From NCBI GenBank assembly GCA_015491735.1, contig WFVH01000095.1:1-45071 (forward strand): DNA of 45,071 nt, written 5' to 3'. The notes below the pieces were generated by a model that had not been told where the DNA came from, did no database searches, and was given only the letters and a program-made list of their open reading frames with translations. Below are positions 1-45,071 of the stretch, piece by piece. Position 1 is the first letter of the stretch. Each line of letters opens with the position of its first letter. The position numbers and the translations under genes are program-made. The stretch is from Gammaproteobacteria bacterium. Its GTDB lineage: Bacteria > Pseudomonadota > Gammaproteobacteria > Thiohalospirales > Thiohalospiraceae.

Positions 1-150
1 ACTATTCAGCATAGTATGAAACAAGCCGGTAACTGTTCAGATTGCCCCTGAAATCCGTCAGTTCAAGGCGAAAAATGGGAGTTTACGCGTGTAAATGACC
101 ATTTTTCAACGCAGAAATGGCGGATTTCAGGGGTGAGCTGAATAGTTACC
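1..150 (+). repeat. MITE-like palindromic repeat, copy A (left edge of window)
   Basis: First of nine related copies. It is an imperfect palindrome of about 120 bp bounded by GTAACTGTTCAG and CTGAATAGTTAC, preceded by a 31-bp prefix that itself starts with (GTA)ACTATTCAGC. The window opens 3 bases inside the expected left end, so the left flank is missing. It lies about 107 bp past the hypF stop codon. It contains no convincing gene. Confidence 0.9.
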
Positions 151-257
151 ATGGCATATTTAAACCCGGTCACCCAGCGGGCCGCAACTCTTTTTCCCGG
201 GTTCCGCCGGATTGGGGAGCCACTACAAGTGTCAACCCGGTCGCCAGTCCGGAGAAA

Positions 258-2573
258 TCAGCTTCGCAGTCCAATCACCCCCTGCCCCAGAGAGATGCCA
301 CCGTCATTGGCAGGCAACCGTTCCGGGATCAGAACATGCACACCCCGGGTTTCCACCCTGTTGACCATGCTCTCCAGCAAAAGCCGGTTCTGGAAAACAC
401 CCCCACCAAGAACCAGTATTCCCGTGTTGTACCGATAACACAGCTCAGCAGCAATTCTCGCCAGCCCCTCGGCCAGGCTGTTGTGAAACCTTGCCGCAAT
501 GGTTGCCGCCTCGGTCCCATTGCGCAGATCGCCGAGAATGCCCTTCCACAGTGTTGTCCATTGCGGCCGGCCACCGTTCATATCGAGACTGTAATATCCG
601 GCGCCTGGCTTTGCAGTTTCAGCCAGGGCTTCAAGCTCCATGGCGGCCTGGCCTTCAAAAGTGACCCCTTCCCGACAGATGTTCAACGCGGCGGCTACCG
701 CGTCAAACAGGCGTCCTGCCGAGGACGCCGGCGGACTGTTGATGCCTTTGTGCAGCATTTTATGGAGGTTGGCAAGTGGTTTGGTTTTGAGAAACTGAAT
801 GAGTTCAAGCTCCGGAAAGGCGGATTCTACCTGCTCCCACTCCAGCACCGTTGCCAGATGTGCATAGGTGTTTCTCCAGGGTTCCCGTATGGCCATGGCG
901 CCGCCAGGCATGGGAATGGACGGGAAGGAGGCAACCCGCTGGCACGCCCGGTAATCCCCCAGCAGGAACTCGCCCCCCCAGAGGGAGCCGTCATCACCAA
1001 AACCCAGCCCGTCCAGGATCAGCGCCAGCACCGGTTCCGTATCCGCTGGCAAGCAGTGTTCCGCCATGCAGGCGGTCATGTGGGCATGGTGATGCTGTAC
1101 TTCGAGCAGTGGCAATCGCTTCTCTTCTGCCAAACGCCTGCCTGCCTGGCTTGAAAAATAGTCGGGATGTTTGTCTACAACGATGAGATCAGGTTTGAAA
1201 TCATACAGCCGTTGATAATGCTCCAGCATCCGCACATATTCACGAAAAACAGACGCATTTTCCAAATCTCCCAGATGCTGGGAAAGCACGGCCCTCCCTT
1301 TCTCAAGCAGACAGAACGTGCTCTTCAACTCGGCGCCCATGGCTAGTACCCTGCGGGACTCGTTGAAGCCGGGGGGCAGGAAAACCGGTTCCGGTGCATA
1401 TCCGCGTGCGCGCCTCACCATTCGCGGCCGCCCGGCCGATACCTGCATGACCGAGTCATCCAGGCGGGTGATGATCTCCCGATCGTGCAGCAAAAAAAGA
1501 TCAGCAATCCCGCCAAGTTTCTCCCGCGCCTCTACATTGGACAGGCACTGGGGCTCATCATGGAGGTTCCCCGAAGTCAATACAACCGGGCTATCCAGCT
1601 GCGCCATCAGAAGATGGTGCAATGGAGTATAGGGCAACATGAAACCCAAGGCGTTCTGACCGGGGTTGATGCCCGAAGCCAGCGCTTCCCCCCGGCCGTT
1701 CATAATAACGATGGGAGCCGCGGATTCAGACAATAGAGCGGCAGTCTCGGGCGTGATCCGTGCATGACGGGAAACCATTGCAAGATCCCGCGCCATGAGC
1801 GCGAAGGCCTTGCGGTATCTTTTTTTTCGCCTGCGCAGCATCTCAACCGCCGACTCGTTGGCAGCATCACAAGCCAGATGAAAACCACCGATCCCCTTGA
1901 TGGCGAGGATCCTCCCCCCCCGGATCAGCTCTGCAGCTCTCTGGAAAACCTGTTCCGTCTCAACATCCAGGAAGTCGCCATGCGTGTCTTCCAGCCAGAC
2001 ACGGGGACCACACTCCTTGCAAGCGTTGGGCTGGGCGTGGAAACGGCGGTTTGCCGGATCCTGGTACTCCGCCCGGCAGCGGGGACACATCGGGAAAGGG
2101 TCCATACTGGTATTGGCGCGATCGTAGGGGATTTTCCGAATGATGGAAAAGCGGGGGCCGCAATGAGTGCAGTTGGTAAAGGGATAAGCGTAGCGGTGGT
2201 TTTCAGAGTCGAAAACCTCACTCAAGCAGTCGGAACAGGTGGCGGCATCACTGGCCACGCCGGTCCGGATCTCCCCTCCCCGGCTGCGGGCAATGATAAA
2301 GCCGGCCGGGAGGCTCCTCCCCTCCTCCAGGGGACTACATTCGATGGATTCGATATGCGACAATGGCGGCGCCCCCCGCTCCAGCCGGCTAACGAATTGA
2401 TCCACGCTTTTGGAGTCACCCCGGATCTCGATCAGAACGCCCTGGGCATCATTGCGAACACAGCCACGAAGCTCAAGGATCCGCGCCAGTTGCCACACCC
2501 AGGGACGGAAACCGACGCCTTGCACTATCCCCCGAACACGGATTGCTATGCCTCTCCTTGATCCGGCCATCAT
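258..2573 (-). CDS. hypF: Carbamoyltransferase HypF ([NiFe]-hydrogenase maturation)
   Basis: HypF makes the CN ligands of the [NiFe] active site together with HypE: it activates carbamoyl phosphate with ATP and passes the carbamoyl group to the HypE C-terminal cysteine. The 771-residue length is normal for the family. Domains visible in order: an N-terminal acylphosphatase domain (RGIVQGVGFRPW, about residues 14-25); two zinc-finger motifs with Cys113/116/135/138 and Cys163/166/185/188; a YrdC-like nucleotide-binding region (KGIGGFHLACDA); and a C-terminal Kae1/TobZ-like domain with the metal-site motif HHHAH and a late GGVFQNRLL. The start is a double ATG and no strong Shine-Dalgarno is visible. 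It is the last gene of the hox-hyp run, 98 bp after hypE. That gap carries the short GGCCGGGTTAATAA motif. No truncation is seen. Confidence 0.97.
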   Translation of the reverse strand: MMAGSRRGIAIRVRGIVQGVGFRPWVWQLARILELRGCVRNDAQGVLIEIRGDSKSVDQFVSRLERGAPPLSHIESIECSPLEEGRSLPAGFIIARSRGGEIRTGVASDAATCSDCLSEVFDSENHRYAYPFTNCTHCGPRFSIIRKIPYDRANTSMDPFPMCPRCRAEYQDPANRRFHAQPNACKECGPRVWLEDTHGDFLDVETEQVFQRAAELIRGGRILAIKGIGGFHLACDAANESAVEMLRRRKKRYRKAFALMARDLAMVSRHARITPETAALLSESAAPIVIMNGRGEALASGINPGQNALGFMLPYTPLHHLLMAQLDSPVVLTSGNLHDEPQCLSNVEAREKLGGIADLFLLHDREIITRLDDSVMQVSAGRPRMVRRARGYAPEPVFLPPGFNESRRVLAMGAELKSTFCLLEKGRAVLSQHLGDLENASVFREYVRMLEHYQRLYDFKPDLIVVDKHPDYFSSQAGRRLAEEKRLPLLEVQHHHAHMTACMAEHCLPADTEPVLALILDGLGFGDDGSLWGGEFLLGDYRACQRVASFPSIPMPGGAMAIREPWRNTYAHLATVLEWEQVESAFPELELIQFLKTKPLANLHKMLHKGINSPPASSAGRLFDAVAAALNICREGVTFEGQAAMELEALAETAKPGAGYYSLDMNGGRPQWTTLWKGILGDLRNGTEAATIAARFHNSLAEGLARIAAELCYRYNTGILVLGGGVFQNRLLLESMVNRVETRGVHVLIPERLPANDGGISLGQGVIGLRS

Positions 2574-2644
2574 GGCTCAGTTGCCGAATGCGCATCCATG
2601 GCTTGCTGCAGGTGCATGCCCGGCAGCGGAAAACCGTGCATTTA

Positions 2645-2660
2645 GTGGCCGGGTTAATAA
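2645..2660 (+). repeat. GGCCGGGTTAATAA motif, hypE-hypF gap
   Basis: A short copy of a motif that also forms the ends of the 246-bp element at 19495-19740 and recurs near 24084 and 44900. It lies about 11 bp beyond the hypE stop codon. It is too short to assign a function; it may be the remnant of an element end. Confidence 0.4.
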
Positions 2661-2671
2661 TAACAATGGCA

Positions 2672-3720
2672 TCAGCAAATTCTTGGCAGCGGTTCACCTG
2701 CCAGCCAATCCACCACCCGGCTGCCACCAAAAGGGGTTTCCATCTGCACCAGGCCCTGGCCGTCCGCCACCACCTCGCCAATGACAGCCGACCTCTCCCC
2801 CAGGGGATGGGTGCGCATTACCTTCAGCAGGGCATCCGCTGTTCGGGCAGCGCAAATACAGACCAGCTTGCCCTCATTGGCGACATACAGCGGATCCAGC
2901 CCCAGAAGTTCGCAGGCAGCCACTACCTGTTCATCCATCGGAATGGCGGATTCCCGCAGGCGCATGCCTACACCCGACTGACGCGCCAACTCGTTGAGCG
3001 TGGTGGCCAGCCCGCCGCGGGTAGGGTCACGCAAGCAGTGGATTGCATCCGGCGACACCGCCACCATGCTGGCCACCAGACGGTGCAACGCAGCGGAATC
3101 AGATTCGATAGTGGTCTCGAACGCCAGGTTTTCCCGGCTGGACATAATGGCTACCCCATGATTGCCGATGGGACCGTTGACCAGAACAAGGTCGCCGGGA
3201 CGCGCCCGGTCGGCGGAGATAACCACCCCTTCCGGCACTGCCCCCACGCCGGTGGTGGTGATGAACACACCATCACCCTTGCCCCGTTCCACCACCTTGG
3301 TGTCGCCGGTAACGACAGGCACGCCGGCCATGCGGCTGGCTTCGGCCATGCTGGCTACGATGCGGTCAAGATCCGCCAGCGGAAAGCCCTCTTCCAATAT
3401 GAATCCGGCACTCAGATAAAGGGGGACTGCGCCGGACATGGCCACATCATTCAAGGTACCATGCACCGCCAGGGAGCCGATATCCCCACCGGGAAAGAAC
3501 AGGGGTGAGATCACGTGGCCGTCGGTACTCACTACCATGCGTCCCTCTTTCACCGGGAAGGCAGCCTGGTCATTGCCCTGGCGCAGCAGATCATTGTCGA
3601 AATGGCGCACAAACAGCTCCTCGACAAGTTGCGCCGTAGCCCGGCCTCCGCTACCGTGGGTCATGTCTACGGTGCCGGAGCGCAGATCCAGCCGCTGGCC
3701 GCGCCGGGGAAGTGGCTCGT

Positions 3721-3724
<4 letters not shown>
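2672..3724 (-). CDS. hypE: Hydrogenase maturation protein HypE
   Basis: HypE dehydrates the carbamoyl group received from HypF into a cyano group on its own C-terminal cysteine and donates CN to iron on the HypCD scaffold. The protein has 350 residues and ends in PRIC, the diagnostic C-terminal motif, so the acceptor Cys350 is intact. The N-terminal segment with MTHGSGGRAT matches the AIR-synthase (PurM)-like fold of the family, and GDTKVVERGKGDG is the expected ATP-site region. Its start overlaps the hypD stop by 4 bp, which indicates translational coupling. Confidence 0.97.
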
Positions 3725-4853
<1,129 letters not shown>

Positions 4854-4857
<4 letters not shown>

Positions 4858-5078
4858 TCGCCGCTTCCCCTATCCGCCGCTGCAAACCGGGCCAGGGTGC
4901 GCTCGGCTTCCCTGGGGTTCATCTTGTCGAGGGCGTATCCGACGTGGATCAACACAAAGTCGCCTACCTGGACATCTTCCACCAGCGCAAGAGAGATCTC
5001 CTTTTGCACCCCGCCCAGATTGACTCTGCCCGTTTCACCCTCAATGGCGATCACTTCCGCCGGCATGGCCAGGCACAT
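4854..5078 (-). CDS. hypC: Hydrogenase maturation chaperone HypC
   Basis: HypC is a small chaperone that partners HypD and delivers the iron unit to the large subunit; its N-terminal cysteine is the working ligand. The start at 5078 gives 74 residues beginning MCLAMPAEV, which puts the essential Cys2 in place. A longer upstream reading frame exists but would bury this cysteine. A good Shine-Dalgarno (GGAGGGGG) precedes this ATG. His45 (LIHVGYAL) matches the conserved histidine. The start is 2 bp after the hypB stop and the end overlaps hypD by 4 bp. Confidence 0.97.
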
Positions 5079-5080
5079 GC

Positions 5081-5881
5081 TCAACCCCCTCCCGGCGCGC
5101 CGGGCTGCCGGTTGGCTTCGACCCATCGATACCAGGCATCCATCCCCTCTCCCGTAGCAGCCGAGAGCCGGAGCACATGAATGCGCGGGTTGACCCTCCG
5201 GGCGTAGCCGATGCACCTGTCCGCATCAAAATCCAGATGCGGCAGCAGGTCAATTTTGTTCAGAATCATCAACGTCGACGCATGAAACATATCAGGATAT
5301 TTGAGCGGTTTGTCCTCGCCTTCGGTAACCGAAAGAATGGTTATCTTGTGCGCCTCACCCAGATCGAAAGCCGCCGGGCAGACCAGATTGCCCACATTTT
5401 CGATGAACAGTACACTATCCGGCTCCGGCGCCAGCGATTCAAGCGCGTGACCTACCCCATGGGCATCCAGGTGGCAGCCCTTGCCGGTATTGATCTGCAC
5501 CGCCTTGACGCCGGTCTGGCGGATGCGATCGGCATCATGACTGGTTTGCTGATCGCCCTCTATGACAGCCATGAGCCGGTGCTCTTTCCTGTCCAGCAGG
5601 GTACGGACCAGAAGCGAGGTCTTGCCAGATCCGGGGCTGGAGACCAGATTCAGCGCCAGAATGTTCCGCTCGGTGAACCAGCGCCGGTTGGCCGCTGCAT
5701 ACTCGTTGTTCCTGCCCAGAATATCCTTCTCAATCTGCACCATGCGCGCCTGACTCAAACCGGGTGCGTGGGCATGAGCAGGTTCCTGGCCATAGTCGTG
5801 GCCGTGTCCAGGGGGACGGTGGTTCCGGGCCTGGCCTTCGATATCCGTTTCACCTTCGCCACAACCGCAAACGCTGCACAT
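5081..5881 (-). CDS. hypB: Hydrogenase nickel-insertion GTPase HypB
   Basis: HypB is the GTPase that, with HypA, loads nickel into the large-subunit precursor. From the ATG at 5881 the 266-residue protein begins [10 protein letters not shown], the N-terminal CxxCGC nickel site. A histidine-bearing stretch follows (His21, 26, 28, 36, 38), short compared with the poly-His nickel stores of some HypB proteins. The GTPase motifs are present: [11 protein letters not shown] (P-loop), ENVGNLVCP with the metal cysteine, and NKIDLL. The start has a strong Shine-Dalgarno (GGAGGTGG), and its ATG overlaps the hypA stop (TAATG). Confidence 0.97.
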
Positions 5882-6222
5882 TATTCCACCTCCAGTTCTT
5901 TCACTCGCAACTCTTCTCCACCGGTTACTTGCAGTTGATAGCCGCCACAGTGCGGGCAGGCATCGAAACGCTGCCGGATCTCGACGCCCTTCGCACAGGA
6001 GTGGCACCAAGCCTGGCCGGGTATCCTGATGATCTCCAGTCTGGCGTTTTCAGCCAGTGTGTCTTTTTTTACCACATCGAAACCGAAGCGCATAGCGTCC
6101 AGTTCCACCCCTGCCAGCGCACCGACCTCCAGCCATACCACATTTACACATCCAAAGCCCTGGTTTCTGGCGGCATCTTCCAGAACCTGCATCACGCCTT
6201 CACATAACGACAATTCGTGCAT
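5881..6222 (-). CDS. hypA: Hydrogenase nickel metallochaperone HypA
   Basis: HypA binds Ni through its N-terminal Met-His-Glu and carries a structural zinc ribbon. The start at 6222 gives 113 residues beginning MHELSLCEG, which places His2 correctly; an upstream TTG at 6240 in the same frame is rejected because it would displace His2. Zinc ligands Cys73/Cys76 and Cys89/Cys92 are visible as two CxxC pairs. The ribosome-binding site is weak (GAGG about 18 bases upstream of the ATG). The 1-bp overlap with hypB couples the two nickel-handling genes. Confidence 0.96.
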
Positions 6223-6264
6223 GTATATATACGGTAACAACCTCGTCAGAAGCAGCTTCCACCG

Positions 6265-6399
6265 TCACCGCCGGTGGATACAGGGTCCGCGGGCGCTGTT
6301 GGCGGCTTGCCGGCCGTCTCCGAACCGCAGCGGGCACGCCTGATTACCGTTTACGTAAACCAGGGCGTACAGCTCGCTGCCATCAGCTGCCAAATTCAA
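6265..6399 (-). CDS. Possible 44-aa ORF between the hydrogenase protease and hypA
   Basis: An open frame from a TTG at 6399 to a TGA at 6265 would encode 44 residues including ELYALVYVNGNQACP and ending GPCIHRR. It sits in the only sizeable gap (185 bp) of an otherwise overlapping operon and lies in the operon direction. No strong Shine-Dalgarno is visible and I recognise no family. It could be a small accessory protein of this hydrogenase subgroup, the remnant of a larger gene, or chance. Confidence 0.25.
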   Translation of the reverse strand: MNLAADGSELYALVYVNGNQACPLRFGDGRQAANSARGPCIHRR

Positions 6400-6407
6400 C
6401 AGGGGCT

Positions 6408-6902
6408 TTATTCACCGGCGGCAATCTCTGCTATTGCTGTTTTCAGATTTCGTGCCGCCGGGGCTGTCAATCCCTGTTTCAGCGCCCACTCATAGCCGCG
6501 GATGGTCAACAAATGCACCTCCGGCAGATAGCCGAAACACTGCTCACAGGTTGCCATGACCGAGGGAAGTGAAATGGCATGGGATGTGAAGCTGAAGTCC
6601 AGTTTTGGCTGTACTCTTTCCACCCGGAACCGCTTCACTTCAGGATCTCTGGTGGCATCCACAAACAGTGCCCGTGTCTTGTATCTGAGCAGGTCGGCAT
6701 CTTCCAGGTGCAGTTGGTAGTGACGCTGTATTTCAGCTTCCGGACAAAGCGGGGTACCCTCCAGCCAATCGATGAAGGCCCAGCCCAGGCCATCATCCTG
6801 CCGTCCCGCATTGCCGATGCCGTAGACCAGACAGGAAGCAGCGTTGTAATCCCCCAGGGAAAGAGATGACAGGGCCGCAGGTTTGTCAGCGCACACGCTC
6901 AT
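6408..6902 (-). CDS. Hydrogenase maturation protease (HoxW-like)
   Basis: This belongs to the HybD/HycI/HoxW endopeptidase family, which removes the C-terminal peptide of the hydrogenase large subunit after nickel insertion. The nickel-sensing and core motif appears as VYGIGNAGRQDDGLGW near residues 27-41. The ATG at 6902 was chosen because GGGGAG lies about 8 bases upstream; an earlier in-frame start at 6926 has no such site. With this start the gene has 164 residues and overlaps the end of hoxH by 17 bp. By position its substrate should be HoxH, whose 24-residue tail follows the DPCxxCxxH motif. A HoxW name is likely but is not proved by sequence alone. Confidence 0.9.
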   Translation of the reverse strand: MSVCADKPAALSSLSLGDYNAASCLVYGIGNAGRQDDGLGWAFIDWLEGTPLCPEAEIQRHYQLHLEDADLLRYKTRALFVDATRDPEVKRFRVERVQPKLDFSFTSHAISLPSVMATCEQCFGYLPEVHLLTIRGYEWALKQGLTAPAARNLKTAIAEIAAGE

Positions 6903-8358
6903 CGACAACTCTCCCCTGCGCGTCATGGACGGAAACCACCAGGGGCATCTGGCCCATGGCGTGGGTCGCGCAGCTCAGGCAGGGATCATAGGCACGAATG
7001 CCCACTTCGACGGCATTCATCATGCCTTCGGTTATTTCCGCCTGACCTCCGAGGTACTCCTCGGCCACGGCGCGCACTGTGCGGTTGATCACCGTGTTGT
7101 TCTGGGTGGTGGCAACCACCAGGTTTGCCGAAGTGATGGCTCCCTCTTCATTGGCCTGGTAGTGGTGGAGCAGTGTACCCCGGGGCGCTTCGACAACGCC
7201 GACCCCCTTGCCCGTCCAGGCGCTTTCCGGCGGCTCCAGGGTGAGCTGTTCTCCCTGCAGATCCGGATCGTTCAACAGCGCCTTGATCAGCTCGGCGGAA
7301 TGGAGAATCTCGATGGCCCGCGCCCAGTTGGTATGCAGGGTCATGTCGTTTGCCTTGCCGTTGGTATAGGCCTGGAACCGCTCCAGCGCCGCCTGGGCCA
7401 GAGGCGTGGAGCCTCCATAGCTTTTGGTTACATTCACCCGCGCCAGCGGTCCTACCCGAACAGCGCCAGCCTCCCGGCCCAGCTTCTTCAGATAGGGAAA
7501 TTTCATATAGCTCCACTTTTCGGTGGCTTCAGCGAAATAATCCAGATAATCATGATAATCCAGCTCGAAGACAGTCTCCCTGTTCTTGTTCACAATGCGC
7601 AGCCGGCCGTGGTAATAGTCGACATTACCGTTATCGTCCACCAACGACATGTTGAGTGCGGGAACCTCGGCAAAACCGTCTACCTGCTTGCGATGCTTTT
7701 CATGGAATTCATGAAACAGCCGCAACCCGTCCTGGGCGTAGTCGATCACCTGGCCGATGGACAAAAGCCCTTTCTCACCGTTCAGCAGGCGATTCCGCTC
7801 GGCAATGCTGATACCTTTGTTGACACCACCGGGAATCGAGCTGATCCCGTGCATGCGCTTGCCAAACACGGTCTTTATCACCTCTTGTCCCCACTTGCGC
7901 AACGCGACTACTCTTTTAATCAGGTCAGGATTGGCTTCCACCAGGCCCAGCACATTGCGCTGCTCCGGCGGAGCATCCATACCGAACAGCATTTCCGGCA
8001 CAATCAGGTAGAAATAGGCAGTAACATGGGATTGAAGCTGCTGGCCATAGTGTCCCAGGCGGCGCACCTTTTCCGCCGTTGGGAGCATTTGTACGCCGGT
8101 ACTGTAACCAGCGCCGATGATATCATCCAGCGCCTTGGCCCCGGCCAGATGGTGGCTGACGAAACAGATGCCGCAGACGCGCTGCAGCAGCACAGGTGCT
8201 TCCCAGTAGGGGTGCCCCTGAATGAATTTCTCGAAGCCGCGAAACTCCACCACATGCAGTTTTGCATCGATAACGCGGTTGTCCTCATCCAGGTGAACAG
8301 TCACCCTGCCATGTCCCTCGATGCGGGTAACGGGGTCGATAACCAGTTTCTTGCCCAT
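6886..8358 (-). CDS. hoxH: NAD-reducing hydrogenase large subunit HoxH
   Basis: Catalytic [NiFe] subunit of a bidirectional NAD-linked (group 3d-like) hydrogenase, 490 residues. The two nickel-binding motifs are intact: RVCGICFVSHH with Cys62 and Cys65, and DPCLSCATH with Cys460, Cys463 and His466. A 24-residue extension after His466 is the expected cleavable tail, and the protease gene follows directly. The length and the ALG/AMGQMPL-type sequence after the last histidine match HoxH rather than periplasmic uptake enzymes. hoxY ends 13 bp upstream. Confidence 0.97.
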   Translation of the reverse strand: MGKKLVIDPVTRIEGHGRVTVHLDEDNRVIDAKLHVVEFRGFEKFIQGHPYWEAPVLLQRVCGICFVSHHLAGAKALDDIIGAGYSTGVQMLPTAEKVRRLGHYGQQLQSHVTAYFYLIVPEMLFGMDAPPEQRNVLGLVEANPDLIKRVVALRKWGQEVIKTVFGKRMHGISSIPGGVNKGISIAERNRLLNGEKGLLSIGQVIDYAQDGLRLFHEFHEKHRKQVDGFAEVPALNMSLVDDNGNVDYYHGRLRIVNKNRETVFELDYHDYLDYFAEATEKWSYMKFPYLKKLGREAGAVRVGPLARVNVTKSYGGSTPLAQAALERFQAYTNGKANDMTLHTNWARAIEILHSAELIKALLNDPDLQGEQLTLEPPESAWTGKGVGVVEAPRGTLLHHYQANEEGAITSANLVVATTQNNTVINRTVRAVAEEYLGGQAEITEGMMNAVEVGIRAYDPCLSCATHAMGQMPLVVSVHDAQGRVVDERVR

Positions 8359-8371
8359 TTATCCTGCCCAC

Positions 8372-9007
8372 CTAGTCATAGTGATTAATGGTTCCGGGAA
8401 GCGCTACTTCCCGTCCGTTGACAAGATCATCCAGCACCTGGAAGATTGCTGCGCCATCCGGCGGGCAACCAGGAATGAAGTAATCCATCTTCACCACTTC
8501 ATGGCAGGGGTAGACCCTGGTGGTGATCCGGGGTATGTCGGGGTGGTAAGGAATGACCGGCTGGACACCCGGTTCTGCTGTGGGTCCATCCAGGTAGGCT
8601 TCCCGGAAACACGCTTCCAGGGGAACCACGTTGCGCATCGCCGGCACGCCACCCCAAACGGCGCAAGCACCTGCGGAGATCAGGATGTCACAGTTTTTCC
8701 TGTAGTGCTCCAGTATCTCGATATTCTCTTCACTGGCAACGCCGCCTTCAACAAAACCGATGGCGCAGCGGTGGGGAATGCGCTTGATGTCGGTAAGGGA
8801 GGAGCGCGTGATGTTGACTTTGTCCAGAAGGCGCAGCAGGTTTTCATCCATGTCCAGAAACGACAGGGTACAGCCCCAGCAGCCGCACAAGGCGATCATC
8901 GCTATCTGGATTTTCTCATCCCGGGCGGCGCGCACCGAAGGGTCGAGCGGCGTTGCCGGCAGCTCATGGGAGGCCGTCTCCCGTTTGTCTGATATGTTCA
9001 CCGGCAT
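8372..9007 (-). CDS. hoxY: NAD-reducing hydrogenase small subunit HoxY
   Basis: Electron-transfer partner of HoxH. The 211-residue length fits the short HoxY type, which carries only one proximal [4Fe-4S] cluster. Likely ligands are Cys43 and Cys46 (CGCWGC), Cys115 (SAGACAVWGG) and Cys181 (FIPGCPPD). There is no Tat signal, in line with a cytoplasmic enzyme. Its start overlaps the hoxU stop by 10 bp. Confidence 0.97.
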   Translation of the reverse strand: MPVNISDKRETASHELPATPLDPSVRAARDEKIQIAMIALCGCWGCTLSFLDMDENLLRLLDKVNITRSSLTDIKRIPHRCAIGFVEGGVASEENIEILEHYRKNCDILISAGACAVWGGVPAMRNVVPLEACFREAYLDGPTAEPGVQPVIPYHPDIPRITTRVYPCHEVVKMDYFIPGCPPDGAAIFQVLDDLVNGREVALPGTINHYD

Positions 9008-9702
9008 TTTCTCTCCAATGCACGCTCCCGGATGGACTTGATTTCGAACCTGCGCTGACCGATGGGTTTGTTATAGCCGACCCCCTTCTCGACAATACAG
9101 CCGACAGGACAAAGGTGTGCGGCCTCGCGCACCTGCTCCGGTGGCATCTTGTCTGCCAGGCTTACGTCAATCTCGATACTGGCACGGCTGCCCCGGTGGT
9201 CGATGCTGAAAATTTTCTGTCCGGTTTCCAGGTTACGAACAAACTTCACGCAGCGCTGGCAAAAGATGCACCTGTCCCGCTCCAGCCAGATCTGTTTGGC
9301 CGCATGCTCCCGTGTACGCACAGGGAAGCGATAGGGAAAGCGTGAAACCATCATCCCCAGCTCATAGCCCAGCGATTGCAACTCGCAGCGGCCGCTTTTT
9401 TCACAGCTGGGACAGTTGTGATTGCCTTCGGAAAACAGCAGTTCCACCAGCATCTTGCGCATCTCTGCCATGCCGGGCTCACTGACTTCCACATCCATGC
9501 CATCCGCCACAGGTACGGTGCAGGCGGTCATCACCTTGCCATTCACTCTGACCGAGCAGGTGCGGCAAGTGCCCAGGCCGGGTTTTCCTCTCACGTAACA
9601 GAGGGAAGGAATATAAACACCGTTTTCGGCAGCCACGTCCACCAGTGTCGCACCATCACGCGCCTTGTACACCTGACCATCAATGGAAATGTCGATGCTC
9701 AT
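8998..9702 (-). CDS. hoxU: NAD-reducing hydrogenase diaphorase subunit HoxU
   Basis: Iron-sulfur subunit of the diaphorase, related to the N-terminus of complex I NuoG, 234 residues. Visible ligand sets: plant-ferredoxin-type [2Fe-2S] cysteines 35, 46, 49 and 61; the His95/Cys97/Cys100/Cys106 set typical of the NuoG-like [4Fe-4S] cluster; and a third group with Cys145, 148, 151, 198 and 202. It links HoxF (NADH side) to HoxYH (hydrogen side). It overlaps hoxF by 4 bp and hoxY by 10 bp. Confidence 0.97.
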   Translation of the reverse strand: MSIDISIDGQVYKARDGATLVDVAAENGVYIPSLCYVRGKPGLGTCRTCSVRVNGKVMTACTVPVADGMDVEVSEPGMAEMRKMLVELLFSEGNHNCPSCEKSGRCELQSLGYELGMMVSRFPYRFPVRTREHAAKQIWLERDRCIFCQRCVKFVRNLETGQKIFSIDHRGSRASIEIDVSLADKMPPEQVREAAHLCPVGCIVEKGVGYNKPIGQRRFEIKSIRERALERKCR

Positions 9703-11507
9703 TGCTTCTCCTCCTGTACGAGCATTCTGTACGCCTGTTCATGGCCCTGCAGCGCCGCCTCCCGATCGAAGGATGGCAGCAGCACCCCTTCTGGTTGAAC
9801 CACTTTCTCCTGGTAAAGTTCGGGGAATTTTTCCAACGTTGTCAAGAGTGGTTCCGCCGCCGTCGCCCCCAGCCCGCAGCGGCTGGTTTCGCGCATCAAG
9901 GCGCCCCAGCTACGGATGTCGTCGAGATCCTCGCTGCTGGCCCGGCCGGCGATAATCAGCCCGATTTTCTGGTGCAGATCGACTCCGCCAGCCCGGCATG
10001 GAACGCAGATGCCGCAAGACTCTGTAACGAAAAACCGCATGAAGTGCCCGGTTATATCAAGCAGATCCCTGCCTTTGCCAAATATCATCAATGAGCCATT
10101 ACAGGACAGATCGCTGTAGCAGAACGTACGCTGTCCATCTTGAGCCACCGATGCGCACTCACCAGAGGGGCCACTTACCTGCACCGCCATTGGCTCTTTT
10201 GCCCCCACCATTTCGAGCACATCGTGGAGAGAAATCCCCCATTCGATTTCATAAATACCGGGGTGTTCGCAGTCGCCAGATACGCTGAGCAGGCGCGTGC
10301 CGGTTGATTCACCGGTACCCATGCTTCTGAACCACTCCCCCCCCTCTTCCAGAATACGGCTGACAGCAGCCAGGGTTTCCACATTGTTGATACAGGTTGG
10401 CATGCCAAGATAGCCATGCTGAATCGGATAAGGCGGTTTGATACGCGGCGTACCCCGTTTCCCCTCGCAGGACTCAATCAGGGCGGTTTCTTCACCACAG
10501 ACATAAGCGCCTGCACCCATTTGAATGCGGATATCGAAATCGAACTCCCTGCCTAGAATCTGCTTTCCCAGCAGACCCGCATCACGAAACGCCTGAATCT
10601 GCTGCTCCAGATACGCCTTGATATACCCGTATTCCGCGCGCAGATAGAGGATGCCGTTGCGCGAGCCAATGGCCCAGGCGGCGATAATCATCCCCAGCAA
10701 CACATCTGCCGGAGAGCGGGTGAGCAAAACACGATCCTTGAACGCACCCGGCTCGCCCTCATCCGCATTGCAGATCACATATTTCTCTTCACCTTCGGCA
10801 TCCCGCCCCAGGCGCCACTTCGTTCCGGTAGGAAACCCGGCTCCGCCACGCCCGCGTATGCCGGAGAGAGTGACCTCGCCAATCACTTCATCGGGGAGCA
10901 GATCCAGCACTTTCTCCAGCAGCGCCGGGTAGTCCCTTCCCGCCCTGAAAAACACATCACCCCGGCCACGTATATTGCTCTTCACCAACGCATCCACATA
11001 AGCTGTGGTTCTGCGGTCATTTCCGCCTGGATTGACAATTTCTTCCAGGCATTGGCCCTGTTTCAGGGCCGAGATAATGCCCCTGACCTTTTCCGGCGTC
11101 AGCTCAGTGAACACAACGTTGTCCACCATCATCGCCGGCTCCTGATCGCTCAGCCCAATACAGTTGGTTTCATACAGGCCGAAAGTACCGGTTTCGTCTA
11201 CGGAACCAAATCTGCAGCCGCATGCCTGCTCCAGGGCTTCGCGGATTGCTTCATAGCCCTGCATTCTGGCGATAACGGTATCGGCCAGGTAGATCGGGTA
11301 TCTTCCGGATGGCTTGTCCAGAAAAAAATGGTAGAAAGTGAGGGTTTCACGAATGTCATGCCGGGACATGTTCAACCCCTTTGACAATGCTGCCACCGAC
11401 CCGTCGGAGACAAATCCCTGCTGCCGCTGGACTGCCCATAACATGTCCAGCAGGCGGGTCCTGTCCCAATGATAACGATCCAGTATGGTTTCGATATCTG
11501 CACACAT
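9699..11507 (-). CDS. hoxF: NAD-reducing hydrogenase diaphorase subunit HoxF
   Basis: NAD(H)- and FMN-binding subunit, 602 residues, a natural fusion of a NuoE-like N-terminal domain with a NuoF-like domain. FMN/NADH motifs are present (GIRGRGGAGFPTGTKWR, then DEGEPGAFKDR), as is a C-terminal [4Fe-4S] site with Cys498/501/504 and Cys544. The NuoE-like part has Cys96, Cys98 and Cys116, but Ser120 stands where complex I NuoE has its last cluster cysteine (CIGLSDQEP), so that [2Fe-2S] site is not canonical. No separate hoxE gene is present. The ATG at 11507 has GAGGAGTGG just upstream. First gene of the hydrogenase run, starting 92 bp after the symporter stop, so it may have its own promoter; none is clear by eye. 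Confidence 0.96.
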   Translation of the reverse strand: MCADIETILDRYHWDRTRLLDMLWAVQRQQGFVSDGSVAALSKGLNMSRHDIRETLTFYHFFLDKPSGRYPIYLADTVIARMQGYEAIREALEQACGCRFGSVDETGTFGLYETNCIGLSDQEPAMMVDNVVFTELTPEKVRGIISALKQGQCLEEIVNPGGNDRRTTAYVDALVKSNIRGRGDVFFRAGRDYPALLEKVLDLLPDEVIGEVTLSGIRGRGGAGFPTGTKWRLGRDAEGEEKYVICNADEGEPGAFKDRVLLTRSPADVLLGMIIAAWAIGSRNGILYLRAEYGYIKAYLEQQIQAFRDAGLLGKQILGREFDFDIRIQMGAGAYVCGEETALIESCEGKRGTPRIKPPYPIQHGYLGMPTCINNVETLAAVSRILEEGGEWFRSMGTGESTGTRLLSVSGDCEHPGIYEIEWGISLHDVLEMVGAKEPMAVQVSGPSGECASVAQDGQRTFCYSDLSCNGSLMIFGKGRDLLDITGHFMRFFVTESCGICVPCRAGGVDLHQKIGLIIAGRASSEDLDDIRSWGALMRETSRCGLGATAAEPLLTTLEKFPELYQEKVVQPEGVLLPSFDREAALQGHEQAYRMLVQEEKQ

Positions 11508-11599
11508 TTTCCACTCCTCGGCACGTGCGGACTCTACTCACAACGGCTGCGGGCAGGTATCCGGAACTCCGTTTCTCTCTGCTATCCGGCGCCCCCCTG

Positions 11600-13321
11600 T
11601 TAAGCGGCTTTCCGGCTCGTGCCCGGAACGCGGATGTGCTCTACCAGCTCCTGAATATGCGCAGGTGGCGCCGCAGTTAACCGGGCCACCAGCGCGGCAA
11701 CAGTGAAGTTTACAACCGCCCCCACAGCACCAAAGGCATTGGGCGAAATACCAAAAAACCAGTTCTCTTCCATACCGCCAAGAAAAGAGGTGCCGGGAAT
11801 AAACATAATGCCCTTATGCTGGAATACATAAAGTATAGTCACACCAAGACCCGCCAGCATCCCGGCAATGGCTCCGGCCTTGTTCATGCGCATGGAAAAA
11901 ATCCCCATCATCAGCGCCGGAAACAGGGAGGAGGCGGCAAGCCCAAACGCGATGGCCACCGTACCCGCGGCAAAATCCGGCGGATGCAGACCGAGATAGC
12001 CGGCAACAAGAACGGCGCACCCCATGGTAATGCGGCTGGCCAACAATTCGTTTTTCTCGGAAATATTGGGTACAAAAACCCCTTTGAGCAGATCATGGGA
12101 GATAGACGAAGCAATCGCCAACAGAAGCCCCGCGGCTGTCGATAACGCCGCTGCCAACCCCCCCGCGGCAACCAGCGCGATGACCCAGTCCGGCAACTTG
12201 GCGATCTCCGGATTGGCCAGCACCATAATGTCCCGATCGACCTTTACCATCTCGTTTTTCTGCTCATCCGCGACGTACTGGATTCTACCGTCACCATTTT
12301 TGTCTTCAAACGCCAGCAATCCGGTTTTTTCCCAGTTTTTGAACCACGCAGGACGTTCATCGTAAACGAGATTGACATCCGGAGCAGGTTGAATGGTCGT
12401 ACTCAGGTTGAGGCGGGCCATCGCACCGACCGCAGGAGCGACGGTGTACAAGGCAGCGATAAACACCAGCGCCCAGCCAGCCGAACTGCGGGCCCCCTTC
12501 ACACTGGGAACGGTAAAAAAACGGGCAATGACATGAGGCAGGCCGGCTGTCCCTATCATCAGGGAGAGCGTATAGACAAACATATTCAGCTTGCTGCCCA
12601 TAACGGCTGTTGTATACTCCTTGAAGCCAAGGTCGGTAACGATCAGGTCCAGCTTGTCCAGCAGATAGCTTCCATCCGCCATTTTCCCGCCCAGACCAAG
12701 CTGCGGGAGAGGATTCCCTGTCAAGCTCAACGAAATAAAAACGGCTGGAACGGTATAGGCAAAAATCAGCACGCAGTACTGCGCAATCTGTGTATAGGTA
12801 ATCCCTTTCATACCGCCCAAGACGGCGTAAAAGAATACGATACCCATTCCGGCATATAAACCGTGGTCGAAATCCATCTCGAGAAAACGTGAAAAAGCCA
12901 CGCCAATTCCCTTCATCTGTCCAATCACATAGGTCAACGAGGCAAATATAAGGCAGACAATCGCGACAACCCGCGCAGTTCGTGAATAAAAACGGTCTCC
13001 AATAAATTCGGGAACGGTAAATTTTCCATACTTTCGCAGATAGGGGGCCAGCAGCATCGCCAGCAACACATACCCGCCCGTCCATCCCATCAAAAACACC
13101 GAGGCACCGTAGCCGTTGAAAGCTATCAAGCCAGCCATGGAGATAAACGATGCAGCAGACATCCAGTCGGCCGCTGTAGCCATACCGTTCAGAACCGGAT
13201 GCACTCCCTTGCCGGCAACATAAAACTCCCCTGTGCTTGCTGCACGCGCCCATACTGCGATGGCGATGTAAAGCACAAAGGTCAAACCAACGATGGTATA
13301 GGTTATTGTTTGCAGATCCAT
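11600..13321 (-). CDS. Sodium/solute symporter large subunit (VC_2705-type SSS family)
   Basis: A 573-residue integral membrane protein with about 13 hydrophobic segments and sodium:solute symporter signatures (AADWMSAASFISMAG near residues 50-64, and GGLAAALSTAAGLLLAIASSISHD). It resembles ActP-like acetate/short-chain organic acid carriers. A characteristic soluble loop (roughly residues 320-375, including EDKNGDGRIQY, which looks like a calcium-binding loop) interrupts the membrane segments, as in the two-component VC_2705 subfamily. A small DUF4212 subunit is encoded just upstream on the same strand, which supports that subfamily. The substrate cannot be read from sequence; acetate or a similar organic acid is an inference. 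Confidence 0.9.
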   Translation of the reverse strand: MDLQTITYTIVGLTFVLYIAIAVWARAASTGEFYVAGKGVHPVLNGMATAADWMSAASFISMAGLIAFNGYGASVFLMGWTGGYVLLAMLLAPYLRKYGKFTVPEFIGDRFYSRTARVVAIVCLIFASLTYVIGQMKGIGVAFSRFLEMDFDHGLYAGMGIVFFYAVLGGMKGITYTQIAQYCVLIFAYTVPAVFISLSLTGNPLPQLGLGGKMADGSYLLDKLDLIVTDLGFKEYTTAVMGSKLNMFVYTLSLMIGTAGLPHVIARFFTVPSVKGARSSAGWALVFIAALYTVAPAVGAMARLNLSTTIQPAPDVNLVYDERPAWFKNWEKTGLLAFEDKNGDGRIQYVADEQKNEMVKVDRDIMVLANPEIAKLPDWVIALVAAGGLAAALSTAAGLLLAIASSISHDLLKGVFVPNISEKNELLASRITMGCAVLVAGYLGLHPPDFAAGTVAIAFGLAASSLFPALMMGIFSMRMNKAGAIAGMLAGLGVTILYVFQHKGIMFIPGTSFLGGMEENWFFGISPNAFGAVGAVVNFTVAALVARLTAAPPAHIQELVEHIRVPGTSRKAA

Positions 13322-13475
13322 GTCCGAGACTCCCGGCCAATCAAGCGCTTCTGCGTTCGATGATGGCTTTTATCTGTTACCGCTCTTCTCCCGAATGTAT
13401 TACGACTATGAACCCGAACAACCGAATAATCCGGGGAAAACAACCACTTCTGCCACGCATGAAACCGCGCTGCCT

Positions 13476-13727
13476 CTATTCTTCGTGCACGTTGAATTTG
13501 CGATCCAGCAGATTCATGCGCCAGGCATAAAAGAAAATCAACAATACAAACGTGTAGATAGAACCCTGCTGAGCAAACCAGAACCCCAGTTTGTAGCCCC
13601 CAAGGCGGAACATGTTCAGTGGCTCCACCAAAACGATTCCAAACAGATAGGAAACAGTAAACCAAACCGCCAGGCAGAACAGTACCAACCGCAGATTTGC
13701 CTTCCAGTATTCGGAATTATCAGACAC
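13476..13727 (-). CDS. DUF4212 small subunit of sodium/solute symporter
   Basis: An 83-residue membrane protein with two hydrophobic helices (LFCLAVWFTVSYLFGIVLV and SIYTFVLLIFFYAWRM) and the YWKANLRL opening typical of DUF4212 subunits, which accompany VC_2705-type symporters. The start is taken as GTG at 13727 because an excellent Shine-Dalgarno (AAAGGAGG) lies just upstream; the longer upstream frame looks non-coding. It is 154 bp upstream of the large subunit. That gap shows no obvious gene or terminator. Confidence 0.9.
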   Translation of the reverse strand: MSDNSEYWKANLRLVLFCLAVWFTVSYLFGIVLVEPLNMFRLGGYKLGFWFAQQGSIYTFVLLIFFYAWRMNLLDRKFNVHEE

Positions 13728-13893
13728 AGTGCCTCCTTTATCATTTGCCCGGCGACAAGATGGTTCATATTCAGCCAGCAGGCGCTCACACGGCGGCTGA
13801 TACCCAAGTAGTTGGCAGGCCGGGTCGGCAGCCAATTATAACCTGTCAAATTGAGGGGGATAGGTGATATAGTAACAATCAGGCGCTTTCCTT

Positions 13894-15033
13894 ATGAGTA
13901 CTGGTGAATATTCCGTCATGTATCACCGTTTGAACCGCGCTCCGGCCACTGCATCGGGCCTGGGTGCACGCTTCCTCTTTCTCGTTGTCATGCTCATGGC
14001 GACGTTTCCCGCTTCTGCAGCCAACCCGGTGCGTTATGTTATTCATATTAGCGTCGACGGACTCCGCTCGGATGCCATTACCATTCTGGGCCACTCCGAG
14101 GCACCCAATTTCTACCGCCTGCGGGCCGAAGGAGCGTTCACGGACAACGCCCGCACCGATGCCCACTATCTGGGTACACTGCCAAATCATATCAGTCAAC
14201 TTACCGGCCGGGGGGTAAAGGGAGATAGCGGACACAACTATGGGGACAACCGTTCGCCACCCAGGCAGCGCACACTCCACTCCAACAAGGGAGTATACAT
14301 CGCCAGCGTTTTCGATGTGGTTCATGACCACGGATTATCCACGGCACTCTATGCTGGAAAGGAAAAATTTCAAATATTCAAGCAGAGTTACAACCGCATC
14401 AACGGAGCACCGGATAAAACAGGGGCAGACGACGGCCGAAACAAAATCGATCACTATGTTTACATGGAAGATAGCCGCAAACTGGTCAGCAATTATATCA
14501 ACGCCATGCAGTCAACCCCTTATCACTACAGCTTCCTTCACCTGCGCGATCCCGATATTGCCGGCCATCAACACTACTGGGATGTAACACCGGGCAGCGC
14601 CTATATGGCGGCTGTCGCCGAGGTGGATCACCTGCTCGGCAGGGTTCTCGATATGGTCACCAATACTCCCGCCCTGTCAGGACACACCGTTGTTATTGTT
14701 ACTGCCGATCACGGCGGCACCTATGGTTCGAACCACACCATCCTGGATAGCCGCAAAAACTACACCATTCCATTTTATGTCTGGGGGGCGGGGGTTCCGG
14801 GTGGTGCTGATCTTTACGCAATAAACAGTGGCACCCGTCTAAACCCCGGGAACGGCCGGCCACTGTATACTGACCCGATACAACCGATACGAGAGGGAGA
14901 TGCGGCCAATCTGGCGCTGGATCTGCTGGGGCTGGGTCCCATCGAGGGTTCCACAATCAATTTTGCACAAGATTTGACAGTATTCCGCAAACAGGCAGTC
15001 AGCGCTTCCAAACGGAAAGAGTGTATCAGATAG
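13894..15033 (+). CDS. Exported type I phosphodiesterase / alkaline phosphatase superfamily protein
   Basis: A 379-residue protein with a signal peptide (FLFLVVMLMATFPASA, about residues 27-42). The mature part has the alkaline-phosphatase superfamily metal and catalytic pattern as seen in nucleotide pyrophosphatase/phosphodiesterases: Asp55 (SVDGLRSD), probable nucleophile Thr95 (GTLPNH), Asp221 and His225 (DPDIAGHQH), Asp272-His273 (TADHGG) and His281 (SNHT). All key residues look intact, so it should be an active periplasmic phosphoester or phosphonate hydrolase of unknown substrate. It is transcribed away from the symporter genes and followed by a lipoprotein gene about 90 bp downstream. 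A start at 13918 is also possible. Confidence 0.85.
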   Translation: MSTGEYSVMYHRLNRAPATASGLGARFLFLVVMLMATFPASAANPVRYVIHISVDGLRSDAITILGHSEAPNFYRLRAEGAFTDNARTDAHYLGTLPNHISQLTGRGVKGDSGHNYGDNRSPPRQRTLHSNKGVYIASVFDVVHDHGLSTALYAGKEKFQIFKQSYNRINGAPDKTGADDGRNKIDHYVYMEDSRKLVSNYINAMQSTPYHYSFLHLRDPDIAGHQHYWDVTPGSAYMAAVAEVDHLLGRVLDMVTNTPALSGHTVVIVTADHGGTYGSNHTILDSRKNYTIPFYVWGAGVPGGADLYAINSGTRLNPGNGRPLYTDPIQPIREGDAANLALDLLGLGPIEGSTINFAQDLTVFRKQAVSASKRKECIR

Positions 15034-15126
15034 CCTGAGCACCTGCATTCAGAGCGGGGTCAATCGTCAAACAAACGGGTTCAATACCGGCAAGACAGGC
15101 AGTACAGATTGACAAATGCCAGACAA

Positions 15127-16410
15127 ATGTTTATCAAATACTCTACGCTCACCACTTTTCTCATATTGCTTGCCTGCTCCGGTGTAGCAGAGTCCGCTCC
15201 CAGAACAGAGCAGCGAACACCGGTTCCACACTGCCCTGCTGCAACGATTGTTGAAAAATACCGCCCCCTGCAGTGCAAAGACTCCAGCTCGCCTCTTTTC
15301 CAGGCCTCACCGAACGATATCCTCAGGCTGGAAATCATTGCTGACTTCGCACATATCAATAAGGAGATCTACAGTGAAACCGGAGGAGATTCGGCCATCA
15401 TTCTGTATGAGGACCAAAAAGGTGAAAAGCAGATTTTACCTGCCTTCATCATAGACCGGGGACACTCCCGAAGGGATTTTTGCGAATGGGTTCCGTTACG
15501 CATCGTTTTTGAAACCCCGGAAACAGAAAGCGTACTGAAACAATCGCTGCAAGGGAGATCCCCCAGTGAGAAAAACCTGGTCCCGTTGTACAACAAATTG
15601 AAAATGATCCGTAAAAGTACACCCCTCGACAAGGGGCATCCCCGGAAGGAAAACCTGTTCAGCAGGCTGGGGGATGATATCAAACTGGTAACACACTGCG
15701 GGAAAAGCAGCTGGAAACGTGTTGGAGGAGAGACGCGGGAAGAGCAGGAAGAGCGTCTTCTGCAGGAGTATTATATCTACCAGGTTCTCGATCAAATGCA
15801 CTCCGTGACGTTGAAAACCCGGCTTGCCGAAATCACTTACCGCAATCCTGAAGGAAATATTCTGCTAACCAGAAAAGCCTTTTTCCGGGAACCCAGATCC
15901 AGGCTGGCCAAACGTTGCGGCATGTCAAAACGCCCTTATCCGGGAGTAGAGAGCAAGGGTATCGATGAGCTCTCCTGGTTTCAGTTACAACTATACAACG
16001 AATTCGTCTACTTCAAGGATTATGGCCGTGACGGACGTAACATCAATATGCTTTACAGAGAGGATGGAAAGGTATTCGTTGGCCCCTACGATTTTGATCT
16101 CTCCGGGATCATTGTTCCCGACTACCGACCCAACAGCGCTTCCTTGGAAGAAAATCTGCAACACTACTTTAAAAGCTGGATCGAATACCATGCTGGCGAC
16201 GAGATGGCGGCTGTCCAGATCTTCTTTCTGGTGGCGAGGAAAAACGCCATGCGCAAGGTGCTCGAAGAGTCTCTGCTGAGCGAAAAAAAGAAAAAACATC
16301 TATTAAGCTGGTTTGACAGCTACATGTCTGTTCTCGAGCAATCCGTAGAAACGAACCGGCGATTGATGCCTGCGCTGTTCAGTGAGCTGGAACAGCATAT
16401 CTCGCAATAA
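15127..16410 (+). CDS. Putative lipoprotein with a YDFD motif, function unknown
   Basis: The ATG at 15127 gives 427 residues starting with a lipoprotein signal (LILLACSG; the lipid-modified residue would be Cys17). An upstream TTG at 15109 in the same frame would add six residues. I do not recognise a named family with confidence. The C-terminal third holds DGRNINMLYREDGKVFVGP followed by YDFDLSG, with Asp322 and Asp324. A DFD/YDFD after an Asn-containing loop resembles the catalytic end of atypical kinase-like proteins such as CotH, but this is only a resemblance. The middle has a charged run (KSSWKRVGGETREEQEERL). It ends only 6 bp from the stop of the convergent PycTM-propeller gene. The ribosome-binding site is weak. 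Confidence 0.7.
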   Translation: MFIKYSTLTTFLILLACSGVAESAPRTEQRTPVPHCPAATIVEKYRPLQCKDSSSPLFQASPNDILRLEIIADFAHINKEIYSETGGDSAIILYEDQKGEKQILPAFIIDRGHSRRDFCEWVPLRIVFETPETESVLKQSLQGRSPSEKNLVPLYNKLKMIRKSTPLDKGHPRKENLFSRLGDDIKLVTHCGKSSWKRVGGETREEQEERLLQEYYIYQVLDQMHSVTLKTRLAEITYRNPEGNILLTRKAFFREPRSRLAKRCGMSKRPYPGVESKGIDELSWFQLQLYNEFVYFKDYGRDGRNINMLYREDGKVFVGPYDFDLSGIIVPDYRPNSASLEENLQHYFKSWIEYHAGDEMAAVQIFFLVARKNAMRKVLEESLLSEKKKKHLLSWFDSYMSVLEQSVETNRRLMPALFSELEQHISQ

Positions 16411-16416
16411 AGTGAT

Positions 16417-18081
16417 TCACCAGAGCCGCAACCGATCATAATCAATCAGCAGAAAATGGGCATTTTCCCCTCTCTTTTTGTTACCATCATCGCTGACAAC
16501 CAGTATTCGGCTATAATCATCCATCCGCAGCGGGGCAACACCCTCCGCATTGGCCATCCCGCTCAGCCCGGTCACCACGGCTTTTCTGGGTGAGGAACCA
16601 GAAACACCACTCCAGAACCAGAGCTGGTTTTGCCTGCTTCCCCCTTTTTCCGCATCGCCAGCAACAACAAGATAACCACGCAAGCGTGGATCATAACTCA
16701 TACCGCGAATAGCACCGCCGTTCAGATCCAGCCGGACAAGATCAGGTTCAAAACGAAATACCGGTTCTGCGGAGAATAACGCACCCGGATCCGTAATGAT
16801 TGCTATCAAGGCGTTATTTTGCTCATCCCGGGGAAAACGGAAGCCAATGAGCATATTCCCCTGCCTTGTATCAAAGGCCAACCCCTCGATATTAATCCCC
16901 TTTTCACCAGCCTCCCGTTTCAGCTCGGGGAAAGAGCGGAACAGCGCATCCTTCAACCCGGTCACCACAACAGGTTCCGTTATCTGTTCACCCGCGATTC
17001 TGAATCTGACGAGCTTGCCGCGATTTTCAGAGTATGCTCCATCCTCACTATAAGAGTGCGAAGTAACAGCATAAATATACCCTTTCCCGTCCGCCGTCAC
17101 CCCCTCCAAATCATTCAACTTGCGAAACTGCCGGTACGGCCCGTTCTTGCCAAACAGACTGGACGGCTCAAGCCGGATCATCGAGGTGATCTCACCGCCT
17201 GGGCTGAAGGTCAACAGGCTGAACGGGTGGCTGACCTCATCCTCCACGATCAACACCCGGCCATCATCAAGCTGATGCACACCGGAAGGCTCGTAAACTC
17301 CGGCCGCCGGAGGAAACCGGCCAAAGCCGGTGGACTCCACCCGCTGGCCAACCGGGTTACCCTCCTCCGTTTTCAGCATGATGACCCCGGCCACACCGAT
17401 AAAGGTGGCGATACAGAGACCCAACCCGAATATGAACACAGAATAAGAGGTGCGTAACAGAAAAAACTTGCGCCGGATGATGACACTCATGGTGTGGATA
17501 TAGCTGACCATCTCCTCATACACCAAATTCCTGTCATCCATTACCTCTTTCATTACTTCAATATACTCATCATTGCTAAGATCCGCATTGTCCATGAAGT
17601 ACATCACATTGGCCTTGCCGTTCAGAAAATCGTCCGGACCCTTTACGGCGTCACAACAGCGCTCGGCGATCGGACGCGCCGAGATGACCGCATAGATCAT
17701 CGAGATAAAGCCGGAGATAAGCAGCACGATAATCGGCAGGATATACAGATTGTTGTCGGCAAACGCCACCACTGATCCACCAGTTGCCAGCAGAATCGAA
17801 ATAATCAGACCGTTGATGGTTATCATGATGCTCGCCTTGTTGTCGGCGAGATGGGTCAAATCGAGGTGAGTACGGTACTGGGAGCGCAGCATGGTCTCGA
17901 TGCCCCGGCTTGAACCCGCCTTGAACTTTCTGCCTTTCGCGCGCGTTCGGCACTGCTTTTCCCTTGGGGGACGAGATGCTGGAAGAAAACCGGCGCCGCC
18001 GCTTTTCCCCCCGTTTTTCTCTTCCGGTTGATCAGATGTCTCTGTTGTCGTCTCCATGATGTTCGAAGCACTGTCAGTCAC
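16417..18081 (-). CDS. PycTM (DUF5706)-like membrane module fused to a beta-propeller
   Basis: A 554-residue three-part protein. Residues 1-60 are a polar, basic, probably disordered tail. Residues about 62-236 match the Pycsar-effector transmembrane family (PycTM/DUF5706): HLDLTHLADNKASIMITING, helices near 86-106 and 112-134, an acidic linker containing LSNDEYIEVMKEVMDD, and a third helix near 214-236. Residues about 255-554 look like a beta-propeller of the DUF3616/SdiA-regulated type (EPSGVHQLDDGRVLIVEDE, LNDLEGVTADGKGYIYAVT, INIEGLAFD). With a cytoplasmic N-terminus, three helices would place the propeller in the periplasm. In Pycsar defence the effector sits beside a pyrimidine cyclase; none is encoded here. 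The GTG at 18081 is used as start; an ATG at 18057 is possible. Domain calls come from recognition by eye. Confidence 0.75.
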   Translation of the reverse strand: MTDSASNIMETTTETSDQPEEKNGGKSGGAGFLPASRPPREKQCRTRAKGRKFKAGSSRGIETMLRSQYRTHLDLTHLADNKASIMITINGLIISILLATGGSVVAFADNNLYILPIIVLLISGFISMIYAVISARPIAERCCDAVKGPDDFLNGKANVMYFMDNADLSNDEYIEVMKEVMDDRNLVYEEMVSYIHTMSVIIRRKFFLLRTSYSVFIFGLGLCIATFIGVAGVIMLKTEEGNPVGQRVESTGFGRFPPAAGVYEPSGVHQLDDGRVLIVEDEVSHPFSLLTFSPGGEITSMIRLEPSSLFGKNGPYRQFRKLNDLEGVTADGKGYIYAVTSHSYSEDGAYSENRGKLVRFRIAGEQITEPVVVTGLKDALFRSFPELKREAGEKGINIEGLAFDTRQGNMLIGFRFPRDEQNNALIAIITDPGALFSAEPVFRFEPDLVRLDLNGGAIRGMSYDPRLRGYLVVAGDAEKGGSRQNQLWFWSGVSGSSPRKAVVTGLSGMANAEGVAPLRMDDYSRILVVSDDGNKKRGENAHFLLIDYDRLRLW

Positions 18082-18188
18082 GAATCAAGTTGATGATGCA
18101 CGATAAACTCCCTGTAGACTCCGCGTCCCTTTTTCATGTCTGAAAGAAAAGATTAGGAAACAGAACGATACTTTTCAATATATTTCCG

Positions 18189-19148
18189 TTAACCTCCCGA
18201 TATTTCACCTTGGCAAAGCGTCTGTTGATTATTGATATGTGCAACAAGAATTTTCCTGAACACATCCGGATCCTTGCTGTGGGTAATCTCCCCCTCACGG
18301 GGGAAATGGAGATCGTTCAGCCGTGACAACCAGAAACGCAGGGCCGCCGCCCGCAAAATTACCGGCCAAGCATCCGCTTCACACGACTGGAACGGACGCT
18401 GCTGACGGTACCCCCGCAACAGGGCGCGCAGCCGTTTTTCATCGAACAAGCCGCTGCCGGAGATACACCAGTCATTGACGGTAATGGCCAGGTCATACAG
18501 CAGCAGACCATCACAAGCATAGTAAAAATCGATAATACCGGATAGCCGCCCGCCAACGAACAGCGCATTGTCCCGAAACAGATCAGCATGAATCACACCA
18601 CGAGGAAGGGCCTCGAAATGCTCGTTCGACTGAAACGCGAGTTCACTCTCCAGCAGCTGGCGATCCCCGGCTGCAAGCAATGGCTGCAATTTTTTCGCGG
18701 TTCGCAACCACCAGGCAGGGCCGCGGCTGTTGGCACGGCGCAGCGGAAAGGCCTGCCCTACCCGGTGTATTTTGCCCAGCGCCGTACCCAGAATGTGGCA
18801 ATGGGCCTCCGTGGGCTGCTCTATACTCCTGCCAGGCAGGCGCTGCACCAATGCAGCCGGTTTCCCCTTGAGGGAACGCAGATAGCGCCCCTGATTATCG
18901 GCAACCGGGTGGGCAGACGGAACACCATGCTCTGCGAGAAAGGCCATCAGTTCCAGGAAATAACCCAACTCTGCGGCCCCCAGTTGCTCGAACAGGGTAA
19001 GAACATACTCCCCTTTTTCAGTCGTAACAAAATAGTTGGTATTCTCTATGCCGGCACTGATTCCCTGAAAACCGATCAGTTCGCTGTGGGAGTAGTGAGC
19101 CAGAAACAGTTCGAGTTCGGCGCGATCGACGACGGTGTAGACAGACAT
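18189..19148 (-). CDS. thrB: Homoserine kinase ThrB (APH-fold type)
   Basis: Phosphorylates homoserine to O-phosphohomoserine in threonine synthesis. The 319 residues match the aminoglycoside-phosphotransferase-fold homoserine kinase (thrB_alt) rather than the GHMP type of E. coli. The catalytic loop IHADLFRDN has His187, Asp189 and Asn194, and the metal-binding Asp207 is in IIDFYYACD. The opening SVYTVVDRAELELFL is typical of the family. It starts 3 bp after the DUF2782 stop, so the two genes are probably co-transcribed, a pairing common in gammaproteobacteria. Confidence 0.95.
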   Translation of the reverse strand: MSVYTVVDRAELELFLAHYSHSELIGFQGISAGIENTNYFVTTEKGEYVLTLFEQLGAAELGYFLELMAFLAEHGVPSAHPVADNQGRYLRSLKGKPAALVQRLPGRSIEQPTEAHCHILGTALGKIHRVGQAFPLRRANSRGPAWWLRTAKKLQPLLAAGDRQLLESELAFQSNEHFEALPRGVIHADLFRDNALFVGGRLSGIIDFYYACDGLLLYDLAITVNDWCISGSGLFDEKRLRALLRGYRQQRPFQSCEADAWPVILRAAALRFWLSRLNDLHFPREGEITHSKDPDVFRKILVAHINNQQTLCQGEISGG

Positions 19149-19151
19149 CTG

Positions 19152-19496
19152 TTACCAACGAAACAGTATCCACTGATTGACGGGCCGGCCCTGCAGATCG
19201 TTGCGGCGGCTGTCCAGATCACCATCCCCATCGGTATCGATAAGATAATAGGGGAACCCTTTGGCCGGAGTAATCTTGATCATATAGAGACGGCCGTTGA
19301 CCCGGTACTCCTCCACCGAAGTCCTGCCGCCAGAGGTGGTGATGGTAATCTCCGGCCCGGGAACATTCCCCTGCATCACCTCCGGCATGGGAAGTTCTGA
19401 ACGGGACACATCAGCCGGGGGCTGCAACGGCTGTGGAGCAACGGCCCACGCGGAAGAACCAACGAGCAAAAAGGAGAGCAGCGATAACAGAAACAT
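19152..19496 (-). CDS. DUF2782-family exported protein
   Basis: The ATG at 19496 gives 114 residues with a signal peptide (MFLLSLLSFLLVGSSAWA) and a small domain containing EYRVNGRLYMIKITPAKGFPYYLIDTDGDGDLDSR, the hallmark of DUF2782 proteins found next to thrB and polA in gammaproteobacteria. Function is unknown; the DTDGDGDLD segment could bind calcium (inference). The frame stays open for another 88 codons upstream, but that part lies inside a 246-bp inverted-repeat element and reads as non-coding. The first two bases of the chosen ATG are the terminal bases of that element, and no clear Shine-Dalgarno precedes it. Confidence 0.85.
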   Translation of the reverse strand: MFLLSLLSFLLVGSSAWAVAPQPLQPPADVSRSELPMPEVMQGNVPGPEITITTSGGRTSVEEYRVNGRLYMIKITPAKGFPYYLIDTDGDGDLDSRRNDLQGRPVNQWILFRW

Positions 19497-19740
19497 TAAC
19501 CCGGCCACATAATATGTCGCGTTCAGCCGTACTGTGCGCGTCTGCGGCAAGGCGTCGAAACGCCGCTGTAGCACGCCTGCAGCCGGTTTCGGCAACGCAG
19601 ACCGCGGGCGCGCACAGCACGGCCTGTCTTTTAGAATCAATGAGTCAGGAGCCTCAGGCCTCTCCCCTCCCGGCGTTGCGCGCCTTGACAGGGAAGAGGC
19701 CTGAGGCTCTGAATACGACATATTATGTGGCCGGGTTAAT
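19495..19740. mobile_element. 246-bp element with 25-bp perfect terminal inverted repeats
   Basis: 19495-19519 and 19716-19740 are exact reverse complements over 25 bases (outer end ATTAACCCGGCC, inner part ACATAATATGTCG). Between them are two further nested palindromes: a perfect 15-bp stem (19649-19663 with 19695-19709), and an interrupted stem pairing 19532-19546 with about 19596-19616. No transposase-sized frame and no obvious target duplication is present. It reads as a MITE-like or palindromic non-autonomous element between the DUF2782 and LOG genes. Confidence 0.65.
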
Positions 19741-19763
19741 AGCATGGCGGTAATGGTCACGGG

Positions 19764-20486
19764 TCATAGATCGAGTAGTGCTTCCCTCTCTTGCGCCGAG
19801 GGTTCAAAACCACGGTGTTCATAGTGGCAGAAGATAGCATCTACCACCTGCTGTGGTTTGTCCAGTACCTGAATCAAATCCAGATCTTCCGGATCGATGG
19901 TTTTCTCCTCCACCAGCGTGGTCTTGAACCACTCCAGCAACCCGGTCCAGAACGGAGCATGCACCAGAATGATGGGGATACGCCGGGTCTTGCCGGTCTG
20001 CACCAGGGTCAGGATCTCCGCCAGTTCATCCAGCGTACCGAACCCCCCGGGCAGCACCACGTAGGCAGTGGCATACTTTACAAACATCACCTTGCGGGAG
20101 AAAAAGTGGCGGAAACTGAGCGAAATATCCTGGTAGGGATTGCCGCTCTGCTCATGTGGAAGCTGGATATTCAGGCCGATACTGGCGGACTTGCCGGCAT
20201 AGGCCCCCTTGTTGGCCGCCTCCATGATACCGGGGCCGCCACCGCTGACCACCGAAAATCCCGCATCGGAAAGCGCGCGAGCGATATCTTCGGCCAACTG
20301 GTAGTAGGGGTGATCCGGTTCGGTGCGCGCCGAGCCGAAGATACTGACTGACGGTTTGATGCGCGCCAGACGCTCGAACCCCTCCACGAACTCCGCCATG
20401 ATCTGGAAAATCTTCCAGGACTCCCGGGTCAGTTCGGTGTCGTTGATGGGAGTGAGACTTAATTGATGATATTTGTTTTTATTCAT
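19764..20486 (-). CDS. LOG-family Rossmann-fold protein (TIGR00730-like)
   Basis: A 240-residue protein of the LOG/lysine-decarboxylase-like family. Signatures are SGGGPGIMEAANKGA from residue 81 and LPGGFGTLDELAE from residue 145, which form the nucleotide- and ribose-5-phosphate-binding site. Members studied elsewhere act as cytokinin-type nucleoside-5'-monophosphate phosphoribohydrolases; the bacterial substrate is not certain, and PpnN-type nucleotide turnover is an alternative. It is upstream of the thrB pair on the same strand but separated from it by the 246-bp element. Upstream lies the repeat-rich region before polA. Confidence 0.9.
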   Translation of the reverse strand: MNKNKYHQLSLTPINDTELTRESWKIFQIMAEFVEGFERLARIKPSVSIFGSARTEPDHPYYQLAEDIARALSDAGFSVVSGGGPGIMEAANKGAYAGKSASIGLNIQLPHEQSGNPYQDISLSFRHFFSRKVMFVKYATAYVVLPGGFGTLDELAEILTLVQTGKTRRIPIILVHAPFWTGLLEWFKTTLVEEKTIDPEDLDLIQVLDKPQQVVDAIFCHYEHRGFEPSAQEREALLDL

Positions 20487-20519
20487 TGCAATAGCTGTTT
20501 CCGGCAGTAATCAAAAAAA

Positions 20520-20640
20520 GTAACCACGCAGCCAGCCCCCGAAACCGACCATCTCCCTGGTGAAACAGTGAGCCTACCTGCATAAACTCACATTTTCCAC
20601 CTTGAGCTGACCGGTTCCGGGGGCAATCCGGGCGGTTACC
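20520..20640 (-). repeat. MITE-like palindromic repeat, copy B (diverged)
   Basis: A diverged copy about 121 bp long, bounded by GTAACC and GGTTAC, with arm sequences CAGCCAGCCCCCGAAACCG and CGGTTCCGGGGGCAATCCG. It lacks the 31-bp prefix seen in most copies. No direct repeat is visible at its flanks. The orientation is judged from the TTTCCACCTTGA arm, which matches the reverse complement of copy A. Confidence 0.7.
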
Positions 20641-20674
20641 ACCAGGTTTTGCGATTTGCTGGGTAAACGTTCTT

Positions 20675-20825
20675 GTAACGATTCAGCATAGTATGAAACA
20701 AGCCGGTAACTATTCAGATTGCCCCTGGAATTCGTCAGTTCAAGGCGAAAAATGGGAGTTTGCGCGTGTAAATGACCTTTTTCAACGCAGAAATGGCGAA
20801 TTCCAGGGGCGAGCTGAATAGTTAC
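20675..20825 (+). repeat. MITE-like palindromic repeat, copy C with 8-bp target duplication
   Basis: A full 151-bp copy flanked on both sides by ACGTTCTT (20667-20674 and 20826-20833), a perfect 8-bp direct repeat. Termini are GTAACGATTCAG and CTGAATAGTTAC. The arms pair as CCCCTGGAATTCG/CGAATTCCAGGGG. The target duplication is direct evidence that this unit moved by transposition. Confidence 0.9.
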
Positions 20826-20874
20826 ACGTTCTTTTTAGCACATTGCGCCCGATTGCGACATAATTACACCCTCT

Positions 20875-20944
20875 GTAACTACTCGGCAAGTTGTAGAATT
20901 TGAAGGTAACCGCCCGGATTTCGGGGGCTGGCTGAGTGGTTACC
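20875..20944 (+). repeat. MITE-like repeat, copy D (truncated, second subfamily)
   Basis: A 70-bp shortened copy: a prefix of the second type (GTAACTACTCGGCAAG, then TGTAGAATTTGAAG) joined to a short palindrome with GGTAACCGCCCGG and GCTGAGTGGTTAC. Most of the internal hairpin is missing. It ends 34 bp before the chosen polA start, so it may overlap the polA promoter or leader. Confidence 0.7.
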
Positions 20945-20978
20945 ATCATTTTACCTGTTGCTCTTGTCACTGGCGCTT

Positions 20979-23681
20979 ATGAACAAACCTGAAAACAGAC
21001 CCTTTGTCCTGGTGGATGGCTCCTCGTACCTGTATCGGGCATTCCATGCCATGCCTTCACTCACCAACTCCAAAGGAGAACCCACCGGCGCGGTCTACGG
21101 GGTGATCAACATGTTGCACCGGCTGCTGAAGGATTACCAGCCGGAACAGATTGCGGTGGTGTTCGATGCCAAAGGCAAGACCTTTCGCGATGAACTCTAT
21201 CCTGAGTACAAGGCCCACCGGCCGCCGATGCCGCAAGCGCTGCAGCAGCAGATCGAGCCGATCCACGCCATTATCCGGGCAATGGGGCTGCCGCTGTTGA
21301 TAATAGATGGCGTCGAGGCAGACGATGTCATCGGCACTCTGGCGCGGCAAGCGGGAGAACAGGGCAGGGAGACAGTGATCTCCACCGGCGACAAGGATCT
21401 GGCACAGCTGGTGAATGAACATGTCACCCTGATCAACACCATGAACGGCAGCGTGCTGAACCCACAGACGGTAAGGGAGAAGTTCGGTGTTCCTCCCGGC
21501 AGAATCGTAGACTATCTCGCCCTGATCGGCGACAGCGTGGACAACATCCCTGGCGTACCCAAGGTCGGCCCCAAAACCGCGGCCAAATGGCTGCATGCCT
21601 ATGGCAGCCTGGATGGAGTCATCGCCCATGCCGGCGAGATCAAGGGCAAGGTGGGGGAGAATCTCCGTGCCAGCCTGGAGCAGCTCCCCCTCTCCCGCCA
21701 GTTGGTCACCATCAAACAGGATGTGGCGCTGCCGGTAACACCGCGGCAGCTTACCCGTCAACCGCCGGACGTGGCAAAACTGCGCCAGCTCTACCAGCAA
21801 CTGGAGTTCAAGTCCTGGCTGGAGCAGCTGCTCAAGGAAACGGAAAACAGCGCCGATAACGGGAAAGGGGATGATCCCGACTACCGGATCATCACCACCC
21901 GCGAAGCGTTCGAGCAGTGGTACCGGCGCCTGGCGGGGGCAGAGCTGTTCGCCTTTGATACCGAAACTACCAGCCTGAATTATATGCAGGCAGAGATTGT
22001 CGGACTCTCCTTCGCCATCCAGCCGACCGAGGCGGCCTATATTCCCCTGGCCCACGACTATGATGGCGCCCCCCCACAGCTGCCGCGCGAGGAGATACTG
22101 GAGCGTCTGAGACCATTGCTGGAGGATCCGGATCGGGCCAAGCTGGGACAGCATCTCAAGTACGACATGAATGTGCTGGCCAACCACGGCATCTCCTTGC
22201 GGGGTGTCCGCTATGACACCATGCTGGAGTCCTACGTACTGGACAGCACTGCCACCCGGCACGACCTGGACTCGCTGGCGCTGAAATACCTGGGACGCAC
22301 CACCATCCACTATGAGGATGTAGCCGGCAAGGGGGCGAAGCAATTGAGCTTCAATCAGGTACCGCTGGAGCAGGCGGGACCTTATGCAGCGGAGGATGCC
22401 GAGATCACCCTGAGTCTGCACCGGGTATTATGGCCACGGCTGAGTGAGCGACCAACGCTCCGGCGGCTTTTCGAAGAGGTGGAGATGCCGTTGGTGCCGG
22501 TCCTGTCGGTAATCGAGCGCAACGGGGTGCTGGTGGACAGGGAGCTGCTGCGCCAGCAGAGCCGGGAGCTGGCCGCAAAGATAACGGCGATCGAGCAGGA
22601 GGCCCACCAGATGGCAGGCGAAACATTCAATCTCGGCTCCCCCAAACAGATCCAGAACATCCTCTACAACAAACTGGAGTTGCCGGTCAAAGCCAAAACC
22701 CCGAAAGGGCAGCCCTCCACCGCGGAATCCGTGCTGCAGGAGCTGGCATTGGAGTATCCCCTGCCACGGCTCATTCTCGAATACCGCGGCATGAGCAAGC
22801 TCAAATCAACCTACACCGACAAACTGCCGCAGCTGATTGACCCGCACACAGGGCGCATCCACACCTCCTATCACCAAGCGGTAACAGCTACCGGGCGGCT
22901 GTCATCATCCGACCCCAACCTGCAGAATATCCCGGTGCGCACCCCCGAGGGACGGCGTATCCGCCAGGCCTTCATTGCCGCGGAAGGAAACTGCATCGTC
23001 TCCGCAGACTACTCCCAGATTGAACTGCGTATCATGGCACACCTCTCCAATGACCCACGCCTGCTTGAGGCGTTTGCCGCCGGGGAGGATATCCATCGCG
23101 CCACCGCTGCCGAGATATTCGGCGTTGCGTTGGAGCAGGTTACCGTGGAGCAGCGCCGCAGCGCCAAGGCGATCAATTTCGGCCTCATCTACGGCATGTC
23201 CGCCTTCGGCCTGGCCAGACAACTGGGCATTGAACGGAACGCCGCCCAGACGTACGTCGACCGCTACTTTGAGCGCTATCCGGGCGTGAAGCGCTTTATG
23301 GATCGCACCCGGGAGCAGGCCAGACAGCAGGGTTACGTGGAGACTGTCTTCGGCCGCCGCCTCTATCTGCCGGAGATCAATGCGGCCAACACCCAGCGCC
23401 GTCAGTATGCCGAGCGTACCGCCATCAACGCCCCGATGCAGGGATCGGCGGCAGACATCATCAAACGCGCCATGATCGACGTCCATCGCTGGCTGGAGCG
23501 AAGCGGATTGGCAGCGCGCATGATCATGCAGGTACATGACGAACTGGTATTCGAGGTGCACCAACAGGATGCGGAGACCCTATGCCAACAGCTCAGGCAA
23601 CGGATGGCCGCTGCTGCTGACTTGAATGTGCCGCTGACAGTGGACGTTGGCGTTGGGAAGAACTGGGATCAGGCGCACTGA
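20979..23681 (+). CDS. polA: DNA polymerase I
   Basis: Family A polymerase for Okazaki-fragment processing and repair. The 900 residues have all three activities. The N-terminal 5'-nuclease starts LVDGSSYLYRAFHAMP. The 3'-5' exonuclease is intact, with Asp327 and Glu329 in FDTETTS. The polymerase domain has Asp677 (DYSQIELR), the O-helix RRSAKAINFGLIYG, and Asp854 (VHDELVFEV). The ATG at 20979 is preferred over an in-frame TTG at 20958 because the protein then opens like other PolA proteins; no strong Shine-Dalgarno is seen. It stands alone on the plus strand with repeat copies at both ends. Confidence 0.97.
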   Translation: MNKPENRPFVLVDGSSYLYRAFHAMPSLTNSKGEPTGAVYGVINMLHRLLKDYQPEQIAVVFDAKGKTFRDELYPEYKAHRPPMPQALQQQIEPIHAIIRAMGLPLLIIDGVEADDVIGTLARQAGEQGRETVISTGDKDLAQLVNEHVTLINTMNGSVLNPQTVREKFGVPPGRIVDYLALIGDSVDNIPGVPKVGPKTAAKWLHAYGSLDGVIAHAGEIKGKVGENLRASLEQLPLSRQLVTIKQDVALPVTPRQLTRQPPDVAKLRQLYQQLEFKSWLEQLLKETENSADNGKGDDPDYRIITTREAFEQWYRRLAGAELFAFDTETTSLNYMQAEIVGLSFAIQPTEAAYIPLAHDYDGAPPQLPREEILERLRPLLEDPDRAKLGQHLKYDMNVLANHGISLRGVRYDTMLESYVLDSTATRHDLDSLALKYLGRTTIHYEDVAGKGAKQLSFNQVPLEQAGPYAAEDAEITLSLHRVLWPRLSERPTLRRLFEEVEMPLVPVLSVIERNGVLVDRELLRQQSRELAAKITAIEQEAHQMAGETFNLGSPKQIQNILYNKLELPVKAKTPKGQPSTAESVLQELALEYPLPRLILEYRGMSKLKSTYTDKLPQLIDPHTGRIHTSYHQAVTATGRLSSSDPNLQNIPVRTPEGRRIRQAFIAAEGNCIVSADYSQIELRIMAHLSNDPRLLEAFAAGEDIHRATAAEIFGVALEQVTVEQRRSAKAINFGLIYGMSAFGLARQLGIERNAAQTYVDRYFERYPGVKRFMDRTREQARQQGYVETVFGRRLYLPEINAANTQRRQYAERTAINAPMQGSAADIIKRAMIDVHRWLERSGLAARMIMQVHDELVFEVHQQDAETLCQQLRQRMAAAADLNVPLTVDVGVGKNWDQAH

Positions 23682-23721
23682 AATCAGGCTGTTATCGCCG
23701 TATTATAAACTTGGCATCAAT

Positions 23722-23873
23722 GTAACTATTCAGCTTACCTCTGAAATCCGCCATTTCTGCGTTGAAAAATGGTCATTTACACGCGTAAACTCTCATTTTT
23801 CGCCTTGAACTGACGAATTTCAGAGGCAATCTGAACAGTTACCAGCCTGTTTCATACTATGCTGAACAGTTAC
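23722..23873 (-). repeat. MITE-like palindromic repeat, copy E with 8-bp target duplication
   Basis: A full 152-bp copy in reverse orientation, 40 bp after the polA stop. It is flanked by GCATCAAT at 23714-23721 and again at 23874-23881, a perfect 8-bp direct repeat. Its arms carry CCTCTGAAA/TTTCAGAGG where most copies have CCCCTGAAA/TTTCAGGGG, so both sides of the stem changed together. Confidence 0.9.
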
Positions 23874-24113
23874 GCATCAATAATAGACCAAGACAGTCGA
23901 TAGTAAAGCAACCTTCCGATCAAGATATCACACGCAGTCGATGGTCATTCCATTGGCAAGCGTGATAACGTGGAGCTGAAGGAGACTCGAAGCCTCTGAA
24001 CGTTTGTTTTTACATGAAGAACCTGGCGCAAATTTTGATGTCTTGCTGCGCATCGGCACACAACGGCTGAATACGATATATATTGTTGCCGCGTTAATAA
24101 CATTAGGCCAATA
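23874..24113. other. Non-coding stretch between repeat E and the fba terminator
   Basis: About 240 bp without a convincing gene. The only recognisable content is a half-copy of the GGCCGGGTTAAT end motif near 24066-24102 (CTGAATACGATATATATTGT followed by GCCGCGTTAATAA). The rest shows no promoter or RNA signature that I can support. Confidence 0.4.
24066..24102 (+). repeat. Half-copy of the 246-bp element end
   Basis: Resembles the right end of the 19495-19740 element: CTGAATACGA, then a TATAT stretch, then TTGCCGCGTTAATAA, with a few mismatches. There is no matching inverted partner nearby, so it looks like a solitary decayed end. Confidence 0.45.
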
Positions 24114-24145
24114 AAAGAAGGTGGCCCGCATGAACCACCTTCTTT
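24114..24145 (-). terminator. Rho-independent terminator after fba
   Basis: A perfect 11-bp stem (AAAGAAGGTGG with CCACCTTCTTT) and 10-base loop, 25 bp beyond the fba stop codon. Read on the minus strand, the stem is followed by a T-rich run. It closes the tkt-gap-pgk-pyk-fba cluster. Confidence 0.85.
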
Positions 24146-24169
24146 ATCCATCAACGCCGGGTTTCTCCG

Positions 24170-25234
24170 TCAGCTGATCTTTGGATCCAGCTTCCCGCTT
24201 TCATACTGTTTATACATCTCTTCCAGGGAAAGCGCTTTAATCTTCGATGCATGTCCCGCGCAACCAAACACCTCATAGCGGGCCTTGCAGATCTCCATCA
24301 TCGCCTTGGTTCCTTCCTTGAGAAATTTGCGCGGATCAAAGTTAGACGGATTTTCGGCGAGGTGACGCCGCACGGCACCGGTGGAAGCCATACGCAAATC
24401 GGTATCGATATTGACCTTGCGCACACCATGTTTGATCCCTTCCACAATCTCCTCCACGGGGACACCGTAGGTCTGACCCATATCGCCACCGTAGCTATTA
24501 ATGATCTGCAGCCACTCTTGAGGAACGGAAGAGGAGCCATGCATTACCAGGTGCGTGTCCGGAATGCGCTCATGGATCTCCTTGATGCGATCAATTCGCA
24601 ACACTTCACCGGTGGGCTTGCTGGTGAACTTGTAGGCGCCGTGACTGGTGCCAATCGCAATGGCCAATGCATCAACGCCGGTCTGCTTGACGAAGTCGGC
24701 AGCCTGCTCGGGATCGGTCAACAACTGGTCCATATCCAGCTTGCCCTCGGCGCCATGCCCATCCTCTTCGCCCATCTCACCCGTCTCCAGCGAACCCAGG
24801 CACCCCAACTCGCCTTCCACCGAAACCCCTCCGGCATGGGCCATCTCCACAACGGTACGTGTAACTTCGACATTGTACTCGAAAGAGGATGGGGTCTTCA
24901 TATCCGCCATGAGCGAGCCATCCATCATTACCGAACTGAAACCGGACTGGATCGAACGCAGGCAGACCCCGGGTTCAGAGCCGTGATCCTGGTGCATGAC
25001 AATGGGAATATGGGGGTACATCTCGACAGCAGCGGCGATCAGATGGCGCAGAAATGGCTCGCCCGCGTAACTGCGGGCTCCGGCAGAGCCCTGCATGATA
25101 ACGGGGCTGTCGGTCGCATCCGCCGCCTGCATGATCGCATGTACCTGTTCCATGTTGTTTACATTGAAGGCTGGCAGGCCAAAACTGTTTTCAGCCGCGT
25201 AGTCCAGAAGCTGACGTAAGGATATCAGGGCCAT
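24170..25234 (-). CDS. fba: Class II fructose-1,6-bisphosphate aldolase (Calvin-cycle subtype)
   Basis: Condenses or cleaves fructose-1,6-bisphosphate (and sedoheptulose-1,7-bisphosphate in the Calvin cycle) with a zinc ion. The 354-residue protein starts [15 protein letters not shown], the opening typical of CbbA-type class II enzymes. The MHQDHGS motif carries the catalytic Asp83 and a zinc ligand, His84; [14 protein letters not shown] and IDTDLRMA are further family motifs. It is last in a cluster with pyk, pgk, gap and tkt and is followed by a clear terminator. The 55-bp gap to pyk shows no gene. Confidence 0.96.
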
Positions 25235-25289
25235 TTCAAAACACTCCTAAGTTATTGAAAATAAAAACCCAAGACCAATGATGGCCGGG

Positions 25290-26735
25290 TCAGACAGTAG
25301 TAATTGCGTGCTCACCCACGCGTAAAATCTTCATGACGTTGGTGCCGCCATGAACTCCCATCAAATCACCCTTGGTAACGATAACCAGATCACCCTCCCG
25401 TACCACTCCCCGCCGCAACAGCTCATCCACTGCCTCCTTGTTGACCTGGGGCGCCTCGCTGCTCGTGGGCTGAAAACTTACGGGATAGACACCCCGGTAC
25501 AGCGTTACTCTCCGGCGGGTTTCTACATGCGGAGTCAGTGCGTAGATGGGAATGCCCGAGCTGATGCGAGACATCCATAAAGGCGTCGAGCCGGACTCGG
25601 TAAGGGCCGCAATCGCTGCAACCGGAAGATGGTTGGCGGTATACATGGTGGCCATGGCAATGGCTTCATCAATACGGTTGAACTCTTTGTCGATTCGATG
25701 TTCGGAACGCGTCACAACAGGCTGTTTTTCTGCCACCTGGCAGATCCGATCCATGGCGGTTACCGCTTTTTCCGGATGCATTCCGGCAGCCGTCTCCGCC
25801 GACAACATGACCGCATCGGTTCCATCCAGCACCGCATTGGCCACATCGAACACTTCGGCCCGGGTCGGGATGTGGTTTTCAATCATCGACTCCATCATCT
25901 GGGTTGCGGTGATCACCACCTTGTTCATCTCCCGCGCGGTATAGATCAGTTTCTTCTGCACCGGAGGCAACGCTGCGTCACCAATCTCGACTCCCAAATC
26001 ACCCCTGGCGACCATAATAGCGTCGGATGCGGCGATAATTTCCTCGATACAATCCAGCGCCTCGGCACGCTCGATCTTGGCGATTATCTCACCATGGCCA
26101 CCCGCCGCCCGCAACAGTTCCCGGGCCTCGTTGACATCTGCCGCCGTACGGGGAAAAGAGACAGCCAGATAGTCAGCACGCAGCTCGGCAGCCAGCTTGA
26201 TATCTTCCCGGTCCTTGTCTGTCAACGCCGGCGCCGACAACCCTCCCCCTTTGCGGTTAATCCCCTTGCGATCAGAGAGAAAACCACCAACCACCACCTT
26301 GCAGACGATGCGGCGGCCTTCAACCTCCTCGACCCATAGGACAATTCGCCCATCATCGAGCAATAACGTGTCACCACGGGAAACCTCTTCCGGCAACTGC
26401 TTGTAGGAAATACCCACACAGTGCCTGGTCCCTTCTTCAGAATCACAGCCAGCATCCAGCGTAAACTGCTTGCCTTCCTGCAATTCGACCTTCCCTTTCT
26501 TGAAGCGCTCGATCCGGATCTTGGGTCCTTGCAAATCAGCCAGAATACCTACCTGCCGGCCATGCGCGCGGGCGCGGTTTCGAACCCGTTCCGCTCTCTC
26601 CTTGTGTTCACCGGGTTTGCCATGAGAAAAATTGACGCGCACCACATCAACCCCCGCCTCGATGAGCTTATCGAGTACTTTGGGATCATCGGTTGCAGGC
26701 CCCAGCGTCGCAACAATTTTCGTTCGTCTAGTCAT
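25290..26735 (-). CDS. pyk: Pyruvate kinase
   Basis: Converts phosphoenolpyruvate and ADP to pyruvate and ATP. From the ATG at 26735 the 481-residue protein begins MTRRTKIVATLGPA, a standard start for the family; an in-frame start 14 codons upstream is less likely. Catalytic and substrate motifs include VNFSHG, ILADLQGPKIRI, IIAKIERAEAL, MVARGDLGVEI and TATQMMESMI. It lies 51 bp after pgk in the same direction. The ribosome-binding site is weak. Confidence 0.96.
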   Translation of the reverse strand: MTRRTKIVATLGPATDDPKVLDKLIEAGVDVVRVNFSHGKPGEHKERAERVRNRARAHGRQVGILADLQGPKIRIERFKKGKVELQEGKQFTLDAGCDSEEGTRHCVGISYKQLPEEVSRGDTLLLDDGRIVLWVEEVEGRRIVCKVVVGGFLSDRKGINRKGGGLSAPALTDKDREDIKLAAELRADYLAVSFPRTAADVNEARELLRAAGGHGEIIAKIERAEALDCIEEIIAASDAIMVARGDLGVEIGDAALPPVQKKLIYTAREMNKVVITATQMMESMIENHIPTRAEVFDVANAVLDGTDAVMLSAETAAGMHPEKAVTAMDRICQVAEKQPVVTRSEHRIDKEFNRIDEAIAMATMYTANHLPVAAIAALTESGSTPLWMSRISSGIPIYALTPHVETRRRVTLYRGVYPVSFQPTSSEAPQVNKEAVDELLRRGVVREGDLVIVTKGDLMGVHGGTNVMKILRVGEHAITTV

Positions 26736-26786
26736 GTTTTTCAGTTGCCCTATGCGCCAAGCGCTCAGCACCAGCAAATTCCGGCA

Positions 26787-27968
26787 TCACGACTCCGCCC
26801 GCTTTTCCAGGATCGCGACGGCCGGCAGCTTTTTACCTTCCAAAAACTCCAGAAAAGCCCCGCCACCGGTCGATATATAGGATATCTGATCAGCGATGTC
26901 ATATTTGGATACCGCAGCCAATGTATCACCACCGCCGGCTATGGAAAAAGCCGGACTCTCCGCGATTGCCATGGCAATCGCTTTGGTACCCTCACCAAAC
27001 TGATCAAATTCGAACACCCCAACCGGCCCATTCCAGACGATGGTTCCGGCAGTTTTCAGGATACCGGCCAGCTGCTTTGCACTCTCTGGACCAATATCGA
27101 AGATCATGTCATCATCGCTTACATCATCCACTTTTTTCAAGGTGGCTTCAGCATCCTCGGCGAACACCTTTGCACAAACCACGTCCACTGGAACCGGAAT
27201 ATCTCCTCCACGCGCTTTCGCCTGCGCGGCTAGCTTTTTCGCTTCATCGATCAAATCAGGCTCATAAAGCGATTTGCCTACGTTATATCCGGCAGCAGCG
27301 ATAAAGGTGTTGGCGATCCCCCCGCCGACGATCAGCCCATCCACCACCCTGGACAAAGACTCGAGAACCGTCAGTTTGGTTGATACCTTGGAGCCGCCGA
27401 CAATCGCCACCATCGGCCGTGCGGGGTTGTCCAGCGCTTTGCTCAGAGCCTCGAGTTCACCGGCAAGCAGGGGACCGGCACAGGCGACCGGGGCATGTTT
27501 CGCTACGCCGTGAGTGGATGCCTGCGCCCGATGGGCCGTGCCAAATGCATCCATCACATAGATATCGCAAAGGGCCGCATATTTTTTCGCCAGTTCATCA
27601 TCGTTTTCTTTTTCACCGATGTTGAAACGGACATTCTCCAGCACGGCCACTTCACCTTCGCCGATCGCCGGCGCTGTCTGCAGGTAATCCTTGATGAGAC
27701 GAACCTTCTGACCCAACAATCCGGAGAGATGCTCAACCACGGGAGCAAGAGAAAACTCATCACTGTATTTGCCCTCTACAGGTCGGCCAAGATGGGACAT
27801 CAACATCACCCGGGCACCCGCCTTGATGCAGTGTTCAATGGTAGGGAGTGAGGCGCGAATACGGGTATCATCGGCCACCTTGTTATCCTTGACGGGCACA
27901 TTGAGATCTTGACGGATAAGCACCCGCTTACCCTTCAGATCCAGCTCGGTCATCTTGATTACAGACAT
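26787..27968 (-). CDS. pgk: Phosphoglycerate kinase
   Basis: Interconverts 3-phosphoglycerate/ATP and 1,3-bisphosphoglycerate/ADP, used in both glycolysis and the Calvin cycle. The ATG at 27968 follows a good Shine-Dalgarno (AAGGAG) and gives 393 residues. Motifs include [18 protein letters not shown], the hinge-region [12 protein letters not shown], and C-terminal GGGDTLAA and [14 protein letters not shown]. gap lies upstream, separated by two hairpins that could reduce read-through and so adjust pgk-pyk-fba expression. Confidence 0.97.
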
Positions 27969-28006
27969 GTTCCACTCCTTGCACAAGTTCAATTTTTGAA
28001 AAAACC

Positions 28007-28036
28007 ATTAGCCAAACTGCCACCGGTTTGGCTAAT
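28007..28036 (-). terminator. Hairpin in the gap-pgk intergenic region (second of two)
   Basis: A perfect 11-bp stem, ATTAGCCAAAC with GTTTGGCTAAT, and an 8-base loop. Read on the minus strand it is followed by GGTTTTTTC, a plausible U-tract. It lies 38 bp before the pgk start, so it could be a second terminator or a leader structure. Confidence 0.6.
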
Positions 28037-28063
28037 AGCTCTCCCCTTTTCCGAAAAGGAAAA

Positions 28064-28089
28064 CTGCCGGGTGGCAAGCCACCCGGCAG
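28064..28089 (-). terminator. Rho-independent terminator after gap
   Basis: A GC-rich 11-bp perfect stem, CTGCCGGGTGG with CCACCCGGCAG, and a 4-base loop, 12 bp beyond the gap stop codon. On the minus strand it is followed by TTTTCCTTTTC. Probably a partial terminator within the carbon-metabolism cluster. Confidence 0.8.
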
Positions 28090-28101
28090 ATCTGCTCAGA
28101 C

Positions 28102-29121
<1,020 letters not shown>

Positions 29122-29134
29122 TTAAATTAAATAT

Positions 29135-29159
29135 ATGCCGAAGCTCCAAACTCCGGCAT
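29135..29159 (-). terminator. Weak hairpin in the tkt-gap gap
   Basis: ATGCCG and CGGCAT form a short stem with one interior mismatch and a loop near 29145. On the minus strand it is followed by an AT-rich stretch (ATATATTTAATTT). It sits in the 213-bp region between tkt and gap and might attenuate read-through into gap. Nothing else is recognised in that region. Confidence 0.35.
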
Positions 29160-29316
29160 GAACTCCACGAGACAAGTCACAAACCCGTCGAACAGTGGAA
29201 TCCGGTCACACGCGGGGGCTACCCGACTCCTTTCACACGGGCCACCAGACCCGATGCGCCCCAATATGGCGGGAAACCCATTCCCCACCTCGACACAACT
29301 TTCATCCAGCAGACCT

Positions 29317-31308
29317 TCAGAGGAGTTCCCTGACGGCGGCTGCCACTTTGTCAGCAGTAATTCCAAACTCGTCAAACAGCTGATCGGCAGGGGCCGATTC
29401 ACCAAAACGGTTGAGGCCAATGACTCTGCCGGTCAAACCGACATACTTGTGCCAGTAATCGGTGACACCCGCCTCCACGGCCACCCGGGCCGTCACGGCA
29501 GCCGGCAGCACAGACTCGCGGTAAGCGGCATCCTGCCGATCGAAAATCTCTGCGCAAGGCATGGAGACCACCCGTATCTTTCTGTCCTCAAGCTGCCCGG
29601 CGGCGGCCATTGCCAATCCAACTTCCGAGCCGGTAGCAACAATGATGGCTTCAGGCGTTCCATCACAATCGCGCAACACGTAACCACCCCGGCCAATATC
29701 CGCAATCTGCCCCGGGGAGCGCTCCTGGTGAGGTAAACCCTGGCGGCTGAATATCAGGGTTGTCGGGCCACTGTTTTTCTCAACCGCCGCCTTCCAGGCA
29801 ACCGCCGTTTCAACCGTATCACAAGGCCGCCAGGTTGACATGTTCGGAATCAGCCGCAACGTGGCAATCTGCTCGACCGGCTGATGTGTTGGACCATCCT
29901 CACCCAACCCGATAGAGTCATGGGTAAAGACAAAAATGCTTCTGATCTTCATCAAGGCCGCCATGCGCAGCGCGTTACGGGCATACTCCGAGAACATCAG
30001 AAAAGTGGCGCCGAAGGGGATAAACCCACCATGCAGGGCAACACCGTTCATAATGGCGGCCATGCCGAACTCGCGCACTCCGTAATGCAGGTAGTTACCA
30101 TCGGAAACCGTACTGCTCAACGCCTTGCAGCCATTCCAGGTGGTCAGGTTGGATGGGGCAAGATCGGCAGATCCTCCCAGAATCTCAGGCAACACATCGG
30201 CACAGGCCTGAATGGAGTTCTGGGAAGCCTTGCGCGTGGCGAGACTCTCCGCCCTGCTATCAACATCACGGATAAAGGTTGCCATATGCTCCTCCCAAGC
30301 GGCAGGCAGCTCACCCTTGATGACCCTCCGTTCAAACTCGGCCGCCAGCTCCGGATAAGCCTGTTTATAGGCGGCAAATTTCCTGTCCCAGGCAGACTCG
30401 CGCTCCGCTCCCCTTTCCCGGGCATCCCACCCCGCCTTTATCTCGTCGGGAATGACGAACGGCGGATGACTCCAGCCCAGGTTCTCCCGCGTTGCCGCAA
30501 TCTCCTCCTCACCCAGCGGCGCGCCGTGGCAGTCGTGGCTACCACAAAGATTGGGAGCACCGTATCCGATCACGGTCTTGCAGCAGATCAGTGTTGGCTT
30601 GTCGTTGACCGATTTGGCTTCCCGAATGGCCTTGCCTATCGCATCGGCATCATGGCCATCCACATCCCGCACCACATGCCAACCATAGGCTTCAAAACGC
30701 TTGGGTGTATCATCGGTAAACCACCCCTCAACATGGCCATCGATGGAGATGCCGTTGTCATCCCAGAAGGCGATGAGTTTACCGAGACCCAGTGTTCCGG
30801 CCAGAGAGCAGGCCTCGTGGGAGATCCCTTCCATCAAGCAGCCATCACCCATGAACGCATAGGTATAGTGATCGACGATGTGATGATCTTCCCGGTTGAA
30901 CTGCCCCGCCAGCGCCTTCTCAGCTATGGCCATGCCCACCGCATTGGTGATCCCCTGGCCCAGCGGGCCGGTGGTGGTTTCCACTCCCGGCGTATAACCG
31001 TACTCAGGATGACCGGGCGTCCGGGAGTGGAGCTGGCGGAAGCTCTTCAGCTCCTCCATCGGCAGATCATAGCCCGTCAGATGGAGCAGGGAGTAGATCA
31101 GCATGGAACCATGGCCATTGGACAAAACGAAGCGATCACGATCGGGCCACTCCGGGTTTGCCGGATTGTGCTTGAGGAAGTCGTTCCAAAGCACCTCGGC
31201 AATATCGGCCATTCCCATCGGGGCGCCGGGATGGCCGGACTTTGCCTTCTGTATGGCATCCATGCTCAGTACACGGATGGCGTTGGCTAGTTCTCTGCGG
31301 GTCGGCAT
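29317..31308 (-). CDS. tkt: Transketolase
   Basis: Thiamine-diphosphate enzyme that moves two-carbon units between sugar phosphates in the pentose-phosphate and Calvin cycles. The 663-residue length is typical. It begins [19 protein letters not shown]; His26 is in [15 protein letters not shown] is the ThDP/magnesium motif, and [17 protein letters not shown] is the second-domain signature. The start has a good Shine-Dalgarno (AGGAG). It heads the tkt-gap-pgk-pyk-fba cluster; its promoter should lie in the divergent region shared with metK. Confidence 0.97.
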
Positions 31309-31779
31309 ATGCTTCTCCTAACTCTATCTTATATGTATGTAAAATGGCGAAAAAACCGGTCTCGGAGCAATGTGTATCGAAAAAAATACTGGCCCGTCCG
31401 GTTCGTTCAACAAACGGAATACCCGGCGGATTTCCCAGCTTCACCCAATATCATGCAGAAACAGCAAAAAATGGTATCTGAATGATATTCGACGGTGTAT
31501 TCAACACAACACAATTCCGAATAAGCCGCTGATTCTCGCTCATCAACAGCCTTTAGGCAATAGCGGGCTGAAACAGAGCGATCCACGAATCAACAAAACA
31601 AACGGTTACAGCTCATATCGAACCTTGTTTGTTACCGTATTGGCCACTTCCTGTTTTTCACCGGCATATGTTGAGATTTCACAAAGAGAAAAACTGGTAT
31701 AGAATTAGCCGCTTCAATCAACCTGGCTAAACGAAGACAGCTATCAATTCCGCGGCACGGAAAGGATAAAACGACAACC
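31309..31779. promoter_or_regulatory. 471-bp divergent region between tkt and metK
   Basis: A long AT-richer region between two divergently transcribed genes, so it should hold promoters for both. I find no convincing gene in it. The best metK candidate is an extended -10 box, TGGTATAGA, at 31695-31703. On the tkt side no box stands out. A CbbR or other LysR-type operator could be present but cannot be named from inspection. Confidence 0.45.
31695..31703 (+). promoter_or_regulatory. Candidate extended -10 box for metK
   Basis: TGG-TATAGA matches an extended -10 element about 77 bp upstream of the metK ATG. The -35 match at the usual distance is poor, as is common for extended -10 promoters. 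Suggested by pattern only. Confidence 0.35.
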
Positions 31780-32940
31780 ATGAGCAACAGTTACCTATTT
31801 ACATCAGAATCCGTCAGCGAGGGACATCCCGACAAAATGGCGGATCAGATCTCCGACGCCATCCTCGACGCCCTGCTGGAACAGGACAAAACGGCGCGGG
31901 TAGCCTGCGAAACGCTGGTCAAGACCGGCATGGTGCTGCTGGCCGGCGAAATCACCAGCTGCGCAACCATCGACTATGAAGAGGTGACCCGCGACACCAT
32001 AAAGAGAATTGGCTATAACAGCTCGGAGATGGGCTTTGACTGGGAGACCTGCGCCGTCATCAATGCCGTGGGCAAACAGTCTCCGGACATCGCAATGGGT
32101 GTGGATGAGAGCAGCGACCATGAGCAGGGGGCAGGTGATCAGGGGCTGATGTTTGGCTACGCCAGTAACGAAACGGATGTGCTGATGCCGGCTCCTATCA
32201 CCTACTCGCACCGGCTGGTTGAACGTCAAGCCGAGCGGCGCAGAAGCGGCGCCCTGCCCTGGCTGCGTCCTGACGCCAAGAGCCAGATCACCTTCCGCTA
32301 CGAAAATGGCAAACCGGTCGGGATCGACGCCGTGGTGCTCTCCACCCAGCATGGCCCTGAAATTAAACAAAAGGTGCTCAAGGAGGCGGTCATGGATGAG
32401 ATCATCCTGCCGGTTCTGCCCCCGGAGTGGATTGACAAGGAGACCCGTTTCTATATCAATCCCACCGGCCAGTTCATTATCGGCGGGCCGGTCGGAGACT
32501 GTGGGCTGACCGGACGCAAGATCATCGTGGATACCTACGGCGGCATGGCGCGTCATGGTGGCGGCGCTTTCTCCGGCAAGGATCCCACGAAGGTGGATCG
32601 CTCTGCCGCCTATGCCGGCCGTTATGTCGCCAAAAACATCGTCGCTGCCGGCCTGGCCGAACGCTGCGAGATTCAGGTCTCCTACGCCATCGGGGTTGCG
32701 GAACCGACTTCCATCAGCATCGACACGTTCGGCACAGGCAAACTGGGAGAGCAGCGGATGGTCGATCTGATACGCGAACTGTTCGATCTGCGCGCCAAGG
32801 GACTGGTGGAGATGCTCGATCTGCGCCGCCCCATTTACAGGCAAACGGCGGCCTATGGTCACTTTGGCCGCACCGGGAGCCAGTTCACGTGGGAACAAAC
32901 CGACAAGGCTGAAGCCTTGCGTAAAGCAGCAGGGATCTGA
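31780..32940 (+). CDS. metK: S-adenosylmethionine synthetase
   Basis: Makes SAM from methionine and ATP. The 386 residues carry [17 protein letters not shown] with the catalytic His, the GAGDQG nucleotide motif and [19 protein letters not shown]. The length is normal. It begins the plus-strand region of methyl-cycle genes but is separated from ahcY by a terminator-type hairpin and a repeat, so ahcY is probably transcribed separately. An AAGGATAAAA stretch about 12-20 bases before the ATG can serve as the ribosome site. Confidence 0.97.
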
Positions 32941-32968
32941 ATCCGGACCTGCGAACACTCCCGTTCAA

Positions 32969-32986
32969 CCCCCGCTGCGGCGGGGG
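32969..32986 (+). terminator. GC-rich hairpin after metK
   Basis: CCCCCGC and GCGGGGG pair around a TGCG loop, 28 bp after the metK stop. No immediate T-run follows, so on its own it is a weak terminator; it precedes a second, stronger AT-rich hairpin. Confidence 0.5.
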
Positions 32987-32999
32987 ATGTATCTTTCTC

Positions 33000-33032
33000 A
33001 TTAAAAACAACCTGTAGAAGGTTGTTTTTAAT
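33000..33032. terminator. Bidirectional terminator hairpin after metK
   Basis: A perfect 14-bp stem (ATTAAAAACAACCT with AGGTTGTTTTTAAT) and 5-base loop. The stem ends provide A- and T-rich flanks on both strands, so it can end transcripts from either side. It closes metK. Confidence 0.75.
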
Positions 33033-33037
33033 GAATT

Positions 33038-33223
33038 TATAACTCGAGTCGCCTTGGGGCTTGCCAGTTCAAGGAAAAAATGTGCGTTTGCAGAACGCGA
33101 GTGACTATTTTTCAACGCAGAGATGGCGCGCAGATACCGGCGGCTGACCGAGCATTGAACTGGCGGATTTCAGGGGCAATCTGAACAGTTACTGGCTTGT
33201 TTCATACTATGCTGAATAGTTAC
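33038..33223. repeat. MITE-like repeat, copy F (composite)
   Basis: The left part resembles a plus-orientation copy (GCCAGTTCAAGG, then TTTTTCAACGCAGAGATGGCG). The right part is the reverse-orientation end of a standard copy, with its prefix (GGGGCAATCTGAACAGTTAC, then TTTCATACTATGCTGAATAG). A unique stretch near 33128-33165 joins them. It looks like two elements nested or recombined in opposite orientation. No flanking direct repeat is seen. Confidence 0.75.
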
Positions 33224-33383
33224 ACCCCGACAGGTATCAGGCACAAATAACCGCTCCGGCCGCCTTTACAGATCAGGCCAGCGCATCCCCTGAAAATGGC
33301 CGTTGCGGGATCATCTGCGCATCTGTGGCCATAGGGGCACATAATCCGCAAATTTGGTACACTTGGCGTTTTCTTACGGCAGT

Positions 33384-33456
33384 TTCTCCGAGGAGCGTTG
33401 CAACAGGAACTCCTGCCAGGCTCGGAGAGATGTTTTTCCTTGCAACCGCGCTCATT
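33384..33456 (+). promoter_or_regulatory. S-adenosylhomocysteine (SAH) riboswitch
   Basis: The sequence has the conserved core of the SAH riboswitch: CTCCGAGGAGCGTTGCAAC, then CCAGGCTCGGAG closing the first stem, then GCAACCGCGCTCAT forming the pseudoknot-type pairing with GAGCG. It sits 20 bp upstream of ahcY. This class binds SAH and switches on SAH hydrolase expression, which is exactly the gene that follows. Recognised by motif; no covariance search was run. Confidence 0.92.
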
Positions 33457-33476
33457 TCGTTTCTGGAGCAAAAGTG

Positions 33477-34784
33477 ATGAACGCAGTAGTAGAACAGGTA
33501 ACCGACTTCAAAGTAGCCGATATCTCCCTCGCCGACTGGGGGCGCAAGGAGATCCGCATCGCCGAGACAGAGATGCCGGGGTTGATGGCCCTGCGGGATG
33601 AGTACAAAGGGAAGACGCCACTGAAGGGCGCGCGCATCGCCGGCTGCCTGCACATGACCATTCAGACCGCTGTACTTATCGAGACGCTGATCGAGCTGGG
33701 CGCCGAGGTCCGCTGGTCCTCCTGCAATATCTTCTCCACCCAGGATCAGGCCGCCGCTGCCGTTGCGGCAGCAGGGATACCTGTCTTCGCCTGGAAAGGA
33801 GAGACCGAAGAGGAGTTCTGGTGGTGTATCGAGCAGACCATCTTCGGCCCTGACGACTGGCGCCCCAACATGATTCTGGACGACGGTGGCGACCTGACCA
33901 AGGTCATGCATGAAAAATATCCCGAGCTGCTCAACGATGTCAAGGGGCTGTCGGAAGAGACCACCACCGGTGTGCATCGCCTCTACGAGATGATGAAAGA
34001 GGGCAGCCTCAAGGTGCCTGCCATCAACGTCAATGACTCGGTCACCAAATCCAAGTTCGACAACCTGTACGGCTGCCGCGAATCCCTGCTTGACGGCATC
34101 AAGCGCGCCACCGATGTGATGGTCGCCGGCAAGACCTGTGTGGTGCTGGGCTACGGCGATGTCGGCAAGGGGTGCGCCCAGGCGTTCCGCGGCATGGGAG
34201 CCACCGTTTGGGTGACGGAGATTGATCCCATCTGCGCCCTGCAGGCCGCCATGGAGGGCTACCGTGTGGTCACCATGGATGAAGCCGCCAGCCAGGCCGA
34301 TATCTTCGTGACCGCTACCGGAAATCTGAATGTCATTACCCATGACCATATGGCCGCAATGAAAAATGAGGCGATTGTGTGCAATATCGGCCATTTCGAC
34401 AACGAGATCGACGTTGCCGGTGTCCGTCAGTACACTTGGGAGAATATCAAACCCCAGGTGGATCACATCATCTTCCCCGATGGCAAGCGGATCATCCTGC
34501 TGGCCGAAGGGCGGCTGGTGAATCTGGGTTGCGCCACCGGTCATCCCAGTTTCGTCATGTCCGCCTCCTTCACCAATCAGGTAATTGCGCAGATTGAACT
34601 GTGGCACAACAGCGACCGGTACAAAAACGAGGTCTATGTCCTGCCCAAACACCTGGACGAGAAGGTGGCCCGGCTGCATCTGCAGCGGATTGGCGTTCAG
34701 CTGACCGAGCTGACTACCGAGCAGGCCGAGTATCTCGGTATTGCCGCCGATGGTCCTTACAAACCCGAACATTATCGCTATTGA
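33477..34784 (+). CDS. ahcY: S-adenosylhomocysteine hydrolase
   Basis: Cleaves SAH to adenosine and homocysteine, relieving inhibition of methyltransferases. The ATG at 33477 follows GGAG and gives 435 residues; upstream in-frame codons belong to the riboswitch leader and are rejected. Motifs include [28 protein letters not shown], the NAD-binding [10 protein letters not shown], and the C-terminus YKPEHYRY with its conserved Lys and Tyr. It sits directly under the SAH riboswitch and 6 bp before metF, so metF and probably bioA are co-transcribed and share the control. Confidence 0.97.
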
Positions 34785-34790
34785 TATCTT

Positions 34791-35636
34791 ATGGAATCAC
34801 AAACAAAGCACGGTAAAAGTTTCAGCTTTGAGTTCTTTCCCCCCAAGGCACCGGAAGGCGCAGCCAGGCTGCGCCGGGTTCGTGACCAACTGGGGGCGCT
34901 GAAACCCCGCTATTTTTCGGTCACCTTCGGCGCCGGCGGCAGCACCCAGCAGGGAACCACCCAGACCGTCGTGGAGATCCAGCAGGCCGGTTTCGAGGCG
35001 GCTCCCCATCTCTCCTGCGTCGGCTCCACGCAGGAGAATATTCGATCCATCCTGCACGACTACAGGGAGCATGGCATCCGCCACATCGTAGCCCTGCGCG
35101 GCGATATGCCCTCCGGAACGCGGGCGCCCGGAGAACTCATGTATGCCAATGAGCTGGTGGCGCTCATTCGGGAAGAGACCGGCGATCACTTTCATATCGA
35201 AGTAGCCGCCTATCCGGAGTTCCATCCCCAGGCGGGGAGTGCCCGGGCCGACCTGCTCAACTTCAAACGCAAGGTGGATGCGGGCGCGGATTCGGCCATC
35301 ACCCAATATTTCTACAATGCCGATGCCTATTTCCGCTTCGTGGACGACTGCGAGAAACTGGGTCTGGACCTGCCCATCGTTCCCGGAATCATGCCCATCA
35401 CCAACTATACCCAACTGGCCCGCTTCTCCGATGCCTGCGGCGCCGAGATCCCGCGCTGGATACGCAAGCGGCTGGAGAGCCTTGGTAACGATAGCGAGGC
35501 CATTGCGGCTTTCGGCAAGGATGTGGTCACCTCACTATGCCAGCAACTGCTCGATGCCGGAGCGCCCGGACTGCATTTCTATACCATGAATCGCGCCGGG
35601 CCGACCCTCTCCCTGTGGAAAAACCTCAATCTCTGA
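34791..35636 (+). CDS. metF: Methylenetetrahydrofolate reductase
   Basis: Flavin enzyme that reduces 5,10-methylene-THF to 5-methyl-THF, the methyl donor for methionine synthesis. The 281-residue length is right for bacterial MetF. Motifs include FSFEFFPPK near the start, SVTFGAGGS, HIVALRGDMP and AITQYFYNAD. It lies 6 bp after ahcY and 1 bp before bioA. Together with ahcY and metK it regenerates the methyl cycle; no methionine synthase is in the window. Confidence 0.96.
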   Translation: MESQTKHGKSFSFEFFPPKAPEGAARLRRVRDQLGALKPRYFSVTFGAGGSTQQGTTQTVVEIQQAGFEAAPHLSCVGSTQENIRSILHDYREHGIRHIVALRGDMPSGTRAPGELMYANELVALIREETGDHFHIEVAAYPEFHPQAGSARADLLNFKRKVDAGADSAITQYFYNADAYFRFVDDCEKLGLDLPIVPGIMPITNYTQLARFSDACGAEIPRWIRKRLESLGNDSEAIAAFGKDVVTSLCQQLLDAGAPGLHFYTMNRAGPTLSLWKNLNL

Positions 35637-35637
35637 C

Positions 35638-36990
35638 ATGAGCAACAGCGCGTTGATGCAACGGGATCTCAAGGTTCTGTGGCATCCCTGCACCCAGATG
35701 AAGGATCATGAAACCCTTCCCCTGATCCCAATCCGGCGGGGGGAAGGGGTCTGGCTGGAGGATTTCGACGGCAAACGCTATATCGACGCCATCAGCTCCT
35801 GGTGGGTCAATCTGTTCGGCCACGCCAACCCACGCATCAACGCGGCGGTCAAGGCGCAACTGGACACGCTGGAACATGTTCTGTTGGCCGGCTTCAGCCA
35901 CGAGCCCGCTATCCGGCTGACGGAACAACTGGTGCAACTCACACCGGCGGGACTGGAGCGCTGCTTCTTCGCCGACAACGGCTCATCAGCGGTGGAAGTC
36001 GCCCTGAAAATGAGTTTTCACTACTGGCGCAACCGTGGCAGGAGCAAAAAAACCCGCTTCATCACCCTGACCAACAGCTATCACGGCGAGACCCTGGCCA
36101 CTCTGGCGGTGGGCGATGTAGCGCTTTACAAGGAGACCTACGAACCGTTGCTGATGAAGGCCATCACAGTCCCCTCCCCCGACTGTTTTCTGCGCGAGGA
36201 GGGGGAGTCCTGGGCCGACCACAGCAGAAAGATGTTTGCCCACATGGAGCGGGCGCTGGCGGAAAACGCCGACGAAGTGTGCGCTGTCATCGTCGAACCG
36301 CTGGTTCAGTGCGCAGGAAACATGCGCATGTTCCATCCGCTCTACCTGGAGCTGCTGCGCGACGCATGTGATCGCTACGGTGTTCATCTCATTGCCGACG
36401 AGATCGCGGTGGGGTTCGGCCGCACCGGCACCCTGTTCGCCTGCGAACAGGCCGGAATCTCACCTGATTTCATGTGTCTCTCCAAAGGGCTGACAGGCGG
36501 CTACCTGCCGCTCTCCCTGACGCTTACCCACGAGTTGATCTACCAGGCCTTCTATGACGACTACGAGAAACTCACCGCTTTCCTGCACTCTCACAGCTAC
36601 ACCGGCAACCCCCTCGGATGCGCCGCTGCACTGGCCACGCTGGAGATTTTCGCCAGCGACAATGTCATCGAACGCAACCGGACAACTGCCCGGCAGATGG
36701 GAGAAGCGGTAACCCACCTCGAGCAGCACCCTCATGTGGCCGAAGTACGCCAGACCGGAATGATCCTGGCCATCGAGATGATTCAGGACAAAGCCTCCCG
36801 CACCCCCTACCCATGGCAGGAGCGGCGGGGTCTGCGTGTCTACCGCCATGCCCTGGAAAAAGGCGCCCTGCTCCGGCCGCTTGGCAACGTCATCTACTTC
36901 ATGCCGCCCTACGTTATCGAAGAGGAGCAGATCCGGCAGCTGGCGCTGATCGCAACGGAGGGGATTGAACTGGCAACCCGCACTGACTGA
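35638..36990 (+). CDS. bioA: Adenosylmethionine-8-amino-7-oxononanoate aminotransferase
   Basis: PLP enzyme of biotin synthesis that uses SAM as the amino donor to make 7,8-diaminopelargonate. The 450 residues carry the BioA hallmark WHPCTQMKDHE, the substrate motif ISSWWVNLFGH, Asp254 (IADEIAVGFGRTG) and the PLP lysine Lys283 (LSKGLTGGYLPLS). It starts directly after the metF stop. The other bio genes are not here; its placement after SAM-cycle genes fits its unusual use of SAM. Confidence 0.96.
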   Translation: MSNSALMQRDLKVLWHPCTQMKDHETLPLIPIRRGEGVWLEDFDGKRYIDAISSWWVNLFGHANPRINAAVKAQLDTLEHVLLAGFSHEPAIRLTEQLVQLTPAGLERCFFADNGSSAVEVALKMSFHYWRNRGRSKKTRFITLTNSYHGETLATLAVGDVALYKETYEPLLMKAITVPSPDCFLREEGESWADHSRKMFAHMERALAENADEVCAVIVEPLVQCAGNMRMFHPLYLELLRDACDRYGVHLIADEIAVGFGRTGTLFACEQAGISPDFMCLSKGLTGGYLPLSLTLTHELIYQAFYDDYEKLTAFLHSHSYTGNPLGCAAALATLEIFASDNVIERNRTTARQMGEAVTHLEQHPHVAEVRQTGMILAIEMIQDKASRTPYPWQERRGLRVYRHALEKGALLRPLGNVIYFMPPYVIEEEQIRQLALIATEGIELATRTD

Positions 36991-36993
36991 ACG

Positions 36994-37713
36994 ATGCAGG
37001 TTCCCCGTATCTACCTCCCGGCCCCCCTGACCAACGGCAACAGGCTGGAACTCGGCAAACAGGCTGCCCATCATCTCCTTAACGTACTGCGCCTCAAACC
37101 CGGCGCCACCCTGATTCTTTTCGACGGCCGGGGCAATGCCTGCCAGGCCACGCTGGAGCCATCGGCGCAGGTCACTGTCGGCCAGCCGATTCAGGAAGAA
37201 ACCGAGTCCCCCTTGCGGATCCGGCTGATCCAGGCCATCTCCCGCCGTGAACGAATGGATCATGTCATCCAGAAAGCAGTAGAGCTGGGGGTCGACACAA
37301 TCATACCGGTTTCGAGCCAGCGCAGCATGGTCAAGCTGAGAGGTGAGCGGGCAGCAAACCGGCTGCGGCACTGGCAGGGGATCATTGTCAGCGCCTGCGA
37401 ACAGTGCGGTCGCAGCCGGCTTCCCGTTCTCAACAGCATTTCCACCCTGGATGCAGCGCTGTCCGAGCCGGAACAGGGGTCAAGACTGGTGCTGGATCCT
37501 GCCGGGGGAAACACCCTTTCCAACCTGTCCGCACCGGATAGCAGCGTCACGCTGCTAATCGGCCCCGAGGGCGGATTATCGGCCGATGAGATCCACCAGG
37601 CGGAACGATCCGGATTTACCGGCGTGCGCCTGGGACCACGCACTCTCCGGACCGAAACGGCCGCCATCACCGTTCTCTCGGCCCTGCAGGTGCTCTGGGG
37701 CGATCTTGGCTAG
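36994..37713 (+). CDS. rsmE: 16S rRNA m3U1498 methyltransferase RsmE
   Basis: SPOUT-family SAM-dependent methyltransferase that modifies U1498 of 16S rRNA. The 239 residues have the N-terminal PUA-like part (RIYLPAPL, HHLLNVLRLKPG) and the knotted C-terminal SAM site (LLIGPEGGLSADEI, then LGPRTLRTETAAI). It starts 3 bp after bioA and ends the metF-bioA run. Its stop codon TAG lies inside a short repeat that also occurs at 41026. Confidence 0.95.
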   Translation: MQVPRIYLPAPLTNGNRLELGKQAAHHLLNVLRLKPGATLILFDGRGNACQATLEPSAQVTVGQPIQEETESPLRIRLIQAISRRERMDHVIQKAVELGVDTIIPVSSQRSMVKLRGERAANRLRHWQGIIVSACEQCGRSRLPVLNSISTLDAALSEPEQGSRLVLDPAGGNTLSNLSAPDSSVTLLIGPEGGLSADEIHQAERSGFTGVRLGPRTLRTETAAITVLSALQVLWGDLG

Positions 37714-37738
37714 TACTCTTTCAAGGTAATGAATCAGG
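37711..37738 (+). repeat. 28-bp repeat, copy 1 (at rsmE stop)
   Basis: TAGTACTCTTTCAAGG followed by an AAT-rich stretch ending ATCAG, with one base on the left also shared. The same sequence with two changes occurs at about 41026-41053. Here it starts at the rsmE stop codon. No function is evident. Confidence 0.5.
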
Positions 37739-37788
37739 ACTCAGCGCCCCAAAAAGCCCGGAGCCACATGGGCGCGGGAAATATCAGC

Positions 37789-37818
37789 TTGTAATTACAT
37801 TCCCTGTCAGGATAGAAT
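37789..37818 (+). promoter_or_regulatory. Sigma-70 promoter of the 6S RNA gene
   Basis: A -35 box TTGTAA (37789-37794) and a -10 box TAGAAT (37813-37818) with 18-bp spacing. Transcription would start near 37825, which agrees with the predicted 5' end of the terminal stem of the RNA. Confidence 0.65.
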
Positions 37819-37824
37819 CAAGAT

Positions 37825-38012
37825 GCGTCTCCTGCTGTGTTCGCCAGAATCCGGGTACACCCTTGAGCCTTAAATTGATTGCCCGGGGCACCAAATCGCG
37901 ATGCGGTGTGCAGGTCCGCCGTTGCAGCGGAAAGCCTTAAGTATCGCTGCGGTTCCCCCCTTGAACCAAACGGTTCGAGGACGATGGATTCAGCGGCATG
38001 TGCGGGAGATGC
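37825..38012 (+). ncRNA. ssrS: 6S RNA
   Basis: 6S RNA binds sigma-70 RNA polymerase in slow growth. The region matches gammaproteobacterial 6S in order: GTGTTCGCC near the 5' end, CCCTTGAGCC, a central bubble flanked by GGTCCG and AAGCCTTAA, then CCCTTGAACCAAACGGTTCGAGG, split here by family comparison into CTTGAACCAA and GGTTCGAGG, and finally CAGCGGCATG. The ends pair (GCGTCTCCTGC with GTGCGGGAGATGC), giving about 188 nt. It lies just upstream of fthC, the standard location in this class of bacteria. Exact ends are estimates. Confidence 0.9.
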
Positions 38013-38028
38013 CATACCACACCACCCC

Positions 38029-38637
38029 ATGAACTCCCGAAACCAAATTCGCCAACGAATGCGCCGGCAAAGACGGGATCTGAGCCGGCGGAAACGCAAT
38101 CAGGCCGCCACCGAGCTGTGCAAACAGTTAACAGGTTCCTTGCTGTTTCTCCGCAGTCAACGTATAGCCTGTTATCTCTCTTGTAAGGGTGAGATGGATC
38201 TGCAGCCGGTGATGCACCGCATATTTCAAATGAAAAAAACATGCTATCTTCCTGTAATACATGGTTTTTCACAAAACAGGTTGGACTTTATCCAACATGC
38301 GAAAGGTGAGGCCATGGTTAATAACCGTTTCAATATACCCGAGCCGGAAAAACGGCTTTGCCCAGCTCCGCCATGGGCATTGGATCTTCTCCTGCTGCCA
38401 CTGACCGCATTCGACAATAAAGGAAACCGCCTGGGAATGGGGGGAGGATATTACGACCGGACACTGGCCTACCTGCGGCAGCGCAAACAGTGGCTTACAC
38501 CCGTTCTGCTGGGGGTTGCCTACGATTTTCAGCAGGTTGAAGCACTTGCATCCCAACCTTGGGACATCCCGCTGGATGGTGTCGTGACCGAATCGGCGAT
38601 TCGCTTTTTCCGCAAACCAGGGGTCTGCCGGGTTTAA
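38029..38637 (+). CDS. fthC: 5-formyltetrahydrofolate cyclo-ligase
   Basis: Converts 5-formyl-THF to 5,10-methenyl-THF with ATP (YgfA/FthC family). The ATG at 38029 gives 202 residues beginning MNSRNQIRQRMRRQRRDLS, as expected; upstream frame codons lie inside the 6S RNA. The ATP/folate motif GNRLGMGGGYYDR is present, and LLLPLTAFDNKGNRLG precedes it. It starts 17 bp after the 6S RNA, so it is probably made by read-through of the 6S transcript, as in other gammaproteobacteria. No Shine-Dalgarno is obvious. Confidence 0.95.
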   Translation: MNSRNQIRQRMRRQRRDLSRRKRNQAATELCKQLTGSLLFLRSQRIACYLSCKGEMDLQPVMHRIFQMKKTCYLPVIHGFSQNRLDFIQHAKGEAMVNNRFNIPEPEKRLCPAPPWALDLLLLPLTAFDNKGNRLGMGGGYYDRTLAYLRQRKQWLTPVLLGVAYDFQQVEALASQPWDIPLDGVVTESAIRFFRKPGVCRV

Positions 38638-38678
38638 GAGCAGCCTGCTGCCGGGAGAACAGCCATCAGGCATACATC

Positions 38679-38825
38679 ATTCAGCATAGTATGAAACAAG
38701 CCGGTAACTGTTCAGATTGCCCCTGAAATTCGTCAGTTCAAGGCGAAAAATGGGAGTTTACGCGTATAAATGACCATTTTTCAACGCAGAAATGGCGGAT
38801 TTCAGGGGTGAGCTGAATAGTTACC
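38679..38825 (+). repeat. MITE-like palindromic repeat, copy G
   Basis: A nearly full copy lacking the first bases of the outer GTAACT: it begins at ATTCAGCATAG. It lies 42 bp after the fthC stop and, on the opposite strand, about 100 bp after the aspS stop. Both flanks contain CATC, but no full 8-bp duplication remains. Confidence 0.9.
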
Positions 38826-38928
38826 ATCGGTGGGGGAAGCGAAGTGGCTATTGAAATGAGGCAAATCATCCTTGACAGGCAGAATGCGCGTCACATACTC
38901 CGTAGCCAGGAATGGATTGGGGGCACTT
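38826..38928. other. 103-bp unassigned stretch downstream of aspS
   Basis: Lies between repeat G and the aspS stop. On the minus strand one frame is open throughout, with a protein-like segment containing NPFLATEYVTRILPVKDD, but it has no start codon and is cut by the repeat. It may be a gene remnant or chance. Confidence 0.3.
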
Positions 38929-40710
38929 TCATTCCGCCACCTTCCGGCGCAAGCGTATCCCCAGCTCCCGCAGTTGGGCGTCGCTGACCGCAGACGGCGC
39001 TTGGGTGAGCAGGCAGTTGGCGCTCTGGGTCTTGGGGAAGGCCATCACGTCGCGGATGGAGCCGGCGCCGGACATCAGCATCACCAGCCGGTCCAGCCCG
39101 AAGGCCACGCCACCGTGCGGCGGACAGCCATATTTCAAAGCATCCAGCAGGAAGCCGAACTTGTCCCGCGCCTCCTGCTCCTCAATCCCCAGTGCACGGA
39201 ACACGGTCTCCTGCACCTCTTCACGGTGGATACGCATGGAGCCGCCCCCCAGCTCGGTGCCGTTGAGGATCATGTCGTAGGCACGGGAGTGACAGGCACC
39301 GGGGTCGCTCTCCAGCAGGGCAACGTGCTCATCTTTGGGTGAGGTGAAGGGATGGTGCAGGGAGTACCAGCGCTGCTCCCTGCCATCCCACTCGAACATG
39401 GGGAAGTCCACCACCCACAGCGGACGCCACCCCTCTTCCACCAGACCACAGTCGTGTCCCAGCTTGACGCGCAACGCGCCCAGGGACTCGTTGACTACGC
39501 CGGCCTTGTCGGCGCCGAAGAAGATCAGATCCCCCGCTTCCGCGCCGGTGCGGGCCATGATGCCATCAATGGCGGCGTCCGGCAGGAATTTGAGGATCGG
39601 CGACTGCAACCCTTCCCGGCCCTTGTCCGGTTCGTTTACCTTGATATAGGCCAGACCTCTGGCGCCGTAGATGGCGACAAATTTGGTGTATTCATCGATA
39701 TCCTTGCGCGACAGCTTGCCTCCCTGCGGCAGACGCAACGCGGCGACACGACCCGCCGGATCGTTTGCCGGGCCGGAGAACACCTTGAACTCCACATCCA
39801 CCAGCAAGTCACCGATATCCACCAGCTCCAGAGGTATGCGCAGGTCCGGTTTGTCGGAGGCGAAACGCTGCATCGCTTCGGCGTAGGTCATGCGCGGAAA
39901 GGGATCAGGCAGCTGCACGTCGAGCACCCGCAGGAACAGCTGGCGCATCATTCCCTCCATCATCGCCATGATCTGCTCCTCGTCCATGAACGAGGTCTCG
40001 ATATCCAGCTGGGTGAATTCCGGCTGGCGGTCGGCGCGCAGATCCTCGTCACGGAAGCAGCGCACGATCTGGTAGTAGCGGTCCAGACCGGACATCATCA
40101 GCAGCTGCTTGAACAGTTGCGGCGACTGCGGCAGGGCGAAGAAGCTGCCCTGGTGGGTGCGGCTCGGCACCAGGTAGTCGCGCGCACCCTCGGGGGTGGC
40201 GCGGGTCAGCATCGGGGTCTCGATATCCATGAAGCCGTTGTCATCGAGAAAGTTGCGCAGCACCCGCACCACCTCGGAGCGCAGCTTGAGCCGCTCCAGC
40301 ATCTGCGGGCGGCGCAGATCGATATAGCGGTAGCGCAGGCGCAGTTCCTCGGACACTTCGTCGTCCTCGATGTCCACCTGAAACGGCGGCGTCTCGGCGC
40401 TGTTGAGGATCTCCAGTTGTTTGCCCAGCAGCTCCACTTGGCCGGTGGGCATGTCGGGGTTCTCGGTCCCTTCCGGCCGGATGCGCACCTTGCCGGTGAC
40501 CCGCAGCACATACTCGCTGCGCACCCGCTCCGCAGTGGCAAAGGCGGCTTCAGTATCGGGATCGAACACCACCTGCAACACCCCCTCCCGATCACGCAAA
40601 TCGATGAAGATCACTCCACCATGATCCCGGCGACGGTGAACCCAGCCACTGACGGTTATCTCGCCATCGATATCCGCCGAGCGAATCTCTCCACAATAAT
40701 GGGTGCGCAT
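38929..40710 (-). CDS. aspS: Aspartyl-tRNA synthetase
   Basis: Class II synthetase charging tRNA-Asp, 593 residues as usual for the bacterial type. The N-terminal OB-fold anticodon-binding domain opens [10 protein letters not shown] and includes [19 protein letters not shown]. Class II motifs follow: [10 protein letters not shown] with [13 protein letters not shown], then [19 protein letters not shown], and motif 3 [12 protein letters not shown]. The bacterial GAD insertion is between motifs 2 and 3. It lies downstream of fmdB on the same strand, a common pairing, but a repeat copy now separates the two genes. Confidence 0.97.
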
Positions 40711-40753
40711 CTCTGTCCTTTACCTTAATGGTTATTGAATAGGAATAAAAAAC

Positions 40754-40907
40754 GTTACTGCTCAGCAAGCTGTAGAATTTAAACGTAACTGCTCAGATTG
40801 CCCTTGAAATTCGTCAGTTCAAGGCGAAAAATGTGAGTTTACACAAGGTAAAGGACCATTTTTCAATGCAGAAATGGCGGATTTCAGGGGCAAGCTGAGT
40901 CGTTACC
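40754..40907 (+). repeat. MITE-like palindromic repeat, copy H (second subfamily)
   Basis: A 154-bp copy with the second prefix type (GTTACTGCTCAGCAAGC, then TGTAGAATTTAAAC). The flanks read TAAAAAAC before it and CAAAAAAC after GTTAC, matching at 7 of 8 positions, a probable target duplication. Its right boundary adjoins the U-tract of the terminator following fmdB. Confidence 0.88.
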
Positions 40908-40913
40908 AAAAAA

Positions 40914-40942
40914 CGGGCATGGTACGACCTGTACCACGCCCG
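40914..40942 (-). terminator. Rho-independent terminator after fmdB
   Basis: CGGGC-TGGTAC pairs with GTACCA-GCCCG around a 5-base loop, with one internal mismatch (A opposite C). On the minus strand it is followed by TTTTTT. It lies 107 bp beyond the fmdB stop codon. The T-run is shared with the flank of repeat H. Confidence 0.7.
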
Positions 40943-41025
40943 CGCAACCGGTACTCCATCAGCATGATAGTCCAGCGAGTCGTAATATTTGGACGTTACC
41001 CCAAAATTACCGTGCTGAAGGAGTA

Positions 41026-41053
41026 CTAGTACTCTTTCAAGGCAATAAATCAG
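41026..41053 (+). repeat. 28-bp repeat, copy 2 (at fmdB stop)
   Basis: CTAGTACTCTTTCAAGG followed by CAATAAATCAG, nearly identical to the sequence at the rsmE stop (about 37710-37738). Here it covers the end of the fmdB gene on the opposite strand. Both copies abut a gene's 3' end. Confidence 0.5.
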
Positions 41054-41325
41054 TCGGAACTGGCCGCCGGACAGCAGCCACCCGCCCCGCAGGGAGCAGG
41101 CGGCTCGCTTTTTGGCTTGTCACCAGCGATATTCTTTTTGTTACCGGACTTGAAATCGGTCTCGTACCAGCCGCTGCCACTGAGCCGGAAACCCGCCGCC
41201 GAGATCAGTTTTTTCAGCTCGGGCCTGCCGCACTCCGGACACTCCTTGAGCGGCTCGTCACTCATCTTCTGCATCGCTTCCAGTTTGTGATCGCAGCTTT
41301 GGCACTGGTATTCATAGATCGGCAT
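41050..41325 (-). CDS. FmdB-family zinc-ribbon protein
   Basis: A 91-residue protein starting MPIYEYQCQSCDH, the signature of the FmdB regulatory-protein zinc ribbon. Cys8/Cys11 and Cys29/Cys32 form the two CxxC knuckles. The C-terminal tail is low-complexity and ends with a CGAGGCC cluster that might bind metal. The ATG at 41325 follows GGGAG; an in-frame start six codons earlier is less likely. The molecular role is not established. It lies upstream of aspS on the same strand, a frequent neighbourhood. Confidence 0.9.
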   Translation of the reverse strand: MPIYEYQCQSCDHKLEAMQKMSDEPLKECPECGRPELKKLISAAGFRLSGSGWYETDFKSGNKKNIAGDKPKSEPPAPCGAGGCCPAASSD

Positions 41326-41407
41326 ATACAGCTCTCCCGTCAATTGAAATATGCGTTAACATAGGGGCATAACGCACCCGATTCAAGGCCTATAATACCA
41401 GAACCCC

Positions 41408-43210
41408 ATGCGGCACCGCGATCACTTCCCCGAGACCTCCGCCAGACGCGACCTGAAAGCCATCCGCTCGCTGTTTCCCTATTTGTGGAAGTACCGCAGC
41501 AGGGTAATCCTGGCGTTCGGGCTGCTGATTCTCGCCAAGGTGGCCAACGTCAGCGTTCCCCTGGTGCTCAAGCAGATTGTGGATGCACTGGATGCCTCGC
41601 AGAACCCGGTGGTTATCCTGCCGCTGTCACTCATCCTGGCCTACGGTCTGCTGCGCCTGGCCAGCTCCCTGTTTGGTGAATTGCGCGACACCGTGTTCGC
41701 CAAGGTGACCCAAGGGGCCATCCGTAATATTGCGCTGCAGGTATTCCGCCATCTGCATGATCTCTCCCTGCGCTTTCATCTGGAACGCAAAACCGGCGGG
41801 GTCTCCCGTGATATCGAACGGGGTACCCGCGGGCTGGGATTCCTGCTCAACTTCATGGTGTTCAACATCGTTCCGACGCTGGTGGAGATCGGCATGGTGA
41901 TCGGCATCCTGCTGTTCAACTACGATGTCTGGTTCGGACTCATCACCTTCGCCAGCATCGCCACCTACATCATCTATACGCTGACGGTGACCGAGTGGCG
42001 GATGAAGTTCCGCCGCACCATGAACGAGATGGACTCGCGCGCCAACACCCGCGCCATCGACTCACTGCTCAATTATGAGACGGTCAAGTTCTTCAACAAC
42101 GAGGAGTACGAGACCCGGCGCTACGACGAGCACATGAAGCAGTGGGAACAGGCGGCAATCAAGAATCAGACCTCCCTGTCGGCGCTGAATTTCGGCCAGG
42201 GGGCGATCATCGCCACCGGCATCACCCTGTTGATCTATCTGGCCGCAGAGCGGGTAACCACCGGCGAGATGACCCTCGGTGATCTGGTGCTGGTCAACGC
42301 CTTCCTGCTGCAGCTCTACATGCCATTGAATTTTCTCGGCTTCGTCTACCGGGAGATCAAACATTCTCTGGCCGATCTGGAGCGAATGTTCAATCTGCTG
42401 GAGCAGAACGCCGAGATAGATGACAAACCCGGTGCCCCGGATCTGGTGGTCACCCGTGGCGAGATCCGCTTCGAACAGGTGGCGTTTGGTTACACCCCGC
42501 AGCGGCAGATCCTGTTCGGGGTGGATTTCACCGTTCCGGCCGGAAAGAAGCTGGCGGTGGTCGGTCACAGCGGGGCCGGCAAGTCCACCCTGTCTCGCCT
42601 GCTGTTCCGCTTCTACGATGTCACCGGCGGGCGCATCCTCATCGACGATCAGGATATCCGCGAGGTGACCCAGCGCAGCCTGCGCGCCGCCATCGGCATC
42701 GTGCCGCAGGACACGGTGCTGTTCAACGATACCATCTACTACAACATCGCCTACGGCAACCCGGAGGCAGAACGCAGCGCTGTGCTCGAGGCAGCACGCA
42801 TGGCACATCTGGATCATTTCATCGAATCGCTGCCGGAAGGCTACGATACCCAGGTAGGCGAACGGGGCCTCAAGCTCTCCGGCGGCGAGAAACAGCGTAT
42901 CGCCATCGCCCGCGCCCTGCTGAAAGATCCGAAGATCATGGTGTTCGACGAAGCCACCTCCAGCCTCGACTCCCGATCGGAACAGGCCATCCTGCAGACC
43001 CTGCGCGAGGCGGCCAGCGCCTGCACCACCCTGGTCATCGCCCACCGCCTCTCCACCATTGTGGATGCAGACAAAATCCTGGTGATGGATCAGGGCCGCA
43101 TCGTGGAGCGCGGCACTCACCGGGAACTACTGGCCAAACAGGGGATCTACGCCCACATGTGGACACTTCAACAGCAGAAACAGCATGAAAAAGATGAAAA
43201 ACCCGGCTGA
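41408..43210 (+). CDS. Atm1-type ABC exporter (fused membrane and ATPase domains)
   Basis: A 600-residue half-transporter. Six transmembrane helices span about residues 30-320, with RTMNEMDSRANTRAIDSLLNYETVKFFNNE, split here as NEMDSRANTRAIDSLLNYE and VKFFNNE, the hallmark of the Atm1/HMT1 family. The ATPase has Walker A GHSGAGKST (from residue 386), signature LSGGEKQR (490-497), Walker B MVFDEA with Glu515, and H-loop His546. Relatives export glutathione-type conjugates linked to metal handling and Fe-S homeostasis; the substrate here is inferred only by family. The downstream SDR gene overlaps it by 26 bp. Confidence 0.93.
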   Translation: MRHRDHFPETSARRDLKAIRSLFPYLWKYRSRVILAFGLLILAKVANVSVPLVLKQIVDALDASQNPVVILPLSLILAYGLLRLASSLFGELRDTVFAKVTQGAIRNIALQVFRHLHDLSLRFHLERKTGGVSRDIERGTRGLGFLLNFMVFNIVPTLVEIGMVIGILLFNYDVWFGLITFASIATYIIYTLTVTEWRMKFRRTMNEMDSRANTRAIDSLLNYETVKFFNNEEYETRRYDEHMKQWEQAAIKNQTSLSALNFGQGAIIATGITLLIYLAAERVTTGEMTLGDLVLVNAFLLQLYMPLNFLGFVYREIKHSLADLERMFNLLEQNAEIDDKPGAPDLVVTRGEIRFEQVAFGYTPQRQILFGVDFTVPAGKKLAVVGHSGAGKSTLSRLLFRFYDVTGGRILIDDQDIREVTQRSLRAAIGIVPQDTVLFNDTIYYNIAYGNPEAERSAVLEAARMAHLDHFIESLPEGYDTQVGERGLKLSGGEKQRIAIARALLKDPKIMVFDEATSSLDSRSEQAILQTLREAASACTTLVIAHRLSTIVDADKILVMDQGRIVERGTHRELLAKQGIYAHMWTLQQQKQHEKDEKPG

Positions 43211-44048
43211 TCGGGCCGTTCTGATCACAGGTTGCTCCAGCGGCATCGGTCTATGCGTTGCCCGGGGGCTGCAACAGCGCGGCTACCGGGTATTCGCCAG
43301 CGCGCGCAAGGCGGAAGATGTGCAAAGGCTCCGTAGCGATGGGTTGACCACGGTGCAGCTCGACCTGGACGACTCCGCCTCCATCCAGGCGGCGGTCGAT
43401 CAGGTCCTGGAGCAGACCGGCGGCACCCTCTACGCCCTGTTCAACAACGGCGCCTACGGCCAGCCGGGAGCAGTGGAGGATCTGCGCCGCGAGGTACTGC
43501 GCGCCCAGTTCGAGACCAACCTGTTCGGCACCCTGGAGCTGACCAACCGGATTATCCCGGTGATGCGCCGCCAGGGCTACGGTCGCATCATCCAGAACAG
43601 CTCGGTGCTGGGATTCGTCGCCATGGCCTACCGCGGCGCCTACAACGCCAGCAAATTTGCGCTGGAAGGGCTGACCGACACCCTGCGGCTGGAGCTGGAC
43701 GGCAGCGGCATCCATGTTTCGCTGATCGAGCCAGGCCCCATCACCAGCCACTTCCGCATCAACGCCCGCACGATGTTCCACCGCCATATCGACGCCGAGC
43801 GGAGCATCCACCGCAGCACCTACCTGGCCATGGAGCAACGGCTGGCGAAACCGGGGCCGGCCGCCCCCTTCACGTTGCCACCTGAAGCAGTTCTGAAAAA
43901 AGTGATCCACATCCTGGAGAGTAACCGGCCGCGGGTGCGTTACTACGTCACCTTTCCTACCTGGCTGTTTGGCACCCTCAAGCGGCTGCTGCCCCATCAC
44001 CTGCTGGACAGGGTGTTACTCCGAATCAGCCAACAAGAAAACCGTTGA
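43185..44048 (+). CDS. Short-chain dehydrogenase/reductase
   Basis: A 287-residue classical SDR. The cofactor motif TGCSSGIG is at residues 15-22, NNGAYG near 87-92, and the catalytic triad is Ser140, Tyr153 and Lys157 (YNASK). The C-terminal extension with FPTWLFGTLKRLLP is hydrophobic and resembles YbbO-like SDRs that act on lipophilic substrates; the substrate is unknown. It overlaps the ABC exporter gene by 26 bp and so is translationally coupled to it. A start three codons downstream is also possible. Confidence 0.9.
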   Translation: MKKMKNPADRAVLITGCSSGIGLCVARGLQQRGYRVFASARKAEDVQRLRSDGLTTVQLDLDDSASIQAAVDQVLEQTGGTLYALFNNGAYGQPGAVEDLRREVLRAQFETNLFGTLELTNRIIPVMRRQGYGRIIQNSSVLGFVAMAYRGAYNASKFALEGLTDTLRLELDGSGIHVSLIEPGPITSHFRINARTMFHRHIDAERSIHRSTYLAMEQRLAKPGPAAPFTLPPEAVLKKVIHILESNRPRVRYYVTFPTWLFGTLKRLLPHHLLDRVLLRISQQENR

Positions 44049-44139
44049 TTGCTGAATTACCAACCTTCCCTTAAGATATTTCTGATACACTCCGATAAAG
44101 CTGTTATCGACACAATAACACCGACCGAGGGTTCAGACT

Positions 44140-44847
44140 GTGTATATCGCTTTGCTGGAAGATGACAAGGATCAAGTGGAACTGATAAAGCTGTGGCTGG
44201 AAAACGGTGGACACCAGTGCGACAGTTTTGACCGGGGGAGCGCCTTCACCGCTGCGCTCAAGCAACACCGGCACTATGATCTGTTCGTTCTGGACTGGAT
44301 GCTGCCGGACACGAGCGGTATCGATATATTGAAATGGATCCGCCAGGAACACTGCCAGAACACCCCGATTATCTTCGTCACCGCCCGGGACAGCGAACAG
44401 GATATCGTCCATGCTCTGCAGACCGGCGCCGACGACTACATGATCAAACCGATCAAACAGCTGGAGCTGATAGCGCGGATCAACGCGGCAGGGCGCCGCG
44501 CCCATACCGGGGATGCCGAAAACGAGGTGCTGGAGGTGGGACCGTTCCGCATCGCCTTCGCCGAGCGGGCCATTCACTTTGGAGATGAAACCATCGTGCT
44601 GACCCAGAAAGAGTTTGCCCTGGCAGTATTCCTGCTGCGCAACAACGGCAAACTGCTGTCACGGGGCTTTATTCTGGAAAAGGTATGGAACATGCCGCCC
44701 GAGATCAATACCCGGACGGTGGATACGCACATCAGCCGGCTGCGCAACAAACTGCATCTGACGCCGGAATATGGCTGGCGGCTCAGCGCCATCTATCAGC
44801 ACGGCTACCGCCTGGAGCGGCTGGAGGAGTCAGAGGCGGCGGCATAA
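44140..44847 (+). CDS. OmpR/PhoB-family response regulator
   Basis: A 235-residue DNA-binding response regulator. The receiver domain has Asp7 and Asp8 (LLEDDKD), phospho-acceptor Asp52 (FVLDWMLPD), Thr81 and Lys103. The C-terminal winged helix has LTQKEFALAVFLLRN and NTRTVDTHISRLRNKL. It starts with GTG at 44140, with GAGG upstream. No histidine kinase is present; the gene is followed by 73 bp and then the window-edge repeat. The target genes and signal are unknown. Confidence 0.94.
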   Translation: MYIALLEDDKDQVELIKLWLENGGHQCDSFDRGSAFTAALKQHRHYDLFVLDWMLPDTSGIDILKWIRQEHCQNTPIIFVTARDSEQDIVHALQTGADDYMIKPIKQLELIARINAAGRRAHTGDAENEVLEVGPFRIAFAERAIHFGDETIVLTQKEFALAVFLLRNNGKLLSRGFILEKVWNMPPEINTRTVDTHISRLRNKLHLTPEYGWRLSAIYQHGYRLERLEESEAAA

Positions 44848-44895
44848 CCCGCCTTGTTCCAGCCCGGCTCCTGAAACCCCGAAGCAGCCTGTATC

Positions 44896-44910
44896 GTTAT
44901 TAACCCGGCC
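44896..44910 (-). repeat. GGCCGGGTTAATAA motif, 44.9 kb
   Basis: The reverse complement (TTATTAACCCGGCC) of the motif found at the ends of the 246-bp element. It lies 11 bp before repeat copy I. It could be a decayed element end. Confidence 0.35.
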
Positions 44911-44920
44911 TTAATCGAAC

Positions 44921-45071
44921 GTAACTATTCAGCATAGTATGAAACAAGCCGGTAACTGTTCAGATTGCCCCTGAAATTCGTCAGTTCAAGGCGAAAAATG
45001 GGAGTTTACGCGTGTAAATGACCATTTTTCAACGCAGAAATGGCGAATTTCAGGGGTGAGCTGAATAGTTA
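44921..45071 (+). repeat. MITE-like palindromic repeat, copy I (right edge of window)
   Basis: A full copy except for the final base(s), in the same orientation as copy A. Over the shared length it differs from copy A at only two positions, and these two sit opposite each other in the hairpin stem (TCG/CGA here, CCG/CGG in A). The window ends inside it. Confidence 0.92.

Follow-up and report, generated by a model that had tools for sequence, protein, structure and literature searches.

The window, which is the whole stretch of 45,071 nucleotides analysed here, carries a short element with inverted ends at the start of a gene for a DUF2782 protein. Upstream is a LOG-type gene and downstream a homoserine-kinase-like gene, presumably the one named ThrB. 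The features of the locus are as follows:

18189–19148, minus strand: downstream gene, homoserine-kinase-like (APH, PF01636)
19152–19496, minus strand: DUF2782 gene (PF11191), read from the ATG at 19496
19494–19495, no strand: second target copy, CA on the plus and TG on the minus strand, giving the TG of the ATG and presumably altered from TA
19496–19739, no strand: 244-bp element, almost certainly a MITE, of IS630 type, TTAACCCGG...CCGGGTTAA, with perfect ends, dispersed copies and empty sites elsewhere
19496–19519, plus strand: left terminal inverted repeat, perfect over 24 nt
19522–19627, plus strand: hairpin module A, 106 nt, sense TTCAG..CAAGGC..CAACGC (model R2, 82.5 bits; fold z −5.6)
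19635–19647, minus strand: IHF-like site in the linker, one mismatch to YAANNNNTTGATW, which we take to be the IHF consensus; shares 3 nt with the end of module B
19645–19713, minus strand: hairpin module B, 69 nt left after deletion of the apical 37 nt, as seen in alignment (R2, 61.9 bits; fold z −7.0)
19716–19739, minus strand: right terminal inverted repeat
19740–19741, no strand: TA target duplication, copy on the LOG-gene side, read from the window sequence (the duplication is demonstrated at other copies via empty sites)
19764–20486, minus strand: upstream gene, LOG-type (Lysine_decarbox, PF03641)

A preliminary description of this DNA had reported a 246-bp element at 19495–19740 with perfect 25-bp inverted ends. 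The inverted repeat is there, and its 25 bp are correct with one flanking A/T pair included. Without that pair, the ends of the element, TTAACCCGG..., are perfect over 24 nt. Judged by the empty sites in congeners, the element proper is 19496–19739, or 244 bp, to which a TA duplication is added. In the window, the two TA copies are unequal, TA and, on the minus strand, TG. With some mismatch the inverted arms reach 32 nt (19495–19526 and 19709–19740, 94% complementary). The nested palindromes described inside were also recovered, as inner arms at 19649–19668/19690–19709 (20 nt, 95%) and 19526–19547/19602–19623 (22 nt, 86%). Folded as RNA, the element has a predicted energy of −162.5 kcal/mol, compared to a shuffle mean of −92.2 (z −14.6).

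The same description had proposed an insertion and suggested a genome search with the element's end. Across the whole of the window's own genome (G000; 2.43 Mb in 101 contigs), the 20-nt end gave 42 matches at up to 3 mismatches and the reversed control pattern gave none. BLAST with the element gave 81 matches in that assembly, many of them the two strands or parts of one place. In a set of 37 genomes of relatives, the element was present in eight, the window's own and all seven congeners (G001 to G007), which form one genus, and absent from the other 29, which are more distant relatives. We then sampled 40 stretches of the own genome and 80 from relatives (79 of the congeners, one of G010), picked around search hits and representing a subset of them. 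Together with the window, these held 195 ends and 53 paired elements of this family, which we call family 1. Carriage by a phage or plasmid was rejected: no phage record matched the element, and plasmid matches were limited to one short match in Azotobacter chroococcum, obtained with two module queries.

Full copies of family 1 consist of an end, module B, a linker, module A, and a second end. Partial copies retain module A only (L036), module B only (L039), or little beyond the two ends (L063). Minimal copies look like two ends back to back (L063, 1533–1570; L147, 1065–1100). Two contigs of the own genome, C1 and C3, end inside the same element sequence (L032, L040), and the assembly therefore undercounts young copies. 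The window itself holds a relic at 24020–24099, the right half of a family-1 element with the end CCGCGTTAATA.

The outward end consensus is TA-TTAACCCGGC[AC]ACA, with the outside T present at 170 and the outside A at 159 of the 195 ends. Conservation of the flanks first suggested a TTAA target duplication. Comparison of filled and empty sites ruled this out: two congeners (G004 and G006) lack both the element and exactly 2 more nt at the site of copy L036, and G006 likewise lacks the element and 2 nt at the more diverged site of L029. Since the empty sites are short by the element plus 2 nt, not plus 4, it is TA that was duplicated at the target. Divergence made the L030 comparisons unreadable and left no exact empty site for the window locus. 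Where the flanking TA is altered, the outward reading is mostly TG; 24 of the 195 ends have G at position −5. The family is thus short, without coding capacity, bounded by terminal inverted repeats and present in many dispersed copies, with TA duplicated at filled sites and precise empty sites elsewhere (L036, L029), and it is near certain that the window feature is a MITE.

A candidate source of the transposase came from a PF13358 search of the eight genus genomes. G004 carries a 1,091-bp IS630 element (L188) with an intact transposase of 341 amino acids (NF033545, 226 bits against a cut-off of 100), ends TTAACCCGGCAATAAAGAA, and a TA flank on either side. Its ends are identical to those of the MITE over about the outermost 12 nt, and the sharing is limited to this outer part. 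In the own genome, the search found no intact IS630 transposase, just two partial matches. The MITE thus has ends in common with an autonomous IS630 element as well as a TA target. We infer from these sequences that it moved in trans: an IS630-family transposase supplied from elsewhere would have recognized the TTAACCCGG... ends of this nonautonomous DNA transposon and integrated it into a TA close to the DUF2782 gene's 5' end. Overall, the locus is likely to be best explained as an IS630-type MITE insertion with a payload of facing hairpin modules.

At the DUF2782 gene, the minus-strand frame remains open right through the element (ORF 19760–19152), since the gain of 246 nt, made up of the 244 bp and one TA, is a multiple of three. 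The element had been thought to supply part of the start codon. It does supply the A of the ATG (minus strand, 19496–19494); the TG belongs to the altered TA copy, and other in-frame starts lie inside the element, among them a GTG at 19508. The ATG at 19496 has no Shine-Dalgarno-like stretch before it (upstream sequence CATATTATGTGGCCGGGTTA), as had been noted before. In two element-free congeners (G005 and G006), an ATGA that overlaps the stop codon of the LOG-type gene opens the DUF2782 frame, and the window element sits between this place and the signal-peptide codons. The native leader is thus not quite replaced, as had been supposed; rather, the element has come between a native start region and the remainder of the gene.

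With the frame kept, two very strong hairpins now part the LOG-type gene from the signal-peptide codons of DUF2782, and the start overlap of the element-free congeners is lost. Translation would now probably begin from the element's end or just inside, at the ATG at 19496 or the GTG at 19508. The locus shows how an insertion can move a gene start and part it from its operon neighbor, yet keep the frame. Copy L029, which by our own reading of the sequence lies in codon 2 of a lipoprotein-like gene, is also in frame. In-frame insertion inside genes as a general habit of the family, like that of the Rickettsia RPE, was rejected. By crude ORF calls on 49 copies, 4 lie inside ORFs, 16 between codirectional, 7 between divergent and 5 between convergent genes, and 17 were unclassified, so that most classified copies are outside genes and there is no strong bias. 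A promoter search of the element end gave two sigma-70-like sites in 1.4 kb, none convincing.

We compared the DUF2782 upstream regions of relatives, since the element could instead be a conserved regulatory leader of this gene. Elements do occur near the same place in three genomes (G000, G002, and G007), and G004 has a 13-nt end-like remnant. Against a leader, no element precedes DUF2782 in G001, G005, G006, or G008, dozens of copies lie elsewhere in the genome, and the elements of G002 and G007 belong to a different subfamily and sit about 4 nt from the window position. This makes a conserved leader very improbable, in agreement with the preliminary description. G003 gave no DUF2782 match. 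On a tree of the LOG-type, DUF2782, and ThrB-like proteins, the genomes with an element (G000, G002, and G007) or the remnant (G004) fall among the element-free G001, G005, and G006, with bootstrap values of 56 to 100. Because the positions are about 4 nt apart and the subfamilies differ, at least two insertions is the simpler reading, and by sequence comparison the site was probably hit at least twice. Recent insertion or active maintenance had been suggested for the window element. Compared with the G002 and G007 elements at almost the same position, it has much less decayed ends, as would fit a younger insertion.

The interior of the element has a shape of its own. Modules A and B, the latter reverse-complemented, have in common a length of 106 nt and the motifs TTCAG, CAAGGC, and CAACGC. 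Taken singly, modules share one predicted fold, with an outer stem, an AA bulge, a short helix, an AAC bulge on the other arm, a seven-pair stem, and an apical hairpin, with fold z scores of −5.6 to −9.7 in the six modules tested. Bulge and internal-loop columns of module A are more conserved (0.93) than the stems (0.74 to 0.81). Within the genus, we analyzed 26 of 30 full-length elements for covariation, excluding L037, L046, L131, and L134 as diverged or broken. Among 95 predicted pairs, 45 keep pairing through two-sided changes, and 302 cells are two-sided, compared to 101 in shuffled alignments (0 of 500 as high) and 32 to 52 in slid ones. In our model, the payload is a facing pair of ~106-nt modules whose stems vary in sequence while the shape stays constant; their conserved A-rich bulges read CAAGGC on one arm and CAACGC on the other. 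The IHF-like linker site is found at up to one mismatch to the consensus assumed above in 17 of 26 elements, exactly in 4, the copies being related and not independent.

A covariance model built first from module A, to which both strands of the palindrome can match, gave 39 matches in the own genome and hits in all eight genus genomes, and none in four genomes outside the genus. Its hits include pairs without TTAACCC ends, which define a second MITE family with ends CTAGTACTCTTTCAAGGTAATAAAT.AGGA. With up to 3 mismatches allowed, the own genome has 94 ends of this family, compared to 4 matches for the control, and the family carries the same facing modules with no linker. Single modules also occur (L317, L323). 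Aligned together, 21 sequences of five module types (set A4) had a covariation score of 0.81, compared to 0.22 when shuffled. From this alignment we built a second model, R2, which therefore derives from this genus alone. R2 modules were found at E values of 1e-4 or better in 39 of 143 gammaproteobacterial genomes with the own one included (38 of 142 others) and, across the phylum, in 51 of 249, own included. The two surveys scored 27 and 15 candidates per genome, respectively, so that copy numbers are lower bounds. The best E values outside the genus reach 1e-22, although these values are rough.

The modules recur between different ends. Among 15 loci examined, module pairs are flanked by at least seven unrelated terminal repeats: TTAACCCGG types, CTAGTACTCTTTC, CTAGTGTCCTGTCACACG, TAGTGGTCC.TCAA, CTAGTGGGCCAAGTGG, TAGTG.CCT.TCCGACTAATTCG, and TTACTAAGACAAACG. 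The second end of one of these loci (L336) was not found. Ends of the TTAACCCGG type also occur outside the genus (L335 and L339). A parent for the CTAG-type ends was sought among 17 PF01609 loci, none of which had those ends. Gammaproteobacterial MAGs that bear the window element's end sequence carry the deposited names Sedimenticola sp., Chromatiales, Thiohalobacter sp., and Thiotrichales.

To this we added a held-out set of 41 modules from 22 genomes outside the genus (L331 to L352), chosen by score and not at random, and aligned by R2. Two-sided compensatory change was seen in 34 of 36 pairs, and 95.3% of cells pair. The covariation score was 0.908, compared to 0.221 shuffled and at most 0.143 slid, in an alignment that is fitted to the model. 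The modules face each other as a pair at 16 of the 22 loci, and six show one module at the threshold used; there are two more modules on the same strand in L333 and one more in L337. The CAAGG motif is altered in 7 of the 41 modules, the orientation of which rests on the model.

The two strands do not behave alike. The held-out modules contain 113 G-U pairs and 20 A-C mismatches, with 37 sequences having more GU and none more AC. In a wider set (127 modules, kept of 137 matches after overlaps and identical ones were removed), the counts are 320 and 77. Covariance-model alignments favor GU somewhat. In the A1 set, which takes one module in each orientation, GU outnumbers AC 148 to 67 in all, and after four mostly-GU pairs are dropped no excess is left (59 to 66). 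The counts should be equal without selection on one strand. The module thus covaries beyond controls on sequences outside the model and tolerates wobble in a strand-specific way, the latter being absent in A1 alone.

We compared the element with known repeats, beginning with Rfam, where one window stretch and six loci gave no match above the gathering score, just eukaryotic miRNA models far below the cut-off. We found no description of the module in the reachable literature, a scope that leaves outside most subscription journals and all supplements. BIMEs are built of facing palindromes, sometimes with an IHF site. Family 1 resembles BIMEs and REPs, including the IHF-bearing BIMEs (PMC2817692), in its facing palindromes with an IHF-like site between them. 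Members of the RAYT-moved group have a palindrome of 20 to 40 nt, tagged by GTAG or CGTC, together with a RAYT gene. REPs measure 20 to 40 bp (PMC3733652); our modules, at 103 to 108 nt inside elements with terminal inverted repeats, are too long for that size range.

Correia elements, or NEMIS (CREE), of Neisseria share with family 1 the MITE form, long inverted ends, and an IHF or IHF-like site (in Correia elements, in the longer forms). In the accessible parts of the sources, they are 104 to 157 bp with a single hairpin formed by the ends, often lie 5' of genes, have a hairpin transcript that binds RNase III, and form a two-form size series (PMC2229807; PMC2649163). In contrast, the window family has two internal facing ~106-nt modules, other ends, and a module common to other MITE families; the likeness, taken from papers, is in anatomy only. 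RUP of Streptococcus pneumoniae (IS630-Spn1) has IS630-type ends, a TA target, and inferred movement in trans; unlike our element, it is 107 bp, and the part of the source available reports no internal structural signature (PMC2229807). CIR repeats of Caulobacter have two hairpin arms and a linker, but as described there are ~110 bp in all, with GANTC in the loop and without TA-flanked MITE ends (PMC2229807). MITEPsy1 of Pseudomonas syringae is, in the text available, a 100-nt MITE with a 4-nt CTAG or YTAA target, probably derived from ISPsy2, with IS5 questionable (PMC3189936). This target is like the CTAG-type ends found here around the same modules; size and ends differ, and the likeness is in target type alone. 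By its description, the MRSC-65-2 motif is nearest in kind to the module: it is a long hairpin with covariation, present dozens of times in a genome and judged to be a mobile repeat, with RNA or DNA left open (PMC11109978). That description also sets it apart, as a single stem with a conserved UYCCGG repeat, which is not conserved in the module.

The excess of G-U over A-C suggests folding of one particular strand, either as RNA or in the form of single-stranded DNA. Conserved bulges, free stems, and strand asymmetry together point to recognition of a folded single strand. In the model we prefer, transcription of the element would yield a folded RNA strand that acts, most likely by offering RNase III or a host RNA-binding protein a site for processing or protection, and with facing modules a transcript from either side would always include one module in the active sense. 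We put forward this functional part tentatively, as a possibility a little short of even. More broadly, we give even odds to the view that this ~105-nt module is a widespread structured element, so far undescribed, of which just one strand folds (as RNA or single-stranded DNA), and that at least seven unrelated gammaproteobacterial MITE families recruited it, mostly as a facing pair that offers one active copy from either side. Transposon parasites with no other relationship would then share it as a survival kit, which a conserved host factor probably reads.

An ordinary decaying MITE with functionless hairpins would need its arms to be repaired by template switching or gene conversion, and long inverted arms in one molecule are indeed known to be corrected against each other. 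The existence of copies with just the two ends (L063) and the loss of strand bias in A1 once four pairs are dropped would also fit. Such repair should, however, erase mismatched bulges, yet these are the most conserved columns; simple decay predicts equal GU and AC, compared to the 113 to 20 and 320 to 77 seen, and the same bulged shape recurs between unrelated ends. We consider this explanation unlikely. A strand-specific fold with phased bulges would also fit if the module acts as single-stranded DNA, a hairpin mark for a transposase or recombinase during replication, as in REP/REPIN with RAYT, with DDE-type ends acquired later; G-T pairs are tolerated in DNA hairpins too, and single modules occur (L317, L323). 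The TA duplications and IS630-like ends of family 1 need no single strand, and we regard this reading, too, as improbable.

MITEs are usually viewed as internal-deletion debris of one IS. If the folded-strand reading we prefer is true, a common folded payload lies between unrelated ends in about one-quarter of the sampled gammaproteobacterial genomes, which would make the MITE interior selectable and exchangeable and give a direct handle on how some MITEs persist at high copy number.

Other traces of these repeats are present in the window. Single second-family ends (CTAGTACTCTTTCAAGG) without a full element lie at 37710–37740 and 41026–41055. Six further R2 matches, at 38.7 to 46.5 bits, lie at 36–140, 20713–20816, 23731–23835, 38711–38815, 40794–40897, and 44959–45063. 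These six are of an AT-richer single-module type, GTAACTATTCAGC..CAAGGCGAAAAATG..AACGC..GCTGAATAGTTAC, a third and very frequent kind of repeat with the same core motif.
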